NCBI GenBank assembly: GCA_947389015.1
Contig: CANDVA010000016.1
Span: 1-64,000 of the forward strand
Direction of reading: 5' to 3'
DNA: 64,000 nt
DNA from: an uncultured Clostridia bacterium
GTDB taxonomy: Bacteria > Bacillota > Clostridia > Oscillospirales > Ruminococcaceae
Part shown: piece after piece, positions 1 through 64,000 of the stretch
Numbering within the stretch: the first letter of the stretch is position 1
Layout of the letters: every line of letters starts with the position of its first letter
Notes under the pieces: generated by a model
Seen by the model: only the letters and a program-made list of their open reading frames with translations
Databases searched by the model: none
What the model was told of the DNA's origin: nothing
Translations under genes and position numbers: made by a program

Positions 1-30
1 AGAAAAAACTAATCAGCGAACCAAATAACT

Positions 31-54
31 CTTTGCTAAGATAAATTCTGATTT
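31..54. repeat. End of a MITE-like element (partial)
   Basis: This 24-base sequence matches the terminal inverted repeat of the element at 8101-8466: 22 of 24 positions against the reverse complement of its left end, 21 of 24 against its right end. Like that right end it is followed by a TA dinucleotide overlapping its last base. I infer that another copy of the element ends here and runs off the left edge of the window. Confidence 0.55.
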
Positions 55-79
55 ACCTGAACAATGAAAGGAGACCGTT

Positions 80-1012
80 ATGATAAAAGAACTGACCGAA
101 AAAATCATAAACAATATTTCCCGCGCCGTTCGCGGAAAGGATGGACAGATCAAGCTCGTATGCGCGGCACTGTTCGCGGGAGGTCACGTCCTGCTCGAGG
201 ACGTTCCCGGAACGGGAAAAACCTTGCTCGCGCGTTCGCTTGCAAAGTCCGTCGACGGAGATTTCAGGCGTATTCAGTTCACTCCCGACCTGCTGCCGTC
301 GGATATCACTGGTATTAACTTCTACAATACCAAGGAGCAGGAGTTTGTACTGCGGCGCGGTCCCGTGTTTACGAACATACTCCTTGCCGACGAGGTCAAC
401 CGCGCTACCCCGAGAACGCAGTCGGCGCTGCTGGAATGCATGGAGGAGCGGCAGACCACCATTGACGGGGAGACTTTAAAGCTCGCTACGCCGTTTTTCG
501 TTATCGCGACGCAGAACCCGACCGAAATTCAAGGAACATATCCCCTGCCCGAGGCGCAGCTCGACCGCTTTATGATACGTTTCGCGCTCGGCTACCCCGA
601 AAGGAACGAAGAGATAAAGGTAATAAGCGGCGCGGCGTCGTTCGGCGCGGAGGAGAAGCTGACGGCGGTCTGCACGGGCGCGGATATCCTCGCGGCGCAG
701 AACGACGTTGACGGCTGCAAGGCGGGCGAGGCGGTGTGCGGCTATATCGCCGATATCGCAGCGGCTACACGCAGACACGCGGGCGTAAGGCTAGGCCTCT
801 CAACGCGCGGAGCAGCGGCGCTCAAGCGTATGAGCTGCGCGCTCGCGCTGATAGACGGGCGCGGTTACGCAATGCCGCAGGACGTTCTGGAGGCTGCTCC
901 GTATGTTATCCCGCACCGTTTGATATACAAGGGCTATACGCAGGACGGCGCAAAAGCGGACGTTCTCAGGCAGATACTGGAAAGCGTGCCTGTTCCCACG
1001 GAAAACGCATAA
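80..1012 (+). CDS. MoxR-family AAA+ ATPase
   Basis: AAA+ ATPase of the MoxR/RavA type (310 residues), thought to act as a chaperone for assembly or activation of membrane or secreted protein complexes. Walker A (GTGKT) lies at about residues 44-48, Walker B (LLADE) at 101-105, and the MoxR sequence ATQNPTE is present further on. AAAGGAG sits seven bases before the ATG. A DUF58 protein and a DUF4129-like membrane protein follow closely, which is the classical MoxR-DUF58 partnership and suggests one complex. The transglutaminase-like protein often found with this set is absent. The substrate is unknown. Confidence 0.93.
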   Translation: MIKELTEKIINNISRAVRGKDGQIKLVCAALFAGGHVLLEDVPGTGKTLLARSLAKSVDGDFRRIQFTPDLLPSDITGINFYNTKEQEFVLRRGPVFTNILLADEVNRATPRTQSALLECMEERQTTIDGETLKLATPFFVIATQNPTEIQGTYPLPEAQLDRFMIRFALGYPERNEEIKVISGAASFGAEEKLTAVCTGADILAAQNDVDGCKAGEAVCGYIADIAAATRRHAGVRLGLSTRGAAALKRMSCALALIDGRGYAMPQDVLEAAPYVIPHRLIYKGYTQDGAKADVLRQILESVPVPTENA

Positions 1013-1048
1013 AAGCGGAGCGCGAAGCGTTTCTGATAGGAGTAAAAT

Positions 1049-2176
1049 ATGGAGCTTATTGCAATGGCGCTTATCGTCGCGGCTATCATCGTGGGGCAGT
1101 ATATCCTGTACGAGAAAACGGGGCTTAAAAAGGTCTTTTACAAGCTGTCGATAAGCGCTCCCGAGGCGTTTGAGAACGACACTATCGAGATAGTCGAGGA
1201 GATAGAGAACGCGAAATGGCTGCCGCTGGTGTGGGTGCGCAGCGAGATAAGCTGCTCGCCGTGGCTGACGTTCAAGGGGCAGACCTTGGTTCGCAACGAG
1301 TTGGACGAGCAGCGCGGGCTTATCTCGGGAATTTTCGTGCTGCGCGGCTACCGCAAGTGCCGCCGCGTATGGAAGGTAAAGTGCGAAAAGCGCGGCATAA
1401 TGACGATAGACAATGTTATAATCACCGCGAGCGACCTGTTCGGACTGTCCAAAAAGGCTATGGTTTTCGAGATAACGGACACGATACGAGTGCTGCCTAC
1501 CCCCGCGGATATGGAAACGGGCGAGCTTTCGGGCGACCTGTTTATCGGAAATATGCAGGTGCGGCGCTTTGTGCTGCCCGATCCGTTTATGATAAGCGGC
1601 GCAAGGGAGTACACGGGGCGCGAGCCAATGAACCGAATACACTGGCTTCAGACCGCGCGGACGGGCAATTTAATGGCGTACAAGAACGAGTTCACGACCG
1701 AACGGCGGATCTTAATAATTCTCAATATGCAGCGCAGCGTGAGCGCCTACGGTCAGCCGATGAACCTTTCGATACTCGAAGCGCAGATAAAGGCGGCGGC
1801 GTTCGCTCTGGACTACTGCTCGAGGGTGAGCGCGGAGTGCGCGCTGGCGGCGAACACCTCCGAAAGGCTGTACGTTTCCCCGAACAGCGGCTACGCGCAT
1901 ATCATGAACGCGCTGCGGCGGCTCGCGGAACTTGAAAACGTCTGCGGCGAACGGCTTGACGATATGCTGATGTCGCTTGACTGCGGCGAATTCACGGATA
2001 TAATACTGATAACCTCCTGCGTTACCGAGCTGACCTGCGAGATACTGGAGGGGCTTTCGGGCAGAGGCAAGTGCTGCAAGGTGTTCACGGCGGGGCTCAA
2101 CGAGGACGAGAATATGCTCCCCCCGACCTGTGAGGCGGTGCATATCCCGCGCGGCAATTTTCACGAGGTGAGATAA
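1049..2176 (+). CDS. DUF58 domain protein
   Basis: 375-residue DUF58 protein, the usual partner of MoxR ATPases. One N-terminal membrane segment (about residues 3-20) is followed by a cytoplasmic or von Willebrand-like part. The family motif is visible at about residues 185-215: a GAREYTGREP stretch followed by RIHWLQTARTG and LMAYKNEF. The start has an AGGAG ribosome binding site. The stop codon overlaps the next start as TAATG, so the two are translationally coupled. The function is inferred from the MoxR context only. Confidence 0.9.
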   Translation: MELIAMALIVAAIIVGQYILYEKTGLKKVFYKLSISAPEAFENDTIEIVEEIENAKWLPLVWVRSEISCSPWLTFKGQTLVRNELDEQRGLISGIFVLRGYRKCRRVWKVKCEKRGIMTIDNVIITASDLFGLSKKAMVFEITDTIRVLPTPADMETGELSGDLFIGNMQVRRFVLPDPFMISGAREYTGREPMNRIHWLQTARTGNLMAYKNEFTTERRILIILNMQRSVSAYGQPMNLSILEAQIKAAAFALDYCSRVSAECALAANTSERLYVSPNSGYAHIMNALRRLAELENVCGERLDDMLMSLDCGEFTDIILITSCVTELTCEILEGLSGRGKCCKVFTAGLNEDENMLPPTCEAVHIPRGNFHEVR

Positions 2177-3504
2177 TGGACAAGACAACGGGCAGTCCGA
2201 AGATCCTGACCGCGGCGGCGGTTTTCGGGCAGTTTCTGGCGCTGCTGCCGTTTGCGGCGGCGTTCTGCGGATTGGGAATAAAACGCTACGATCCGCTTGT
2301 TTACTGCGCGGTGTACGCCGTGTGGACGGTATTTTACGCGGCGGGTTATTTCTGCGGAAGGCTCGCGCACGAGCTGGAATTGAGCGGAAAGCCCTCGCGG
2401 AAGGCTCAGCCCGCGGTAATGTTTATTTCGAGATTGGCGGTGCTGGCGCCCTCGGCGGTGTTTATCGCGGTGATCATGATCGCGAAAATAAGCAGCATGG
2501 CGCTCTTTTATGTACTCCCGGGCGGAATTATCGCGTTTTTCGGCGCGCACGGCAGCGAGGGCAAGGGCTATACCGATAAATTCTCGCGCGGGTGGTTCGC
2601 ACTGTATTTCATTTCGGGACTTATCGCAGCGCTGCTGCTGTGGTCGTCGCACGAGGAGAAGCTTGCCGCGGACGGGATATCACGGATATGTATCGGCTTT
2701 GCGGTCATGATCCTGCTGTCCGCGCTGCTCGCCAATCAAACCAATATCGACCTCTGCACAAGACAGCGCGCGGGGGGAAAATCGGTGCTCCCCGAGGGGC
2801 TGCGGCGGTACAATGCCGTTCTGATAACGGTCATCTGCTCGGTGACTATCGGGCTGTTTCTGTTCGCAAAGCCCCTGGCGGAACTTATCAAGCAGCTTGT
2901 CGCGCTGATAATACGCGGGGTTCTGTTTGTCACGGAGACGCTCAGCAGCTGCGTTATGACGGAGCCCGAGGATATGCTCCCCGATAACTCCGCAAACGTA
3001 AGCGAGCCGCAGTCCGGGTTTACGAGCGCTATTGCGGATATTATGTTCGTTCTGCTCGTTATCGGTATGCTGATAGTGCTTTTCAAGCTCAGAAAACATA
3101 TATGGAGCCTTATCAAATCGGTTTTTGAGCCGCTGTTCAGAGCGAAAAAACCGCCCTCGGATATCCCGTTTTACGACGAGATACTGGTGAGCGACGCGAG
3201 ACGTCTCGCTCCGAGGGCGCGCCGCCGCGCCGAACGCGAGCTTGCGCGTCAATACAGGCGCGAGAACGATCCCGCGCTGAAATACCGTTACGGCTACGCG
3301 CTGTTTCTGGTGCGGCTCGGCAAGACGGATAAACCGCCCTTCCCCGCCGATACCACATCCGTTCACCGCGAAAAGGGCGAGAGAGCGTTCGAGCTTGACC
3401 TCGGCGAGCTTTCGGGAGTATATAACAAAGTGCGCTACGGCGATACCGCGCCGACCGCCGAGGAGCTTATCAGACAGGAAAAAATATTGACGGAGATAAA
3501 GTGA
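2176..3504 (+). CDS. Membrane protein, DUF4129-like C-terminus
   Basis: 442-residue integral membrane protein. The first half contains several hydrophobic segments (about residues 15-130 and 150-185) and further segments lie near 210-260 and 285-305. A polar Arg-rich C-terminal region resembles DUF4129, a domain commonly found in MoxR/DUF58 operons as part of a transglutaminase-like membrane protein. No catalytic Cys-His-Asp transglutaminase core is visible. It is coupled to the DUF58 gene and probably forms the membrane component of the same complex. The DUF4129 match is by pattern only. Confidence 0.7.
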   Translation: MDKTTGSPKILTAAAVFGQFLALLPFAAAFCGLGIKRYDPLVYCAVYAVWTVFYAAGYFCGRLAHELELSGKPSRKAQPAVMFISRLAVLAPSAVFIAVIMIAKISSMALFYVLPGGIIAFFGAHGSEGKGYTDKFSRGWFALYFISGLIAALLLWSSHEEKLAADGISRICIGFAVMILLSALLANQTNIDLCTRQRAGGKSVLPEGLRRYNAVLITVICSVTIGLFLFAKPLAELIKQLVALIIRGVLFVTETLSSCVMTEPEDMLPDNSANVSEPQSGFTSAIADIMFVLLVIGMLIVLFKLRKHIWSLIKSVFEPLFRAKKPPSDIPFYDEILVSDARRLAPRARRRAERELARQYRRENDPALKYRYGYALFLVRLGKTDKPPFPADTTSVHREKGERAFELDLGELSGVYNKVRYGDTAPTAEELIRQEKILTEIK

Positions 3505-3510
3505 GGACTT

Positions 3511-3912
3511 ATGGAGATACGATATACGGATAAACGTGAATTCACCGAAAAGCAAGCCGAGGAGCTTTTTCTGTCGGTCAACTGGACAAGCGGAAAGCAC
3601 CCCGAGCGGCTTTACAAGGCGCTTCAAAGCTGTGAAACGGTGTTCACGGCATGGGACGGGGATCAGCTCGTCGGTCTTGCGAACGCTATCGACGACGGCG
3701 GAATGACGGCTTACGTTCACTATCTGCTGGTTCACCCCGACTATCAGGGCGCGGATATCGGCAGGGAGCTTACCGAGATGATGAAGCGCCGCTACGAGGA
3801 TTTTATGTATATGTTTCTCGTTGCGGAAAATCCCCCGCTCGTCGGGTACTACGAGGGGCTGGGCTTTGAGAAGCTCGGCGACAGAAGCGTTATGGCGGTA
3901 AATAAGAGGTAA
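3511..3912 (+). CDS. GNAT acetyltransferase
   Basis: 133-residue protein of the GCN5-related N-acetyltransferase fold. The acetyl-CoA binding region is seen as LLVHPDYQGADIGRELTEM near residues 72-90, where the usual Q/R-x-x-G-x-G/A loop is QGADIG. The C-terminal GYYEGLGFEKL is also typical of the family. It lies six bases after the preceding gene and is probably cotranscribed. The substrate cannot be told from the sequence. Confidence 0.85.
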   Translation: MEIRYTDKREFTEKQAEELFLSVNWTSGKHPERLYKALQSCETVFTAWDGDQLVGLANAIDDGGMTAYVHYLLVHPDYQGADIGRELTEMMKRRYEDFMYMFLVAENPPLVGYYEGLGFEKLGDRSVMAVNKR

Positions 3913-3927
3913 CGGGAGGTAATATCA

Positions 3928-4251
3928 ATGATCGGCGATATCGTTACGGTGACCGTTGACAGACCGCTCGGCAGCTTTCACCCCGAGTATAAGGATATGC
4001 TCTACCCTATCAACTACGGCTATATCGAGGGAATTATTGCGCCCGACGGCGAGGAACAGGACGCTTATATATTGGGTGTGAATGAAGCGGTCGAAAAGTT
4101 TACCGGTAAAATAATTGCGGTCATACACAGACTTGATGACGTGGAGGAAAAATGGGTAGTCTGTCCCGAAGAACGTACCTTCAGCAGAGATGAGATAATG
4201 AAGCAGGTAAGTTTTCAGGAGCAATATTATCATTCGGAGATTATAATGTAA
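3928..4251 (+). CDS. Inorganic pyrophosphatase-like protein, short
   Basis: 107-residue protein resembling a compact branch of family I inorganic pyrophosphatases. The N-terminus carries VTVDRPLGS, the middle YPINYGYIEG, and then DGEEQDAYILG. This occupies the place of the metal-binding D-G-D-P-x-D motif of canonical enzymes but has Glu for the second Asp. Canonical enzymes are about 170 residues, so the fold is trimmed. A GGGAGG ribosome binding site supports the start. It may hydrolyse pyrophosphate or another diphosphate; activity is unproven. Confidence 0.7.
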   Translation: MIGDIVTVTVDRPLGSFHPEYKDMLYPINYGYIEGIIAPDGEEQDAYILGVNEAVEKFTGKIIAVIHRLDDVEEKWVVCPEERTFSRDEIMKQVSFQEQYYHSEIIM

Positions 4252-4313
4252 TTCCGATCTATCCGTCATTTGGCACGGATAAGCCGAAATAACACAGAAC
4301 GGAGCAAGGAAAG

Positions 4314-6710
4314 ATGACATTTAAGGAACTGTTGAAAAACAAGGAATTCGTGCTGCTTGACGGCGCTATGGGCACAATGCTGCAAGCAAGCGGTCTAAAA
4401 CTCGGTGGAATTCCCGAGGAGCTTAACTTCACGAACCCCGAGCTTATAGAGGAAATTCACAGAAAGTACATCAACGCGGGCGCAATGGCGGTGTACGCGA
4501 ACACGTTCGGCGCGAATCGTCACAAGCTGCACGGCAGTAAGTATTCCGTCGCCGAGACGGTTCAAAAGGGCATTGAGATAGCGAGAAAAGCGTGCGCGGG
4601 AACGGACGCTCTCGTGGCTCTGGACGTCGGTTCGCTCGGCGTAATGCTCCGTCCTACGGGCGATCTCCCCGCAGACGAGGCTTACGATATGTTCAGGGAA
4701 ATTATGACCGCGGGCAAGGGCGCGGATTTTATCGTCCTCGAAACGATGACCGACCTTATGGAGATCAAGACCGCGCTGCTCGCCGCCAAGGAGAACACAG
4801 ATCTGCCCGTTGTCTGCACTATGACGTTCGAGAAGAATCTGCGGACGTTCACGGGCTGCACCGTCGCTTCAATGGCGCTTACTTTGAGCGGAATGGGCGC
4901 GGACGTTATCGGAATGAACTGCTCGCTCGGTCCCGACGAGGCTATGCCCATTGTCGACGAGATATTGAAATGGAGCGAAATTCCCGTGCTGATACGTCCC
5001 AACGCGGGACTTCCCGACCCGAAAACCAACGAATACAACGTCACGCCGTCCGAGTACGCGGATATAATGGCGCGTATTGCGGACAAGGGCGTTAAGCTGC
5101 TTGGCGGCTGCTGCGGAACCGACCCCGAATTTATTGCCGAGGTCGCTAAGCGGCTTGACGGGAAGAAATTCTCGCGTGAAATACCCGAAATACCGGCGGC
5201 GGTCTGCTCGGCGAACAAAGTCGTGACCATAGATACGGTGCGCGTTATAGGAGAGCGTATCAATCCGACGGGAAAAAAACTGTTTAAGGAGGCGCTCAAG
5301 CGGCACGACCTCGACTACATTATGAAGCAGGCTATCGAGCAGACCGACGGGGGAGCGGAGATACTGGACGTCAACGTCGGGCTGCCCGATATCGACGAGC
5401 GCGAGATGATGCTGGCGGCAGTCGACGCAGTCCAGTCCGTGACCGACGCGCCGTTACAGATCGACACCACAGAGACGGACGTTCTCGAAGCCGCTCTGCG
5501 TAACGTTTCGGGAAAGCCTATTGTCAACTCGGTGAACGGCGAGGACGAGAAGCTGGAGACTGTTCTGCCGCTCGTCAAGAAATACGGCGCGGCGGTGGTA
5601 GGTCTCGCTTTGGATAAGGACGGAATTCCCAAGACCGCCGAAAAGCGCTTTGAGATCGCGGAAAAGATACTGAAACGCGCTCTGGAATACGGAATTCCCA
5701 AGCGCGACGTGTATATCGACTGCCTTACGCTCACCGCGTCCGCGGAGCAGGACAACGTTCCGGAAACGGTCAGAGCAATGCGTATGGTTCGCGAGCGGCT
5801 GGGGCTGAAGAACGTTCTCGGCGTGTCGAATATCTCGTTCGGACTGCCGAACCGCGAGCTCGTCAATACGACGTTTCTCACAATGGCTATGGAAAGCGGG
5901 CTTGATCTGCCGATAATGAACCCGAATTCCGCGGCGATGAGAGGCGCGGTACGGGCGTTCCGTCTGCTGTCGGGCTACGACAGGAACGGCGCGGACTATA
6001 TCGAAAATTACGCGAACGCGAAAATAGTAACACAGACGGTCGGAGCGGCTGTGAGCGCTGCCGCGGCGGTCTCCGCGGGCGGAGAGGCGGATATTCTGCA
6101 CGCGGTCGCAAACGGCTTGAAAGCAGAATGCGCCGCCGCCGCGGAAAAGCTCCTTAACGACGGTATGGAGCCTATGGAGCTTATTAACGATAAGCTGATC
6201 CCCGCGCTGGACGAGGCGGGAGACAAGTTTGAGAAAGGAAAAATTTTCCTGCCGCAGCTTATCCAGTCGGCGGGCGCGGCTCAAGCGGCGTTCGACGTGG
6301 TGAAGAAAGCGATCTCCGCTCGCGGCGGCGAGAGCGAGAGCCGCGGACGCGTCGTATTGGCGACGGTCAAGGGGGACGTTCACGATATCGGAAAGAATAT
6401 CGTCAAGACGCTGCTCGAAAACTACGGCTTTGAGGTGATCGACCTTGGCAAGGATGTGGAGTATCAAACGGTCGTGGACGCGGCAATAAAGTACGACGTG
6501 CAGCTGGTGGGCTTGTCCGCGCTTATGACGACCACGCTCAAGAGCATGGAGGGCACGATAAAGCTGCTGCGCGACAATAACGTCGACTGTAAAGTAGTCG
6601 TGGGCGGCGCTGTGCTCACGCCCGAGTACGCGGAGAAGATCGGCGCGGATTTCTACGCAAAGGACGCGAAGGAGACCGTCGACATCGCCAAGCGCGTGTA
6701 CGGAAATTGA
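4314..6710 (+). CDS. metH: Cobalamin-dependent methionine synthase, MetH type
   Basis: 798 residues in MetH order. The homocysteine-binding barrel is at about 1-290, with zinc-ligand candidates in GMNCSLGP near 203 and GGCCGT near 264. The pterin (methyltetrahydrofolate) domain at about 305-565 starts IGERINPTG. The cobalamin cap and B12-binding domain is at about 580-798, with the D-x-H-x-x-G signature in GDVHDIGKNIV around residue 687. It transfers a methyl group from methylfolate to homocysteine through methylcobalamin. The C-terminal AdoMet reactivation domain of E. coli MetH is absent, so any reactivation needs a separate protein. No cobalamin or SAM riboswitch is visible upstream. Confidence 0.93.
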   Translation: MTFKELLKNKEFVLLDGAMGTMLQASGLKLGGIPEELNFTNPELIEEIHRKYINAGAMAVYANTFGANRHKLHGSKYSVAETVQKGIEIARKACAGTDALVALDVGSLGVMLRPTGDLPADEAYDMFREIMTAGKGADFIVLETMTDLMEIKTALLAAKENTDLPVVCTMTFEKNLRTFTGCTVASMALTLSGMGADVIGMNCSLGPDEAMPIVDEILKWSEIPVLIRPNAGLPDPKTNEYNVTPSEYADIMARIADKGVKLLGGCCGTDPEFIAEVAKRLDGKKFSREIPEIPAAVCSANKVVTIDTVRVIGERINPTGKKLFKEALKRHDLDYIMKQAIEQTDGGAEILDVNVGLPDIDEREMMLAAVDAVQSVTDAPLQIDTTETDVLEAALRNVSGKPIVNSVNGEDEKLETVLPLVKKYGAAVVGLALDKDGIPKTAEKRFEIAEKILKRALEYGIPKRDVYIDCLTLTASAEQDNVPETVRAMRMVRERLGLKNVLGVSNISFGLPNRELVNTTFLTMAMESGLDLPIMNPNSAAMRGAVRAFRLLSGYDRNGADYIENYANAKIVTQTVGAAVSAAAAVSAGGEADILHAVANGLKAECAAAAEKLLNDGMEPMELINDKLIPALDEAGDKFEKGKIFLPQLIQSAGAAQAAFDVVKKAISARGGESESRGRVVLATVKGDVHDIGKNIVKTLLENYGFEVIDLGKDVEYQTVVDAAIKYDVQLVGLSALMTTTLKSMEGTIKLLRDNNVDCKVVVGGAVLTPEYAEKIGADFYAKDAKETVDIAKRVYGN

Positions 6711-6731
6711 TCGGATCATGGGGGGATAATT

Positions 6732-8102
6732 GTGGAGAGATCGGCTGTACGGGATCTGACGACAGGCAAGCCCATGCGTCTTATTCTCGGCTTTATGCTG
6801 CCGCTGCTGCTGGGTATGCTTTTTCAGCAGTTTTACAATATGGTGGACACGATAGTCGTCGGGCAATATCTGGGCGTGAACGCGCTCGCGGGCGTAGGCT
6901 CTACCGGCTCGATAAACTTTCTGGTGCTGGGCTTTGTTATCGGAGTATGCGCGGGCTTCGCGATACCCGTCGCGCAGAAATTCGGCTCAAGGGATAATGA
7001 CGCGCTGCGCAAATTCGTCGGAAACACTATCTGGCTGTCGGTGCTTTTCGCAGCGCTGCTGACAGCCGCGACCTGTCTGCTTTGCTCGAATATACTTCAC
7101 TGGATGAAAACGCCCGATAAGGTATTCAGCGAGGCTTACGACTATATTTTCGTTATTTTTCTGGGAATTCCCGTGACGTTTCTGTACAACATTCTTTCGG
7201 GAATAATCCGCTCGCTCGGCGATTCGAAAACGCCCGTTATTTTCCTGATAATTTCCAGCATCCTGAATATCGCGCTGGACGTGTTTATGATAGTGGTGCT
7301 GAAAATGGGGGTTTCAGGCGCGGGCTGGGCGACGGTCATCTCGCAGCTCGTTTCGGGAGTGCTGTGCTTTATCTACATGGCAAAGCGCTTTGAGATACTC
7401 CGCCTTAAAAAGGACGACCTCAAGCCCGATTGGTACTACATAGGCAGACTTTGCGCGTCGGGACTGCCTATGGGCTTGCAGTACTCCATAACGGCAATAG
7501 GATCGATACTGCTTCAGACCGCCGTAAACGGTCTGGGACCGTCCTACATGGCGGCGGTGACGGCGGGAAACAAGGTCAGTCAGCTTTTATGCTGCCCTAT
7601 CGACGCGATGGGCAGCACTATGGCGACCTACGGCGGACAAAACGTCGGCGCGGGCAAGATAGACCGCGTGAAAAAGGGACTGCTTGACTGCTCGCTGCTC
7701 GGGATATGCTGGTCGGTCATGGCGCTCGGGATAGCGGCGCTGTTCGGCGGAAATCTTGCGATGCTGTTCGTGAATAAGGACGACGTGCAGTCCGCGGCGG
7801 ACATTCCGCAGATATTGAGCTTCGCGCGGCAGTTTCTCGTTACGAACGCGTCGTTTTACATTCCGCTCGCGTTCGTGAATATAGTGCGGTTTCTCATACA
7901 GGGAATGGGATTTTCACAGATAGCGGTCTACGCGGGAGTATTCGAGCTTGCCGCGAGGGGGCTGTTCGGATTGTGGCTCGTTCCTGTGCTCGGGTTTAAC
8001 GCTGTGTGCTTCGCGAACCCGACAGCGTGGATACTCGCCGACTTGTTCCTGTTTCCGACATATTTCGCTTGTTATCGCAGGCTTAAATTTATGGCGGGGT
8101 AA
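6732..8102 (+). CDS. MATE family efflux transporter
   Basis: 456-residue polytopic membrane protein with about twelve hydrophobic segments and the MATE pattern: LPLLLGMLFQQFYNMVDTIVVG near the N-terminus, ALAGVGSTG, and a second-half repeat containing GLPMGLQYS. These proteins export drugs or metabolites in exchange for Na+ or H+. The start is GTG with GGGGGA five bases upstream. The stop codon TAA at 8100-8102 sits exactly at the junction with the MITE-like element, which therefore supplies the last base or bases of the stop. Confidence 0.92.
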   Translation: MERSAVRDLTTGKPMRLILGFMLPLLLGMLFQQFYNMVDTIVVGQYLGVNALAGVGSTGSINFLVLGFVIGVCAGFAIPVAQKFGSRDNDALRKFVGNTIWLSVLFAALLTAATCLLCSNILHWMKTPDKVFSEAYDYIFVIFLGIPVTFLYNILSGIIRSLGDSKTPVIFLIISSILNIALDVFMIVVLKMGVSGAGWATVISQLVSGVLCFIYMAKRFEILRLKKDDLKPDWYYIGRLCASGLPMGLQYSITAIGSILLQTAVNGLGPSYMAAVTAGNKVSQLLCCPIDAMGSTMATYGGQNVGAGKIDRVKKGLLDCSLLGICWSVMALGIAALFGGNLAMLFVNKDDVQSAADIPQILSFARQFLVTNASFYIPLAFVNIVRFLIQGMGFSQIAVYAGVFELAARGLFGLWLVPVLGFNAVCFANPTAWILADLFLFPTYFACYRRLKFMAG

Positions 8103-8466
8103 ATCAGAATTTATGTTAGCAAGGCGACCACACAGATGGACGGCTTCTCAACGTTTCGGTCAAAGTTGGTAAACGAACGAGGAGCGCGTGTGGCGTATAT
8201 ATCCAAGTGAAATTTTCTTCAAACCCGAGCCGCAAAAAAATGCGGAAAAGGGGGAGTGGGAGAGGGGAAGAAGATCGGAAGAGGAAACCCGTAGGGAGAG
8301 GGGGGAACTCCGCATTTTTGTTGGATTTTGTTGTTCCCCCCTCTCCCGAAGGGTGTCCTCTTGCACCGAAGTTAGTGTGGAAATATATGCCGCAAAATAT
8401 GACGGGAAATCTCGCCATATCAAAAATAAAACAACAGCAACACCTTGCTAACATAAATTCTAATTT
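8101..8466. mobile_element. MITE-like element with 24-bp inverted ends
   Basis: The ends at 8101-8124 and 8443-8466 are inverted repeats identical at 23 of 24 positions. TA dinucleotides at 8100-8101 and 8466-8467 overlap the outermost bases and could be a target duplication, as in IS630/Tc1-mariner-type elements. No transposase is encoded. The interior holds a perfect 15-bp inverted repeat (8294-8308 with 8333-8347) separated by 24 bases, able to form a long hairpin. A related end lies at 31-54. Short open frames inside have no family resemblance or good ribosome binding sites. Confidence 0.65.
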
Positions 8467-8554
8467 AAATGAAAAAGCGCCGCGGCACATAGACCGCGAC
8501 GCTTGGTTATTCAGCGGGGAGCCCGCCGTCAGCGTGACTTAAGCGTGACTTAAA

Positions 8555-8710
8555 TCAGCAGCCGCATCCGCAGCCGTTGTTGTTGCCGCAGCCACAGCCA
8601 CAGTCGTTCTGTGCATTGCCGCATCCGCAGCCGCCACCGCAGCAGCTGAACAACAGAATGAGAATGATGATCCAGCAGCAGCTGTTACCGCCAAAGTTCA
8701 TACCACACAT
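8555..8710 (-). CDS. Small Cys/Gly-rich membrane-associated protein
   Basis: 51-residue protein with thirteen cysteines. A short N-terminus (MCGMNFGGNSCC) is followed by a hydrophobic segment WIIILILLF (residues 13-21), then a tail of alternating Cys-Gly and Cys-Asn motifs. An AGGAGG ribosome binding site lies about nine bases before the ATG, which strongly supports translation. I do not recognise a named family. The layout suggests a membrane-anchored, metal-binding or heavily disulphide-bonded tail. A TTGATT-17-TAAAAT promoter (8899-8927) and a strong hairpin (8825-8855) precede it. Confidence 0.75.
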   Translation of the reverse strand: MCGMNFGGNSCCWIIILILLFSCCGGGCGCGNAQNDCGCGCGNNNGCGCGC

Positions 8711-8824
8711 AATGAAGTCCTCCTTGTAAAAATATGTCTGAAACCTTCGCTCCCCTGCGGAGCTTCCGTTTCACAGTACATATTATGCCAAAGAAGAAAA
8801 TGTGTTACCGAGTTTTAAAAACGC

Positions 8825-8855
8825 GCGCCGCCGTTCGGGGAATGAACGGCGGCGC
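8825..8855 (-). terminator. Strong hairpin with U-tract, possible attenuator
   Basis: Perfect 12-bp stem (8825-8836 with 8844-8855) and seven-base loop. Read on the minus strand it is followed by GCG and then TTTTT, giving an intrinsic terminator. It sits between the minus-strand promoter at 8899-8927 and the Cys-rich gene, so it could attenuate that gene or end a short RNA. Confidence 0.65.
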
Positions 8856-8898
8856 ATAGGATTTGGAGGGATTTGATTTCCTTTTCTAACCTGATTTA

Positions 8899-8927
8899 AT
8901 TTTACCACATTCCCTTTAAAAAATCAA
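8899..8927 (-). promoter_or_regulatory. Promoter for the Cys-rich small protein
   Basis: On the minus strand TTGATT (8927-8922) and TAAAAT (8904-8899) are separated by exactly 17 bases. Transcription would run through the hairpin at 8825-8855 into the 51-residue gene. Confidence 0.55.
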
Positions 8928-8933
8928 TGATTA

Positions 8934-8970
8934 TTACAAGATTGTAACTATTTTGTAACCTTTTTGTAAC
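8934..8970. promoter_or_regulatory. Operator-like TTGTAAC repeat cluster
   Basis: A perfect palindrome TTACAA-GA-TTGTAA at 8934-8947 is followed by two more TTGTAAC half-sites at 8953-8959 and 8964-8970. The three direct copies have an 11-bp period, about one helical turn. They lie between the divergent promoters at 8899-8927 (-) and 9029-9057 (+), the position expected for a shared regulator binding site. Confidence 0.45.
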
Positions 8971-9028
8971 CTTTTCGGATTTTCCGAGGATTTTTAATGA
9001 AATCAAGGTGAAAAATTTTAAAAAACAC

Positions 9029-9057
9029 TGGTCAAACCGGATATTTTGTGATATAAT
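9029..9057 (+). promoter_or_regulatory. Putative promoter for the hypothetical gene at 9103
   Basis: A perfect TATAAT at 9052-9057 has a weak -35 (TGGTCA, 9029-9034) at 17-base spacing, about 45 bases before the GTG start. The weak -35 would fit activator dependence. Confidence 0.4.
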
Positions 9058-9102
9058 TATTAGGGTATGCGAAATGCCGAAAAATCATTAAGAGGTGATT
9101 TC

Positions 9103-9621
9103 GTGAACGATATAGTCATCACGCCTCTCGATGGCGTTCTTTTCGACGGCAGGTGCATACGTCTCGGGGAGTACGCCGAGGATATCAAGGCTGACCTGGG
9201 CGCGCCCGAACGCGTACATAAAAATTCGCTGTACTATTTCTTAAGCGAGCTGCGTATCGATATCGGCGCGGACGGCACGGCGGAGTTCATTGAGTTCCTC
9301 GGAGGAACGGACGGAACTTTGCAGCCGACAATATACGGCGTTCCCGCTTTCGGAACGGGCGCGGACGAGCTGTATGGGCTGCTCGCCGAGAAAAACAGCG
9401 GCGGCGTCAACGACAGCGAGAACGGGTATTCCTACGCGTTTTTGAATATCTCCGTCGGCGTTTACCGCGAGAGCATACCCTCGAACATAGAGGAAATGAT
9501 TGCAGAAGCGGAGAGCGAGGGCTTTCCAATGAGCGCGGAAGATATCGCCGCAGAACGGAAAAAAGCCGCTTTCTGGGCGACGATCGGGATAGGTATAGGC
9601 GGATATTACGGGAAATCGTAA
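9103..9621 (+). CDS. Hypothetical protein
   Basis: 172 residues from the GTG at 9103, chosen because AGAGGTGA lies six bases upstream; an in-frame ATG at 9067 has no ribosome binding site. The protein is acidic, soluble and without a signal peptide. It starts VNDIVITPLDGVLFDGRCI and looks like an alpha/beta protein. A mildly hydrophobic Gly-rich end (about residues 155-168) closes it. I do not recognise the family. It stands alone, with a promoter-like TATAAT upstream and a 170-base gap before the next gene. Confidence 0.65.
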   Translation: MNDIVITPLDGVLFDGRCIRLGEYAEDIKADLGAPERVHKNSLYYFLSELRIDIGADGTAEFIEFLGGTDGTLQPTIYGVPAFGTGADELYGLLAEKNSGGVNDSENGYSYAFLNISVGVYRESIPSNIEEMIAEAESEGFPMSAEDIAAERKKAAFWATIGIGIGGYYGKS

Positions 9622-9790
9622 AAATACTCCCACAAATTTCCAATATGAAACTAAAAAGCAAAAACTTCGGACTACTGTATGGGTAATTATGCCCATTGAC
9701 ATATAACTGCAAATTGTTGCTGCAGCGGCGCTCGGTCGGACGAACAAGGTGAGACGGTGAGCAATTTGCTTTGAGATAAGGTGAAAACTT

Positions 9791-10900
9791 TTGATATATT
9801 TGGATAATGCCGCTACGACAAAGCCCTGCGAGGAATGTCGGCGGGCGGTCTGCGATACTATGGAGACGGCGTTCGGAAACGCGAGCTCTTTACATAAATT
9901 GGGAACCTGTTCCATGCAGATAATGTCCCGCGCAAAAAAAACGATACTGTCGGCACTTTCGGGGACGAAAACTCCGCTTGACGGAACGATCGTATTTACC
10001 TCTGGAGCTACCGAGAGCAACAATACCGCGCTTTTGGGCGCTGTGCACAAATCTCGTCCTCACGGGAAGAAAATAGTGTCTACGGCTATCGAGCACCCGT
10101 CCGTGGCGAAAACGCTCACGCGGCTCGAGGAGGACGGCTTTGAGGTCGTAAGGCTCGCGCCTAAGGATCATGAGGATTTCACGGGGGCGCTTATCGGCGC
10201 GGTCGACGAGAATACGGCGCTGGTCAGCGCTATGGCGGTCAACAACGAGACGGGGTTCAAGATCGACGTTCCGAGGCTGTACCGCGAGGTCAAGCGTAAA
10301 AATCCGAAAACCGTCGTGCATATCGACGCGGTGCAGGGATTTCTTAAGGTTCCGCTTGACGGCGATCTGATAAGCGTTTCTGGGCATAAGATACACGCCT
10401 CGAAGGGTATCGGCGCACTGTTTGTCAAAAAGGGACGGAATATTCTCCCGCTTATGCTCGGCGGCGGTCAGCAGGGAGATATGCGTTCGGGCACCGAGCC
10501 TATCGAGCTTATCGCGGGATTTGAAGCGGCGGTCAAGGCTTACCGCGGCGATACCGCAAAATTCGCCGAATTGAAAGCTTATCTGCTTGACAGGTTGACC
10601 AGATTGGACAATATCGGAATAAACTCGGAAGCTCTTTGCGTACCGAATATCATAAATTTCAGCGTTCGCGGAGTGCGTTCGGAGATAATGCTCCACTCCC
10701 TTGAGGAGGACGGGATATACGTCTCAAGCGGCTCGGCGTGCTCGCGCGGCAAGAAAAGCGGCGTGCTCGGCGCGCTGGGAGTATCCGACAGGGACGCGGA
10801 CTGCGCGGTCAGGGTGTCGCTGTGCGCGGATAACACCGTCGAAGAGCTTGACGCGCTGTGTGTGAAGATCGCGAAAACCATTGAAAGGGTCAGACGATGA
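9791..10900 (+). CDS. Cysteine desulfurase (NifS/IscS family)
   Basis: 369-residue PLP enzyme releasing sulfur from cysteine as an enzyme persulfide. Visible features are YLDNAATTKP at the N-terminus, ATESNN, HIDAVQG, the PLP lysine in SGHKIHASKG (about residue 199), and the catalytic Cys in SSGSACSRGK (about 317). The start is TTG with AAGGTGA six bases before it. It overlaps thiI by four bases (ATGA). By analogy with the Bacillus NifZ-ThiI pair it probably feeds sulfur to ThiI for tRNA thiolation. Confidence 0.94.
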   Translation: MIYLDNAATTKPCEECRRAVCDTMETAFGNASSLHKLGTCSMQIMSRAKKTILSALSGTKTPLDGTIVFTSGATESNNTALLGAVHKSRPHGKKIVSTAIEHPSVAKTLTRLEEDGFEVVRLAPKDHEDFTGALIGAVDENTALVSAMAVNNETGFKIDVPRLYREVKRKNPKTVVHIDAVQGFLKVPLDGDLISVSGHKIHASKGIGALFVKKGRNILPLMLGGGQQGDMRSGTEPIELIAGFEAAVKAYRGDTAKFAELKAYLLDRLTRLDNIGINSEALCVPNIINFSVRGVRSEIMLHSLEEDGIYVSSGSACSRGKKSGVLGALGVSDRDADCAVRVSLCADNTVEELDALCVKIAKTIERVRR

Positions 10901-12093
10901 AGGAAATTATACTGGCTAAGTACGGGGAGATCGCCCTTAAAGGTGAAAATAAGAACACCTTTGAGGATATGCTCCTCAGAAATATAAAAAGGCGGCTGAA
11001 AAAGGTCGGAAGATTTGATTACAGCCGTAGGCAGTCGACGATTTACATCGAGCCGTCGGAGGACGACGAGGATATCGGCGAGGCAGTGCGGAGACTGAAA
11101 AACGTTTTCGGGATAGGCGCGATACAGAGATGCGCGGTATTCCCGAAGGATTTTTCGGCAGTCGTACAAAACCTCGGAGAGTATCTGGCGGACACGCTCG
11201 GAGGAGCGAAAACCTTTAAAATAGAGGCGAAGCGCTCCGACAAGACGTTCCCGATGAAATCGCCCGAAATACAGCAGCGGCTCGGCGACGCGGTGCTTGA
11301 CGCGTTCCCGCATCTCGGCGTGGACGTGCATGATCCCGAAGTGACCGTGCGGCTGGAAATTCGCGACAACGGCGCGTACCTCTCCGCCGAGAGAATAATC
11401 GGCGCGGGCGGAATGCCTGTCGGAAGCAGCGGAAAGGCGCTGCTGATGCTCTCGGGCGGGATAGACTCCCCCGTCGCGGGCTATATGATGGCAAAGCGCG
11501 GATTGGTTGTCGACTGCATTCATTACGTTAGTCCTCCGTATACCTCGGAAAGAGCGCGGCTCAAGGTCGAAAAGCTCTGCGAGGAAATGACCGAGTTCTG
11601 CGGGGACATTATCTTTTATTGCGTGCCGTTCACCGAAATTCAGGAGGCGCTGCGGGACAACTGCCCCGAGCAGTATTTCACGGTGCTTATGCGCAGACTT
11701 ATGGTGAAGATCGCCAACAGGATATGCGCGAAAGACGGTTACGGCGCGATAATCACGGGCGAAAGCCTGGCGCAGGTCGCAAGTCAGACCCTGCCCGCTC
11801 TGTACTGCACAAACGCGGCTGCGGAGTTCCCCGTATTTCGTCCCGTAATAGGAATGGACAAGATCGAGATCACCGAGATATCGCGTAAAATAGGTACCTA
11901 CGAGACCTCGATAATGCCCTACGAGGACTGCTGTACGGTATTTTCGCCAAAGCACCCGCGCACCAAGCCGAAGTTCGACGAGGTGATCGGCGCGGAAAGC
12001 TCCTTCGATTTTGACAAGATGATCGACGAGGCTGTCTCGAATATTGAAATAAAGCGGTTCAGATACGGGGAGGAGACGGTTTTCTTAGACTAA
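10897..12093 (+). CDS. thiI: ThiI, tRNA 4-thiouridine synthase
   Basis: 398 residues. The THUMP RNA-binding region is at about 60-165. The adenylating PP-loop domain carries LLMLSGGIDSPVAGY from about residue 182. The protein uses ATP and sulfur from the adjacent cysteine desulfurase to make 4-thiouridine at position 8 of tRNA. The C-terminal rhodanese domain of E. coli ThiI is absent, as in other Firmicute enzymes. The start overlaps the desulfurase gene and the stop overlaps the next start as TAATG, so the three genes are coupled. Confidence 0.94.
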   Translation: MKEIILAKYGEIALKGENKNTFEDMLLRNIKRRLKKVGRFDYSRRQSTIYIEPSEDDEDIGEAVRRLKNVFGIGAIQRCAVFPKDFSAVVQNLGEYLADTLGGAKTFKIEAKRSDKTFPMKSPEIQQRLGDAVLDAFPHLGVDVHDPEVTVRLEIRDNGAYLSAERIIGAGGMPVGSSGKALLMLSGGIDSPVAGYMMAKRGLVVDCIHYVSPPYTSERARLKVEKLCEEMTEFCGDIIFYCVPFTEIQEALRDNCPEQYFTVLMRRLMVKIANRICAKDGYGAIITGESLAQVASQTLPALYCTNAAAEFPVFRPVIGMDKIEITEISRKIGTYETSIMPYEDCCTVFSPKHPRTKPKFDEVIGAESSFDFDKMIDEAVSNIEIKRFRYGEETVFLD

Positions 12094-12638
12094 TGGAGGA
12101 GATGTATAACAGAATAAACGGTCTTGCGCGGCAGCTTACGGAGAAATGTACGGCGGCGGGCGTTAAGATATCGACGGCGGAAAGCTGCACGGGAGGTATG
12201 ATCTCGGCGGCGGTCACGGCGGTATCGGGGAGTTCGGCGGTCATCGAATTGGGTATTTGCAGCTATTCCAACAGGATAAAGCGGGATATCCTCGGAGTGA
12301 CCGAGGGTACGCTGTCACGGTTCTCGGAGTACAGCACAGCCTGCGCGGAGGAAATGGCAAGGGGAGCCATTAAGGTCTCGGGAGCGGACTTCGCGGTCGC
12401 GACAAGCGGCGTTGCGGGTCCCACGGGAGGTACGGAGGAAAATCCCGTCGGCACGGTCTATATCTGCGTCGCGGACAGAAATTCGGTCACCTCCGAAAAA
12501 TGCCTGTTTGAAAACAAGGGCAGAGACCATATCAGAGCGGCGGCGACCGAAAAGGCGCTTGAAATGCTGCTCGATAAAATCTTACAGACAACAACGAATT
12601 TACAGACAATACAATTGAAAGGGAAAAAAAATGGCTAA
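12093..12638 (+). CDS. pncC: CinA C-terminal family amidohydrolase
   Basis: 181 residues of the CinA C-terminal (PncC, nicotinamide-nucleotide amidase) family. Typical elements are STAESCTGGMISAAV near residue 28, YSNRIKRDILGV, and TSGVAGPTGGT followed by NPVGTVYI. The enzyme deamidates NMN to nicotinate mononucleotide in pyridine nucleotide recycling. This is the stand-alone form without the molybdopterin-binding half of full CinA. It is coupled to thiI and overlaps the first sortase gene by eight bases. Confidence 0.88.
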   Translation: MEEMYNRINGLARQLTEKCTAAGVKISTAESCTGGMISAAVTAVSGSSAVIELGICSYSNRIKRDILGVTEGTLSRFSEYSTACAEEMARGAIKVSGADFAVATSGVAGPTGGTEENPVGTVYICVADRNSVTSEKCLFENKGRDHIRAAATEKALEMLLDKILQTTTNLQTIQLKGKKNG

Positions 12639-13824
12639 CAACAGAAACAGAAACGACAGAAACTACGCACTGGATAAATTCGACGTCGATATCAGAGAGC
12701 CTTCGAGAAAAAGACCTACGGGCAAGCCCTCGGGCGGCAAAAAGCGCAAGTCCCGAAATCCGATCGTGAGATTTGCGACGGCGGTATTCCCGCAGGCAAG
12801 AGACTCGGGAGCGGAAAAGGCGCGCAAGGCGCTGCTGCTTGTGGCTATCGCGATTCTTATCGGCACGATGTCGTTCCTTATCTGGCAGATCGTCGGAATG
12901 AACCAAGCGGGCAAGACCAATGACGAGATCGCGAGCTTAGGAGGCGTACCAATGCCCGAAATGTCGAGCAGCTATCGGCAGCCTGCGCATATCGCAAACC
13001 CAAGCTCCAGTATCGCGACGACGGCGGGATCTCTCGTTCCGGAGGTTGTCGACCTCACGCCCGTTGTGAATAAGCCTATCGAGGCAAATTGGGATGAGCT
13101 CAGAAAGATAAACCCCGATATAAAAGCGTGGGTACAGATAACCGGTACTATGCTGAACGACGCCGTTGTTCAGGGTACGGATAACGATTATTATCTCAAT
13201 CACGATTTCTACGGCAATGAGTCGATCTCTGGCACGGTATTCTCGACCTACCTCAACGACTGGAACGACCCGAACGACAAAAACAAGATCCTTTTCGGTC
13301 ACAATATGGAGAACGGTTACTTCTTCGCATACGTTATGCACTACGTACCCGACGATCAGTATTCCGAGCCGCTGTCGTTCTACAAGACCCATCCGACGGT
13401 ACTGATGTCCACTCCCGAGGGCGGAAGCGCGACGTACAAGATATTCGCGGGTATTCTGGCGAATACCGAGCCGCAGTACGGAGAGGTGTTCGACTACATC
13501 ACAAAGACCCGCTTTGACAGCGTTGACGACTTCAACAACTACATCATCGAGATCATGGACAGAAGCTGGTTCTTTACCGACGTCGACCTGACCTACGGCG
13601 ACGAGCTGCTCACGCTGTCGACCTGCTACTGGCCGCTCGGCAAAGGCGTTGATACGCGCTGGGTGCTGTTCGCGAGAAAGGTACGCCCCGGCGAGAGCGA
13701 AGACGTTAATACCTCGGTCGCTACGCGCAACTATCAGGCAAAGCTCTTCGACTATTACTACGATCTCAAGGGAGGCAGCTGGGAAGGCTCTGTATGGGAT
13801 CGCTCAAAGCTGCTGAGCTATTGA
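12631..13824 (+). CDS. Class B sortase 1
   Basis: 397-residue membrane-anchored transpeptidase. A basic N-terminus precedes a single membrane segment (about residues 70-90), then an extracellular spacer and a sortase B domain (about 150-365). The catalytic residues are visible: His in LFGHNMENGYF, Cys in LTLSTCYWP, Arg in TRWVLFARKV. Sortase B enzymes cleave a C-terminal NPxT(N/G)-like signal and attach the protein to peptidoglycan. First of three consecutive sortase B genes. No substrate is encoded next to it; the NPGTG protein at 28134-28823 is a candidate. Confidence 0.9.
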   Translation: MANNRNRNDRNYALDKFDVDIREPSRKRPTGKPSGGKKRKSRNPIVRFATAVFPQARDSGAEKARKALLLVAIAILIGTMSFLIWQIVGMNQAGKTNDEIASLGGVPMPEMSSSYRQPAHIANPSSSIATTAGSLVPEVVDLTPVVNKPIEANWDELRKINPDIKAWVQITGTMLNDAVVQGTDNDYYLNHDFYGNESISGTVFSTYLNDWNDPNDKNKILFGHNMENGYFFAYVMHYVPDDQYSEPLSFYKTHPTVLMSTPEGGSATYKIFAGILANTEPQYGEVFDYITKTRFDSVDDFNNYIIEIMDRSWFFTDVDLTYGDELLTLSTCYWPLGKGVDTRWVLFARKVRPGESEDVNTSVATRNYQAKLFDYYYDLKGGSWEGSVWDRSKLLSY

Positions 13825-13874
13825 TAATTTAACGGTTAGGTAAAAAAATCACATTATTTAGGAGGAAATTTATC

Positions 13875-15065
13875 ATGGCAAAAATGGAAGAAAAGGATAA
13901 CGCGTTTATGCGCGTGGTTAAATACCTTATCCCATGGGAGGGCGACAAGCCCTCGGAGAAGATAAGAAAGCTTATCTTTATCGCGGCGGCGGTAGTGCTG
14001 ATCGTTACCGTTACGATACTTATCATCAACGGCGTCAACTCGGCTAAAGACAAGGAGCAGAACAGCAATCTTGCTAATATTTACAGCCAAGGCGGTTCTT
14101 CGTCAACCGATTCGAACAGCAGCTCGTCCGATACGTCGTCAAGCACCTCCGGCAACTCCAGCACCAACAGCAGCACGAGCAGCAGCACAAACAGTACGTC
14201 GTCTACCTCGTCGACAAGCTCAAGCACTTCGAGCGGCAATTCAAGCGATCCCTACGAGGAGAAGCCCAATGCTCCCGCCGTAATCCAGGGCAATTTCGAG
14301 GAGCTTCTGGCGATCAACTCCGATATCGTGGGATGGCTGACTATCGACGGCGTGGTAAATCTGCCCGTTATGCAGACGGACGACAACGAATATTACCTCA
14401 CTCACGACTTCTACAACAACCCCAGCAAGACCGGTGCGCTTTACGTTGACTATCACAACAAGGTAACGGCGGGCGGCAAGCCCGACAACACCGTAATCTA
14501 CGGTCATAACGACGCGGGCGCCGAGTACTTCGGCGGTCTGCCCAACTATTTCAACTACTCGATAACCACGGGAGATCCCAACAACATCAGCTTCTACAAG
14601 AACCACCCGACGATCACCTACAACACGATCTACAAGAACTCCACATACAAGATCTTTGCGGGCATCCTCACGAACGTTTACGAGGAAGACGGCGCGGTAT
14701 TCCCGTACCACACGATCCGCAGCTTCGGCAGCAAATCCGATTTCGACAATTACTGCGCGAACATTCTCGACCGCTCCAACTTCATCAACCCCGACGTTGA
14801 TCTTCAGTACGGCGACAAGCTCCTTACCCTGTCCACTTGTATGTGGAACTACGGTACTCCCAGCATTTCCGCTGGCGAGGCTCACCTGCGCTGGGTACTC
14901 TTCGCGCGTGAGGTCCGCGATGGCGAGAGCGCGTCCGTTGACGTAAGCAAGGCTTACGCTAACCCCGATCCCCTGTTCTTCGACGCTTACTACAACAACT
15001 ACGCAGGCGGAAGCTGGGGAGGCAGAAAGTGGCCGAAGGATCTTATCAAGGACTTCGCGGGATAA
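13875..15065 (+). CDS. Class B sortase 2 with Ser/Thr-rich spacer
   Basis: 396 residues. A cytoplasmic start is followed by a membrane segment at about 37-56, a low-complexity spacer almost wholly of Ser, Thr, Asn and Gly at about 74-120, then the sortase B domain. The catalytic His is in VIYGHNDAG, the Cys in LTLSTCMWN and the Arg in LRWVLFAREV. The spacer probably carries the enzyme through the wall. AGGAGG precedes the ATG. A perfect 12-bp hairpin follows the gene. Confidence 0.9.
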   Translation: MAKMEEKDNAFMRVVKYLIPWEGDKPSEKIRKLIFIAAAVVLIVTVTILIINGVNSAKDKEQNSNLANIYSQGGSSSTDSNSSSSDTSSSTSGNSSTNSSTSSSTNSTSSTSSTSSSTSSGNSSDPYEEKPNAPAVIQGNFEELLAINSDIVGWLTIDGVVNLPVMQTDDNEYYLTHDFYNNPSKTGALYVDYHNKVTAGGKPDNTVIYGHNDAGAEYFGGLPNYFNYSITTGDPNNISFYKNHPTITYNTIYKNSTYKIFAGILTNVYEEDGAVFPYHTIRSFGSKSDFDNYCANILDRSNFINPDVDLQYGDKLLTLSTCMWNYGTPSISAGEAHLRWVLFAREVRDGESASVDVSKAYANPDPLFFDAYYNNYAGGSWGGRKWPKDLIKDFAG

Positions 15066-15096
15066 TTTAACGCAATACAACACAACATAAGGATAT

Positions 15097-15133
15097 GTTC
15101 TCATAGCCCGTGAACACACGCGGCTATGAGAAC
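15097..15133 (+). promoter_or_regulatory. Intercistronic hairpin between sortases 2 and 3
   Basis: GTTCTCATAGCC (15097-15108) pairs perfectly with GGCTATGAGAAC (15122-15133) around a 13-base loop. No T-run follows, so it is more likely an mRNA stability or processing structure than a terminator. Confidence 0.5.
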
Positions 15134-15174
15134 AATTCGTGTATCATCAGCAGGCTCTGAAAGGATGAACAACA

Positions 15175-16296
15175 ATGGCAGAAATGGATATGGGGCTTGC
15201 TCCCCGCGGCAACAAGAACGGCAGGAAAAAGAAAAAACACAAAAAGCAGAGCTTATGGAACAGTATCGTCTCGGGACTTATACCATGCAAGGGAGACAGT
15301 ACGACCGAAATCGTCAGGAAGATCGTTTTCCTTGCGGCGCTTATCGTGCTTGTCGTTGCCGTTGTGCTGATCGCCGCGCACTATCTTCAGTACGGTCGTC
15401 TGGACGCTAACACTAACGACGGAAACGGCAGCGAGTATAACGCTACCGACGCGTATATCGTCGACCTGAAAAACAAAACCCCCACTCCGGAGCAGATACA
15501 GCAGCTGCCGCAGGGCACGATCAACTCGGAATACGCCTCGCTTTACGCCGAAAACAACGATTTTATCGGCTGGCTGAGCGTCCCGGGCACAAATATCAAC
15601 TATCCGGTTATGCAGACCGACAACAACGACGACTATCTGCATACAAATTTCCAGAAGGAATACGCCTTTGAGGGCACGCTTTTCGCGGATTACCGCGGAA
15701 AGATAAGTCCCGAGGAGATGCCGCACAATACGGTCATTTACGGGCATAATATGCTGTACAAGTTCCAGTTCTCGGCGCTGATGAACTATATGCGCGATAT
15801 CGACTTTATGAGGCTTGCGCCCGTCGTCGACTTCAACACCCTTTATCAGGACAACAAGTACAAGATAATTTCCGTATTTCTCACGAATATCAACGAGGAA
15901 GACGGCGAGGTGTTCGATTACACGGGAGCGACCTACTTCAACAATCAGGCGGAATTCTACGATTTCGTTCTGGAATGCGAGGACAGAAGCTATTACGATA
16001 CGGGAGTTGACGTGGAATACGGCGACGAGTTCCTTACCCTGTCCACCTGCAATCAGGACACGTATATGGATCTGAGACTGGTAGTCGTGGCGAGAAAGGT
16101 TCGCCCCAACGAAAATCCCGAGGTCGATACCGAGAGGATCATCAGAAAGGACAGCATAAAGTTCTTCGAGGCGTATTACGAATTATACGGACAGCTCTGG
16201 AAAGGCAGAACGTGGGATATCTCACTGGTCAAGGGAATGGACGAATATTTACGGGAAAACGGTCTTGAGGACGATCCCGCAGACTATGAGGAATAA
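15175..16296 (+). CDS. Class B sortase 3
   Basis: 373 residues with a very basic N-terminus (GRKKKKHKKQ), a membrane segment at about 45-65, and a sortase B domain. The catalytic His is in VIYGHNMLYKF, the Cys in LTLSTCNQD, and the probable Arg in LRLVVVARKV. It lacks the long Ser/Thr spacer of sortase 2. The SpoIID-like gene starts six bases downstream, suggesting cotranscription. The three sortases share roughly the same core but differ in spacers, which hints at separate substrates or positions in the wall. Confidence 0.88.
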   Translation: MAEMDMGLAPRGNKNGRKKKKHKKQSLWNSIVSGLIPCKGDSTTEIVRKIVFLAALIVLVVAVVLIAAHYLQYGRLDANTNDGNGSEYNATDAYIVDLKNKTPTPEQIQQLPQGTINSEYASLYAENNDFIGWLSVPGTNINYPVMQTDNNDDYLHTNFQKEYAFEGTLFADYRGKISPEEMPHNTVIYGHNMLYKFQFSALMNYMRDIDFMRLAPVVDFNTLYQDNKYKIISVFLTNINEEDGEVFDYTGATYFNNQAEFYDFVLECEDRSYYDTGVDVEYGDEFLTLSTCNQDTYMDLRLVVVARKVRPNENPEVDTERIIRKDSIKFFEAYYELYGQLWKGRTWDISLVKGMDEYLRENGLEDDPADYEE

Positions 16297-16302
16297 TAAA
16301 AT

Positions 16303-17784
16303 ATGAAAAAACTTTCATTGGTAAAAATCATTGCGGCGCTATGCATATGCAATGTATACCTGTTCACCTGCGGAGTGATAGGCGTTGTCGGCGGCGGCAA
16401 TGCCGCGGTCGCGGACGACGAGCCCGATAAGGACAAAGAGGCAACGGGACAGGGTACGCAGGATTTCCTGCTGCCCGACAACAACCTTGCCGACCCCGTC
16501 ACGCCCGATAATAAAAACGAAATACTTGAGAAGATCGATATCGTCAGCTTTGGTAAGCCGTCTATCGTGAAGCAGCCCGTAAGCGCGGATTTTGTTCCCG
16601 GAAGGCTTACCGAAAAGCTGCCGAGCGCGGACGCCGTAAGCTCCGAAAGCTCGTCATCGAGCAGCGTGTTCGTTATCGAGCCGCAGGAGCCCGACCCGCC
16701 TCCTGTTTCGACGTTTACTTCCGACGATATTCCCGATCCCGTTGAGAGCGAACCTTCCGGCTCGTCCACCAATACGTCGAGCGTTCCCGAAACCTCCGAG
16801 CCCGACACTTCGGATACCTCCGATACCTCGGAGCCGACCTCGAGCAGCACGAGCAGTTCAAGCAGCTCCACAAGCTCGAGCAGCTCAAGCACGACGACCT
16901 CCGAGCCAACCTCTTCAAGCTCGTCGTCATCTTCGTCGATACCCGTTCAGCCCAACGAGGTCACTACGAACACCTCCGCGGCTAACGAGATACTGTCCGT
17001 AAGCGTTAACGGCGACGTCGTATCGGGTACGGCGCTCAATATCGTATCGGGTATTGTCGCGAACGAAGTCGGCGGCTCGTTCGCCCCCGAGGCGATAAAG
17101 GCGCAGGCTGTCGCGGCGTACACCTACATAAAATACTTCAATCTGCGCGGAAGCACGCCGAGCGCGTACATTAACGAGCCTAGCGACTCGATAAAGGTGC
17201 TCGTGGCTTCGGTGATCGGCGAGGCGGTCTACTACAACGGCGAGGTCATTCAGGCGACCTACTCCGCGTCCTCGGCGGGCTGCACAGCCTCGAGCGTGAA
17301 CGTATGGGGCACCGACCTGCCGTATCTGCAAAGCGTTTACTGCGAGCTTGACGCGCAGTACGACCCGAATTACGGCAGAACCAAGCGGTTCAAGGCAGAC
17401 GACATCAAGGCGCGCGTATACAGCACAACGGGCATTTCGCTGAACGGCGACCCGTCGGGGTGGTTCACCATCGAGAGCCGCAACGAGGGAAAATATGTCG
17501 GCAAGATGAGCATCGGCGGCTATCATACGTACATAGACAGCGACGGCGATACCGTCTCGATAACGGGACGTGTGTTCCGTGAGAGAATAATGAGCTTTGA
17601 CGTCCGCTCGAGCGCGTTCGATATCAACTACGACAGCAGCAGTAACGAGTTCGTTGTTACCACCTACGGCTACGGTCACGGCGTGGGCATGAGCCAGAAC
17701 GGCGCAAACGCACTCGCGACATACCTCGGCTGGGATTACAAGCAAATTCTCGAATTCTATTACACGGGTACGACCGTAAGATAA
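16303..17784 (+). CDS. SpoIID/LytB-domain surface protein
   Basis: 493 residues. An N-terminal signal or membrane anchor (residues 4-28) is followed by a long disordered region rich in Asp, Glu, Pro and poly-Ser/Thr (about 35-225). A C-terminal SpoIID domain (about 235-493) carries NEVGGSFAPEAIKAQAVAAYTY and the ending YGYGHGVGMSQNGA. SpoIID is a lytic transglycosylase acting on denuded glycan during sporulation; LytB-type relatives modify or enhance wall hydrolysis. Linkage to three sortases suggests wall remodelling at sites of protein anchoring. Confidence 0.88.
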   Translation: MKKLSLVKIIAALCICNVYLFTCGVIGVVGGGNAAVADDEPDKDKEATGQGTQDFLLPDNNLADPVTPDNKNEILEKIDIVSFGKPSIVKQPVSADFVPGRLTEKLPSADAVSSESSSSSSVFVIEPQEPDPPPVSTFTSDDIPDPVESEPSGSSTNTSSVPETSEPDTSDTSDTSEPTSSSTSSSSSSTSSSSSSTTTSEPTSSSSSSSSSIPVQPNEVTTNTSAANEILSVSVNGDVVSGTALNIVSGIVANEVGGSFAPEAIKAQAVAAYTYIKYFNLRGSTPSAYINEPSDSIKVLVASVIGEAVYYNGEVIQATYSASSAGCTASSVNVWGTDLPYLQSVYCELDAQYDPNYGRTKRFKADDIKARVYSTTGISLNGDPSGWFTIESRNEGKYVGKMSIGGYHTYIDSDGDTVSITGRVFRERIMSFDVRSSAFDINYDSSSNEFVVTTYGYGHGVGMSQNGANALATYLGWDYKQILEFYYTGTTVR

Positions 17785-17789
17785 AGCAA

Positions 17790-17819
17790 AGCGGCAAGGC
17801 GAATACCTTGCCGCTTATT
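17790..17819. terminator. Bidirectional intrinsic terminator
   Basis: Perfect 10-bp stem AGCGGCAAGG/CCTTGCCGCT with a six-base loop between the convergent SpoIID-like (+) and GNAT (-) genes. TATTTTA follows on the plus strand and a T-rich stretch on the minus strand. Confidence 0.8.
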
Positions 17820-18731
17820 TTACTGCCTGATGTAGATCCCCTGCTCCTCGATATAGTCCTCCAAGTCCCGCTTCATATCGTCGACCCACGTCGGCTCGGG
17901 AGCTTTTGGGGGAATCTTCTCCGCCTCCATTTCCACCCATACGGGGCGAAATCCGCAGTTCAGCGCGATATTCTGCGAATGCAGATTTGCGGCGGCAGTG
18001 CCGTAGACGGGCATTTCGCCGCGCCGTATTATCTCGTTCTTCATCAGCAGCGCGAGGAACGTGCCCACTCCCCTGCCCCGATATTTCGGGAATACGTCGA
18101 CACCTATCTGGAGGAAATGCGGCGCGTCCTCGGAACAGCCCGCCATGCCCATTATCTCGCCGCCGTCGTCGTAGGCGCAGACGGCAATCCGGTCGGGACG
18201 CGTTTCGAGATACCGTTCGCAAAGCGCGTTATAAAAACGCCCGTCGTAAAACGGCTCGAGCTGTTCCCGTCCCTCAAACCACTTTATGGGGAAGTTCCCC
18301 GCGACCTCAACGTCAAATTTGGGCAGACACATATGATGAGCACGGCAGAGCCTGTAACCGTACTTGTTGAGCTCGCGCTCAAACACGGACAGCTTTTCCT
18401 GCTCGAAAAGCCAATGTCCCGAGCCCGGGGTGCTGTTCCCAATATAATATTTATCGGAATTATTTTCTTTTCTCTGTAAGGTTATTATGTTATCGCCTTT
18501 ACAGGTACACGCCATAAATTCACGCAGAAACGGGTGCAGAACCTCGTCCGCGGTAATAACGGCGTTGCCGCCCATCGTCGCCATACTGAAGAAGTATTTC
18601 TCGTCCGAATACATTCTCCTTCCCTCGTTCAGCGCGGAGACGGTAAGGACGTTCTCGGAACGCTCAAAATCGTCGGGAGCGCAGTTGAAGTCAAGCGCAA
18701 GCTGTCGCTTCAATTGTTCGGTATAGTTCAT
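17820..18731 (-). CDS. GNAT acetyltransferase with N-terminal extension
   Basis: 303 residues. The ATG at 18731 is chosen because it forms an ATGA overlap with the stop of the ABC ATPase gene and has GGAGGG upstream. The C-terminal 130 residues are a GNAT domain: DVFPKYRGRGVGTFLALLMKNEI contains the acetyl-CoA loop R-G-R-G-V-G, followed by GTAAANLHSQNIALNCGF. The N-terminal 170 residues form a second, degenerate GNAT-like or unrelated domain. Last gene of the LMW phosphatase/ECF operon. The substrate is unknown. Confidence 0.8.
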   Translation of the reverse strand: MNYTEQLKRQLALDFNCAPDDFERSENVLTVSALNEGRRMYSDEKYFFSMATMGGNAVITADEVLHPFLREFMACTCKGDNIITLQRKENNSDKYYIGNSTPGSGHWLFEQEKLSVFERELNKYGYRLCRAHHMCLPKFDVEVAGNFPIKWFEGREQLEPFYDGRFYNALCERYLETRPDRIAVCAYDDGGEIMGMAGCSEDAPHFLQIGVDVFPKYRGRGVGTFLALLMKNEIIRRGEMPVYGTAAANLHSQNIALNCGFRPVWVEMEAEKIPPKAPEPTWVDDMKRDLEDYIEEQGIYIRQ

Positions 18732-20245
18732 ATATATCCCTCCGTTATGCCGTTCGCCAAACGGCAAAGCGGCGTTGTGTAGAAGTAATTTTCAGTGAAA
18801 AACGCGGTCGGCTCGCCCTCGGAGACCACCTCGCCGTTGAAGAGCAGTCCGCACCTATCGGCGCATTTCGCGGCGAATTCCACGTCGTGAGTGACGAGCA
18901 GAACGCTCGTCCCCTGTCCCGCCGTCCTGCGCAAAAGGTCGGCGAATTCAGCTTTGGAGAGCGCGTCCATGCCCTTTGTCGGCTCGTCGAGCAGGAGCAG
19001 CTCGGGGTGCTCCGAGAGCAGCTTCGCAAGCGCAAGACGCTGCTGTTCGCCGCCCGAGAGGTCGAGCGGATAGCGATCCGAAAGCTCCGAAAGACCGAAT
19101 TCCGCCAACAGCTCCGCGCTTGTGAGCTCGCCGCGAACCGTGTCCGCGCCGAGTATCTCGCACGGGTTCTGCGGAAGATACGCGAGCTTCAGCGCCTTAT
19201 CGTGCATTATCCTGCCGTAAAGCGGCTTTACAATACCGAATATCGCCTTTAACAGCGTTGACTTTCCGCTGCCGTTGCCGCCGAGGAGCGCGTAGACCTC
19301 GCCGCGGCATATCGACAGCGACACGGCTTTAAGCGCGTCGGGGCGCCGCTTGCCGTAGCTGACGCACAGCTCCTTGACCGTGAGCACGGGCTTGCCGTCG
19401 GGGTCGATAATATCGCGGGCGGGCGGCTTATTTTGACGGAGATAGTCGGTCACCGCCGCGCATTGTCTGCCCTCGCGTATCGAAACGGGCGGCATTCCGC
19501 TGCTGCCCGAGAGCGCGAATATCCTCATTGCGGCGGGCATTGCCGACAGCATGGGGTGGTCTTTGGGGAGCGCTCGGAGCAGCTCACTCGGCTTGCAGTC
19601 GGCGGTTATCCTGCCCCTGTCCATGACGATAACGCGGTCGGAAAGCGGCAGAAGCTCCTCGAGACGGTGCTCCGCGATCAGCACGGTTATCCCGAGATCG
19701 CGGTTCAGGCGCGTAACGCTGTCGAAAAAGCTCCGCGCCGAGATCGGGTCGAGCTGCGAGGTCGGCTCATCGAGCAGGAGCAGGCTCGGACGCAGCGCCG
19801 CCGCGGACGCGAGCACCAGTAGCTGCTTCTCGCCGCCCGATAACGAGGAGGTCTCGCGCTCGAACATATCTTCCAGACCGAAATATTCCGCGCACTCTGC
19901 GATACGGCGGCGCATAAGTTCGGGCTGCTCGCCGACGCTCTCAAGCGAGAATGCCAGCTCGTGCCATACCCTGTCGGTGCATATCTGCGCCTCGGGGTTC
20001 TGCATAACAAAGCCGATTTCCCGCGCCGACCGCTCCTCCGTCAACGTGGGGAGTATCTCCCCCGACAGCTCCCCGTGCGGCTGTAAACAGGGCTTGAGCA
20101 TACGCAGCAGCGTGCTTTTTCCGCAGCCCGACGCTCCGCACAGGGTCGTGAAGCTGCCCTCGGGAAGCTCGAATCCGATATTGTCCAGCGCCTTGTCCTC
20201 CGCGTCAGGATAGCGGAACGACAGGTCTTTCACGGTGATACGCAT
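18728..20245 (-). CDS. ECF-type ABC ATPase, two fused domains
   Basis: 505 residues containing two complete nucleotide-binding domains. Domain 1 has Walker A GASGCGKST near 37-45 and signature LSGGEKQ near 139. Domain 2 has Walker A GGNGSGKST near 320 and signature LSGGEQQRLALA near 395. It is an EcfA1-EcfA2 type fusion energising uptake of a vitamin or metal. EcfT is encoded upstream (20903-21736) in the same operon, but no S component (substrate-binding protein) is adjacent, so the substrate is open. Confidence 0.9.
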   Translation of the reverse strand: MRITVKDLSFRYPDAEDKALDNIGFELPEGSFTTLCGASGCGKSTLLRMLKPCLQPHGELSGEILPTLTEERSAREIGFVMQNPEAQICTDRVWHELAFSLESVGEQPELMRRRIAECAEYFGLEDMFERETSSLSGGEKQLLVLASAAALRPSLLLLDEPTSQLDPISARSFFDSVTRLNRDLGITVLIAEHRLEELLPLSDRVIVMDRGRITADCKPSELLRALPKDHPMLSAMPAAMRIFALSGSSGMPPVSIREGRQCAAVTDYLRQNKPPARDIIDPDGKPVLTVKELCVSYGKRRPDALKAVSLSICRGEVYALLGGNGSGKSTLLKAIFGIVKPLYGRIMHDKALKLAYLPQNPCEILGADTVRGELTSAELLAEFGLSELSDRYPLDLSGGEQQRLALAKLLSEHPELLLLDEPTKGMDALSKAEFADLLRRTAGQGTSVLLVTHDVEFAAKCADRCGLLFNGEVVSEGEPTAFFTENYFYTTPLCRLANGITEGYI

Positions 20246-20247
20246 TA

Positions 20248-20898
20248 TTACGGCAGCTCCTTAAATCGGTTTATGCTGCGAATTAACGACAAATCGCCGC
20301 TGCACAGCGTTTCAAGGTTATTGAATATCCATTCGGGGTCGCGATCCCACCATTTCAGCTCCAGCAGATACCGTATCAACTCATCGTCGAAGCGCTTGCG
20401 GATAATTCGGCAGGGGTTTCCCGCTGCTATATGATACGGCGGTATATCGCCCGCAACAACGGAATTCGCGCCGATAACCGCGCCGTCGCCGATATGCACC
20501 CCCGGCATAACCGTGACGTTCTGCCCTATCCACACGTCGTTTCCGACGACCGTGTCGCCCTTGAGCGGCAAATCGGACAGCGAGGGCGTTGACTTCTCCC
20601 AGCCGCCGCCCATAATGTTGAACGGGTAGGTCGTCACGCTGTTCATACGGTGGTTCGCGCCGTTCATCACGAATTCGATACCGCGCGCTATCGCGCAGAA
20701 TTTGCCGATCATAAGCTTGTCGCCGATAAACTCGTAATGGTGCGTGACGTGCTCCTCAAAGCGCTCCGCGCCGTCGATATCGTCGTAGTAGGTGTAATCG
20801 CCGACGATAATGTTCGGTCGCGTTATCACGTTTTTAATAAAGCATATGCTCTTTATTTTTTCGTTCGGGAATACCGCGTTGGGATCGGGTCCGTACAT
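20248..20898 (-). CDS. Vat/CatB-type xenobiotic acetyltransferase
   Basis: 216 residues of the left-handed beta-helix (hexapeptide) acetyltransferase fold, closest in pattern to streptogramin A (Vat) and chloramphenicol (CatB) O-acetyltransferases. Diagnostic features are KNVITRPNIIVGDYTYYDD, the loop NGANHRM with the probable catalytic His, GNDVWIGQNVTVMPG, and ending PCRIIRKRF. It could inactivate an antibiotic, but many chromosomal members have other acceptors. It separates EcfT from the EcfA fusion, five and two bases from its neighbours, so it is inside the operon. Confidence 0.85.
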   Translation of the reverse strand: MYGPDPNAVFPNEKIKSICFIKNVITRPNIIVGDYTYYDDIDGAERFEEHVTHHYEFIGDKLMIGKFCAIARGIEFVMNGANHRMNSVTTYPFNIMGGGWEKSTPSLSDLPLKGDTVVGNDVWIGQNVTVMPGVHIGDGAVIGANSVVAGDIPPYHIAAGNPCRIIRKRFDDELIRYLLELKWWDRDPEWIFNNLETLCSGDLSLIRSINRFKELP

Positions 20899-20902
20899 AT
20901 AA

Positions 20903-21736
20903 TCACTCCTTTATAAAAGCGCGTTTCAATTCTTCTTTGACAATGAGCGCTGTCGGCAGAACGCAAAGCGCACCGAAGCTCACATATAGCGCGATATCGG
21001 CAGCTCCAAGCCTCAGCGCGGATACGGCGGGATAATAATAAAACCTGCCCGCTCCGAGCGCCGACATCACAAGGCAGACCGTTCCGTACAGCAGAACGGT
21101 AACGAGCGCGCGGATATCGCCGCCCGTCATTCGATAGCTTGAATAAAACGTCCGCTTTGCAGTGCCGAAGCCGCGCGACTTCATGGAGTCGGCGGTAATC
21201 ATAGCCTCCTCCGCGGAATAGCTCAGCGACGCGGAAAACGCCGCCGCGATACCTTTTATCGTGACTGCTTTCCTCGACCCGATAAAATCACGCGTTCTGC
21301 CAATGAACAGCGGCACGAAGCGTATCGCGCAGCTCAGCACCAATCCCGCGGACGGCAGCAGTCTGCCGAACAGCCAGATGTACTTGTCGCTCGTGAGGAA
21401 ACGCACGGAAACGGCTCCCCAGAGCACCGCCGCGCACAGCATAACCGAAAACGCGAGACCGTACACAAGCGCTTCCAGCGTGACCGCAAGGTCGCCGACA
21501 AAGAACAGCACGGTCACGCCGTTATGCGAGAACAGCGGGTTCGTGAGCGTTACCGCCGCCGCGGTCACGGCAAGAAACGGCAGCGCTCCCGACTTCTCCG
21601 ACAGCACCGCCGCCGTGACCGCTCCGAGCAGCGACTCGGCAAGTATCACGGGGTCGCGGCTGAATATCGTAAACCCGATGACAGCCAGAAAATACAGAAA
21701 GCACGGCACGGGGTGCATTTTTTCAAAGGCTCTCAA
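20903..21736 (-). CDS. ECF transporter T component (EcfT)
   Basis: 277-residue membrane protein with about six hydrophobic segments. The cytoplasmic coupling region contains ADSMKSRGFGTAKRT, the A-R-G-like motif of EcfT that touches the ATPases. It would couple ATP hydrolysis to substrate uptake together with the fused ATPase downstream and an S component encoded elsewhere. The start overlaps the stop of the phosphatase gene by four bases (ATGA). Confidence 0.85.
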   Translation of the reverse strand: MRAFEKMHPVPCFLYFLAVIGFTIFSRDPVILAESLLGAVTAAVLSEKSGALPFLAVTAAAVTLTNPLFSHNGVTVLFFVGDLAVTLEALVYGLAFSVMLCAAVLWGAVSVRFLTSDKYIWLFGRLLPSAGLVLSCAIRFVPLFIGRTRDFIGSRKAVTIKGIAAAFSASLSYSAEEAMITADSMKSRGFGTAKRTFYSSYRMTGGDIRALVTVLLYGTVCLVMSALGAGRFYYYPAVSALRLGAADIALYVSFGALCVLPTALIVKEELKRAFIKE

Positions 21737-22194
21737 CCGAGATCACCCCGCCGTATCGCTTCAATAAGCCCTTCGCAGCCCTCTTTTACGTCGAGATAGG
21801 TGCGCTCGAAGTTGCCCGTATACCACGGGTCAGCAACGTCGGCGTTTTTCCGCTCGGTGAAGTCGAGGAGCTTGTGTATTTTATGGCAGCGGTCGCCCCA
21901 ATAGCGCGTCATATTGCGGATATTCGCCGTATCCATGCCGATTATCAGGTCGAATTCGTCATAGTCGGCGCGATTTATCTGCCGAGCGCGCTTTGCCGAA
22001 TAATCGATACCTAGACGGCGAAGTATCTCAGCCGTGCCGCGGTGTACGGGATTGCCGAGCTCCTCCGTCGAGGTCGCCGCGGACGCGGTCACAACGTCCG
22101 TTATCCCGCGCTTTCGGCACATATCGCGCATTATATACTCCGCCATCGGACTGCGGCAGATGTTGCCGTGGCAGACGAACAGTATTTTCAGCAT
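21733..22194 (-). CDS. Low-molecular-weight protein tyrosine phosphatase
   Basis: 153 residues from the ATG at 22194, chosen for the GGAGG nine bases upstream and because the catalytic loop then begins at the family position. MLKILFVCHGNICRSPMAEYI contains C-x5-R, with the catalytic Cys at residue 8 and Arg at 14. The general-acid Asp lies in VADPWYTGNFERTY near residue 120. These enzymes dephosphorylate tyrosine or arginine residues. First gene of the ECF operon; a plausible promoter lies at 22223-22250. Confidence 0.9.
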   Translation of the reverse strand: MLKILFVCHGNICRSPMAEYIMRDMCRKRGITDVVTASAATSTEELGNPVHRGTAEILRRLGIDYSAKRARQINRADYDEFDLIIGMDTANIRNMTRYWGDRCHKIHKLLDFTERKNADVADPWYTGNFERTYLDVKEGCEGLIEAIRRGDLG

Positions 22195-22222
22195 TTTCAA
22201 CTTCCTCCGAATCCGCTTCACT

Positions 22223-22250
22223 ATAATACTTAACTCCGATCATAAATCAA
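22223..22250 (-). promoter_or_regulatory. Putative promoter for the phosphatase/ECF operon
   Basis: On the minus strand TTGATT (22250-22245) and TATTAT (22228-22223) are spaced by 16 bases, about 30 bases before the phosphatase start. Confidence 0.4.
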
Positions 22251-22297
22251 TCTAAAACAATTATAACACATATTTCAAAAAAAAGGAATAACTTTTA

Positions 22298-22330
22298 CAA
22301 AAAAGCCCTGACATTCGCGAATGACAGGGC
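22298..22330 (-). terminator. Intrinsic terminator of the ABC exporter genes
   Basis: A 12-bp stem GCCCTG-x-CATTCG/CGAATG-x-CAGGGC with one mismatch on each arm, followed on the minus strand by TTTTTTG. It lies about 90 bases beyond the stop of the exporter ATPase gene and ends the polysaccharide locus. Confidence 0.8.
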
Positions 22331-22423
22331 GGTAACATTTTGAACCATTTGATAGCGGAAACATAAACGATATACTTTCTCCCCCGGGTTTGAGTATACT
22401 AACGCCGCGCTTCTCCAGCGGAA

Positions 22424-23176
22424 TTATGTCTTACAGAACTCCGCATACGCATTGCAGACCTTTGCGGACGGTCCCGCCATTACTATTTTTCCGTGATCGA
22501 GCCAGATAGCGTTGCGGCAGACCTTCTGCACCGCGCCCGCGGAATGCGATACAAACAGGATAGTCGTACCGCCCTCGCGCATTTTCGCCATACGCGCTTC
22601 GCTCTTTTTGTGGAACTTCGCGTCGCCGACGGAGAGTACCTCGTCGGCTATCAGGATATCTGTGTGAACAAGCGTAGCGATCGCGAACGCAAGTCTCGAC
22701 GACATACCCGACGAGTAGTTTTTAAGCGGCACGTCGACGAAATCCTCCAGCTCCGCGAAGTCGATTATCTCGTCAAAGCGCTTTCGCATATATTCCTTGG
22801 TGTAGCCGCGGAGCGCTCCCACAAGGAAAATATTCTCCCGCGCGGAAAGCGACGCATCAAAGCCCGAGCCCATCGCAAACAGCGGCGCGATCGAGCCGTC
22901 GGTGTATATCTTTCCCTTAGTGGGCTTCATGATCCCCGCCACGAGCTTTAAGAGCGTGGTCTTGCCCGAGCCGTTTACTCCGATAAGTCCCAAGCTGTCG
23001 CCCTTTCGCACCTCGAACGAGATATCTTGCAATGCCCAGAATTCATCGAAAAACAGCTTTCCCTTAACGAGATTGATGACGTATTCTTTAAGCCGTTCCT
23101 CGCGCTCGCGGCTGAGGTTGAACATCATCGAAACGTCCTCGGCTTTTATTGCAATATTTCTGTCTATCATTGTCAC
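22424..23176 (-). CDS. Polysaccharide ABC exporter, ATPase
   Basis: 250-residue ATPase of the TagH/Wzt/RfbE type. It has a family-typical N-terminus (IAIKAEDVSMMFNLS), Walker A in GVNGSGKTTLLKLVAG near residue 68, signature YSSGMSSRLAFA, and Walker B in DILIADEVLSVGD. It would energise export of an undecaprenyl-linked glycan or teichoic acid with the permease encoded seven bases upstream. The C-terminal carbohydrate-binding extension of some Wzt proteins is absent. Confidence 0.92.
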   Translation of the reverse strand: MTMIDRNIAIKAEDVSMMFNLSREREERLKEYVINLVKGKLFFDEFWALQDISFEVRKGDSLGLIGVNGSGKTTLLKLVAGIMKPTKGKIYTDGSIAPLFAMGSGFDASLSARENIFLVGALRGYTKEYMRKRFDEIIDFAELEDFVDVPLKNYSSGMSSRLAFAIATLVHTDILIADEVLSVGDAKFHKKSEARMAKMREGGTTILFVSHSAGAVQKVCRNAIWLDHGKIVMAGPSAKVCNAYAEFCKT

Positions 23177-23183
23177 CGCTCCT

Positions 23184-23957
23184 TTATACGTACAGGAAGA
23201 ATTTGTTTTCGTTCGCCTTAAACACCGAAATGCCCATGAGCAGCATAAGCACGGCGTAGCAGGACGCGATCACCAGTGACTTCTCGGTCGGCATTACGCC
23301 CTCGTAGCAGATAGCCCGCATTATTCCGATATAATGAATAGCGGGATTGAGGTCGAGCAGAAATCTGTAAGAGCTCGGAATTATGGATACGGGGTAAAAT
23401 ATTGCGGATATCCACATCCAGAGCGTTGTGAAAATGCCGTACAGGTGATGAAGATCGCGGAAAAACGTTCCGTAGGTCGCCATTACCAGCGACAATCCGA
23501 ACGTGAACATAAACACCAGCGCGAGCAGAGTAGGCAGCATAAGCAGGTTGAGCGTGAATTTCGCGTGAGTGAAGAGCATTACCAGAACCAGCGCGATAAG
23601 CGAGAACAGCAGATCGACGAAGCCCTCGATCACTCTCGACAGAACAAATATATATTTCGGTATATATATCGAACGGATATAGCCCGCGTTGCCGAGTATA
23701 GCGTTCAGCGCCTGCCGCGAGCTGCCGCTCATAAAGCTGAAGATAAGCTGTCCGCAAAGCAGATAAATTGGGTAGTTGTCGATATTTCTTTTGAACAGCG
23801 TTGAAAATACCAGCGTCATTACCAGCATGGACAGCAGCGGGTTCAGCACCGTCCACAGAACTCCGAGCGCGGACTTGTAATATTTCCGCTTGATATCGCG
23901 CTTAACAACCTCCTTTAAGAAGGTGAGATATTTCATCTGTTCCTCAATTTTTGTCAC
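23184..23957 (-). CDS. Polysaccharide ABC exporter, permease
   Basis: 257-residue ABC-2 type permease of the TagG/Wzm/RfbA family, with six predicted membrane segments. The typical start is LVKRDIKRKYYKSALGVLWTVLNPLL-like (around residues 17-40), and the family's GLSLVMATYGTFFRDLHHLYG lies near residue 150. It forms the membrane channel for lipid-linked glycan export with the ATPase downstream. Confidence 0.92.
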   Translation of the reverse strand: MTKIEEQMKYLTFLKEVVKRDIKRKYYKSALGVLWTVLNPLLSMLVMTLVFSTLFKRNIDNYPIYLLCGQLIFSFMSGSSRQALNAILGNAGYIRSIYIPKYIFVLSRVIEGFVDLLFSLIALVLVMLFTHAKFTLNLLMLPTLLALVFMFTFGLSLVMATYGTFFRDLHHLYGIFTTLWMWISAIFYPVSIIPSSYRFLLDLNPAIHYIGIMRAICYEGVMPTEKSLVIASCYAVLMLLMGISVFKANENKFFLYV

Positions 23958-23985
23958 GAAGATCGTTCCTTTCCTTACCTGTTTA

Positions 23986-25980
23986 TTATATCTGTTTGTT
24001 TATCGGGCTTTCTTCCGTTCCCACTCCCGAAATGAAGCTGCACTCGCCGAGCACGGCGCGGAAGTATTTTCCGCCCGCCCTCACCGCCGAGCCGAACGGA
24101 GCGTAGGCGTCGCTGCCGCTTATGTCGAGCATATACGGGTAATCGGCAAAGCGCGCGGTGTAGTCGGCGATAAAATCAAGCGCGCCCGCGTGGATAAGGC
24201 TTACCGTCCTCGCGTTATCCTTTTCGCTGCCGCCGAATATCGGGCTGCCGTCCTCGCGGAAACCCCTCAGCGACGCGCTCTCGGAGCCGAGCAGCATTTC
24301 AAAATAAATATTGTGACCCTGCGCCGCGTCGTGAGCGTTGAAGATATCGCGGTTATGCCGCTGCGAATAACAGTACGCGTACATTTTTCCGCTCTGCAGC
24401 AGCGCCTCGGAGCAGTCCGGCTGCTCGGCGGAGCTGTCGTTGGCGCAGCCGACAACACCTATGATATCGCAGTCAAATCCCCACTTTTCGGCCAGCTTCG
24501 CTATCGCCGCGCCGCCGCTGCCCGCCCACCCGATATCGACCGCGAGGGCGCGACCGCACCCGTCCAGCAGCTCGGAGAAATACCTCCGCGCGCCGTCGTA
24601 CTGCGGCTTGTAAAGCTCGGCAGCCTTACCGCGGTTAGTAATAATATACCTCGCGAGCTGCTCATAATTCTTGTCGGTGATGATCTCGTCGCGGCAGGGA
24701 CATTTATCGATAAGCTCGGGCAGCTCCATCTGCGCGAGCAAGCCGCGTCCCGTAAAGCTGCCGCCGCATTTGTGATACACGAAGCGGCGGATAAAGTCGG
24801 CGGTGTCGTCCTCGAGACACAGCTTGACCGCCGCCATCCGCGACCAGAGAAAATACGCGGTGTCGCTCTCGGGATAGAGCATATCGTACACTCGCTTGAG
24901 CAGGTCGCCGTCGCGGGCGAGGAACAGCACCCTGTCCGCGCCGCGCTTCTCCGCGATATCGTGAATGAAACGGCAGTACCCGAGCGTGAAAATACCGCTG
25001 TACGCGTAGCCGTACTCGTACAGCATGGGGTACTTCTCCAAGCCCGAGTGAAGCTTCGCATTGACAAGTCCGCCGTATGCCGAGCCGACGATACGGCTCA
25101 TCTCCGTCGGACGGTAGGTATTGCCGACGGTGTTCGGATTGGGACAGTAAAACGGCGTAAACCCGTATTTTTTGCTCATCTCAAGGTCGCTGTGAGTATT
25201 ATCCCCGATATGCGCGATATTAGCGGAATTCAGATATTTTTTGACGATCTCATATAAACCGCCGTGATATTTCGACGCGCCGTGCTCGTTGGAGACGAAC
25301 ACACGCTCGAAGCCGTCAAAGCCGTTCTTTTTGAGCAGCGTTCCCAGAAATTCACCGCTGAGATACATATCCGACGTGACCACAAGGCGCGTTCCCTTTT
25401 CGCGGAGCAGCTCCCAGACGCGCTTCATATACGGGTTCGCAAAGCACAGCGACAGCTCCGCGGCAAGCTCCTTTTCCTCAGCCGCGGCGAACGACGCGCC
25501 CGCGTACTCCTCCATATATCGGTAAATATCGTCGAACGTGACCTCATAGGTGCCGTTCTCCGCAAAGCGCTTATCGCGCGCCTTACGCTCGCATACGCGG
25601 CGAAGCTCGGCAAAATTCAGCAGCCCCGCCTCCGCTCCCGCTATATTGAAAAGGTCGGCGGGACGCGCGAACGGACGGTATATCAGCGTGTCAAATATAT
25701 CGAACGATACCGCGTCAAAGGCGCTAAGCCGCGCCGCAAGCTCCTCGGGGGTCTCCCGAGCGCTCAGCCCGCTCTCCGCGCCCTTACAGTACGGCTTTGC
25801 CGGCTTATCGAAACGCGAGAGCGTGCGGTCATTCAACACATAAAAGCTGAAATTGAGACGAAAAAGGTACGCAAAACGCGCCGCCATTGATTTCCCGCGC
25901 TCCTTATAGCGCACATATCGGCGGCGTATCGGCGGCTGTTTTGCCACCAGAATATCGTAGACCTTCTTTTTAAAGCTCAT
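23986..25980 (-). CDS. COG5610-like HAD hydrolase, surface glycan locus
   Basis: 664 residues from the ATG at 25980, chosen for GGGGAG seven bases upstream; it overlaps the GT2 gene by 11 bases. The HAD-like N-terminal half has motif I in SFDIFDTLIYRP near residue 90, and GDNTHSDLEMSKKYGF near residue 265 as the metal-binding GDxxxxD motif. The C-terminal half carries LFLARDGDLLKRVY, FLWSRMAA and AVDIGWAGSG, shared with the neighbour at 26803. Such proteins occur with capsule or teichoic acid genes; a phosphotransfer or phosphatase role on a glycan intermediate is inferred, not known. Confidence 0.75.
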   Translation of the reverse strand: MSFKKKVYDILVAKQPPIRRRYVRYKERGKSMAARFAYLFRLNFSFYVLNDRTLSRFDKPAKPYCKGAESGLSARETPEELAARLSAFDAVSFDIFDTLIYRPFARPADLFNIAGAEAGLLNFAELRRVCERKARDKRFAENGTYEVTFDDIYRYMEEYAGASFAAAEEKELAAELSLCFANPYMKRVWELLREKGTRLVVTSDMYLSGEFLGTLLKKNGFDGFERVFVSNEHGASKYHGGLYEIVKKYLNSANIAHIGDNTHSDLEMSKKYGFTPFYCPNPNTVGNTYRPTEMSRIVGSAYGGLVNAKLHSGLEKYPMLYEYGYAYSGIFTLGYCRFIHDIAEKRGADRVLFLARDGDLLKRVYDMLYPESDTAYFLWSRMAAVKLCLEDDTADFIRRFVYHKCGGSFTGRGLLAQMELPELIDKCPCRDEIITDKNYEQLARYIITNRGKAAELYKPQYDGARRYFSELLDGCGRALAVDIGWAGSGGAAIAKLAEKWGFDCDIIGVVGCANDSSAEQPDCSEALLQSGKMYAYCYSQRHNRDIFNAHDAAQGHNIYFEMLLGSESASLRGFREDGSPIFGGSEKDNARTVSLIHAGALDFIADYTARFADYPYMLDISGSDAYAPFGSAVRAGGKYFRAVLGECSFISGVGTEESPINKQI

Positions 25981-26782
25981 TCGTCTCTCCCCGTCTGTCA
26001 AATACCTTGTCCTTAATTTTCGCGAGCAGCTTCGACGGTATCAAGCCCACTATCAGCGGCTTTGCGAGGTAAACGACGCCGCGCGGATACAGCCCGAGCT
26101 CGCGAAAGCCGCGCGCTTTGACCTTTACCTCGCGCACCTTGTCGGAGTACCGCCGCCGCGCTATCGCCGCCTGATTCTCGTTGAACGCGTACAGGCGCTC
26201 CCGAAGATTTATCCCCCGAGCGCCGCGGGCGAACATCGTCATAAAAAGCGCGTATTCCTCGCAGCGCGCGGTGTCGCGGCTCACGGGGTACATTCCCGCC
26301 GCCTCGACCGACGACCTTTTGAGCGCGCACGCACCGTGCATAAACGGCACGGCAAACAGGAAATCGCGCTTTTCAACCCGCTCGGGATAGTCTCGGTGCC
26401 CCCACTCTCCGCTCTCGTCGAAAAGCAGGATATTCGACGCGATAATGTCCGCTCCCGTCCGCTCGTAAGCGTCCTTGAGCGCGGCAAAGCGACCGGGCAG
26501 CGAGTAGTCGTCCGCGTCCTGACGTATCAGAAGCTCCCCCCGCGCCGCCTCGATACAGCGGTTGAGAGAATACGCGCACCCGCCGTTCCTTTCGCTGCGC
26601 AGATAGACTATCCTTTCGTCATTGCACTCTTTAATAATCTCATGAACATACGGCTCGGAGCAGTCGTCACAGACAACAAGCTCGAAATCGCGCATACTTT
26701 GGCTCAACACCGAGTTTAACGCGCGCTTCAGCTCCGACGACTCGGGATTGTAAACGGGCATTATCACCGAAATTCCGACCAC
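25970..26782 (-). CDS. Family 2 glycosyltransferase
   Basis: 270 residues with a GT-A fold nucleotide-sugar transferase domain. N-terminal ISVIMPVYNPESSELKRALNSV and FELVVCDDCS are followed by LLIRQDADDYSLPGRF, whose D-x-D residues bind the metal and sugar nucleotide. No membrane segment is evident except a weakly hydrophobic stretch near 235, so it is probably cytoplasmic or peripheral. It would add a sugar to the lipid-linked chain. The sugar cannot be predicted. Confidence 0.9.
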   Translation of the reverse strand: MVGISVIMPVYNPESSELKRALNSVLSQSMRDFELVVCDDCSEPYVHEIIKECNDERIVYLRSERNGGCAYSLNRCIEAARGELLIRQDADDYSLPGRFAALKDAYERTGADIIASNILLFDESGEWGHRDYPERVEKRDFLFAVPFMHGACALKRSSVEAAGMYPVSRDTARCEEYALFMTMFARGARGINLRERLYAFNENQAAIARRRYSDKVREVKVKARGFRELGLYPRGVVYLAKPLIVGLIPSKLLAKIKDKVFDRRGETNEL

Positions 26783-26802
26783 TTCCGAACCTCCTCACCG
26801 TT

Positions 26803-28041
26803 TTATCTCCGCCTTTTAATAAGCCATAATATCTCCCAGAGCCGCAAATTCAGGCGGCAGAACCCGCCCTTTCCGCTCAGCACCGCCGTTCCGTAGCTCC
26901 AGTAGAGCGGCGCGGCAAGCTTGCCCTTACGGAAAAGCTTGTCGAACATTCTCGGAAGCAGATACAGCCTGCTTGTGTTCTCAAGCGGCGCGGCGAGCGG
27001 GAACGCGTACAGCTCCGAGGGATCGTCCGAGAACCGCAGAGAGCCGTATTCCGCGGCGATATCGGCGGTGGGCTCGTACATCAGCCGCGCCAGAAGCGGG
27101 AACGCGAATTCCTGCCGCCGCTCCATAACGCCGAATTTCGTCGGCAGCTCATAGGTTTTCGCGAATTCGTACAGCGTGCGCTCCTGAATTTCCAATAATC
27201 GGCTGCCGATGTTCAGATTATCCTGCGCCTTGAACACGGGGAAAAAGCCGCTTTCGCGCTGCTCGTAGCCCGTGGTCATACCGTGCGGCGCGGAGCAGAG
27301 CGTCTCGAAAAGGTTATTGTTGAACGTCGAGACAAGCCGCGTCGGGGTATGCTTATCGAAAAGGTAGGCGTTAAACTCGCCGTCCTCGGAGTTAGGCTGC
27401 GCGTACAGCCCGAAATACCAGCCGCGCTGCCGCTTTCCCGTCAGCACTCGGAGCATTCGCTGCATAGAGCCTGTCCAGCCGCTGTCGACCAGCGCGTACT
27501 TGTCGTCGGACATCAAGCCCTCCTGCTCAAGATAGCCGAGCGTTACGGCTTTATTCGCCGCCGAGACCGAACGTATGTAATCGTTATACACCGCGCTGTT
27601 CCGCAATTTACCGCACAGCTCTGCGGCGGCTGCCTTGCCGAGCCCGATGTTCTCATCCTCGGCGAACCCGATATCCGTGTATACCGCGGCGCGTTCGCTG
27701 TCTGAAAGCTGTAATCTCCCGAGTATCGTCCGCGGCGTGACCGCAAAGCCGCCCTCAAGCAGATATCGGTACGCCTCCTCGCCGAGGTCGCCCAATGCCG
27801 CGTTTCGAAGCGACATTCGCGAGCAGCAAAGGTACCGCAGCTCTATATCGAGACCGTTCCGCTCGGCGATGAGCTTGGCGGTGTTGTACATTATCCACCC
27901 GTCGCGGGCGAGAAAGTACAGCCGCGTTATGTTCCTCGCGGCGGCGCTGCGGAGCGTCCACCCGACAAAATCGCACATCACGGGCGCGAAGATCTCGTTC
28001 GTCACCGTTTCGGCGACGTGCTCTTTTACAATAGTGCGCAT
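26803..28041 (-). CDS. COG5610-like protein without HAD domain
   Basis: 412 residues from the ATG at 28041, preferred because AAGGA is seven bases upstream; an in-frame ATG at 28047 is too close to it. It aligns by eye with the C-terminal half of the 664-residue neighbour: LYFLARDGWIMYNTAKL, CCSRMSLRNAAL and ALVDSGWTGSMQRML correspond to LFLARDGDLL, WSRMAAVKL and AVDIGWAGSG. The HAD domain is missing. The role is unknown but presumably in assembly of the surface glycan with the GT2 enzyme encoded 20 bases downstream. Confidence 0.7.
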   Translation of the reverse strand: MRTIVKEHVAETVTNEIFAPVMCDFVGWTLRSAAARNITRLYFLARDGWIMYNTAKLIAERNGLDIELRYLCCSRMSLRNAALGDLGEEAYRYLLEGGFAVTPRTILGRLQLSDSERAAVYTDIGFAEDENIGLGKAAAAELCGKLRNSAVYNDYIRSVSAANKAVTLGYLEQEGLMSDDKYALVDSGWTGSMQRMLRVLTGKRQRGWYFGLYAQPNSEDGEFNAYLFDKHTPTRLVSTFNNNLFETLCSAPHGMTTGYEQRESGFFPVFKAQDNLNIGSRLLEIQERTLYEFAKTYELPTKFGVMERRQEFAFPLLARLMYEPTADIAAEYGSLRFSDDPSELYAFPLAAPLENTSRLYLLPRMFDKLFRKGKLAAPLYWSYGTAVLSGKGGFCRLNLRLWEILWLIKRRR

Positions 28042-28055
28042 TTTCATTCCTTAAC

Positions 28056-28087
28056 AAAAACAGTGCAATGCTTTATGCACTGCACTG
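28056..28087 (-). terminator. Intrinsic terminator after the NPGTG protein gene
   Basis: On the minus strand an 11-bp stem (CAGTGCA, one G-T pair, TGC) with a five-base loop is followed by TTTTTG. It ends 47 bases after the stop of the secreted NPGTG protein gene and directly before the COG5610-like gene. Confidence 0.8.
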
Positions 28088-28133
28088 TTGTAAGCAAATA
28101 TTTGCTTTTGAAAGCGTCGGCTTTCGTGAGGGA

Positions 28134-28823
28134 TTAGCCTCTCTTCTTCTTGGATACGATAGCGGTTACGCCAACGAATGCAACAGCCAGAGCAGCGGGA
28201 GCTACTGCGAGAGCAACACCGGTACCGGGGTTGTTGCCGCCGTTGTTGTTAACGGTAGCGGACTGACCTACAACCTTGTCAACAACAGACTGCTCAACAG
28301 AAGCCATGTAGTAGTCGGAGAAGTGCGAGGTCTCGAAAGAGCATACGTTACCGGTTACGGTAAGAGCAAAGAACTCAACAGTGCCGCCGTTTACATAAGC
28401 AACAACATTGGACTTGCCGTCGTAAGCAACAGTAACCTTAACCTTGCCGTTGGGCTGTACAGCAGTACCGTTAGAGGTCAGAGAGATCTCGAGCTTGGTG
28501 TTTACGGTAGCCTTAGCAGCGTCTCCGCTTACGGAAGCGATCTGAGCGATAGCGGTCTCAACAGTTGCAGCGGCAGCGGGAGTAGTAGTAACAGCCTCAA
28601 CGTTAGCGTCGAGCTTAACGTTAGCGCCTGCCTCGAATGCGCCTGCGGGAGCCTCAAGAACGAGGTTGTTCTCGGTCTTGAACTCGGTAGCCTCGTCAGC
28701 CTTAACGGTTACTTCAGTGGTAGCGGAACCATTGGTGCCGCCGGGAGCTGCAGCGAAAGCAGTGGTTGCAAAGGACATAGTTGCTACAAAAGCCACAGCA
28801 GCGGCAAAAATCTTCTTTTTCAT
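28134..28823 (-). CDS. Secreted protein with NPGTG sorting signal
   Basis: 229 residues. The signal peptide is MKKKIFAAAVAFVATMSF...AFA, with cleavage near residue 24. An Ala/Thr/Val-rich beta-type domain (about 30-185) is followed by the C-terminal sorting signal NNPGTG at about 197-202, a 20-residue hydrophobic segment and the basic tail KKKRG. NPxTG resembles sortase B-type signals, so it is a plausible substrate of the three sortases at 12631-16296. GGAGG precedes the ATG. Codon use is unusually uniform (many GTA, GCA, ACA), suggesting high expression. Confidence 0.85.
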   Translation of the reverse strand: MKKKIFAAAVAFVATMSFATTAFAAAPGGTNGSATTEVTVKADEATEFKTENNLVLEAPAGAFEAGANVKLDANVEAVTTTPAAAATVETAIAQIASVSGDAAKATVNTKLEISLTSNGTAVQPNGKVKVTVAYDGKSNVVAYVNGGTVEFFALTVTGNVCSFETSHFSDYYMASVEQSVVDKVVGQSATVNNNGGNNPGTGVALAVAPAALAVAFVGVTAIVSKKKRG

Positions 28824-28871
28824 TATTCATTTCCTCCATGTGTTTTTTATAAATAAGGCTCATTGCCATAT

Positions 28872-30065
28872 TTACCTTTTAAAAAACCAATCTATATTGG
28901 GTATGTTCATTCTGTTTTGCGTCTGATACGGAAGAACTCCGTGAACTCCGTTTTCGGGGATTATCAGACCAACCAGATTGTAAGCGAGAGCCAGCAGCAC
29001 GACAGCCGTGTATACGAAACCCATGACCGTAAAGGTCTTTGAGTAAACACGTCTTGTAAGCGCGCGCGTATCCTCCGCGTCGCTGCCCATTTCCCTGAGG
29101 TACTTTTCCCTCAGATTATCCTTAAGCTGCGACCTAAACGCCTTGAGCGCCTCGGGAACAGCCAAGATAACGAACAGCATGGTGTAATACGAAAATCTCT
29201 CGAAAAGAGAATGCTTTGTCATAACGATCTGCCAGAAGCCCATCATAAACGTCATATGCATAAGCACATTCAGCGAACGAGGTATCTCCTTCAGATAGAA
29301 TGACAGCGCGACCATCCCCGCGCACAGAAGCAGCGGAAAAAGCGCGTAGTAGAAAAAAACTCCGCTTTCTATGAACACCGACCCCGCGTATTCCGTGTGG
29401 AACTTCGAGAGCAGGATATTCAGCACACCGTCGGACAGAATGTAATAAAACAGCAGTCCGAACAGATACAGCAGCATTGACTGCGGCCTTATCTTCAGCA
29501 GAGCCACTATGAACACGGGTATCATATACAGCACCGTCAAATGGAACGTCGCCGCGATAGCCGTGACCAACAGAAACCTCCAGAACTTTTTATCCCGAAG
29601 AAATCCGTAAGCGAAGCACATGACAGACATTGCAATACCCTGCCTGATATAATTCAGATCGAGGTAGAACAAATACAAATTCAAGAACATGAACACCGAC
29701 AGAAACGGACCCGACGAATACCGCCATATCAGGTAAAAGGGACCGATAAGCGACAGCACCGAGCTGACCATTATAAACGTCGACGACCACGCCGTAAACT
29801 TGCCGACTATCTTGTTGAGCAGGATAAAACCTATCTCCCAATCCTCGTAAGAAAGCTCCTCAAAGCCTGTACGCGCCATATCGAAAAAGCCCGAGGCATA
29901 CATTGCGTAGTCCGAACCTATTCCGTAGCGGTTTCCCGCGATAAGCACACACTGCGCGAAGCAGATCAGCACGAAGATCGTTCTTTTTGCAATATGTTTT
30001 TTGCCGGTGCAGAAAATCATCGCCCATACACAAACAGCAAAAATGTTCACTAAGTATACAAGCAT
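28872..30065 (-). CDS. EpsG/Wzy-like membrane protein
   Basis: 397 residues from the ATG at 30065, which starts directly in the first membrane segment; an upstream in-frame GTG at 30143 lacks a ribosome binding site. About ten hydrophobic segments and the EpsG-type motif RYGIGSDYAMYASGFF near residue 42, plus YLDLNYIRQGIAMS, are visible. EpsG-like proteins act in exopolysaccharide polymerisation or chain assembly at the membrane. Its presence beside an ABC exporter suggests two assembly modes or an accessory acyl/glycosyl step. Confidence 0.8.
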   Translation of the reverse strand: MLVYLVNIFAVCVWAMIFCTGKKHIAKRTIFVLICFAQCVLIAGNRYGIGSDYAMYASGFFDMARTGFEELSYEDWEIGFILLNKIVGKFTAWSSTFIMVSSVLSLIGPFYLIWRYSSGPFLSVFMFLNLYLFYLDLNYIRQGIAMSVMCFAYGFLRDKKFWRFLLVTAIAATFHLTVLYMIPVFIVALLKIRPQSMLLYLFGLLFYYILSDGVLNILLSKFHTEYAGSVFIESGVFFYYALFPLLLCAGMVALSFYLKEIPRSLNVLMHMTFMMGFWQIVMTKHSLFERFSYYTMLFVILAVPEALKAFRSQLKDNLREKYLREMGSDAEDTRALTRRVYSKTFTVMGFVYTAVVLLALAYNLVGLIIPENGVHGVLPYQTQNRMNIPNIDWFFKR

Positions 30066-30163
30066 CCGCTTTACCACCCGACGCAAAATAAGTTTGCACT
30101 GAAAGGCATTATATACCAACGACACACCGTGCCATGGACACACCTCGCCTTTTCAACATAATC

Positions 30164-30192
30164 ATTATATCATACTCAATTTCATTTATCAA
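30164..30192 (-). promoter_or_regulatory. Promoter for the EpsG-like gene
   Basis: On the minus strand TTGATA (30192-30187) and TATAAT (30169-30164) are separated by 17 bases, about 100 bases before the ATG at 30065. Confidence 0.6.
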
Positions 30193-30386
30193 GTGTTTTT
30201 TTATGTTTGCTGTTAATTTTGTAGATTTATATTACATTTTTACAACTTCAAACAAAGCATTTTGTATAATTTAACGTGAAACTTTTGTCGTTTATGCATT
30301 TTTACAGAATTTTAGAAAAAAATTTTGTAAAAAATGTTGCAGTTCAAGACCGTCATCTTTTAATTTCAATAGAGCCCGAAAAGCAC
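30193..30386. other. AT-rich intergenic stretch, nothing recognised
   Basis: About 190 bases of AT-rich sequence between the EpsG-like promoter and the plus-strand promoter-like sequence at 30387. No open frame with a ribosome binding site, no strong hairpin and no known RNA family was recognised. Confidence 0.5.
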
Positions 30387-30415
30387 TTGACACCGCGTCC
30401 GAGGTGTGGTAAAAT
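30387..30415 (+). promoter_or_regulatory. Promoter-like sequence antisense to the GT4 gene
   Basis: TTGACA (30387-30392) and TAAAAT (30410-30415) are spaced by 17 bases on the plus strand, pointing into the 3' end of the minus-strand glycosyltransferase gene. No plus-strand gene follows until 31536. The spacer also contains ACACC/GGTGT arms that could form a weak minus-strand terminator. Confidence 0.35.
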
Positions 30416-30449
30416 AACCTTGTGGCATTTTTTTCGGACCGCTTATACA

Positions 30450-31505
30450 TTATAATTTATAGCGAAGCAGTTCCGCGTTTTTTTCGAGACAGCGGCTGAG
30501 CAGATAACGCTCGGGCAGCCTGTTTTCGTGCGGCATCGGCTTGACCGTCTCCATTAGCGCGGCGAGCTCCGCGCTGCCGTTGTACGGGTATACGCTGTCC
30601 GAGAGGTCGCGGTTGCCCTTTACATCGCTTAACAGCACGGTCTCGCCGCAGTACAGCGCCTCCATGACGTTGAACGGCAAGCCCTCGTAGCGGCTCGCGG
30701 ATATCAGGCAGTCGCAGGCGCGGTACAGCGCGTTCATTTCGGAGCAGTGACCGAGAAAAAATGTTCTTTCGGCGATTTTCAGAGTCTCGGCGAGCGCGGC
30801 GCACTCCTCGAGCAGCTCGCCGCCGCCCGCGAATATCAGGCGGCAGTCCGTGCGTTTAAGCCGCGCGAACGCTCTCAAAACGGCTGACTGATTTTTGCGC
30901 GGCGAGAATTCTCCCACGCACAGGAACAGCGTGTTTTCCGCGCCGAACCTCGCCCTTTGACGCGATATCTCCTCCGCGGGGAGCGGCGGGAATTTCTCCT
31001 CGTCGAGACCCATTCCGTCGAGGAACACTATCTCTCTGCCGAGACGGTATTTTTCGGCAATGCGAAGGTCGTCCGCGTTCATCACCGCGAGCAGTGCCGT
31101 CCGTTTGCGGACGAGCTTTTCAAACATAAGATACACCCTGCTGCGCATACTGCCGTCGTCGTCGAAAAGGTAGCCGTGGCATATATGACGGCACTCTGTC
31201 CGCCCGCGCCCCGAGAGTATGACCGCCATTCTGCCTGCGAAGCCCGCGAGCGTGGAATTGGTGCAGACTGCGTCGTAGCGCTCCCTGCGTATAAGCTTGG
31301 CGAGCTTGAAAATGACCGCGACGTTCGCGGGAGACAGCAGCTTCTTGCGGAAGCTCAGGCGCGTGTGAGTAACGCCGTCAAGCGTAAATTCGCCGTTTGA
31401 CGCGGTGTGTACCTCGACCCCTTCGCCAAGCAGCCGCTTTATATAAGGAATATGGAAGTTCTTGAAATGCGAGCTTTCCGAAGCCGCCATTAAAACTTTT
31501 TTCAT
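30450..31505 (-). CDS. Family 4-type glycosyltransferase
   Basis: 351-residue GT-B fold glycosyltransferase. The N-terminal domain starts MKKVLMAASESSHFKNFHIPYIKRL. The C-terminal donor-binding domain carries LFLCVGEFSPRKNQSAVLRAF and the family motif SASRYEGLPFNVMEALYCGE, whose E-x7-E acidic pair contacts the nucleotide sugar. Probably a cytoplasmic enzyme building the repeat unit of the surface glycan. AGGTGG precedes the ATG. It is divergent from the Big_2 gene with only 30 bases between them. Confidence 0.9.
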   Translation of the reverse strand: MKKVLMAASESSHFKNFHIPYIKRLLGEGVEVHTASNGEFTLDGVTHTRLSFRKKLLSPANVAVIFKLAKLIRRERYDAVCTNSTLAGFAGRMAVILSGRGRTECRHICHGYLFDDDGSMRSRVYLMFEKLVRKRTALLAVMNADDLRIAEKYRLGREIVFLDGMGLDEEKFPPLPAEEISRQRARFGAENTLFLCVGEFSPRKNQSAVLRAFARLKRTDCRLIFAGGGELLEECAALAETLKIAERTFFLGHCSEMNALYRACDCLISASRYEGLPFNVMEALYCGETVLLSDVKGNRDLSDSVYPYNGSAELAALMETVKPMPHENRLPERYLLSRCLEKNAELLRYKL

Positions 31506-31535
31506 AAAATAACCACCTGTAAAGGAAAATTCATT

Positions 31536-33011
31536 ATGCTGAAAAAGAAACTATTAGCCGCGGCAATTGCCGCGATAACAAGCTGCTCGCTTGCGGTCAC
31601 GGCGTTCGCGTTTCCGTGGGGCGACCCGGGATTTCCGAATTTTCCCGATGACCCGCAGAGCACGGAAACCTCCGAGCCCAACTATCCGACTACCGAGGAG
31701 CCGTCCTATCCCACCACAGACGAGCCGTCTTACCCTGTCACCGACGAGCCGTCGCTCCCGACTACCGAGGAGCCTCCCGTGACCTACGAGCCGCCTCCGC
31801 CTCCGCCGCCCGAGATGACGCTTGATTTCTATCAGACAACGCTCGTTATCGGCGAGGGCGTTCAGCTTTACTGGACGATCACCAACAGTATCTGGGAAAA
31901 TCCCGCGGTAGGCTATGAAAGCTCCGACGTAAGCGTGGTACGCGTCGACAACAACGGCTATATCATGGCTGTCGGCGAGGGCACGGCAAGCGTTACGGCG
32001 TTCTACGACAGCGTTTCCGCTTCGGCGACAATAACGGTCATACAGCCCGAGGTCGTTCCCGAATTCCTCGTGCTCAAGCAGAAAAGCTTCGAGCTGAAGA
32101 TCGGCGCTTCGGCACAGATAGAGGCGCAGCTTCTCCCCGAGGAGGTGGCCGACGGCTACACGATAAGCTACGAAACGGACGACCCCGAGATCGCGTCGGT
32201 CAACGAAAGAGGCTTTATAACCGCGCTGAAAACGGGAACGGCGACGATAACGGTAAGCGGCGCTGGGCTCAGGGAGTACGTCACCGTGACCGTCACGAGC
32301 GATATCGCCTACGACACCGCGAAAATGGACGGGTATCTCTACGACACCGAGGGCAATCCCGTAGTGGGCGCTCAGCTCGTTATCGACGCGCTTAAAGCCG
32401 TTACTGACACGCGCGGCTACTTCTCGTTCGAGCAGGTGGAGCAGCGCGAGCTTACCGTGATGGTCGCGGGCGACGACAAGGCAGTCTGCGGCGTCACTCC
32501 GCAGGGCGACACCACCGTTTATCTGCTGTACCGCAAGGGCAGTCCGCTCACGCGGCTGTCATCCTACGAGGAGCTTGTAGGACATCTGCCGATAAACAGC
32601 GTTAGCTTTGTAAGCGGCGCGAACGTTATCCTTACCGCGGGCGAGACCTTTGAGCTGGCGTATCAGTACAAGCCGCGGGACGTTGCCGTGACCGAAATAC
32701 TGTACGAGACCTCCAACGAGATCACCGCCGAGGTCGGGCAGATAGACGGCGTTATCATCGCGAAAGCGCCCGGTGAGGCGGACATCACAGTCACGCTCAA
32801 CGGCGGACAGGCAAAAGCTACCTGTCACATCGTCGTGAACCCCAAGGAAAGCTCGGAGCGCAGCGTGCTTATCGTAATTATCGAAACCGCGCTGATAGCG
32901 CTCGCGGCGTTCATTTTCGTTTTGGTTTACAGAAGCTACAAGAAAAAGCTCACCCGCGACCTTGAAGAGTACGACGAGGAAGACCGCGGATACGATAACG
33001 ACGACGAATAA
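31536..33011 (+). CDS. Big_2 Ig-like surface protein, membrane anchored
   Basis: 491 residues. A signal peptide (to about residue 25) is followed by a Pro-rich repeat region with four or more copies of a (S/Y)-P-T-T-(D/E)-E-P unit (about 45-90). Then come two Big_2 Ig-like domains (about 95-170 and 175-255), a carboxypeptidase-regulatory-like domain containing YLYDTEGNPVVGAQL (about 265-330), a third Big_2-like domain (about 350-435), a membrane segment (about 448-467) and an acidic cytoplasmic tail. There is no sorting motif, so it is held in the membrane. Probably a wall-spanning structural or adhesive protein. Confidence 0.85.
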   Translation: MLKKKLLAAAIAAITSCSLAVTAFAFPWGDPGFPNFPDDPQSTETSEPNYPTTEEPSYPTTDEPSYPVTDEPSLPTTEEPPVTYEPPPPPPPEMTLDFYQTTLVIGEGVQLYWTITNSIWENPAVGYESSDVSVVRVDNNGYIMAVGEGTASVTAFYDSVSASATITVIQPEVVPEFLVLKQKSFELKIGASAQIEAQLLPEEVADGYTISYETDDPEIASVNERGFITALKTGTATITVSGAGLREYVTVTVTSDIAYDTAKMDGYLYDTEGNPVVGAQLVIDALKAVTDTRGYFSFEQVEQRELTVMVAGDDKAVCGVTPQGDTTVYLLYRKGSPLTRLSSYEELVGHLPINSVSFVSGANVILTAGETFELAYQYKPRDVAVTEILYETSNEITAEVGQIDGVIIAKAPGEADITVTLNGGQAKATCHIVVNPKESSERSVLIVIIETALIALAAFIFVLVYRSYKKKLTRDLEEYDEEDRGYDNDDE

Positions 33012-33018
33012 TAAAAAT

Positions 33019-33048
33019 GGCGCAGGCATTCAAGTCCGCGCCTTTTTA
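33019..33048. terminator. Bidirectional terminator between convergent genes
   Basis: GGCGC/GCGCC plus a GG/CC extension with one bulged base, followed by TTTTT on the plus strand and by ATTTTTATT on the minus strand. It separates the Big_2 gene (+) from the sugar transferase gene (-). Confidence 0.75.
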
Positions 33049-33069
33049 TTATATCGTGACATATCGTGA

Positions 33070-33876
33070 TCACTGTCCGCGCTTTACCTTGCGGACGATA
33101 GCGCCGAACGTCGCGAGACATATCTTTATATCCCACAGCAGATTTCTGTGCAGAACGTAATGTATCTCCATTCTCTGACGCTTGCGGTTGGTGTATGTGG
33201 TGTCGCCCGAGCAGTACGCCTGCCAGTAGCCCGTAAGTCCCGGGCGTATCGACAGCAGCAGATCCTTATCCTTGCCGTACAGCACCGTTTCGCTTTCCTG
33301 TATCGGACGCGGTCCGACTATGCTAAGCTCGCCCTTTAAGATGTTCAGCAGCTGCGGAAGCTCATCCAGCCCCGTACGGCGTAGGAATTTGCCCACCCTT
33401 GTCACGCGCGGGTCGTTCTCGACCTTGTACTCGCTGTAATACTGCTTGAGCTGTTCCCCGCTGAGCCAGCGGGTCACGTCCTCGGCGTTGTCGATCATAG
33501 TGCGGAATTTGTATATGTATATCGGCTTTCCGCCCATTCCCAGCCGCCGCTGTTTAAAGAACACGCGCTTACCCGAGCGCTCCGCGATTATCAGCAACGA
33601 TATCAGCAGGAACACGGGGCTGAGCACTATAAGTCCCATGAGCGAACCCGCGACGTCGAACACGCGCTTAACGGTATCGTAGGTCTTTTTACCCCTCGCG
33701 ATCTTCAGCGCTTTTTTCTTCGCCGCGATAGCGGCTCTGTGCTGCTCGGCGGAGATACGCCGTTCCCCGACAGCGGTATTCACGGCTTGAGTACGCTCCT
33801 TTACCGCCGCGGAGCTTTTCGCGCCGCCGGACGGTCTGTTATCATACTGCAATGTAACGCTCCTCACCATACCCAT
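33070..33876 (-). CDS. Priming sugar-phosphate transferase
   Basis: 268 residues of the bacterial sugar transferase family (PF02397). A disordered N-terminus of about 70 residues is followed by VKRVFDVAGSLMGLIVLSPVFLLI (the membrane hairpin), VFFKQRRLGMGGKPIYIYKFRTM, RKFLRRTGLDELPQLLNILKGE-like sequence and GPRPIQE, then SIRPGLTGYWQ. It transfers a sugar-1-phosphate to undecaprenyl phosphate and so starts glycan assembly. It lacks the four-helix N-terminal module of WbaP-type enzymes. A second ATG (33870) is also possible. Confidence 0.92.
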   Translation of the reverse strand: MGMVRSVTLQYDNRPSGGAKSSAAVKERTQAVNTAVGERRISAEQHRAAIAAKKKALKIARGKKTYDTVKRVFDVAGSLMGLIVLSPVFLLISLLIIAERSGKRVFFKQRRLGMGGKPIYIYKFRTMIDNAEDVTRWLSGEQLKQYYSEYKVENDPRVTRVGKFLRRTGLDELPQLLNILKGELSIVGPRPIQESETVLYGKDKDLLLSIRPGLTGYWQAYCSGDTTYTNRKRQRMEIHYVLHRNLLWDIKICLATFGAIVRKVKRGQ

Positions 33877-33924
33877 AATTATATCATTTCCCTTTTACAA
33901 TTCAAATATAATTCTCTATTTTAT

Positions 33925-33953
33925 ATTATAATATAAAAATCAATTTTTGTAAA
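33925..33953 (-). promoter_or_regulatory. Promoter for the priming transferase gene
   Basis: TTTACA (33953-33948) and TATAAT (33930-33925) on the minus strand with a 17-base spacer, about 50 bases before the start codon. Confidence 0.55.
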
Positions 33954-34022
33954 GGGTTTTTTGGAGAATTTTGACACTTAATCAAAGAAATTATTAGGCA
34001 ATTTGCATTACAATTACTGTAT

Positions 34023-34280
34023 TTACGCAAGCGGCGCGAGCAGATTCATACAGGCGGTCTTTCTGTCGAGCGAGGTGTGGACGTAAATGCGCATGGTATT
34101 GAACATTATGCCGCCGTACCCGACGGGAGTATTTGTGACCGCGAGACGGCGGAGCTTATCGCGCGTCTCGGTATAGGTCTTGCCGTAGACGGAACGGTAC
34201 TTCTTCGTGCCCTTGATGTAAAATCTGCCCTCCCAGCGTTTATCCTTGCGCTTGTAAATGTTATTGCCCCTTCTTGACAT
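34023..34280 (-). pseudogene. Tyrosine integrase remnant, core deleted
   Basis: 85 residues. Residues 1-50 match the arm-type DNA-binding start of conjugative-element or phage integrases (RRGNNIYKRKDKRWEGRFY, then YRSVYGKTYTETRDKL). Residues 58-85 (TMRIYVHTSLDRKTACMNLL) look like the extreme C-terminus after the catalytic Tyr box, with YVH resembling the end motif. The roughly 300-residue core with the R-H-R-Y residues is missing, consistent with an in-frame internal deletion. A promoter (34335-34363) is still intact. It could be a translated DNA-binding micro-protein, but a remnant is more likely. Confidence 0.6.
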
Positions 34281-34334
34281 AGTATTATCCTTTCCGACGG
34301 TCTTTTGGAATTTTGTATTGCTGCCGTCAATTTT

Positions 34335-34363
34335 ATGATAATATTTCCTTAAGAGATTGTCAA
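34335..34363 (-). promoter_or_regulatory. Promoter for the integrase remnant
   Basis: TTGACA (34363-34358) and TATCAT (34340-34335) on the minus strand with a 17-base spacer, about 55 bases before the ATG at 34280. Confidence 0.5.
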
Positions 34364-34386
34364 GACGGGGAAATTATGATCCACAC

Positions 34387-34417
34387 AAAAAACGGCGGAA
34401 GCTTGGAACTGCCGCCG
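34387..34417 (-). terminator. Terminator of the small membrane protein gene
   Basis: On the minus strand CGGCGG pairs with CCGCCG around a 13-base interior with some further pairing, followed by TTTTTT. Confidence 0.75.
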
Positions 34418-34427
34418 ATATATTTAT

Positions 34428-34883
34428 TTACACCGACACCGCTATCTCCCCGACGATCTCGATCATCTTCACGACCGCGAATACCGCCGACGGGATAAAA
34501 ATAATGCTTCCGAGAATTATCGTGAGCAGCGCGTTTTTGTCGATAGCCGAACGAAACGGACGGCAGTACAGCACCTTTATCTCCTTGTCGGGAACGTACA
34601 GCCTGCCGCGCATGATCATCTCGCACGGAAACATATTCGGCACGTCCGCGCCGTCTATCCTGTACACCGCGCACGGGAACCGCCGTTCCTCGCTGAACTC
34701 CGTAAACACGGCGGTTTTGCGTCTCGATATCGCCAGCATTGCCAGACACGCCGCGAAAAACACGCCGATAAGCACTATCATTGCGCCCACCACGGCAAAC
34801 CCGAGCACGACGATATCTCCCCAGCCGAAGCCTATGCACAGCATTATTATAACGACCATTGCGCCGCCGACAAGAAAATCCAT
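34428..34883 (-). CDS. Hypothetical membrane protein
   Basis: 151 residues from the ATG at 34883, chosen because GGGTGA lies a few bases upstream and the N-terminus is then a membrane segment. Two N-terminal hydrophobic helices (about 4-50), a soluble middle with two cysteines (CAVYRIDGADVPNMFPCEM) and a C-terminal hydrophobic helix (about 122-140). The middle looks like the small beta-rich domain of a two-to-three-helix membrane protein whose family I do not recognise. A consensus promoter lies at 34992-35020. Confidence 0.6.
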   Translation of the reverse strand: MDFLVGGAMVVIIMLCIGFGWGDIVVLGFAVVGAMIVLIGVFFAACLAMLAISRRKTAVFTEFSEERRFPCAVYRIDGADVPNMFPCEMIMRGRLYVPDKEIKVLYCRPFRSAIDKNALLTIILGSIIFIPSAVFAVVKMIEIVGEIAVSV

Positions 34884-34991
34884 ATGATCACCCGTGGATA
34901 TTATATCATAGCGGCAAGCTGCCGCCGCTATTCCCATTATTATGTGAAAACTCCGCCAACGTTTTCGCTGTAAGGTTATAGCGTTGTCTTT

Positions 34992-35020
34992 ATTATAACA
35001 TACTTTCGTTCGGTTGTCAA
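34992..35020 (-). promoter_or_regulatory. Consensus promoter for the hypothetical membrane protein
   Basis: TTGACA (35020-35015), 17 bases, TATAAT (34997-34992) on the minus strand; a leader of roughly 100 bases follows. Confidence 0.65.
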
Positions 35021-35033
35021 TCATTATAAATCA

Positions 35034-35708
35034 TTAAATATCCGCCATGACCGCTTTCTTGCCCGTGATCCAGCTTACCGCGACCACCGCCGCCGTGACC
35101 GCGGGCAGTATCGCGTAGGAGATGATTCTGAGCGCCGTTGTTCCGATATCGCCCATAAACAGCATAAACACCACCGCTATCATAGCCGCCGCGAGCAGCA
35201 CCATAAAGCCGATATACGCCGCCGAGGTCGACTTTGCGCCGAAGCGGTAGCCGAGCGTGAACGTCGGCGAGAGCGCAATTGCCTGCACCATACACATACA
35301 CAGCGGCATAGTTATCATAGGCTCCAAGGGTATCCCGAACAGCAGCGCGTTTATCACGTTGATAACGAGCGATATCGCGGTCAGCGCCGCCAGCACAAAG
35401 CCCATAGAGACAAACTTCGCGCCGATTATCCTGCCGCCCGAGACCGGCATCGTGCGCTGCATTTTCGACCAGCCGCTGCGCTCGTCATAGCCGAGAGTGT
35501 TCACCAGAAACGACGAGCAGAGTGTTATCGAAACGTAATTTACGATACCGTACACCAGCACGGCTATCTCGGTCATACCCGCACTCTCGTCGACCGCCAT
35601 TCCGCCGCCCGCAAGCATCAGCATAAGCGAGGGAAAAAGCATTAACGCAAGCCCGCCCAACATCTGAAATCTCACGCCAAAGAGATCCTTCAGCACCAGA
35701 CCTTTCAT
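35034..35708 (-). CDS. ABC-2 permease, second subunit
   Basis: 224 residues from the ATG at 35708, which overlaps the stop of the preceding gene by one base (TGATG). It starts MKGLVLKDLFGVRFQM, similar to the start of the upstream permease, and has about six hydrophobic segments. It resembles ABC-2 membrane proteins paired with GntR/YtrA-controlled exporters in Firmicutes. With the other permease and the ATPase it would form a heteromeric exporter, possibly for a peptide antibiotic, lipid or cell-envelope stress response. Confidence 0.8.
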   Translation of the reverse strand: MKGLVLKDLFGVRFQMLGGLALMLFPSLMLMLAGGGMAVDESAGMTEIAVLVYGIVNYVSITLCSSFLVNTLGYDERSGWSKMQRTMPVSGGRIIGAKFVSMGFVLAALTAISLVINVINALLFGIPLEPMITMPLCMCMVQAIALSPTFTLGYRFGAKSTSAAYIGFMVLLAAAMIAVVFMLFMGDIGTTALRIISYAILPAVTAAVVAVSWITGKKAVMADI

Positions 35709-36403
35709 CAGCAAACATCTCCCCTCTTGACCCGCGCCAGCAGAACAAAGTAGAAAATAACATACAGCGCCGCGGAAATACCGATTATGATAAGCGGCAG
35801 CCAACCACCCGCAAGCAGTCTTATAACGCAGTTCACAAACGTTTCATTTTCCTCGGAGAATATGTTGAACATTGTCATTACCGGCATTACAATCCCGAAC
35901 CCAAGCACCAAACCTACCGTAAGCCCCGCCTTTTCCGAGCTTTTAAAGTTGATGATAAGCGGATTTACGCACCACTCTATCGCACCGCAAGGTATTATTA
36001 CAAGCACCAAAATCATTTTTACCGTATCGAGCGTAAAGAAACTCTTATCTATTACGCTCATAACGAGCTGCATTATAACGCACACCGCCGCGCTTATTCC
36101 TATCGTGATAAGGTTTTTCAGCAGTTCCGACATCACGAAAGTGTTTCTCGATATTCCGCCCGCGAGCGTAATATCGGTAAATCTGCACTTTATGTTCGCC
36201 TCCAGATTTCTGCCGAGCCACTCCACCATTACCGTGGCGACCACCATTTGCAGAACCGTAAACAGCATCGACACCACGCCCCCGTCGTCCGGCACAAAGC
36301 TCTTAAAGAACGCGCAGAACGCCGTACCCAATACGGCGGTTATCCCCGCCGCTATGAACCATTTCTTGTTTAACAGGAAATTTCCGTATAAAATACCTTT
36401 CAT
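35708..36403 (-). CDS. ABC-2 permease, first subunit
   Basis: 231-residue membrane protein with about six hydrophobic segments starting MKGILYGNFLLNKKWFIAAG. It lies six bases after the ATPase gene and is coupled to the second permease. The two permeases share their N-terminal pattern and probably arose by duplication. The exported substrate is unknown. Confidence 0.8.
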   Translation of the reverse strand: MKGILYGNFLLNKKWFIAAGITAVLGTAFCAFFKSFVPDDGGVVSMLFTVLQMVVATVMVEWLGRNLEANIKCRFTDITLAGGISRNTFVMSELLKNLITIGISAAVCVIMQLVMSVIDKSFFTLDTVKMILVLVIIPCGAIEWCVNPLIINFKSSEKAGLTVGLVLGFGIVMPVMTMFNIFSEENETFVNCVIRLLAGGWLPLIIIGISAALYVIFYFVLLARVKRGDVC

Positions 36404-36409
36404 TGCGGC

Positions 36410-37249
36410 TCACTCCTTCACATAGAACACCATGATCTCCTCGATACTCGGCGCGTCCGCGGGAATATCGGGATATTTATGCGCGTTGGTCGTCAAGACC
36501 TCGTTCTGAAAGCGACCCTTGCGCACTCCGATAATATCCGCCTTGTCGATACGCATAAGCTGCTCGTCGGTACATTTTAGTATCCTATGGCGCTCCATCA
36601 TCTCGTTGCGCTCCTCGGTGAACATTATCTCGCCCTTGTGGATAAAGCAGATATAATCCGCGATATGCTCCAGGTCGCTCGTGATATGCGTCGATATCAG
36701 TATCGAATGGTTCTCGTCCTGCATAAAATCCAGGAAGATATCAAGTATCTCCGAGCGCATTACGGGGTCGAGACCGCTCGTCGGCTCGTCGAGTATCAGC
36801 AACTGCGTATCGTGAGACAGCGCCGCCGCTATCGACAGCCGCATGACCATACCGCGCGAAAAGCTCTTGAACCTCTTGTCAAGCGGCAGCTCGAACTTGC
36901 TCATATACCCGAAAAAGCGCTCGCTGTTCCACGTCTTGTAGATACCGCCCATTACCTTGTCAAGCTGCTTTACCGTAAGGTTCTCGGGAAACGACAGCCC
37001 GTCGAATACCACCCCGATCTTCTCCTTTGTCGCGGGCGACAGCTCGTCGGCATTCTCGCCGAGCACCGTAATGCTCCCCTCGCCCTTTTTCAGCAGCCCG
37101 AGTATCGCCCTTATCGTCGTCGATTTGCCCGCGCCGTTCTCGCCGATAAAGCCCACGACCGAGCCGCACGGCACACTGAACGTCACATTCTTTAAGCTGA
37201 ACTGCGGATATGTCCGCGTTATATTCTTTACTTCTATGCAATTGTCCAT
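36410..37249 (-). CDS. ABC transporter ATPase, YtrB-like
   Basis: 279 residues. Walker A GENGAGKST near residue 37, Q-loop region near 85, signature in FSRGMVMRLSIAAAL near 130, Walker B LLILDEPTSGLD near 152, H-loop in LISTHITSD near 187. The signature S-R-G-M is typical of exporters of the YtrB/BcrA branch. The C-terminal about 70 residues are an extension seen in that branch. Controlled together with the GntR regulator gene 24 bases upstream. Confidence 0.9.
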   Translation of the reverse strand: MDNCIEVKNITRTYPQFSLKNVTFSVPCGSVVGFIGENGAGKSTTIRAILGLLKKGEGSITVLGENADELSPATKEKIGVVFDGLSFPENLTVKQLDKVMGGIYKTWNSERFFGYMSKFELPLDKRFKSFSRGMVMRLSIAAALSHDTQLLILDEPTSGLDPVMRSEILDIFLDFMQDENHSILISTHITSDLEHIADYICFIHKGEIMFTEERNEMMERHRILKCTDEQLMRIDKADIIGVRKGRFQNEVLTTNAHKYPDIPADAPSIEEIMVFYVKE

Positions 37250-37273
37250 AATATCCTCCCGAAAAATACCGAG

Positions 37274-37642
37274 TTATTCATAAAACATCGCCAATATCTC
37301 GGTAAGCTCTTCTTTGGTCACTCCGCTCTGCCGCGCGATATCGGCGGCTTTGCCGAGGTGCTCCTCGATCTCGCGGAGATTGTTCTCGCGCATCATCTCG
37401 GGATCGGCAGCCGAAACAAAGCTCCCGCGCCCCGTAAACGACTGGATAAAGCCCTCGCTCTCGAGTATCTCATATGCGCGCTTGGTCGTGATGACGCTTA
37501 CACGCAAGTCCTGCGCGAGCGCTCTCATTGACGGCAGAGCGTCGCCCTCGTGCAGCTCGCCGCCGAGTATCAAGCCCTTGATCTGCGCGGCGATCTGCTC
37601 ATAGATCGGCACTCCGCCCGAATTTGTGATTATAATATTCAT
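37274..37642 (-). CDS. GntR-family regulator, YtrA type
   Basis: 122 residues from the ATG at 37642 (GAGAGG upstream). N-terminal winged helix: PIYEQIAAQIKGLILGGELHEGD, then LPSMRALAQDLRVSVITTKRAYEILE and FIQSFTGRGSFV. The short C-terminal dimerisation segment of about 45 residues is typical of the YtrA subfamily, which lacks a ligand domain. YtrA regulators repress their own operon, usually an ABC exporter as here. The palindrome at 37752-37770 overlaps the promoter and is its probable operator. Confidence 0.92.
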   Translation of the reverse strand: MNIIITNSGGVPIYEQIAAQIKGLILGGELHEGDALPSMRALAQDLRVSVITTKRAYEILESEGFIQSFTGRGSFVSAADPEMMRENNLREIEEHLGKAADIARQSGVTKEELTEILAMFYE

Positions 37643-37751
37643 AAAATACCTCTCCGCCGCTTGTTCCGCCCGAATGTGCACTTCCGGGACGGTTTCTGCG
37701 GCGTTCCTTTGCAAAGATTTACCGGTTTGAGATATAGCTTTGTAACCATTG

Positions 37752-37798
37752 TGTATATCTCATATATACAATATACCACACCATTACATATTTGTCAA
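37752..37798 (-). promoter_or_regulatory. Promoter and GntR operator
   Basis: On the minus strand TTGACA (37798-37793), 17 bases, TATATT (37775-37770). An inverted repeat TGTATAT-N5-ATATACA at 37752-37770 abuts and overlaps the -10 element and start site. Binding there would block initiation, consistent with autorepression by the YtrA-type regulator. Confidence 0.7.
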
Positions 37799-37825
37799 TA
37801 CCTTTTTTGAAAAAATTTGAAAAAT

Positions 37826-37930
37826 ATTTATGATCATTTTTCGAGAAACGATCAACGCGCGGCTTTTGGCGGTTTTGCGCAAAGCGCAAAATGTCATTGC
37901 CATTAGGGCAATGACAAGCTAAAAACGCAG
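37826..37930. repeat. Palindrome-rich dispersed repeat, copy A
   Basis: 105 bases matching the reverse complement of 41500-41604 with about five differences. It contains two perfect hairpins: TTTTGCGC/GCGCAAAA (37873-37891) and TGTCATTGCC/GGCAATGACA (37892-37916). A third palindrome (TCGCGC/GCGCGA) follows just outside. The modular hairpins recall BIME/REP elements. No coding capacity. Confidence 0.75.
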
Positions 37931-38042
37931 AATTTTTCGCGCAAAGCGCGAAAAACAGTGCAGTAAATTGCAGTTGTTCCCGTAGTACTCTGAAAACCGA
38001 AAAAGGTGAGATCTTCACCTCTGTTTTGAAAGGAGTATCACG

Positions 38043-38765
38043 ATGACGACGGAAGGATTTGTAAAGCTGCCGAGAACAATGCTCGAATGGGGTTGGCTCT
38101 ACGACGGAAACACGTTAAAGGTATATCTGGTGCTGCTGCTTTCCGCGAACTGGAAAGACGGCGAATGGCACGGTATAAAGGTAAAGCGCGGACAAATTAT
38201 CACGGGGCGCGACAGTCTCGCTCAAAAGTGCGGACTGAGTGTTCGCCAAGTAAAAACGGCGCTGGAGCACCTGAAATCGACCAACGATATAACAATAAAA
38301 ACGACCTCAAAATTCAGCATAATAACGCTGAATAATTACGACCCCGCGGAGAATATCAACAGCGAAACGACCAACAAACGCCCAACCAACGACCAACCGC
38401 CGACCAACGAACGACCCGCAAGCGACCAACAAGCGACCACAATAGAAGAAAGAAAAGAAGAAAAAGAAATAAAAGAAAGGGAAGAAGCGGCTGCGCCGCC
38501 CTCCCCTCCCTCTTTTATTTCCTCCGAAACTCCCGTTACAAAGGACGAGCTGACAGCCCGATACGGCGCTGAGAACATATTGCTTTACGAAACGAAATTC
38601 GACAATTGGGCGTCAAAAAAGGGCATAACCGACTTCTCCAAAATGTACCCGACCATTGCCAAGTGGCTTGCCGCCGACAACGTTCAAATGCCGCACAAAA
38701 GCTCGTTCGATATGAGAAACGAAATGCAGAGGATAACGGACAAATACAAAAAAGCGGAGGACTAA
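38043..38765 (+). CDS. Phage-type replication (replisome organiser-like) protein
   Basis: 240 residues. The N-terminal winged helix (about 5-95) starts GFVKLPRTMLEWGWLYDGN and contains GQIITGRDSLAQKCGLSVRQVKTALEHL, a pattern of phage replication proteins with DnaD-like architecture. The middle is low complexity (Asn, Thr, Pro repeats, then Glu/Lys-rich, about 115-160). A C-terminal domain (about 170-235) with FDNWASKKGI may contact the helicase loader. AGGAG supports the ATG. It stands alone among host genes and its composition differs from them, indicating a phage or plasmid remnant. The stop overlaps the convergent ABC gene by four bases. Confidence 0.7.
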   Translation: MTTEGFVKLPRTMLEWGWLYDGNTLKVYLVLLLSANWKDGEWHGIKVKRGQIITGRDSLAQKCGLSVRQVKTALEHLKSTNDITIKTTSKFSIITLNNYDPAENINSETTNKRPTNDQPPTNERPASDQQATTIEERKEEKEIKEREEAAAPPSPPSFISSETPVTKDELTARYGAENILLYETKFDNWASKKGITDFSKMYPTIAKWLAADNVQMPHKSSFDMRNEMQRITDKYKKAED

Positions 38766-39343
38766 TCCTCCGCTCCCAATTCGATTATCTCGTCCGCAAA
38801 CGCGGCGCACTCGTCCCTGTCGTGAGTGACGAACACGACCGTTTTGCCCTCCGTTTTACGTCTGCAATAGTCGAGAACTATCCGCTTGGTGTCCGCGTCG
38901 AGACCCTTGAACGGCTCGTCGAGGAAAAGCGTGTCATACTCGGCGAGCAGCGCGCGGAGCAGCGCCGTTCGGCGCTTCATTCCTCCCGAAAGCTCGCGGA
39001 CGGGCTTGTCGGCGCAGTCGGCGAGACCGACCGCCGCAAGCTCGGCGGCGATCTGTTCACGGGTGTAACGCCTGCCCGTCACGAGCCTTATATTCGCGCT
39101 CGCGGTAAGGTTCTCGCAGAGCCTGTCCTCCTGAAACACCGCGCTTATACGCTCGTTTTCGCCGCGCAGGATTTCGCCGCCGTCGGGCTTTATCAGTCCC
39201 ATAAGGACGTTCAGCAGCGTGCTCTTGCCGCAGCCCGACTTGCCGAGCACGGCGGTCACCCTGCCGTCGGCGAACTCGCGGGAGAAATTGTCCAGTACCG
39301 TGTTATCGCCGAATTTTTTGGTGATGTTTACAGCTTTGAGCAT
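38762..39343 (-). CDS. ABC importer ATPase, SsuB/TauB-like
   Basis: 193 residues, compact for the family (usually about 250). Walker A GKSGCGKST near 34-42, signature LSGGMKRRTALLRAL near 118, Walker B LFLDEPFKG near 138, H-loop FVTHDRDE near 172. The extra C-terminal part of SsuB is absent but all catalytic motifs are present. It energises the importer formed with the permease six bases upstream and the lipoprotein gene before it. Confidence 0.88.
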   Translation of the reverse strand: MLKAVNITKKFGDNTVLDNFSREFADGRVTAVLGKSGCGKSTLLNVLMGLIKPDGGEILRGENERISAVFQEDRLCENLTASANIRLVTGRRYTREQIAAELAAVGLADCADKPVRELSGGMKRRTALLRALLAEYDTLFLDEPFKGLDADTKRIVLDYCRRKTEGKTVVFVTHDRDECAAFADEIIELGAED

Positions 39344-39349
39344 AACCCC

Positions 39350-40105
39350 TCACATTCTCTCCACGCGGCGCTGCAAAAGCCCTATAAGCGTCACGAATAC
39401 CTTTTCGCAGAGCCAGCTCAGCAGTATGATCGCCAGCGTCCACGCGAACAGGTCCGCAGTCTCCAGATATACCTTTGACTCGAAAAGCTTCTCGCCGATC
39501 GAGCCGTCGGGTATGCCGATGACCTCCGCGGCTACTCCCGACTTCCAACAAAGCCCTATCGCGAGCCGCGACGCGGAACGGAAATAGGGCAGCAGCTGCG
39601 ACAGATAAACGCCGATAAACCGCCTGCCGAGAGGTATTTTGAACACCCCCGACATCTCCTTCAGCTTCGGGTCAAGACTGTCGATACCCTCCAGCATATT
39701 CGCGCAGACTATCGGCACGCATATCAGAAACGACACGAGCACCGACAAGTCCTTTGAGCCTATCCAGATAAGCGCCAGTATCGTGAACGACGCGACGGGT
39801 ATCGACTTCATAGCGCTGATAAGCGGCGAAAGCAGCGCCCTTATAACGCGCGACTTGCCCATTCCCCACGCGAGCAGACACCCGCAACTAAGCCCGAGAG
39901 CGAAGCCGAGCAGTATCCTCCCCGCGGAGAACAGCACGCTCCGCCAAAATCCGCCCGTCGGGACAAGCTCCGCGAGCCGTTTCACGACCTCGGCGGGCGA
40001 CACGAGCAATATTTTGCTGTTCAGCCTTACGGCGGCTATCTGCCAGACGATAAGCCAGAACAGTATGCCCGCCGCGGTAATGAGAGCTTTTTTTACTTTA
40101 GTCAT
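39350..40105 (-). CDS. ABC importer permease, SsuC/TauC-like
   Basis: 251-residue permease with six hydrophobic segments. The cytoplasmic EAA-type loop has AMKSIPVASFTILALIWIG and, near residue 150, KLKEMSGVFKIPLGRRF. Typical of the nitrate/sulfonate/taurine/thiamine-precursor group. Partner of the SsuB-like ATPase and the NMT1-type binding protein. The transported compound is not identified. Confidence 0.88.
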   Translation of the reverse strand: MTKVKKALITAAGILFWLIVWQIAAVRLNSKILLVSPAEVVKRLAELVPTGGFWRSVLFSAGRILLGFALGLSCGCLLAWGMGKSRVIRALLSPLISAMKSIPVASFTILALIWIGSKDLSVLVSFLICVPIVCANMLEGIDSLDPKLKEMSGVFKIPLGRRFIGVYLSQLLPYFRSASRLAIGLCWKSGVAAEVIGIPDGSIGEKLFESKVYLETADLFAWTLAIILLSWLCEKVFVTLIGLLQRRVERM

Positions 40106-40115
40106 TATTTAGTCA

Positions 40116-41222
40116 TTATCCGGGAAACTCATACGCGTAATAGAAATCGTCCGCGGGCAGCTTGCCGCCGACCGCCTTGGGCTCGTTGTCGAAAAGCACC
40201 TGCAAATAGCCGCCGAGCTTGGTCTTCATTTCCTCTCCCGTAATGCAGACGATATTGCACTCGGGTATCGCCTTTTTCGCGACCGCCGCGGGCACTATAT
40301 CGTACTTTCCAACAAGCTCCGCCGCCTCGTCGACGTTGTTGTTGACGAAATCCACGGACGCGTGATAGCGGCTGAGGAACTCGTTGACCGCCTCGGGATT
40401 ACTGTCCGCAAACTCCTTGCGCGCGATAACGATACCCGTCAGCAGCGAGCTGTCAACGTTCAGGTCGTCCCACGCGTCGTTAAGGTCTATCGCCACGCGC
40501 ACGCCCTCGTTCTTGGTCTGCGCGGTGGTCACGAACGGCTGAGGGAGCATTGCGACGCTGTTCTCCGTCGCGAGCAGCGAGGCGAGGCACTCCGCGTGCT
40601 CGCTCTTCCACTCGATGGTCACGTCCTTTTCGGGGTCTATATCGTTGCTTTTTAAGATAAAGTTAAGCGCGTACTCGGGCGTTGCGCCCTTGCCCGACGA
40701 GAATATCGTCTTGCCCTTTAAGTCCTCAACGGACGTTACCGTATCGCCGTTCTCGCAGATATACAGCACGCCGAGAGTGTTCACGGCAAGCGCCCTAACG
40801 CCGCCCTCGGTCTTATTGTACAGCACGCTGCCGAGGTTCGCGGGGACGCACACGATATCCGCCGTGCCCTGCGCTATCATGGGCGATATCTCGTCGACCG
40901 CCGCCACTATCTCGAATTCGTACTCATTCAAGCCCTCGCTGTCGCTCATCAGCTTGGTCATGCCCATTGCGGTCGGACCCTTGAGCGCCGCGACCCTTAC
41001 GGGCGCATTGTCGGGAGCCGTATTCTCGGGAACGCTCTCGACGGTGCTGTCCGAGCTTTCGGGAGCGCTGCTCTCGGAGCTTGAGCTTGTCGAGCTTTCG
41101 GACGAGGACGAGCCGTTATCAGAGCTTGAATTACCCGAATTCGAGCCGTTGTCCGAGCAAGCCGCGAACGTAAGGCACATAGCCGCAGCGAGCACGCTCG
41201 ATAAAATCTTCTTCAATTTCAT
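40116..41222 (-). CDS. ABC importer binding lipoprotein, NMT1/SsuA-like
   Basis: 368 residues from the ATG at 41222 (GGAAGG upstream; signal peptide then starts cleanly). Lipobox at LTFAACS with the lipidated Cys at about residue 22, then a Ser/Asn/Glu-rich linker to about residue 80, then a periplasmic-binding-like domain with the NMT1/SsuA pattern (VRVAALKGPTAMGMTKL, GTADIVCVPANLGSVLYN, LKGKTIFSSGKG). It captures the substrate for the SsuBC-like partner proteins. Expression is probably controlled by the leader at 41257-41442. Confidence 0.88.
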   Translation of the reverse strand: MKLKKILSSVLAAAMCLTFAACSDNGSNSGNSSSDNGSSSSESSTSSSSESSAPESSDSTVESVPENTAPDNAPVRVAALKGPTAMGMTKLMSDSEGLNEYEFEIVAAVDEISPMIAQGTADIVCVPANLGSVLYNKTEGGVRALAVNTLGVLYICENGDTVTSVEDLKGKTIFSSGKGATPEYALNFILKSNDIDPEKDVTIEWKSEHAECLASLLATENSVAMLPQPFVTTAQTKNEGVRVAIDLNDAWDDLNVDSSLLTGIVIARKEFADSNPEAVNEFLSRYHASVDFVNNNVDEAAELVGKYDIVPAAVAKKAIPECNIVCITGEEMKTKLGGYLQVLFDNEPKAVGGKLPADDFYYAYEFPG

Positions 41223-41256
41223 AGTAAATACCTTCCCTTTCTTAATCAAAGAACGC

Positions 41257-41280
41257 AAAAAACGCGTCTCGAAAGACGCG
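41257..41280 (-). terminator. Leader terminator before the binding-protein gene
   Basis: On the minus strand CGCGTCT-TTCG-AGACGCG (perfect 7-bp stem, UUCG tetraloop) followed by TTTTTTG, 35 bases before the ATG at 41222. Its position inside the 5' leader indicates transcription attenuation. Confidence 0.8.
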
Positions 41281-41411
41281 GAAAACGCGGCAATGCCGCG
41301 GTGTATTCATTCGGCGTTCTTTCGGCTCAATGTAAAATTTTGCCGTCAGTAAAAATCCGCAAGACCGCATTCCGTCGGTATCGCCCTGAGGTCTGCTTTC
41401 CGCTTGCGGAT
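41281..41411 (-). ncRNA. Structured 5' leader, candidate riboswitch of unknown class
   Basis: The transcript from the promoter at 41414-41442 begins in ATCCGCAAG (41411-41403), which pairs perfectly with CTTGCGGAT (41363-41355) and closes a loop of about 40 bases containing AGACC/GGTCT arms. Next come a CGGC/GCCG hairpin (near 41309-41345), a CGCGGC/GCCGCG hairpin (41286-41300) and then the terminator. I compared it with the conserved cores I know (TPP, SAM-I, lysine, glycine, guanidine-I, purine, fluoride, THF, preQ1) and found no match. Confidence 0.5.
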
Positions 41412-41413
41412 AT

Positions 41414-41442
41414 ATTATAGCATATTGTTAATCGTTTGTCAA
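41414..41442 (-). promoter_or_regulatory. Perfect consensus promoter of the ABC importer operon
   Basis: TTGACA (41442-41437), exactly 17 bases, TATAAT (41419-41414) on the minus strand. Transcription would start at about 41407, within the first arm of the leader's closing stem. Confidence 0.8.
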
Positions 41443-41499
41443 GTGGGAAATTCGACAAATGCACAAAGTCCGCTTAGGTTTCGGCTGCGCCGAAACCCT

Positions 41500-41604
41500 C
41501 TGCGTTTTTGGCTTGTCATTGCCCTAATGGCAATGACATTTTGCGCTTTGCGCAAAACCGCCAAAAGCCGCGCGTTGATCGTTTTGCGAAAGATGATCGT
41601 AAAT
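41500..41604. repeat. Palindrome-rich dispersed repeat, copy B (inverted)
   Basis: Reverse complement of copy A at 37826-37930 with about five differences in 105 bases, including both internal hairpins. At its left it continues into a different palindrome, GGTTTCGG/CCGAAACC (about 41477-41497), where copy A has its own, so the ends are modular. Confidence 0.75.
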
Positions 41605-41616
41605 CTCGCCGCGCAG

Positions 41617-42975
41617 TCATTTATGCTTTGACGAAATATCCTTATCCCTCTCCCTGTGCTTTTTGGATATCTCGACCCTCTTGCGCCTCACGATCTCTCT
41701 GAAAGGAAGCTTCGCGGGGTTATCGGGCTCGGGAGACGGCACGTTTTCGGGCTCGTCATAGACGTAATCCGACGTTATATAGTCCACGCTCCCGACATAC
41801 TGATCGGTATGCCGCGGCAGTCCGCGCTTGCGGAGCTTGCTCTCGACAAAATCCTTGAACAGCATATAAATTACCGCGCAGACGGGTACTCCGAGGAACA
41901 TTCCCATCATACCGAAAAGACCGCCGCCGATTATGATCGAAATCAATATCCACACCGCGGGAAGTCCCGTGGAGTCGCCGAGTATCCACGGCGCTATGAT
42001 ATTGCCGTCGAGAGTCTGCAATATCGTATCGAAGATCGCGAACCAAAGCGCGTTGAGCGGGTTCTCCGACAGCAGAAGCAGCAGACAGCACGGTATGCAG
42101 CCGATAAACGGACCGATAAACGGTATCAGATTGAATACGAACATTATCACGGCGATAAGCGGAGCGTACGGCATACGCATTACCGTACATCCGATAAACA
42201 CGAACATAGCCACGATGAACGCCTCGATTATCTTGCCGACTATCGAGCCGAGGAACTTCTTGCTCGCCTCTTTGCACACGCCGAGAAAGCGCTGCGCTTT
42301 GTCCGCCTTGACAAACGCGAACACGAGCTTTTTGCTCTGTCCGACGAACATCTCCTTTTTTGCGAGCAGATACACCGACAGCGTAAGCCCGATAAACACG
42401 TTCTTGAGCGTGTCGATGACCGCCCACACGCCGTTCGCGACGTTCCCCGCGAAGCCGAGCAGCTCGTTTGAATACTGGTTCCAGATGCCCGTTATAAACT
42501 TGCTGAAATCGTCGAGTGGGTTGCCGAGGAACTCCGCTATCTGCGGGTAGTCGCCCGATATCTTCTCGATAAATCCGCGCACCGTCGCGATATAGCTGTC
42601 CATATTGTTGAATATCGCCACGATATTCGTTACCAATTGCGGAATTACCAGCAGTATCATAAGCATCAAAGCTGCAAGCACCAGCACCATGGTCAGCGTG
42701 AGCGAAAAGCCTCGCGCGCGTCCGCGCACCTTTGCGCTGTCCGAGCCCGCCCATTTCCCGAAAAGCCCGTTCTCCAGCTTCATCATCAGCGGGTTGAGCA
42801 GATACGCACAGAACACGCCGATTATCAGCGGTGTTGCCACAGTCGTGAAAAACGTCAGCTTTTCCGACACCTTGTCAAAGTTAAATATCAGCATTATCGC
42901 GATAGAGCTTACTATTACGCTTATCGTCGAATATACCGCTATCGTAAAATATTTTGTGTTCCAATTTATTTTCAT
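41617..42975 (-). CDS. AI-2E/PerM family transporter
   Basis: 452-residue membrane protein of the AI-2E exporter (TqsA/PerM, PF01594) family. About eight hydrophobic segments are present, including LIIGVFCAYLLNPLM near residue 50. The conserved C-terminal half has LIAVIMFVFNLIPFIGPFIGCIPCC, and a later stretch GLPAVWILISIIIGGGLFGMMGMFLGVPV. A basic cytoplasmic tail of about 60 residues follows. Family members export autoinducer-like or other small molecules or exchange ions. Follows the amidohydrolase gene by 20 bases and is probably cotranscribed. Confidence 0.88.
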   Translation of the reverse strand: MKINWNTKYFTIAVYSTISVIVSSIAIMLIFNFDKVSEKLTFFTTVATPLIIGVFCAYLLNPLMMKLENGLFGKWAGSDSAKVRGRARGFSLTLTMVLVLAALMLMILLVIPQLVTNIVAIFNNMDSYIATVRGFIEKISGDYPQIAEFLGNPLDDFSKFITGIWNQYSNELLGFAGNVANGVWAVIDTLKNVFIGLTLSVYLLAKKEMFVGQSKKLVFAFVKADKAQRFLGVCKEASKKFLGSIVGKIIEAFIVAMFVFIGCTVMRMPYAPLIAVIMFVFNLIPFIGPFIGCIPCCLLLLLSENPLNALWFAIFDTILQTLDGNIIAPWILGDSTGLPAVWILISIIIGGGLFGMMGMFLGVPVCAVIYMLFKDFVESKLRKRGLPRHTDQYVGSVDYITSDYVYDEPENVPSPEPDNPAKLPFREIVRRKRVEISKKHRERDKDISSKHK

Positions 42976-42995
42976 AAGGAATTCTCCTTCGGAAT

Positions 42996-43784
42996 TTATT
43001 CAATCTCGCCAAGCAGCCGCATAGCGTTCCCGCTTAATATCAGCCCGCGCTCCACGTCGGTAAGGGGGAGCTTATCAAAACGTTCAAGCTCGTCCTTGGC
43101 GCTCCACATCGGGTAATCCGTACCCCACAAGACCCTGTCCGCGCCTATCTTCCTTATCAGCTCGGCGGCGTGTTCGGGGGTCATGGCGTACAGCGAGCTT
43201 GAGCAGTCAACGTAGATGCCCGAATTCCCGAACAGCTCCGCGCCCTTATCCCACATCGACCAGCCCGCGAAATGCGCGCCTATGACCGTCAGTTTCGGAA
43301 ACCGCTTGACGACGTTCATCAGCCGCTCGGGCGACGAATAATCATACCTGTTATCCCCGATATGGAACAGTATCGGCAGTCTGCCCTGCGCCGCCTCGTA
43401 TATCGGGAACGCGCGTTCGTCGTCGATATTGAACCGCTGAAAGTCGCTGTGGAGCTTTATCCCTTTCAGCCCGAGCGAGATAATCCGCTCCGTCTCGCCC
43501 GCGATATCCGCGAAATCGGGGTGGAGCGCCCCGAACCCGATAAGCTTGTCGGGATGTCTCTCCACACAGCCCGCTATGAAATTATTTATCGCCGCGACCT
43601 GCTCCGGCACGGTAGCCACGGACTGCACTATATAGCGGTCTACCCCCGCTTCGCCGCCCTCGCGGAGCAGCGTCCCGAGAGTGCCGTCATAATCGACCTT
43701 CATTCCGTAAAACCCGCCTATTCCCCCGACAGCCCGTTCGGCTATCTTATCGGGAAAAATATGCGCGTGAGCGTCTATTATCAT
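42996..43784 (-). CDS. Amidohydrolase family TIM-barrel protein
   Basis: 262 residues of the amidohydrolase-2 (PF04909) family. The N-terminal metal-binding HAHIF (MIIDAHAHIFPD), GIKLHSDFQRF, a histidine in VIGAHFAG and the late DRVLWGTDYPMWS (metal-binding Asp) are all in place. Such enzymes hydrolyse or decarboxylate small cyclic or aromatic substrates. The substrate cannot be read from the sequence. GGGAG precedes the ATG. A near-consensus promoter lies at 43818-43846. Confidence 0.88.
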   Translation of the reverse strand: MIIDAHAHIFPDKIAERAVGGIGGFYGMKVDYDGTLGTLLREGGEAGVDRYIVQSVATVPEQVAAINNFIAGCVERHPDKLIGFGALHPDFADIAGETERIISLGLKGIKLHSDFQRFNIDDERAFPIYEAAQGRLPILFHIGDNRYDYSSPERLMNVVKRFPKLTVIGAHFAGWSMWDKGAELFGNSGIYVDCSSSLYAMTPEHAAELIRKIGADRVLWGTDYPMWSAKDELERFDKLPLTDVERGLILSGNAMRLLGEIE

Positions 43785-43817
43785 CCAGTTCTCCCTCTTT
43801 TAATAATTATTATTCTC

Positions 43818-43846
43818 ATTATATACCAATATTAACGCGTTGTCAA
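43818..43846 (-). promoter_or_regulatory. Consensus promoter for amidohydrolase and PerM genes
   Basis: TTGACA (43846-43841), 17 bases, TATAAT (43823-43818) on the minus strand. The spacer and flanks closely resemble the promoters at 44617-44645 and 45348-45376, suggesting they were duplicated with their genes. Confidence 0.75.
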
Positions 43847-43881
43847 GAGAAAACGGCACGGATTTTGGGTGCGCGCGGCAT

Positions 43882-43924
43882 AAAAAATTGCGGTATCGAG
43901 AATAAAGCTTGAAACCGCAATTTT
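43882..43924 (-). terminator. Terminator of lipoprotein gene 1
   Basis: On the minus strand an 11-bp perfect stem AAAATTGCGGT/ACCGCAATTTT with a 19-base loop, followed by TT, about 30 bases after the stop at 43957. Confidence 0.7.
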
Positions 43925-43956
43925 CTGTGAAACGGAGTAAAAAGCGCCGCGTATTT

Positions 43957-44562
43957 TTATATATCGTACTTCTCCAGTATCTCGTTGTATATATCCCTTT
44001 GGAAATTCTGCTCGCTGTATACGCCGAGATCCGAACTGTCCGAAAGCGGCATAGGAGCGTTTTCGGCGCTTGGAATGGGATAGCGTCCGTCGCTGTCGCC
44101 CGCGCAATAATATACATCCGAATCGGAATCCTTTGTCAGGAAGAACAGCCACTCGTCGCCCTTCTGCATAGGAGTAAGATCACTGAATGTTACCAGATCG
44201 CCGTCGACGATGCCGTATTCCTGAACGATTTGGAGAGTATCGCCGATATTTGCATTTCCGATTAAGACCTTTTCCACTTCAATGGTGTTTTTTGAGGTTA
44301 CAAAATAAAGGATATCTTTTCCGAAAAATTCACTGTAACGATACCTTTCATTCTGTTCAGAATCGTCTATAAATTTTCCCACCACCATAAGATCAACATG
44401 ATCCTCCAACGCGTCAAGATCCTCGAAAACTCTTCTGTTGGCAAAACCTGTCCTCACCAGCTTGATATTGTCAAAACCGTAAGAATTCTCCGGCGCTTTA
44501 TTGCAGGCTGTCAATGCCGCGCAAGCCGAAAGTACCGCAATTATTGCTGTAATTTTTTTCAT
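43957..44562 (-). CDS. Small lipoprotein 1, paralogue family
   Basis: 201 residues from the ATG at 44562 (GGGGGG upstream). Signal peptide with lipobox LTAC, lipidated Cys at about residue 20. The mature domain reads ALEDHVDLMVVGKFI, then IEVEKVLIGNANIGDTLQIVQEYG, GDLVTFSDLTPMQKGDEWLFFL, and GRYPIPSAEN; it ends NEILEKYDI. Order and spacing suggest a small beta-barrel such as the OB/NTR-like domain of secreted bacterial proteins. Nearly identical in pattern to lipoprotein 3 and more distant from lipoprotein 2. Function unknown. Confidence 0.8.
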   Translation of the reverse strand: MKKITAIIAVLSACAALTACNKAPENSYGFDNIKLVRTGFANRRVFEDLDALEDHVDLMVVGKFIDDSEQNERYRYSEFFGKDILYFVTSKNTIEVEKVLIGNANIGDTLQIVQEYGIVDGDLVTFSDLTPMQKGDEWLFFLTKDSDSDVYYCAGDSDGRYPIPSAENAPMPLSDSSDLGVYSEQNFQRDIYNEILEKYDI

Positions 44563-44616
44563 AATTAAGCCCCCCATTTCGCTTTTAAGCATGATCTCAT
44601 ATCCTATATTATCATT

Positions 44617-44645
44617 ATTATATACCAATATCGGCGCGTTGTCAA
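44617..44645 (-). promoter_or_regulatory. Consensus promoter of lipoprotein gene 1
   Basis: TTGACA (44645-44640), 17 bases, TATAAT (44622-44617) on the minus strand, about 55 bases before the ATG at 44562. Confidence 0.8.
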
Positions 44646-44649
44646 GGGA

Positions 44650-44675
44650 AAACGGCGCGGTTTTTCTGCCGCGCC
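44650..44675 (-). terminator. Terminator of lipoprotein gene 2
   Basis: GGCGCGG/CCGCGCC stem with an eight-base loop, followed on the minus strand by GTTTT. It lies directly before the next promoter; a near-identical copy is at 45381-45406. Confidence 0.7.
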
Positions 44676-44683
44676 GCGTATTT

Positions 44684-45292
44684 TTATATATCGTACTTTT
44701 CCAATATTTCGTTGTAGATATCCCGCTGGAAATTTCCCTCGGCGTATACTCCAAGCTCCGGGCTTTCCGAGAGCGACATCGGCTCGTTTTCGGCGCTCGG
44801 AACGGGATAACGTCCGAAAGTATCGCTTGCGCACCAATAACCGTTGAGGTCTGTGCTGTTCCTCAGAAAGAACAGCCACTTGTCGCCTTTTTGCATAGGA
44901 GTAAGATCGCTGAAAGAGATCAGTCTACCGTCAGCGATACCGTAGCGTTGGTGTACATCAACGCAGTCGCCCTCCTCTATATCACCCTTGAACACCTTGC
45001 TGACACGAATGGTATTGGTTGATTGAATGTTTATAATCAGATCCTTCTGAAAGTCGGCGTCATACTGATAATCGGTATCCTGATTGTCGTCTCCGATAAA
45101 CTCTCCGATAACGATCACATGACTGTCCTTTTCAAGCTGCGCAAGGTCCTCATATACCACTCTGTCGCTGTGCCATCTTACCAGCTCCAGTCCGTCGTAT
45201 TTATCGGAAACAGTACTTTCATCCGCTGTGTTGCAGGCTGTCAACGTTACGCATACTGCAAATACGGTGATTATTGAGATAAGTTTTTTCAT
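44684..45292 (-). CDS. Small lipoprotein 2, divergent paralogue
   Basis: 202 residues with lipobox LTAC (Cys at about residue 20). It shares the family plan with its neighbours: DSHVIVIGEFIGDD, IRVSKVFKGDIEEGDCVDVHQRYG, ISFSDLTPMQKGDKWLFFL, and the end NEILEKYDI. Roughly half the residues match lipoproteins 1 and 3 by eye. The conserved G-D-x-W-L-F-F-L and the V-x-K-V-x-x-G segments probably form the core strands. It has its own promoter and terminator. No function is recognised. Confidence 0.8.
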   Translation of the reverse strand: MKKLISIITVFAVCVTLTACNTADESTVSDKYDGLELVRWHSDRVVYEDLAQLEKDSHVIVIGEFIGDDNQDTDYQYDADFQKDLIINIQSTNTIRVSKVFKGDIEEGDCVDVHQRYGIADGRLISFSDLTPMQKGDKWLFFLRNSTDLNGYWCASDTFGRYPVPSAENEPMSLSESPELGVYAEGNFQRDIYNEILEKYDI

Positions 45293-45347
45293 TGTTATGC
45301 CCCCATTTCGCTTTTAATCTTGATCCTTCATAGCCTGTATTACCATT

Positions 45348-45376
45348 ATTATATACCAACATCGGCGCGTTGTCAA
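45348..45376 (-). promoter_or_regulatory. Consensus promoter of lipoprotein gene 2
   Basis: TTGACA (45376-45371), 17 bases, TATAAT (45353-45348) on the minus strand, about 55 bases before the start at 45292. Confidence 0.8.
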
Positions 45377-45380
45377 GGGA

Positions 45381-45406
45381 AAACGGCGCGGTTCTTCTGC
45401 CGCGCC
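45381..45406 (-). terminator. Terminator of lipoprotein gene 3
   Basis: GGCGCGG/CCGCGCC stem with an eight-base loop and GTTTT on the minus strand, a duplicate of the one at 44650-44675. Confidence 0.7.
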
Positions 45407-45414
45407 GCGTATTT

Positions 45415-46020
45415 TTATATATCGTACTTTTCCAATATCTCGTTGTAGGTATTCCACATGAAGTTCTGCTCGTCGTATACGCCTAGATCGGGGCAGTCCG
45501 AAAGCGGCATTGGTTCGTTTTCAGCGTTCGGTACAGGAAAGCGCCCGTCACTGTCGCCCGCGCAAAAATATATGTCCGAATCGGACTCCTTTTTCAGGAA
45601 GAACAGCCACTCATCGCCCTTCTGCATTGGAGTAAGATCGCTGAATGTTACCAAATCGCCGTCGACGATACCATAATCCTGAACGATTTGGAGAGTATCG
45701 CCTATTTCCGCGTCTCCTATCAGAACCTTTTCAATTTCAATGGTGTTTGTTGAGGTTACAAAATAAAGGACATCTTTTCCGAAAAATTCGTTGTAACGAT
45801 ATCTTTCCTCCTGTTCGGGATCGCCCGTAAATTTTCCCACTACCGCAAGATCAACATAATCCTCCAACGCGGCAAGGTTCTCAAATACTCTTCTATTGGC
45901 AAAACCAGTTCTCACCAGCTTTATATCGTCAAAGTCGTTAAAATTTTCAGTAGATTTATTGCACGCTGTCAGCAACGCGCAAGCCGCAAGCACCGTAATT
46001 ATTGCTGTAATTTTTTTCAT
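45415..46020 (-). CDS. Small lipoprotein 3, coupled to the protease gene
   Basis: 201 residues from the ATG at 46020; the adjacent ATG at 46023 overlaps the protease stop as TAATG and is the alternative. GGGGGG is seven bases upstream of 46020. Lipobox LTAC at about residue 20. Same plan as lipoprotein 1 (ALEDYVDLAVVGKFTGD, IEIEKVLIGDAEIGDTLQIVQDYG, QKGDEWLFFL, end NEILEKYDI), with most positions identical. It is cotranscribed and translationally coupled with the metzincin-like protease gene, which suggests a functional pair. Confidence 0.8.
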   Translation of the reverse strand: MKKITAIITVLAACALLTACNKSTENFNDFDDIKLVRTGFANRRVFENLAALEDYVDLAVVGKFTGDPEQEERYRYNEFFGKDVLYFVTSTNTIEIEKVLIGDAEIGDTLQIVQDYGIVDGDLVTFSDLTPMQKGDEWLFFLKKESDSDIYFCAGDSDGRFPVPNAENEPMPLSDCPDLGVYDEQNFMWNTYNEILEKYDI

Positions 46021-46022
46021 CA

Positions 46023-46682
46023 TTATGCCCCCCATTTCGCTTTTAAGCATGACTTGTCGTGTCCGGTAATTGTTGATGACACAGCACCGCCGTAATCCCC
46101 GGGAAATCCTTGATTCATAATTGCCACCGGTTTGCCGTCTATCGTATGTCCGCCGAGACCGCGGCTTATGAAGGGGTGCGTCAACTTCAGCACATGACCC
46201 ACTTCATGAACAAACGTCATTTGTGCGGCAAGTTTAGGATCAGAAGCAACGCTAAACACACTTGAATTTGTATTCATCGTTATATCGGCATACGCCCAAT
46301 CGCTGATCAAACCATCAATTGAGGTGTCTAGCGGCTTACCGTTTGAATCATACGGAGTGGTGTAACCTAAAAGCCGCTCTCCCAAATTATCACCATAAAC
46401 ATTTATTCCATCGTCAATTGTAGTTCTTGCATTTATAACAAAAGATACGTTTACTCTCACATTGCTGCTTATCCCATTCCAATCACGAGCACTCCGATAA
46501 ATGTCGGAAGTTAAAAAATCTGTCTGTGCACTCCTACTGATTCTCAAGGTGAATTTTGCATCTTCATATCCTATGTATTTTCCTGCCCAATAATCTTCGG
46601 GGTGCGCCGAAGCCGTGCTTGTCAGCATAACGGCGGTGAGCACTCCAGCAAGCATTGGTATGACCCGCTTTTTAATTTTCAT
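46023..46682 (-). CDS. Secreted metzincin-like zinc protease
   Basis: 219 residues. Signal peptide to about residue 26 (ending STASA). The zinc site is FVHEVGHVLKLTHP near residue 160, fitting H-E-x-x-H-x-x-x-x-x-H; position 8 is Lys where metzincins usually have Gly. A Met-turn candidate IMNQG follows about 25 residues later. Small secreted proteases of this kind occur in Firmicutes and act on proteins outside the cell. It shares a promoter with lipoprotein 3. Weak point: the Gly-to-Lys change leaves the exact clan uncertain. Confidence 0.78.
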   Translation of the reverse strand: MKIKKRVIPMLAGVLTAVMLTSTASAHPEDYWAGKYIGYEDAKFTLRISRSAQTDFLTSDIYRSARDWNGISSNVRVNVSFVINARTTIDDGINVYGDNLGERLLGYTTPYDSNGKPLDTSIDGLISDWAYADITMNTNSSVFSVASDPKLAAQMTFVHEVGHVLKLTHPFISRGLGGHTIDGKPVAIMNQGFPGDYGGAVSSTITGHDKSCLKAKWGA

Positions 46683-46735
46683 TTAAATTCCTCCTAAACA
46701 ATATGATTTAAAGGAAGTATCTTCCCTTAACCTAT

Positions 46736-46764
46736 ATTATATGACAGCGGAATATAAATGTCAA
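46736..46764 (-). promoter_or_regulatory. Consensus promoter of the protease-lipoprotein 3 unit
   Basis: TTGACA (46764-46759), 17 bases, TATAAT (46741-46736) on the minus strand. The leader begins with a small hairpin, GGAAG/CTTCC, near 46710-46728. Confidence 0.75.
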
Positions 46765-46783
46765 CGCGCTTTTTACGCCCTTT

Positions 46784-46819
46784 GCGCGAACGGCACAAAT
46801 ACTGCGTGAACGGCACAAA
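46784..46819 (-). promoter_or_regulatory. Paired 16-bp direct repeats upstream of the protease promoter
   Basis: GCGCGAACGGCACAAA (46784-46799) and GCGTGAACGGCACAAA (46804-46819) differ at one base and have a 20-bp period, about two helical turns. They end 20 bases upstream of the -35. Read on the minus strand each contains CCGTTC(A/G)C, resembling the half-site of LytTR-type response regulators. Confidence 0.5.
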
Positions 46820-46858
46820 AATCGGCATTGTCAACAAAATCCGAGCCGGAAATTTGTG

Positions 46859-47869
46859 CTAAATTATCATCATACAATCCCCGAACGAAAAGAACCGATA
46901 CCGCTCCTCAATGGCGAGCTTATACGCGGCGAGCGTCTTTTCCCTGCCGAGGAACGCGCTAACGAGCATTATCAGCGTGCTTTCGGGGAGATGAAAATTC
47001 GTTATCAGCCCGTCGATACATTTGAACTCATAGCCCGGGTAGATGAAAATGCTCGTGTCGTCGACCGCCTTGCCCGTCTGCGCGGCGCTCTCCAGCGTTC
47101 GGCACGAGGTAGTCCCGACGGCTATGACGCGACCTCCGCGGGCTTTGCAGGCGCGTATCTTCCCGGCGGTCTCGGGCGGTATCTCGTAATGCTCGGTGTG
47201 CATCTTGTGGTCGAGGATATCGTCCTCCTTGACGGGACGGAACGTACCAAGCCCGACGTGGAGCGTCACATACGCCGTATCGACGCCCATTTCACGTGCT
47301 TTGGCGAACTCCGTCTCCGTGAAGTGAAGCCCCGCCGTCGGAGCGGCGGCCGAGCCCGTCTCGCGGCAGTATATCGTATTGTAGCGGTCTTTATCTTTCA
47401 GCTTTTCCGTGATGTACGGCGGCAGCGGCATTTGACCGATACGGTCGAGTATATCGTAAAAATCGCCCGTGTAATCGAACCGCACCAGCCTGTTTCCGCC
47501 CTCGAGAGTATCGAGAACCTCCGCGGACAATCCCTCGGGGAAATCCACGACGACCCCGGGCTTTAATCTCCGCCCGGGCTTGACCATGGTCTCCCACTCG
47601 TTCAGCCCAAGCCGCTTCAGCAGCAGGAACTCGCACGGCACGCCCGTGTTCCGTTTAACTCCGTATATACGCGCGGGGAACACCTTGCTGTCGTTCATCA
47701 CAAGCAGGTCGCCCTCCCGCAGATAACCGCATATATTGTAAAAGCGGTCGTGCGTCACCGCGCCGCTTTTCCTGTCTATCTTCATCAGCCGCGAGCTGTC
47801 GCGCGGCTCGGCGGGGGTCTGCGCTATAAGCTCCTCGGGAAGATCGTAGTAAAAATCGCTCTTTAACAT
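46859..47869 (-). CDS. queA: QueA, tRNA preQ1 ribosyltransferase-isomerase
   Basis: 336 residues from the ATG at 47869, where the family start MLKSDFYYDLPEELIAQTPA begins. Other signatures are RDSSRLM, DLLVMNDSKVFPARI-like sequence, AAPTAGLHFTE, VTLHVGLGTFRPVK, and TNFHLPESTLIMLVSAF. It transfers the ribosyl part of AdoMet to preQ1 in the tRNA wobble position, the penultimate step of queuosine synthesis. No tgt or queG lies adjacent. A promoter is visible at 47911-47939. Confidence 0.95.
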   Translation of the reverse strand: MLKSDFYYDLPEELIAQTPAEPRDSSRLMKIDRKSGAVTHDRFYNICGYLREGDLLVMNDSKVFPARIYGVKRNTGVPCEFLLLKRLGLNEWETMVKPGRRLKPGVVVDFPEGLSAEVLDTLEGGNRLVRFDYTGDFYDILDRIGQMPLPPYITEKLKDKDRYNTIYCRETGSAAAPTAGLHFTETEFAKAREMGVDTAYVTLHVGLGTFRPVKEDDILDHKMHTEHYEIPPETAGKIRACKARGGRVIAVGTTSCRTLESAAQTGKAVDDTSIFIYPGYEFKCIDGLITNFHLPESTLIMLVSAFLGREKTLAAYKLAIEERYRFFSFGDCMMII

Positions 47870-47910
47870 AGTATTTCCGTATATCTCCGTTTCTTTTTTC
47901 GTCCGATTTA

Positions 47911-47939
47911 ATTGTACCACAAATTCCGCATTTTGTCAA
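47911..47939 (-). promoter_or_regulatory. Promoter of queA
   Basis: TTGACA (47939-47934), 17 bases, TACAAT (47916-47911) on the minus strand, about 40 bases before the start at 47869. Confidence 0.7.
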
Positions 47940-48070
47940 TAAATCACTTGACAAATCGGAATCGTTGAGAAATTAAGCGGCTTCGGATCAAAACACCCGA
48001 AACTCGGCAAAACGACCAAAGCGATACTTAAAGGGTGCAATAAATTCTCCGAAAATCACACAATAACATA

Positions 48071-48099
48071 TTGACAAAGTCCGCATAATATGATACAAT
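48071..48099 (+). promoter_or_regulatory. Promoter of the lysine riboswitch-asd operon
   Basis: TTGACA (48071-48076), 17 bases, TACAAT (48094-48099). Transcription begins shortly before the aptamer at 48112. Confidence 0.8.
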
Positions 48100-48111
48100 G
48101 GAGAGTGTAAT

Positions 48112-48276
48112 GATAGAGGCGCGGGGCTGAAGAGTATTGCCGCATAAACGCTTTACGGAGAGCGCGGCAGGAAAGGCAGTACCGCCGAGGAGTGTACGAT
48201 CCGCAGCGTGCATATCCGGCTGTACGTTCAACAGGCGTGCGGCTGTCATCGGCAATGCTTGATGGAGTGCTATCGC
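48112..48276 (+). ncRNA. Lysine riboswitch (L-box)
   Basis: The L-box core elements occur in order: GATAGAGGCGC at the 5' closing stem, GAAGAGTA, GGAGAGCGCGGC, GCCGAGG, CGGCTGTCATCGGC, and GGAGTGCTATC closing the first stem. The aptamer binds lysine and promotes formation of the terminator at 48304-48330, lowering expression of asd and the dap genes when lysine is abundant. Confidence 0.92.
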
Positions 48277-48303
48277 ATAAAAATTGCGGCATTTTAAGGC
48301 AAC

Positions 48304-48330
48304 ACCGGTGATTTATCATCGGTATTTTTT
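48304..48330 (+). terminator. Riboswitch-controlled terminator
   Basis: ACCGGTGA/TCATCGGT stem (8 bp with one G-T pair) with TTTA loop, followed by ATTTTTT. It lies between the L-box aptamer and asd, with a ribosome binding site about 20 bases further on. Confidence 0.88.
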
Positions 48331-48354
48331 GTATACGAAAGAAAGGGAGAACTT

Positions 48355-49437
48355 ATGAAAGAACAATTTAAGGTAGGCATTATCGGCGCGACGGGAATGG
48401 TCGGTCAGCGCTTCGCGACGCTGCTCGAGAACCACCCGTGGTTTAAGGTCGTCGCGCTGGCGGCTTCCCCCCGTTCGGCGGGAAAGACGTATAAGGAGGC
48501 TGTCGGCGGACGGTGGTATATGGATACCCCCATGCCCGCGAATATGGCGGATATCATCGTGAACGATGCGACCGCCGACGTTGACGAGATCGCGTCCAAG
48601 GTGGACTTCGTGTTCTGCGCGGTGGATATGAAAAAGGACGAGATAAAGGCTCTCGAGGAGCGTTACGCAAAGGCGGAGTGCCCCGTAATGTCCAACAACT
48701 CCGCGAACCGTTTTACGCCCGACGTGCCTATGATAATCCCCGAGGTCAACGCGGATCACGCGGCTATAATCGACGCGCAGAAAAAGCGTCTCGGCACTGA
48801 GCGCGGCTTTATTTCGGTAAAGTCCAACTGCTCCATTCAGAGCTACGTTCCCGCTCTGTCGCCGCTGAGGAAGTTCGGCATTACGGAGGTGCTCGCCTGC
48901 ACTTATCAGGCGATCTCCGGCGCGGGCAAGACCTTCGAGACATGGCCCGAAATGGTCGACAACCTTATCCCGTACATCGGCGGCGAGGAGGAAAAATCCG
49001 AGCAGGAGCCGCTGAAAGTCTGGGGTCACATCGAGGGCGGCGAAATAGTAAAGTGCGACAAGCCTCGGATCACCACGCAGTGCCTGCGTGTGCCCGTGTC
49101 GAACGGTCACTTTGCGGCGGTGTTCGTCAGATTTGAAAACAAGCCCTCTATCGAGGAGATAAAGAAGATATGGGCGGAATACGCCGCCGAGCCGCAGGAG
49201 CTGAAGCTCCCGAGCGCGCCCAAGCAGTTCCTCAACTACTTCGAGGAGGACAATATGCCGCAGGCTAAGCTGCACCGCAATCTCGAGGGAGGTATGGCGG
49301 TCTCTATCGGTCGTCTGCGCCCCGATACGCAGTATGATTACAAGTTCGTGTGCCTGTCGCACAACACGCTCCGCGGCGCCGCGGGCGGCGCTGTCGAAAT
49401 GGCGGAGCTGCTTGCCGCTAAGGGTTATCTCGACTGA
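48355..49437 (+). CDS. asd: Aspartate-semialdehyde dehydrogenase
   Basis: 360 residues. NADP-binding IGATGMVGQRF at residues 10-20, catalytic Cys in VKSNCSIQSY near residue 160, and the substrate-binding His region in VSNGHFAAVFV near 255. The length and the SNCSIQ active site match the archaeal/fungal-type branch found in some Firmicutes rather than the shorter E. coli branch. It reduces aspartyl phosphate to the semialdehyde feeding lysine, threonine and methionine synthesis. Under the lysine riboswitch. Confidence 0.95.
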   Translation: MKEQFKVGIIGATGMVGQRFATLLENHPWFKVVALAASPRSAGKTYKEAVGGRWYMDTPMPANMADIIVNDATADVDEIASKVDFVFCAVDMKKDEIKALEERYAKAECPVMSNNSANRFTPDVPMIIPEVNADHAAIIDAQKKRLGTERGFISVKSNCSIQSYVPALSPLRKFGITEVLACTYQAISGAGKTFETWPEMVDNLIPYIGGEEEKSEQEPLKVWGHIEGGEIVKCDKPRITTQCLRVPVSNGHFAAVFVRFENKPSIEEIKKIWAEYAAEPQELKLPSAPKQFLNYFEEDNMPQAKLHRNLEGGMAVSIGRLRPDTQYDYKFVCLSHNTLRGAAGGAVEMAELLAAKGYLD

Positions 49438-49895
49438 TGAGCGTTACTTTAAGAAACGGAACGAGCGGGGACGCGGAGCTGATCGTCGGCTATCTGAAAA
49501 AGCTCGCGGATTACGAAAAGCTGGGCGACGTGTGCAATATCACACCCGACGCGCTTGTTAAGCTGATGAACGAGGAAAACGGTCTGCGCGCCGTTATCGC
49601 GGAGCAGAACGGCGTTCCCGCTGGAATGATGACGTGGTACACATATAAAATAGCCACTTTTTCGGGCAAGCGGATATTCTACATCGAGGACGTTTTCATC
49701 GATAACGACAAACGTGGAGAGGGAATCGGAACGGCGCTCTTCGCCGAAGCCGAAAGGCTGGCGAAGGAGCTTGAGTGCGCGCGTCTCGAATGGAAGTGCC
49801 TTGATTGGAACATACCCGCGCGGAATTTCTACGTAAAAACGGGCGCTGCTCTCTCCGGCAGCGAATGGCTGACTTACACCATTGATTTAAAGTAG
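49437..49895 (+). CDS. GNAT acetyltransferase
   Basis: 152 residues of the GNAT fold, resembling the diamine/polyamine acetyltransferase-like branch (IEDVFIDNDKRGEGIGTALFAEAERLA, with the acetyl-CoA loop R-G-E-G-I-G near residue 95, and WKCLDWNIPARNFYVKTGA). The ATG at 49437 overlaps the asd stop by one base (TGATG), so it is translated with asd and under the lysine riboswitch. A role in lysine or diaminopimelate metabolism is suggested only by position. Confidence 0.85.
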   Translation: MSVTLRNGTSGDAELIVGYLKKLADYEKLGDVCNITPDALVKLMNEENGLRAVIAEQNGVPAGMMTWYTYKIATFSGKRIFYIEDVFIDNDKRGEGIGTALFAEAERLAKELECARLEWKCLDWNIPARNFYVKTGAALSGSEWLTYTIDLK

Positions 49896-49913
49896 TTCAG
49901 AAAGGAACATTTT

Positions 49914-50807
49914 ATGAAGAACACTATTTTCACGGGCTGCGCGACCGCTATCGCAACGCCCATGAACGCCGACGGCTCGATAAACTACGACGAGTTCGGG
50001 CGGCTGATAGACTTCCAGATAGACAACGGCATAGACGCGCTCGTCGTCTGCGGAACGACGGGAGAGTCGGCAACTATGACCGACGAGGAGCACGTCGAAG
50101 TCATCCGCTACGGGATAAAGCGCGTAAACCGCCGCGTTCCCGTTATCGCGGGCGCGGGCAGCAACGACACCGCCTACGCGGTCGAGCTGTCGAAGGAAGC
50201 GGAAAAGGCGGGCGCGGACGCGCTTCTGCAGGTCACGCCGTACTACAACAAGGCTTCGCAGCGCGGGCTGATAAAGCATTTCACGGCTATCGCGGACGCG
50301 GTGAGCATACCGAATATGCTGTACAACGTTCCCTCGCGGACGGGCGTTAATATCGCGGTGGACACGTACAAGGAGCTTGCAAAGCACCCGAACATCACCG
50401 CCGTTAAAGAAGCGTCGGGCAGCATGGACACGGTAATGCAGCTTTCCGCGTACACCGATCTGGATATTTATTCGGGCAACGACGACGAGGCGCTGTGCTG
50501 TCTCGCGCTCGGCGGCAAGGGATTGATCTCGGTATCGTCCAACGTCGTTCCGCGCGAAAAGCATGACGAGATTATGATGTTCCTCGACGGCAAGCACGAC
50601 GAGGCGCTGGATATCCAAAAGAAGCTCCTCGCGCTCGACAAGGCTATGTTTATGGACGTGAACCCGATTCCCGTCAAAGAGGCGCTGAACATCATGGGCT
50701 TCAAAGCGGGTGAATGCCGTCTGCCGCTCTGCTCTATGAGCGATGAGATGATCGCGAAGCTGAGGGCGGTTATGGAGCCGCTCGGGTTAGTCGGCTGTGT
50801 AAAGTAA
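49914..50807 (+). CDS. dapA: 4-hydroxy-tetrahydrodipicolinate synthase
   Basis: 297-residue class I aldolase. GTTGES near residue 45, Tyr in LYNVPSRTGVNI near residue 137, the Schiff-base Lys in ITAVKEASGSM near 165, and GNDDEALCCLALGGKG. It condenses pyruvate with aspartate semialdehyde, the first committed step of the diaminopimelate/lysine pathway. Lies 18 bases after the GNAT gene in the lysine-controlled operon. Confidence 0.96.
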   Translation: MKNTIFTGCATAIATPMNADGSINYDEFGRLIDFQIDNGIDALVVCGTTGESATMTDEEHVEVIRYGIKRVNRRVPVIAGAGSNDTAYAVELSKEAEKAGADALLQVTPYYNKASQRGLIKHFTAIADAVSIPNMLYNVPSRTGVNIAVDTYKELAKHPNITAVKEASGSMDTVMQLSAYTDLDIYSGNDDEALCCLALGGKGLISVSSNVVPREKHDEIMMFLDGKHDEALDIQKKLLALDKAMFMDVNPIPVKEALNIMGFKAGECRLPLCSMSDEMIAKLRAVMEPLGLVGCVK

Positions 50808-50815
50808 TAAATAAT

Positions 50816-50865
50816 CTGTCCACGTAGCGGCTCAACGGCATGTTTTCGGCTATGTGGACAGTTTT
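50816..50865 (+). terminator. Hairpin with T-run between dapA and dapB
   Basis: CTGTCCAC and GTAGC pair with GCTA and GTGGACAG across 50816-50861, followed by TTTT. It could partially terminate after dapA and set the ratio of DapA to DapB. Confidence 0.6.
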
Positions 50866-50892
50866 AAAAATAACAACGGAGAAGTAAAAACC

Positions 50893-51651
50893 ATGACTAA
50901 AATTGCTATTACGGGCGCTTGCGGACATATGGGACGCGTTATCGCGGGGCTTATCGCCGAGCGTGAGGACTGCGCCGTCTGCGCGGGTATAGACAAATTC
51001 GGCGAGAAATACGCGGAGTTTGAGGTGCATAAGAGCGTGTTCGACATGACCGAAAAGCCCGACGTTATCATCGACTTTTCTCACCCCTCCGCCCTCCCCG
51101 ACCTGCTGTCCTACTGCAAGATGAACAACGTGCCGCTGGTTATCGGCACGACGGGCTACTCGGACGAGGAAAAGCAGACGATAACCGCCGCCGCCGAACA
51201 GATACCCGTGTTCTTCACGTTCAATATGTCGCTGGGTATCAACCTCCTCGCGGAGCTGGCGAAAAAGGCGGTGCAGGTGCTCGGCGGTCAATTCGATATC
51301 GAGATAGTCGAGAAGCACCATAATCGGAAAAAAGACGCTCCCTCGGGTACGGCGATAATGCTCGCCGAGGCTATCAACGAGGAGCTCGGCAATGCTAAGC
51401 ATTACGTTTACGACCGTCATTCCGTCCGCAAACCGCGCGGCAAGGACGAGATCGGTATGCATTCGGTTCGCGGCGGCACTATCGTCGGCGAGCACGATAT
51501 CATTTTCGCGGGTCACGACGAGGTGATAACTCTGTCACATTCGGCGCAGTCGCGCGAGGTGTTCGCGGCCGGCGCGGTCAACGCGGCGGTGTTCCTCTCG
51601 GGGAAGTCCGCGGGACTGTACGCTATGAGCGATATGATCAAGGAGAATTAA
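50893..51651 (+). CDS. dapB: 4-hydroxy-tetrahydrodipicolinate reductase
   Basis: 252 residues from the ATG at 50893 (GGAGAAG upstream; the nucleotide-binding loop ITGACGHMGRV then begins at residue 5). DFSHPSAL, IGTTGYSDEEKQ, the catalytic region VEKHHNRKKDAPSGTA with the His-His-x-x-Lys residues, and GEHDIIFAG are present. It reduces the DapA product with NAD(P)H. Downstream diaminopimelate genes are not in the window. Confidence 0.96.
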   Translation: MTKIAITGACGHMGRVIAGLIAEREDCAVCAGIDKFGEKYAEFEVHKSVFDMTEKPDVIIDFSHPSALPDLLSYCKMNNVPLVIGTTGYSDEEKQTITAAAEQIPVFFTFNMSLGINLLAELAKKAVQVLGGQFDIEIVEKHHNRKKDAPSGTAIMLAEAINEELGNAKHYVYDRHSVRKPRGKDEIGMHSVRGGTIVGEHDIIFAGHDEVITLSHSAQSREVFAAGAVNAAVFLSGKSAGLYAMSDMIKEN

Positions 51652-51653
51652 CT

Positions 51654-52100
51654 ATGAACATTGAAGTAACGGAAAACGTATCCGCGGTATCGTTCAACAA
51701 CGTACCGCTCAACAAGACCGTAATGGAGGACACGCTCCGCACGGTCGCGGACGCGGGGATAAACGTGGATATGATATCCATGACCGCCCCGACGTCGGAA
51801 ATATTCAGCTTTGGCTTTACGGTGAACGACGACGATATGCCCAAGCTGCTCGCGGCGGCAAAGGTGCTGCGCGAGAACGGCGTAGTCGCGCCGATGATCA
51901 ACAGCGGAAATCGGAAGATCGTTATCAAAACGGGCGAAATGACGGAGACCGTCGGCTTCGCGGCGCGCGTTTTTGAGATACTCAACCGTCTTGACGCTAT
52001 GATACTTATGATAACGACGGGAGTTGACGAGATATCCATGCTTATCCGCGACGCGGACGCGGACGTTGTTGTCGCGGCGTTTGAAAAGGAGTTCGCATGA
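51654..52100 (+). CDS. ACT-domain protein, aspartokinase C-terminus-like
   Basis: 148 residues containing two ACT-like repeats: about 5-60 (ISMTAPTSEIFSFGFTVNDDDM) and 80-145 (NRKIVIKTGEMTETVGFAARVFEIL, TTGVDEISMLI). The pattern matches the regulatory end of lysine-sensitive aspartokinase without its kinase domain. It could bind lysine or modify an enzyme of the pathway. It begins two bases after dapB, inside the lysine-responsive operon, and its stop overlaps the MscS start by four bases (ATGA). Confidence 0.8.
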   Translation: MNIEVTENVSAVSFNNVPLNKTVMEDTLRTVADAGINVDMISMTAPTSEIFSFGFTVNDDDMPKLLAAAKVLRENGVVAPMINSGNRKIVIKTGEMTETVGFAARVFEILNRLDAMILMITTGVDEISMLIRDADADVVVAAFEKEFA

Positions 52101-53059
52101 ATTGGCTGATGACGGCGGCTGCGGGTACCTCGGAGACATTAACGGAAACCTCCGAGGTGACGTTCGAGCCCACTCTTAACGACGCGGTGCAGGGCTTAGT
52201 CACAAAGCCCGAGGAAACGCTGTCGGCGTTCGGGAAGTTTTTTCGGGAGCTTGGCAACGCGCTCCTTGCCGCGATACCTACGATAATCCTCGCGGTCGTT
52301 ATCCTCGTCGTCGGACTTATATTGTCGAAGCTGGTAATCAAGCTGCTCTCAAAGGGGCTGTCCAAGACCAAGCTGGAGCTTACGGTCACGAAATTCACCG
52401 CGCAGATGGCGAAGATCGTGCTGTATACCCTGCTGATAACGATAGTGCTGAACATTCTCGGCATACCCGCGACCTCGATAATCACCGTTATCGGCACGGC
52501 GGGCGTGGCTATCGGTCTGGCGCTCCAGAACTCGCTCGCGAACGTAGCGGGCGGATTTCTGCTGATGATAACCAAGCCGTTCAAGATCGGCGACTACATA
52601 ATCACCAACGGCGTCGAGGGCACGGTCTCGCAGATCTCGATACTGCATACGCGGCTGGATTCCGCGAGCAACCAGGCGATATTCGTGCCGAACGGTCTCG
52701 CGATAAACGCGACCATTATCAACAACAACGGCAACGATACCCGCCGCGTCGACCTCACGTTCTCCATCTCCTATAACGACGATTTCGCGACCGCACAGGG
52801 AATTATCCTCGGGCTTATCGAGGAGCACCCGCTGACGCTCAAGGACGTTCCCCCTACCGTGCGTATGAAGGAGCACGGCGAGAGCGCGATCGTCATTGTC
52901 GCGAGAGCGTGGTGCAATACCGCGGACTATTGGGACGTGTATTTCGACCTCACCGAGCAGGTACGCGCGGCGTTCATCGAGAACGGTATCGAAATTCCAT
53001 TCAATCAGCTCGACGTTCATGTGGTGGATAATAATTTGACCGGCGTACTTGACAAATAA
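52097..53059 (+). CDS. Small-conductance mechanosensitive channel
   Basis: 320-residue MscS family protein. Three N-terminal hydrophobic helices (about 55-165), with the pore-lining third helix GTAGVAIGLALQNSLANVAGG-like near 135-155, then KPFKIGDYIITNGVEGTVSQI and the C-terminal cytoplasmic beta and alpha/beta domains. It opens on membrane tension to release solutes. Its place at the end of the lysine/dap operon is unusual functionally, but the overlap shows cotranslation. Confidence 0.92.
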   Translation: MNWLMTAAAGTSETLTETSEVTFEPTLNDAVQGLVTKPEETLSAFGKFFRELGNALLAAIPTIILAVVILVVGLILSKLVIKLLSKGLSKTKLELTVTKFTAQMAKIVLYTLLITIVLNILGIPATSIITVIGTAGVAIGLALQNSLANVAGGFLLMITKPFKIGDYIITNGVEGTVSQISILHTRLDSASNQAIFVPNGLAINATIINNNGNDTRRVDLTFSISYNDDFATAQGIILGLIEEHPLTLKDVPPTVRMKEHGESAIVIVARAWCNTADYWDVYFDLTEQVRAAFIENGIEIPFNQLDVHVVDNNLTGVLDK

Positions 53060-53099
53060 TGGCGTGACGTATATGTTACAGATATGAGGTTGACTAAAA

Positions 53100-53258
53100 A
53101 TGACCGAGCTTAAATTATTCGACAAGATATTATTGAAAACAGGCGAGACCGCTTATATCGTTGATGCTCTCCCACATTCCTATGTCTGCGATATCGACAA
53201 GGCTGCGGGAACGGACACGGATTTTGTTTATCCCGACGAGATAGAGCGCGTTCTCTGA
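53100..53258 (+). CDS. Small hypothetical protein
   Basis: 52 residues (MTELKLFDKILLKTGETAYI at the start, ending DFVYPDEIERVL). GAGG lies about ten bases before the ATG. It looks like a compact beta-barrel with KTGETAYIVDAL and YVCDID strands, in the manner of small SH3-like DUF proteins (for example the DUF4926 type), but I cannot assign a family. It follows mscS by 40 bases and precedes a terminator, so it may be the last gene of the operon. Confidence 0.6.
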   Translation: MTELKLFDKILLKTGETAYIVDALPHSYVCDIDKAAGTDTDFVYPDEIERVL

Positions 53259-53284
53259 TATGCGGTCTGCGGTGAAATAAAAAA

Positions 53285-53317
53285 CTCGGCACCCTTTGGG
53301 AGTGCCGAGATTTTTTT
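53285..53317. terminator. Bidirectional terminator
   Basis: CTCGGCAC/GTGCCGAG perfect 8-bp stem with a nine-base loop that can pair further, followed by ATTTTTTT on the plus strand and TTTT on the minus strand. It ends the asd-dap operon and the convergent minus-strand gene. Confidence 0.88.
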
Positions 53318-53325
53318 GTCTCGTA

Positions 53326-53601
53326 TCAGCCGAACAGCACGTCGGTCAGCCACAAATGCGCCGCGTCCAATGCCTCGTAAAATCCCGTATAATCGCCCCT
53401 GCGCATCTTCGCGGCATCCGCGGGATTTTTCGGGAGGAGCTGTACCATGATCTTATTCGGAACCTCCGAGTCGGCGATCTTTTTGGTCTCCTTGATCGTG
53501 AGCTTAGCCGCGAACGCGTCGCCCGCGCTGCCGTAGAAGATCGTGTTGCCGCTGCGGATAAGAGGGAAACCCCTGTAAAATAAAAGCTTACTGTCTGCCA
53601 T
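53326..53601 (-). CDS. Conserved-looking hypothetical protein
   Basis: 91 residues from the ATG at 53601, chosen for the AGGAGG seven bases upstream. It begins MADSKLLFYRGFPLIRSGNT, has a Gly/Ala turn GSAGDAFAAKL, KIMVQLLPKNP, and ends LDAAHLWLTDVLFG. Soluble alpha/beta appearance, no signal peptide. I do not recognise the family. It lies after the DUF4340 operon but about 90 bases apart from it. Confidence 0.6.
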   Translation of the reverse strand: MADSKLLFYRGFPLIRSGNTIFYGSAGDAFAAKLTIKETKKIADSEVPNKIMVQLLPKNPADAAKMRRGDYTGFYEALDAAHLWLTDVLFG

Positions 53602-53693
53602 TGTGTACCTCCTGATTATAAACAGGTCGCGCACCGCTCACCGAGCTTGATCGTGCGTTACCGTAGCGTTTGATTTTCATAATGTGCCGTATC

Positions 53694-55247
53694 TTACCAG
53701 TCATAGCTGACCGTGCCGCCGTTTAACAGCGCGTCAACGTTCTCGATAAGACGAGTGACGTATATCTCGCGAACCTTGAATGTCGTTCTTCCGTTGAGGT
53801 TTATGATATACTTTCTGCCGCCGTCGGGGATGAACTCGACAACGTCCTCCTCTGTGCCGTAGGTATTGACGTACTCGCTCTTGTAATGGAACCTCACCGA
53901 CGCGGTTGGAGCGGTATCGGTCTGCTCGGTGTACATCTCCTCGCCGATCGAGCTTATCAGCTGCTGATACAGCTTTTTGAACTCGTCACCGTCAAGCTCG
54001 CTGCCGTTGTGGAAGAACCGCTTGTTTTCCCCGTCGATATCGAACTTGAACTCGCCGTCGGGCAATGTCACCGTAACGTACTCGACGGTGTAGATATACG
54101 GCGAGATCGGCTGTCTGGAGATGATAGTCGATACGTCGAACGTATACCACGGCGCGTTGTCCTTGGCGAGCGAATAGATACCCGGAGTACCCTCGAGCAC
54201 CGCGTAATAGCCCGTTACGTTCGTGAGCGACGGCGAGCTTTCGGTGCCGCCCTCTGTCTCGGAGACTATCTCGTTTCCGAGCAGCAGCGTCCTGATGTTG
54301 CCGCCGTACTTGAACGTCATCTTCAAAAACGGGTCGTCGAGACCGCACGCCTTCATATTCTCCTCGGTCTGCTCGAGATATTCGCACGCGTCCATCGTCA
54401 TTGAATACATGGCGTTGCACACGCTCTTGCCCGTGGTTATGTCTATCTCGGCGGTTATCGGCTTTACAAAGCGGTGAGTGTTGAACGTGGTGATAATGCT
54501 GTCCTCGTTCTCCGCCTCCTCCGCGACGTCGAACATAAAGCGTATCTCAACGTCCTCGTCGATATCCTTGCGCCATATTTTCAGATAGTCCAGCTCGTTT
54601 GTGCCGTCGTTGTTGTAGCCGTCGGTCAGCACGAGGTTAGCGTATCGGTTTATCGGCGAATACGCTCCCGAAACGCTGTAATAGTTTACAAGATAAACCG
54701 TATTGCTCCCATCTGTACAGCAATATGCCGCAGAGGCGTTTGCGGGGTTTTGTATGCCGAAGTTCAGCTTTATCACGCTGCCGTCCTCAAAGCTTACCTC
54801 CGCGCTCGCCGCGGGATCATCTAGACCGTACTTCGCGAGATCGTCCGCGTTCTCCTCGACGACGCTCTTTGCGGGGAGCGCGGCGAGATTGTTCACGAAA
54901 TTGCGGACGGTGGTATCGCTCTGCGGAACGCCTTTAAGGTCGGCGCTCGTCCAGTAGTACTCGTCCTTTGAGGAGACTTTCCCCTCGCTGTCGGTGGACG
55001 ATACCACGCGCTTCTGCCGCTCGAACGTGTAATTCCCGTTCTCGTTGGAAACGGAGAGCTTCAGCACCTTGTCTGTCTGCTGACCCGTGATGTTCACGGT
55101 ATCGTCGACTATTGCCGAGGTGATATCGGACGAGGAGCTCTCTCCCTCCTTGGGAGCGGTGAGCATTAAGACCATCATAACGACGCCGAGCACGAGCAGC
55201 ACTCCCGCCGCGATTATCACCGATTTTACGGATTTGGTAAGCTTCAT
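53694..55247 (-). CDS. DUF4340 domain protein
   Basis: 517 residues. One N-terminal membrane segment (about residues 10-30) is followed by a large extracytoplasmic part with DUF4340 character: YYWTSADLKGVPQSDTTVRNFVNNLAAL, then KYGLDDPAASAEVSF and the pattern of repeated GLDDP/beta units (KACGLDDPFLKM). It is coupled by a one-base overlap to the GldG-like gene. The same three-gene set plus DUF4340 is widespread and is thought to export or assemble surface material; no gliding is implied. Confidence 0.85.
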   Translation of the reverse strand: MKLTKSVKSVIIAAGVLLVLGVVMMVLMLTAPKEGESSSSDITSAIVDDTVNITGQQTDKVLKLSVSNENGNYTFERQKRVVSSTDSEGKVSSKDEYYWTSADLKGVPQSDTTVRNFVNNLAALPAKSVVEENADDLAKYGLDDPAASAEVSFEDGSVIKLNFGIQNPANASAAYCCTDGSNTVYLVNYYSVSGAYSPINRYANLVLTDGYNNDGTNELDYLKIWRKDIDEDVEIRFMFDVAEEAENEDSIITTFNTHRFVKPITAEIDITTGKSVCNAMYSMTMDACEYLEQTEENMKACGLDDPFLKMTFKYGGNIRTLLLGNEIVSETEGGTESSPSLTNVTGYYAVLEGTPGIYSLAKDNAPWYTFDVSTIISRQPISPYIYTVEYVTVTLPDGEFKFDIDGENKRFFHNGSELDGDEFKKLYQQLISSIGEEMYTEQTDTAPTASVRFHYKSEYVNTYGTEEDVVEFIPDGGRKYIINLNGRTTFKVREIYVTRLIENVDALLNGGTVSYDW

Positions 55248-56863
55248 TATCTATGCCTCCTGCGCACCCAGATGACGATACCGAGTACGATAACAAGCAC
55301 GGGGATAACGATACAGAGCACGACAGCAAGCACGTTCGCTGTCGCGGCGTTCATCTCGAACGTCACATTAGAGAACGTCTTGGACTTTATCGTGATACCG
55401 TCGTCCTTGCCGCTGATAGTATTGAATACTCCGAGGAAAAACTCGGGATTGTTCGCGTTGTTGTACGACAAAAAGCTGTCGCCCGAGATCTGCACGGAGC
55501 CCGTCACGCAAAGCCTGCTCTTCGCACCGTTGGTGTGGACGTGCGACGACATTACGATATCGTTGAATGTTCCGCTCTCGGCGGAGTCTATGCTGAAATT
55601 CTCGTCCATACCCACTCCGAGCGGATACAGAAAAGCGTTGTCGTAGGTCGTCATCAGTACCTCGCGGTCGTTGGAGCTTCTGTCGAGAACGTACACGGGG
55701 CGGAGATCCGCGCCGAGCGTATACAGGCTCGAATCGAGCACATCCTGCGTGTATTCGGTGTCGGCTATCTCCTGCAAATGCGCGAATAAGGTCATACTGC
55801 TGATAAGATAGTTCGTGTCGCTCTGCCCTATCCTTGAATAGCCGACGGAAACGCCCCAGTCGTTAAGAAAGCTCTCGATATTGGGCGTCTCGGGCTGAGA
55901 GGTAGAGGCGAAATAGAACATATTCTTGCCGTAAGCTCCGCCGTTGTCAAGATACCTGTCGAGTTTCGATATCTGAGCCGCGTCGGGATCGATAGACGGC
56001 GCGTACATTATCACGAAATCGATATCGGGATCGATAGTATCTGTGGTGGTGAGGTTGAGCGTTTCGGTCTCGTAGCCGTTCTTGGAGAGCAGATTGCGCA
56101 GCGCGGTGCTGTCGCTCTCGCCGTAGCCCTCGGTGAACGCCACTCTGATAACGTCCTCGTTTGAGACCGCGAGCATTGCCGACACAGCCTCCTGCTCGAT
56201 ATTCGAGCCCTCCACGACGTACTGTCCGTAGGTCTGAAGATAGCTCTGATTGAACGAAAAATACTCATACGGAGACAATATCTTATGCCGCCCCGTCTTT
56301 TCGCACTCGACGACGATATAGTTCGCGGCAAGGGTCTCTCCTTTGAACTGCGAGGTATAATTCGGGTTCTGATCGAGATCGAGGTAGTTCACCTTGATAT
56401 GACCGCCCGTCATTTCCATTTTCTTCAGCAGCTCGTTTATCTGCTTGTACGCGGCGCTCTGCTCCTCGAAATCCTTTTCGGTGCGCAGAACGGTAAGCGT
56501 GATATCCGTATTGAGCGTGTTCGCGAGATAACCCTCGGTGGTCTCGTCGAGCGTGTACAGCCCCGAATTCGTGAGGTCGGCGGTGGTATCGAAGCGCTCC
56601 GATATCAGCCCGACGATAATATTCACAAGCACTACCGCCGCGATAAACACGACTGTCAGCACCACGGACATCGAGCCGTGCTTGAAGCTCCGCGCGTTGA
56701 ATTTGCGCCTTGCCTTTTCGGGCTTGACGGGCTTTTCGGACTTATCCTCCGCCTTTTCGCGGACCTCGGAGGTCTCGGTCTCCTTTATTTCCTCGGAAAT
56801 GTTTCCGTTATTTTCGTTTTTCCCGTTTTCCGCGCTCTCGGGAGTTTTCTTTTCCTTACTCAA
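55247..56863 (-). CDS. GldG-like ABC auxiliary protein
   Basis: 538 residues. An acidic-basic cytoplasmic N-terminus of about 70 residues is followed by a membrane segment (about 70-90), a GldG/IFT52-like domain (YTLDETTEGYLANTLNTDITLTVLR, DFVIMYAPSIDPDAAQISKLDRYLDNGG), and a C-terminal membrane segment (about 510-532) with a short basic tail. Coupled to the ABC-2 permease gene (14 bases) and to DUF4340. In Bacteroidetes, GldG is part of the GldAFG transporter; here it is a Firmicute homologue with unknown substrate. Confidence 0.88.
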   Translation of the reverse strand: MSKEKKTPESAENGKNENNGNISEEIKETETSEVREKAEDKSEKPVKPEKARRKFNARSFKHGSMSVVLTVVFIAAVVLVNIIVGLISERFDTTADLTNSGLYTLDETTEGYLANTLNTDITLTVLRTEKDFEEQSAAYKQINELLKKMEMTGGHIKVNYLDLDQNPNYTSQFKGETLAANYIVVECEKTGRHKILSPYEYFSFNQSYLQTYGQYVVEGSNIEQEAVSAMLAVSNEDVIRVAFTEGYGESDSTALRNLLSKNGYETETLNLTTTDTIDPDIDFVIMYAPSIDPDAAQISKLDRYLDNGGAYGKNMFYFASTSQPETPNIESFLNDWGVSVGYSRIGQSDTNYLISSMTLFAHLQEIADTEYTQDVLDSSLYTLGADLRPVYVLDRSSNDREVLMTTYDNAFLYPLGVGMDENFSIDSAESGTFNDIVMSSHVHTNGAKSRLCVTGSVQISGDSFLSYNNANNPEFFLGVFNTISGKDDGITIKSKTFSNVTFEMNAATANVLAVVLCIVIPVLVIVLGIVIWVRRRHR

Positions 56864-56876
56864 TCAAAACACCCCC

Positions 56877-57596
56877 TCAGCTCCAGCGGCGGCGTTCGAT
56901 AAACCGCATTGTCAGGAAATTGAAGATAACGATAAGGCTCACGAAAAACAAAATGTTCTTCAGGCTGAAAATGCCGACGGTGAACTCCTCATACTTGTAG
57001 AACACCGACAGCGAATTGATAACGTTGCGTATGCCCTCGACGGGAATGTAGTTCGAGATTATGTCGAACAAACACAGCACGATATTCGCGCCTATGCTTC
57101 CGATAGCGGCGATCATCTGGTTTTCGGTAAGGTTTGAGATGAATATGCCCACCGAGATGAACACTCCGCCCATGAGTATCATACCCACGAAGTTGCCCCA
57201 GAAGGTCGCCCACGCGAACTCGCTGCCCGACTTCACTACCGCAGCGGACATAAACACCGCGTATATCAGCAGTATCAGCACCGCGCAGAAGAACACGAAG
57301 AACGCCGCGAGGAACTTCCCCATTACCAGTCCGAACAGGCTTACGGGGCTGGTCAGCGTGAGCTGATCGGTCTTTTGCCGCTTGTCGTCAGCCATAGTGC
57401 GCATGGTGAGCACGGGGATAAGTATCATCATTATAAAGAACATCAGCACGAACACCCCCGCTATCTCGGCAGAGCCCGTCGCAAGACAGTTCATCCACAA
57501 AAACAGCCCCGAAAAGCCGTAGAACACCGCCAGAAACACATAACCGAGCGGCGATGTGAAATATGACGAAATTTCGCGTTTTATTATCGCGGGCAT
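56877..57596 (-). CDS. ABC-2 permease, GldF-like
   Basis: 239 residues with six membrane segments. The N-terminus (IIKREISSYFTSPLGYVFLAVF) and RTMADDKRQKTDQLTLTSPVS are typical of GldF/CcmB-like ABC-2 proteins. It works with the ATPase encoded immediately upstream (the genes touch at 57596) and the GldG-like protein. Confidence 0.88.
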   Translation of the reverse strand: MPAIIKREISSYFTSPLGYVFLAVFYGFSGLFLWMNCLATGSAEIAGVFVLMFFIMMILIPVLTMRTMADDKRQKTDQLTLTSPVSLFGLVMGKFLAAFFVFFCAVLILLIYAVFMSAAVVKSGSEFAWATFWGNFVGMILMGGVFISVGIFISNLTENQMIAAIGSIGANIVLCLFDIISNYIPVEGIRNVINSLSVFYKYEEFTVGIFSLKNILFFVSLIVIFNFLTMRFIERRRWS

Positions 57597-58561
57597 TACC
57601 TTGCACCTCCGTTTTCGATATTTCCGTAGAAGTCGCCCGTGGTGAGCTTGAGGAAAATCTCCTCGAGCGTCAGCTCGCTGCCGCGCATAAGCAGTATCGG
57701 GTAATTTCTCGCCGCCATGCGCTTGAACACCTCGCGGCGCACGTCCGCGCCATCCTTGGCGTTAAGCTCGTACTCGAACACGCCCTTTTCGACCTCGCGG
57801 TTCATGTGTACCTCCACCATATCGGGTATCTGCTTTAACAGCGACTGTACCTCCTTGTTCGCGCCCTCTATCTGCACGGTCAGCTTGTGATCGGCGGAGA
57901 GACTGCGCGAGAGGTTCTCGGCGGTGTCGTTCGCGACCAGTTTGCCCTTATCGATAACGACGATACGGTCGCAGACCGCCTGCACCTCCGACAGGATATG
58001 CGACGACAGTATTACCGTGTGGTTCTTGCCGAGCTTTCTTATCAGCGTGCGTATCTCAATTATCTGTTTCGGGTCAAGACCGACCGTGGGCTCGTCGAGG
58101 ATAAGCGTGCTCGGATTTCCGACCAGCGCCTGCGCCACGCCCACTCTCTGACGGTATCCCTTTGAAAGATTGCGGATAACGCGCTTCTGAACGTCGGTTA
58201 TCTTTACAAGCGAGCATATCTCGTTCAAATGCGAACGCTTTGGGAGCCTGCACTTTTTCAAGTCGTAGACGAAATTCAAGTATTCGTTGACCGTCATATC
58301 CTGATACAGCGGCGGCTGCTCGGGAAGATACCCGATATTCTTCTTAGCGCCGACGGGATCTTCCAGCACGTCGATACCGTTTATAAGCGCTTCGCCGCCC
58401 GACGACGACAGATAGCCGGTGAGAATATTCATAGTCGTCGATTTCCCCGCTCCGTTGGGACCGAGAAAGCCGAGTATTTCGCTTTCATTGGCGGTAAAGC
58501 TGATGTTATCTACGGCGAGCTTGCTGCCGTAGCTTTTGCTGAGATTTCTTACTTCGATCAT
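57596..58561 (-). CDS. ABC transporter ATPase, GldA-like
   Basis: 321 residues. Walker A GPNGAGKST near residue 34, signature LSKGYRQRVGVAQAL near 135, Walker B LILDEPTVGLD near 155, H-loop LSSHILSEV near 188; then an extension of about 100 residues. First gene of the Gld-like set, with GGAGG before the ATG. It would energise the GldF/GldG-like complex. Confidence 0.92.
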   Translation of the reverse strand: MIEVRNLSKSYGSKLAVDNISFTANESEILGFLGPNGAGKSTTMNILTGYLSSSGGEALINGIDVLEDPVGAKKNIGYLPEQPPLYQDMTVNEYLNFVYDLKKCRLPKRSHLNEICSLVKITDVQKRVIRNLSKGYRQRVGVAQALVGNPSTLILDEPTVGLDPKQIIEIRTLIRKLGKNHTVILSSHILSEVQAVCDRIVVIDKGKLVANDTAENLSRSLSADHKLTVQIEGANKEVQSLLKQIPDMVEVHMNREVEKGVFEYELNAKDGADVRREVFKRMAARNYPILLMRGSELTLEEIFLKLTTGDFYGNIENGGAR

Positions 58562-58642
58562 ACGTCCTCCAAAATTCCGGGGATATTTGTCTATAATATT
58601 ATAAATCTCCTCGGTGAAATTTAAGTGTAATGCGTATGAAAA

Positions 58643-60097
58643 TTACTGCGCCGCGGAAAGCAGCTCAATACCCTTCTTTATACGCGCGAGTGCGTCCTCC
58701 TTGCCGAGGATAACGGATATCTCGATACCGCCGCCCGGGGTGAACTGCTTTCCCGAGAGCGCCACGCGCAGCGGGAAGAGTATCACGCCGTTCTTCACGC
58801 CCTCGGTCTCGATAAGCTTGAAAAGCGCGTCGTGGACGTTCTCCTGAGTGAAATCAGAAACGCCCTCAAGAACGGGGAGTATCTTTTTCAGAGCGTCGAG
58901 AGACGTCTCCGCGTTTGTCTTCATCTTTTTATTGTTGTACAGCTCGAGCGAATATTCGGGAAGCGAGTCGATAAAGTCCACCTGCTCGGGAATATCCGTG
59001 AACAGCTCCGCGCGCGGCTGCAATACGCTGCACAGCAGATCAAGATCAACGTCCTCGCGCTTGCAGGTCTGGCGGATATACGGCTTCGCGATCTCCGCGA
59101 ACTTCTCGGGCGCCAGCGCGCGGACATAATGCGCGTTGATAGCCTTGAGCTTCAGCGGGTCAAATATCGCGGGCGACTTGGAGATGCCCGAAATGTCGAA
59201 ATTCTCTATCATCTCGTCAAGCGAGAATATCTCGTTCTCACCCTTGGGCGCCCAGCCGAGCAGCAGAATGTAATTCAATACCGCCTCGGTCATATAGCCC
59301 TTTTCCATAAGGTCCTGGAACGACGCGTCGCCGTCGCGCTTGGCGAGCTTGTGCTGCGCATCCTTCATAATGTGCTCGACGTGGATATACATCGGCGGCT
59401 CCCAGCCGAACGCCTCATAGAGCAGATTGTACTTGGGCGCGGAGGACAGATACTCGTTGCCGCGCACGACGTGAGTTATTTTCATGGTGTGGTCGTCGAC
59501 TACGTTCGCAAAGTTGTAGGTCGGCATACCGTCCGTTTTCAGCAGTATCTGGTCGTCCAGAATGGAATTCTCCACGGTTATGTCGCCGTATATCTCGTCG
59601 TGGAACGTCGTCGAGCCCTCCTCGGGGATCGCCTGACGGATAACGTAGGGAACGCCCTCGGCAAGGTTACGGTCTATCTCCTCCTGCGTGAGATGACGGC
59701 AGTGACGGTCGTACATCGGCATTATATTGCTTGCTTTCTGCACCGCCGCAAGCTCCTCAAGACGCTCCTTTGTGCAGAAGCAGTAGTACGCGTTGCCCTT
59801 TTTCACCAATTCCTCCGCGTACTCATTGAACATACCCATACGCTCGCTCTGAACGTAGGGACCGTAGTCGCCGCCTACGTCGGGACCCTCGTCCCAGTTA
59901 AGTCCGCAGTCGCGGAGGGTCTTGTAGATAACGTCGACAGCGCCCTCTACATAGCGCTCCTGATCGGTATCCTCGATACGCAGAATGAACTTGCCGCCGT
60001 TCTTCTTCGCGAGAAGATACGTATACAGCGCCGTTCTGAGGTTTCCGATATGCATATAGCCCGTGGGACTGGGCGCGAAACGAGTTCTTACTTCCAT
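58643..60097 (-). CDS. gltX: Glutamyl-tRNA synthetase
   Basis: 484 residues. Class I signature [17 protein letters not shown] (HIGN in place of HIGH), Zn-type region CFCTKERL and CRHLTQEE, the KLAKRDGD stretch equivalent to KMSKS near residue 258, and an anticodon-binding C-terminal domain. It charges tRNA-Glu (and probably tRNA-Gln for later amidation). The start overlaps the ribF stop, placing it at the end of the infB operon. Confidence 0.95.
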
Positions 60098-61005
60098 TAT
60101 TTTCCATTCCTCTCAATATTATTTATCTCCGCGATATCCTTGGCGATCTGCTCCTTCAGCTCGTCAAGACCCGCGAATTTGCGCTCGGGGCGCAGAAATT
60201 TCGTCAGCGAAACGGCAACTTTCTCACCGTACAATTCTCCGGCAAAATTCAGAATATGCGTTTCCATAACGGTCTCGCCGCCGTTGACGACGGTCGGGCG
60301 GATACCGATATTCGTAATGCCGCGGTAATTTCTCCCGTGAACGCTCACATAGCTCGCGTACACGCCGAAGCGCGGTATCACGTTGGTCTTGGGTATTATC
60401 TGATTAATGGTCGGGAACGACATCGTCCGCGCTATCATGTTACCCGATACGACGGGCAGTTTGAACCGCAGCTCATAGCCGAGCAGCCTGTTCGCTTCTT
60501 CTATCCCGCCGTTTCGGATAAGCTCGCGGATATGCGTGGAGCTTATCATCTCGCCGTCAATGCACACGTCATCGACGATCTGCACGTCAATACCGTATTT
60601 TTCGCCAAGCTCGGTCAGCCGTTCGGGAGTGCCGTAGCCGCCCAGCCCGAAACGAAAATTCCGCCCGCAGCACGCAAACCCCGCGTTGAGCCGCTCACGC
60701 AGCAGCTCTCGGACAAATTCCTCGTCGGTGAGCGTGCAGACCTCGGCGAAATCGGGCGCGCAGATGTACTCCACGCCCATTTTCTCCATAAGCTCGCGCT
60801 TGTTCTCAAACGAGATGATGTCCTCGGGACTTCTGAACTTGGGCAGCGTGGTATCGCAGTTGAACGTGAACACGGCCGGCTTTAAATCGCGCCGCGCCAG
60901 CGCCGCGCCGATAACGCCGATATGCCCCAGATGCAGTCCGTCAAAATACCCCAGCGCGACAGCCGTTCTTTCCGACGGTGCTGCGCCATACGTTATATCT
61001 ATCAA
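60097..61005 (-). CDS. ribF: Bifunctional riboflavin kinase/FAD synthetase
   Basis: 302 residues. The N-terminal FMN adenylyltransferase domain has [19 protein letters not shown] and the [10 protein letters not shown] motif; the C-terminal flavokinase domain (about 180-302) has [22 protein letters not shown], the [11 protein letters not shown] stretch and METHILNF. Converts riboflavin to FMN and FAD. Between truB and gltX in the conserved operon; no FMN riboswitch is seen. Confidence 0.95.
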
Positions 61006-61017
61006 ATTACTTCACCG

Positions 61018-61893
61018 TCAAAATCTTTTTACCGATATCAATTCATTATCGGAAATTTTCGCTATCCCGAGAAAATCCCCCGCATACACGCGGAACATCA
61101 CGCCCTCGGGAGCGTTATGCAGCCTTTTAACGTCAAGCCGCACACCGTTCATATAAAGGCGCTTCTGCTCCTCGTCAAGATGAATTTCGGGATAGCTCTT
61201 GAATACGCTCTCGGTCGGCAGCAGCAGACGCTCAAGCTCCTCAAGGGGCTTTTCGCGGAGCTCCGACAGCGGATAAGCCTCGTCGATACCGCAGCCGCAC
61301 GCGCGCGTCCGCACAAGGCTCGTCATTACTGCGCCCGTGCCGAGCGCCCTGCCGATATCGTCAATAAGGGAGCGTATATACGTTCCCGACGAGCAGTCGA
61401 CGTCGATAACGCCGTTCGCGCCGTAAAATTCGAGCAGCTCCAGCCGCGAGATCGTAACGGGACGCGGCTTTCTCTCGACCTCGATACCCTTCCGCGCCAG
61501 ATCGCAGAGCTTCTGCCCGTTGACTTTAAGCGCGGAATACATCGGCGGTATCTGTTCGATATCGCCGCGGAAACGCTCCAGAACGCTCTCCAGCGCGCTT
61601 GCGGAGACGTTCGCCGACTGCTGCTCCGAGCATCTGCCCCATATATCCAGAGTATCCGAGGTAAGCCCGAGACGGAAACCCGCACGGTAGCTCTTATCGC
61701 TGTCGGGCAGTATCGACGCCGCCTTTGTCGCCGAGCCGATAAACACGGGCAGCACGCCCGTCGCCATAGGATCGAGCGTTCCCGAGTGACCGACCTTTTT
61801 CGTATGATAACAGCCGCGTATGACCGCCACAACGTCGAACGAGGTGAAATCCGCGGGCTTGTTCACAACAATTACGCCATTTAACGGGCTCAT
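61018..61893 (-). CDS. truB: tRNA pseudouridine-55 synthase
   Basis: 291 residues. NGVIVVNKPADFTSFDVV at the start, KVGHSGTLDPMATGVLPV with the catalytic Asp near residue 41, and RFRGDIEQIPPMYSALKVNGQKL. It makes pseudouridine 55 in the T loop of tRNAs. The start overlaps the nrnA stop by four bases. Confidence 0.95.
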   Translation of the reverse strand: MSPLNGVIVVNKPADFTSFDVVAVIRGCYHTKKVGHSGTLDPMATGVLPVFIGSATKAASILPDSDKSYRAGFRLGLTSDTLDIWGRCSEQQSANVSASALESVLERFRGDIEQIPPMYSALKVNGQKLCDLARKGIEVERKPRPVTISRLELLEFYGANGVIDVDCSSGTYIRSLIDDIGRALGTGAVMTSLVRTRACGCGIDEAYPLSELREKPLEELERLLLPTESVFKSYPEIHLDEEQKRLYMNGVRLDVKRLHNAPEGVMFRVYAGDFLGIAKISDNELISVKRF

Positions 61894-62855
61894 ATGATAC
61901 CCGCCCTTTTTATCGCTTCTGCCGCCGCCTCAGCTATCTTTTCCTCGGCTTCACCGATAGTTCCGCCGTAGAACGAGCACCCCGCAGCGCGTTCGTGACC
62001 GCCGCCGCCGAACCGCATACATATCTCCGCAACGTTAATGCGGTCGCTCGAACGCATACTCGCCTTGTACACGCCCTTTTTCTTCTCTTTCATGCAAATG
62101 CCGATATCCACGCCCTCTATCTGACGCGGAATATTCGAGAGAGCGCCAACGTCGTCGCTGTCGATATCGGGAATACTCTCCACCAGCGACAGCGGCACGG
62201 ATATCATTGCGACGCGCCCCTCCGCGAAATAGCGGATATTTTTCAGCACCTCCTGCTCGAGACGTATGCGCCCCTGCGTTTTTAGGTCGAAATTCACGTA
62301 GTTTATCGCCGCGAAATCCGCGCCGTACTTTATCATCTCGGCGGCAATTATGTGCGTCTGCGCGGTCGTGTTCGAGAACTTGAAGCAGCCCGTATCGGTC
62401 GCCGTTCCCGTGTAAATGCAGTTGGCTAGTTCCCTGTCGAACGGAACGCCGAGCTCCTTTATCACCTCGTACACCAGCTCGCACGCCGCTGCGTATTCGG
62501 GACGGACGAGCGTCCGCTTCGCGTACTCGGTGTTGGACAAATGGTGGTCTATGCAAAGCTCCGCCTTGTCGCCGAGCTCTTTCATCTCGCCGAGCAGCTT
62601 GGTATCCGCAACGTCCGCGCAGACAATGGTCTTAGGCTCGAACTCCTGCTCCGCGACCGCCTTGAAAAGGTAGTCAAATCGGTGAGGTATCTCCTCGGGA
62701 CAGACCGCGCGAGCATGTTTGCCCATACGCTGTAACGCGCCGCAGAGCGCGTGACCGCACCCGAGAGTGTCACCGTCGGGACTTGCGTGCATGAGTATCA
62801 GATAATCGTCGTTTTCGCGCAGAAAATCCGCCGCCTGTTTAACGTCAATCTTCAC
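61890..62855 (-). CDS. nrnA: DHH/DHHA1 phosphoesterase, NrnA-like
   Basis: About 321 residues. I favour the GTG at 62855 because GGAGG lies eight bases upstream; it overlaps rbfA by 11 bases. An in-frame ATG at 62888 is an alternative. HASPDGDTLGCG, CADVADT, CIDHHLSNTEYA (the DHH motif) and TGTATDTGCFKFSNT bind the two metals, and GGGGHERAAGC is the DHHA1 signature. NrnA degrades short RNAs and hydrolyses pAp. Confidence 0.9.
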   Translation of the reverse strand: MKIDVKQAADFLRENDDYLILMHASPDGDTLGCGHALCGALQRMGKHARAVCPEEIPHRFDYLFKAVAEQEFEPKTIVCADVADTKLLGEMKELGDKAELCIDHHLSNTEYAKRTLVRPEYAAACELVYEVIKELGVPFDRELANCIYTGTATDTGCFKFSNTTAQTHIIAAEMIKYGADFAAINYVNFDLKTQGRIRLEQEVLKNIRYFAEGRVAMISVPLSLVESIPDIDSDDVGALSNIPRQIEGVDIGICMKEKKKGVYKASMRSSDRINVAEICMRFGGGGHERAAGCSFYGGTIGEAEEKIAEAAAEAIKRAGII

Positions 62856-63234
62856 CGCCGTCACCTCCGTCATCTCCGTTATCCTCAACGGGCTTGGGCA
62901 GGTGCGCGATTATATCCTCGATATGCTCGCTGTACTCAAGCGAATTATCCGCCTGAAATATCAGCTCGGGAATTTTCCGCATACGTATCCGCGCGGCGAT
63001 CTGCTTTTTGAAATAGCCGCCTGCCGCCCTCATGCCCTCAACAGCCTTTGCGGTGCGCTCTTCGCCGCCCATACAGGAGACCCACACCTTGCAGTAGCTC
63101 ATATCGTTGGTGACCTCGCAGCGCGTTATCGTCACAAATCCCTCCGCGACGCGCGGATCCTTAACGCCGCTTACCGCCGACGAAAGCTCCCGACGAATAT
63201 CTTCGCTGAGCCTTTTTATATTAAAGTTAGCCAA
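62845..63234 (-). CDS. rbfA: Ribosome-binding factor A
   Basis: 129 residues with the KH-like fold of RbfA: RLSEDIRRELSSAVSGVKDPRVAEGFVTITRCEVTNDMSYCKVWVS, then IAARIRMRKIPELIFQADNSLEYSEHIE. It aids 30S maturation in the cold. The C-terminus is a Gly-Asp repeat that also carries the nrnA ribosome binding site. Lies 28 bases after infB. Confidence 0.93.
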   Translation of the reverse strand: MANFNIKRLSEDIRRELSSAVSGVKDPRVAEGFVTITRCEVTNDMSYCKVWVSCMGGEERTAKAVEGMRAAGGYFKKQIAARIRMRKIPELIFQADNSLEYSEHIEDIIAHLPKPVEDNGDDGGDGGED

Positions 63235-63262
63235 TTGAGCCTCCTTTTATTTAGTCTTGTAA

Positions 63263-64000
63263 TTATTCCTGATATTCTTCCATCATATAAGCCTCGAAGA
63301 TGTCACCCTCCTTGATATCGGTGAACTTCTCCAGACTGATACCGCACTCGTAGCCCGCCGCGACCTCCTTGACGGAGTCCTTGAAGCGCTGCAAGCCCGC
63401 GATATGGTCGTCGCCGACGATGATGCCGTCGCGCACGATACGAACCTGACCGCTCCTCGCGACCTTGCCGTCGAGCACATACGAACCCGCGACCTTGCCG
63501 ACACCCGTGATATTGTACACCTGACGCACCTCGACGCGTCCGAGCCGTACCTCGCGGAATTTAGGCGCGAGCATTCCTTTCATAGCCGCGGTTATATCCT
63601 CTATCGCGTCGTAGATAACGCGGTACAGACGCACCTCAACGCCGTTCTCCTTGGCGCTCTCCTCCGCTGACGGGTGCGGTCTTACGTTAAAGCCGACGAT
63701 AATAGCGCCCGAAGCCATGGCGAGCATAATATCGCTCTCGCTGACCGCGCCGACTCCGCCGTGGATAACTCTAACGCGGACCTCGTCGTTGGTGATCTTC
63801 TCAAGCGACTGCTTGACAGCCTCGACGGAGCCCTGAACGTCGCCCTTGACGATAATCGGCAGCTCCTTGACCTCGCCCTGCTCGATAGACGAGAACAGAT
63901 TGTCGAGCGTGACCTTCTGATAGGACTTGAACTGCTCCTCTTTCGCCTCGTGCTTGCGCTTTTCGACAAGCTCGCGGGCAAGCTTTTCGTCCTCGACGGC
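63263..64000 (-). CDS. infB: Translation initiation factor IF-2, C-terminal part
   Basis: The last 246 codons of infB; the gene continues beyond the right edge. Sequence includes the late domain II/III region ([16 protein letters not shown]), [36 protein letters not shown], and the C-terminal fMet-tRNA-binding domain with [28 protein letters not shown] and [12 protein letters not shown]. It places initiator tRNA on the ribosome. The G domain lies outside the window. Confidence 0.95.

Follow-up and report, generated by a model that had tools for sequence, protein, structure and literature searches.

A candidate attenuator RNA class upstream of an NMT1/SsuA-like importer operon and of [FeFe]-hydrogenase cofactor genes in Clostridia

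The leader at positions 41442-41257 (minus strand) of the window, i.e., of the whole 64,000-nucleotide stretch from an uncultured member of the Ruminococcaceae analyzed here, precedes an operon for an NMT1/SsuA-like ABC importer. We propose that it belongs to a new class of cis-acting attenuator RNA that would control a regulon for H-cluster supply by a terminator/antiterminator mechanism. From the comparison of related sequences we assign a probability of about 0.78 to this joint reading, in which the effector is not included. The comparison showed a small hairpin unit, single or in tandem, whose 3′ strand has two predicted partners, the other strand of the unit and the 5′ arm of the terminator. 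It also showed this unit 5′ of genes assigned as TM1266, HydE, HydF and HydG and, in the genus of the window, 5′ of a TM1266/importer operon. TM1266, HydE, HydF and HydG either build the [FeFe]-hydrogenase H-cluster or are putative regulators of it; from the position of their genes behind the RNA elsewhere, we therefore assign the regulon to H-cluster supply.

The features of the leader and of the operon that follows it are listed below.

41414..41442, minus strand: promoter TTGACA (41442-41437), 17 nt, TATAAT (41419-41414), read directly in the sequence
41403..41411, minus strand: 5′ arm of the closing stem P1, ATCCGCAAG, 9/9 pairs with 41355-41363
41367..41396, minus strand: unit 1, consisting of P2 (GCA/UGC), GA/AA loop, P3, CA/GA loop and P4; from the alignment and P2-P4 covariation
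41355..41363, minus strand: 3′ arm of P1, CTTGCGGAT; from the fold, manual alignment and arm-exchange control
41319..41349, minus strand: unit 2, core hairpin CU-GA-CGGC-AA-..-GA-GCCG-AA-AG; from the descriptor and covariation in 30 sequences
41318..41324, minus strand: antiterminator strand CGAAAGA, 7/7 complementary to UCUUUCG at 41276-41270
41286..41300, minus strand: linker hairpin CGCGGC-AUU-GCCGCG; from the fold, variable among relatives
41257..41280, minus strand: intrinsic terminator CGCGUCU-UUCG-AGACGCG (41280-41263) with U6 (41262-41257); from sequence and fold
40116..41222, minus strand: NMT1/SsuA-like substrate-binding lipoprotein (PF09084, E 1.1e-10; TIGR01728, E 1.7e-15, below cut-off)
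39350..40105, minus strand: ABC permease (PF00528, E 3e-15)
38762..39343, minus strand: ABC ATPase (PF00005, E 1.2e-27)

A sequence-only reading of the window had described a perfect promoter, a 9-bp closing stem, two further hairpins and a UUCG-capped terminator followed by six U's, all 5′ of the binding-protein gene, and each of these parts was found: P1 (41411-41403 with 41363-41355) forms all nine pairs, the two hairpins lie at 41349-41319 and 41300-41286, and the gene starts with an ATG at 41222. At the usual spacing from TATAAT, the predicted start site falls inside the P1 5′ arm, where it had been placed before, and given this site the outer three to four P1 pairs may be left untranscribed. 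In 20 of 23 genus leaders, a TTGAC-N17..19-TA[TA]A[AT]T string lies no more than 200 nt 5′ of the core. The window leader folds with −59.4 kcal/mol, compared with −50.6 ± 4.2 kcal/mol for shuffled sequences (z −2.1; 7/200 as low). Fold energy alone thus lends modest support to a structure; it is conservation and covariation in the relatives that show the structure to be real.

A point absent from the earlier description is that the hairpin within P1 and the one following it share the same double internal-loop plan. The unit core, present in tandem in the window, is a CU-GA-N4-RA-loop-GA-N4′-RA-AG hairpin. It carries 5′-GA-N4-RA-3′ on each strand, and the site is therefore dyad-symmetric. From an alignment of 20 leaders, the P1-internal hairpin follows the plan P2-[GA/AA]-P3-[NA/GA]-P4 and the second hairpin the plan CU-[GA/AA]-CGGY/RCCG-[RA/GA]-stem-loop. 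Unit 1 keeps to this pattern less strictly in the genus: its P3 has 3 bp, and some loops read AA or UU. The apical loops of the units vary in length and sequence.

When the whole window was scanned with Rfam 15, no family reached its gathering score at the leader, in line with the first impression that its core matched no familiar class; at E ≤ 10 there were only two irrelevant sub-threshold matches. Likewise, 20 relatives gave only a tRNA at gathering score (in L132), and six relatives searched at E ≤ 5 only ten scattered sub-threshold matches. An Rfam match and a closing stem without covariation had been named beforehand as refuting conditions, and both checks came out in favor of the earlier reading: P1 pairs re-form with unrelated sequences across 20 leaders. 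In the manual alignment of these leaders, a mean of 5.60 of the six inner P1 pairs was formed. Swapping arms among the leaders lowered this mean to 3.31, with 4.05 as the maximum of 1000 such swaps; in 19/20 leaders the inner four pairs were complete. For P2-P7 in 33 sequences, 95.6% of cells were paired and double changes occurred at 10/15 pairs, compared with at most 42% and at most three, respectively, in slid controls. Unit 2 alone, in 30 sequences from many genera, was paired to 98.3% (control at most 49.6%), with double changes at 6/8 pairs. A strict unit descriptor found 21 units in 31 loci which, as in the loop, tail-terminator and second-unit analyses, were hand-picked from loci judged real; in 112 kb of other sequence, both strands, with the window included, it found only the known unit. 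As is typical for riboswitches, a conserved, covarying, aptamer-like structure hence lies 5′ of metabolic genes.

The terminator downstream has a 5′ arm complementary to the 3′ strand of unit 2. In the window, the matching UCUUUCG is part of the terminator 5′ arm and loop; the top-scoring tail match in our scan was a different 9-nt stretch just 3′ of the terminator. In silico, a switchable expression platform was present as a terminator-like hairpin, assigned by rule, in 52/56 leaders (4/56 without), or as a Shine-Dalgarno-adjacent unit at HydG (6/47 class loci, see below). Of the 52 leaders with such a hairpin, 41 had a tail able to form at least six contiguous pairs with the terminator 5′ arm and loop, and 11 had fewer pairs. 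Examples of tail complementarity are GAAAGAC/GTCTTTC, found in many leaders of the genus, and AAAGGC/GCCTTT in L102 and L118. Complementarity of tails to their own downstream regions averaged 18.4 over 56 leaders, compared with 16.2 ± 0.36 for exchanged pairs, the highest mean among 300 exchanged sets being 17.2. The effect is modest because the tails resemble one another. For the window we calculated −27.7 kcal/mol for unit plus terminator and −24.0 kcal/mol for the CGAAAGA:UCUUUCG antiterminator, which is 3.7 kcal/mol weaker. Over 16 leaders, 0.3 to 5.0 kcal/mol separated the fold with the unit formed from the top-scoring alternative tail pairing; this pairing does not always lie in the terminator 5′ arm, and in the window it does not. 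The layout of a terminating regulatory leader, recognized beforehand from the letters, accordingly stands as that of a conserved, covarying and Rfam-unknown leader with terminator and antiterminator 5′ of the importer operon.

In the mechanism that we propose, transcription would start at or just inside P1. With the effector absent, pairing of the terminator arm with the 3′ strand of unit 2 would allow the operon to be read. An effector signalling enough cofactor would stabilize the GA/RA units, the terminator would form, and expression would stop. The RNA would act as an OFF switch of the feedback type, a direction suggested by the pairing of unit and terminator.

To map the distribution of the leader, an exact-core scan was run over one genome per bacterial or archaeal species. 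It returned 29 stretches, 22 of them window-type leaders; 19 of these were seen with context, and L068, L079 and L080 were assigned because their contigs have the lengths of contigs whose loci had been read before. Seven stretches were not at such operons and were left out. A pattern search in 43 genomes of the genus gave 25 places, 23 of which were the leader and two chance matches (L037, L056). With the covariance model R1, 35 places in 34/43 genus genomes were judged real by context; the two weakest accepted had E 0.008 and E 0.01, matches below these were taken as chance, and L121-L129 were left out. The downstream gene was readable at 34 of the 35 places, the remaining one reaching a contig end. 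It was TM1266-like at 26/34 places and the importer binding protein at 7/34, the window among them, and at one place (L120) HydE came first, followed by HydG. Adjacency of TM1266 as a requirement is ruled out by the seven places without it. Two leaders (L035, L055) appeared partly degraded and stand outside the 56-leader terminator set. In two genus genomes that were checked (G305, G318), HydE and the leader are both present.

Beyond the genus, model R2 matched in 23/297 genomes of the family and 18/295 of the order. With genus members and repeats removed, 13/18 new family loci were at TM1266, HydE, HydF or HydG genes and 5/18 elsewhere; for the order these were 5/12 and 7/12, respectively (left out as elsewhere: L131, L142, L145-L147, L153-L159). 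Four of the loci at such genes consisted of TM1266 with a FecCD-type permease, and at L150 and L151 HydG was the second gene downstream of the unit. An NCBIfam scan of ten downstream proteins identified eight as HydE, HydF or HydG over the cut-offs; the ninth was a HydG shortened by a contig end and below cut-off, the tenth a BtuC/FecCD-like permease below all cut-offs. In one other genus (L134, L136, L137, L139), a single unit directly follows the promoter of an operon of TM1266 and a BtuC/FecCD-type permease; these genomes have HydE, and with this permease a further type of importer comes under the RNA.

Model R3, which comprises one unit, was built from 30 sequences and is blind to gene content, matched in 51/391 genomes of the class Clostridia at E ≤ 0.05, a cut-off at which chance alone should give about 20, the E-values being rough due to a shortened calibration. 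Of these matches, 47 were newly read; G000, G063 and G156 were already known, and G422 (L154) had already been read and is not at TM1266 or HydE/F/G genes. With genes identified by BLASTP only, whereas the ten proteins above had been scanned with NCBIfam, 33/47 class loci were at TM1266 or HydE/F/G genes, 13 elsewhere (L220, L222, L226, L228, L230-L236, L252, L253; left out) and one undecided (L224). A terminator was not seen in 7 of the 33. In six of them (L237, L241, L251, L257, L259, L261) the unit adjoins the HydG Shine-Dalgarno sequence, output must therefore differ there, and a translational form of the switch is possible; in L243, the gene after HydE lies beyond the contig end. By rule, 6/49 non-genus leaders had another unit upstream, compared with a mean of 0.4 and a maximum of three after base shuffling. 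The occurrence of the unit in many families rules out a coincidental leader of a single genus. The earlier guess at the ligand, which pointed to thiamine precursors, sulfonates, guanidine or purines, is not supported, as the RNA fronts HydE, HydF, HydG and TM1266 in other genera; riboswitches for thiamine, sulfonates, purines or guanidine are ruled out by this Hyd regulon and by the missing Rfam match.

In TPP and cobalamin riboswitches, one leader class is common to cofactor biosynthesis genes and importers. The window RNA class likewise serves synthesis and importer genes with a terminator-type platform, but it has no Rfam relation to them, and its core is a small symmetric hairpin where theirs is a multi-helix junction. 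Guanidine-II (mini-ykkC) RNAs contain two small, similar tandem hairpins with conserved residues in the apical loops. The window leader has such a tandem as well, whereas its class is conserved in the internal loops with variable apical loops and gives no Rfam match. ANTAR (EutV/NasR) and BglG/LicT sites are tandem or single hairpins that overlap a terminator arm and are read by a protein oligomer, and ANTAR sites have a conserved hexaloop. The hairpins of the window class overlap the terminator arm in the same way, singly or in tandem; in contrast to ANTAR sites, they have no conserved hexanucleotide in the apical loops, which differ in both length and sequence, and no protein of the ANTAR or BglG/LicT kind was noticed beside the RNA when neighbors were viewed without profiles. 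With the NMT1 motif, a xanthine riboswitch, the leader shares only the name and the NMT1-like importer gene. That motif is described as exclusive to the Proteobacteria and as having almost no terminators (PMC7373994), whereas the window leader is clostridial, has a terminator and gives no Rfam match; the xanthine class was rejected on its failure to match in a library that should hold it.

As for the effector, we consider the chances about even that a TM1266-family protein reads the RNA and might sense the cofactor, a proposal of which we are less sure than of the OFF switch. NCBIfam names TM1266 an 'iron-only hydrogenase system putative regulator', a family that one genus protein matched at E 2.9e-32. 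It is a small, basic, NikR_C-like protein, with weak similarity to NikR_C itself (E 0.023, below cut-off), usually encoded beside the RNA in the genus. Basic residues are conserved in 40 TM1266 sequences (40/41 loci gave sequence). The gene was present in 11 of 12 genus genomes checked, in all 11 over the curated cut-off; the genome missing it (G320) is 90% complete. It is encoded elsewhere in six of the seven genomes whose leader has no neighboring TM1266, with G320 the exception. The window genome has a single TM1266 gene, far from the leader (G000:C9 38965-39189; L161, L182); in a by-eye look around it no Hyd gene was recognized. Neighborhood, presence in 11/12 genomes, basic residues and dyad symmetry point to putative binding, and a symmetric TM1266 oligomer would fit a dyad-symmetric RNA.

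That the hairpins are a conserved spacer before a plain terminator, without regulation, is a negligible prospect: a fold z of only −2.1 would fit, but compensatory changes throughout P1-P7, leader-specific antiterminator complementarity and recurrence of the RNA 5′ of one functional gene set argue against it, and we reject it on the covariation. More weight is due to a true riboswitch whose units bind a small molecule directly, without a protein, although we would lean against it. By analogy with TPP and cobalamin, candidate ligands would be iron, an intermediate, or some precursor of the H-cluster, e.g., of the Fe(CO)x(CN)y type. One RNA for both an importer and the HydE/F/G genes of biosynthesis would be usual riboswitch logic, the tandem arrangement of units is like that of tandem aptamers, and the RNA is kept at 7/34 genus operons without adjacent TM1266, including the window. 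The single-unit form, however, is small for an aptamer at about 30 nt, and besides its two 2x2 loops neither a junction nor a pseudoknot is visible; TM1266, moreover, is still found elsewhere in 6/7 genomes that do not have it beside the leader. Recognition by TM1266 is a serious rival to a riboswitch in the strict sense. Hairpins that are dyad-symmetric, vary in the loop and adjoin a terminator are a typical form of protein site, and they would also suit an attenuator read by some other protein; we regard this as improbable, TM1266 being the only regulator-like gene noticed to recur beside the RNA when neighbors were viewed without systematic profiling.

The importer operon consists of the genes for binding protein, permease and ATPase. 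In the binding protein, C322 is among the residues that are invariant in 28 orthologs (28/30 loci gave sequence). There is also an acidic run, E204, E208 and E211, the first two of which are found in 27/28 orthologs; C322 and this run are possible ligands of a metal complex. In 117 importer-bearing family genomes outside the genus, no leader match was judged real, and the importer is therefore controlled otherwise there. Several other genera have, at L007 and loci like it, a gene ahead of the importer gene that by eye resembles a Crp/Fnr-type regulator and takes the place of the RNA leader.

A role of the importer in the supply of the hydrogenase cofactor is suggested by the occurrence of the same RNA at the genes for building this cofactor in other Clostridia. 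As a presumed member of the H-cluster regulon, the window importer seems to stand in for HydE/HydG. The maturases compared with the importer were HydE, in 297 family genomes, and HydG, in the genomes tested. Among the 297, the binding protein was found in 122 (E ≤ 1e-20), HydE over cut-off in 143 and an [FeFe]-hydrogenase domain in 281. Importer and HydE occurred together in 15 genomes, compared with 58.7 expected (Fisher p 1e-26, for rows that are not independent; 1.3e-7 at genus level). HydG was over cut-off in none of the 14 importer-positive, HydE-negative genomes tested, two of which reached about 185 bits for HydG, where the cut-off is 312; G078 has both HydE and HydG. The hydrogenases of 15 importer-positive, HydE-negative genomes keep the motifs TSCSPGW and MPCxAKKxE. 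Eleven of them match E-x-M-x-CP-x-GC-xx-GGGQP in full; the other four are those of the window genus, where the window sequence reads EIMACPGGCVNGGGQI with its cysteines intact.

A hydrogenase tree of 80 of the 281 hydrogenase-bearing genomes, hand-chosen for all four importer/HydE states and thus neither a random sample nor a species tree, showed at least ten changes of the importer-only label on supported branches. Among independent pairs differing in the importer, HydE changed against the importer in a mean of 5.7 pairs and together with it in 0.0 (sign test: median p 0.031, range 0.016-0.22); when pairs were formed by HydE, the means were 4.9 and 0.0 (median p 0.0625). Four genera hold both importer-only and HydE-only species. 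Stratified within genera, importer and HydE showed no significant exclusion (CMH observed 11, expected 12.9, p 0.25). Neither HydE nor importer was found in 36/281 hydrogenase-bearing genomes; a third supply route, missing contigs or an inactive hydrogenase may be behind these.

Import of an H-cluster precursor would explain both the regulon membership and the HydE/HydG swap. In living E. coli and Synechocystis, apo-hydrogenase matures when the cells are given a synthetic di-iron complex (PMC6984386), so that import is chemically conceivable. Many Clostridia of this family might then no longer make the H-cluster and import a di-iron precursor or late intermediate of their neighbors via the NMT1/SsuA-like importer, with leader and TM1266 as a sensor of the balance of made or imported cofactor; this full scenario is speculative, and we think it unlikely as a whole. 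That the exclusivity is a by-product of ancestry, with a cargo unrelated to the H-cluster, is in turn a substantial possibility, if short of even odds. It would agree with the non-significant within-genus test, with the 36/281 genomes holding neither gene and the 15/297 holding both, and with a median p of only 0.0625 for pairing by HydE. Moreover, Giardia species and Spironucleus barkhanus are described as being without maturases (PMC11437800), and maturase absence alone therefore proves nothing. Against mere ancestry stand the ten or more supported-branch changes, the oppositely going pairs (5.7 versus 0.0, median p 0.031) and the control of the importer here and HydE/F/G elsewhere by the same RNA.

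In the titles and abstract openings that our searches of open-access literature returned, we found no RNA element or importer described for H-cluster supply, and nothing linking riboswitches or an ABC importer to the H-cluster or its genes. The RNA provides a concrete cis-element with which regulation of H-cluster assembly can be tested, and the importer-for-maturase swap a testable case of organometallic cofactor trade between bacteria.

Two further features of the window genome were noted. An ordinary lysine riboswitch (RF00168, 103.9 bits) lies at window positions 48106-48280 on the plus strand, 5′ of genes that by eye are asd- and dapA-like. Tandem paralogs of small lipoproteins with LTACN or TAFTGCDN signal sequences are encoded on the minus strand at window positions 43957-46050 and again, in the same genome, at L182 3783-7692 (minus strand).
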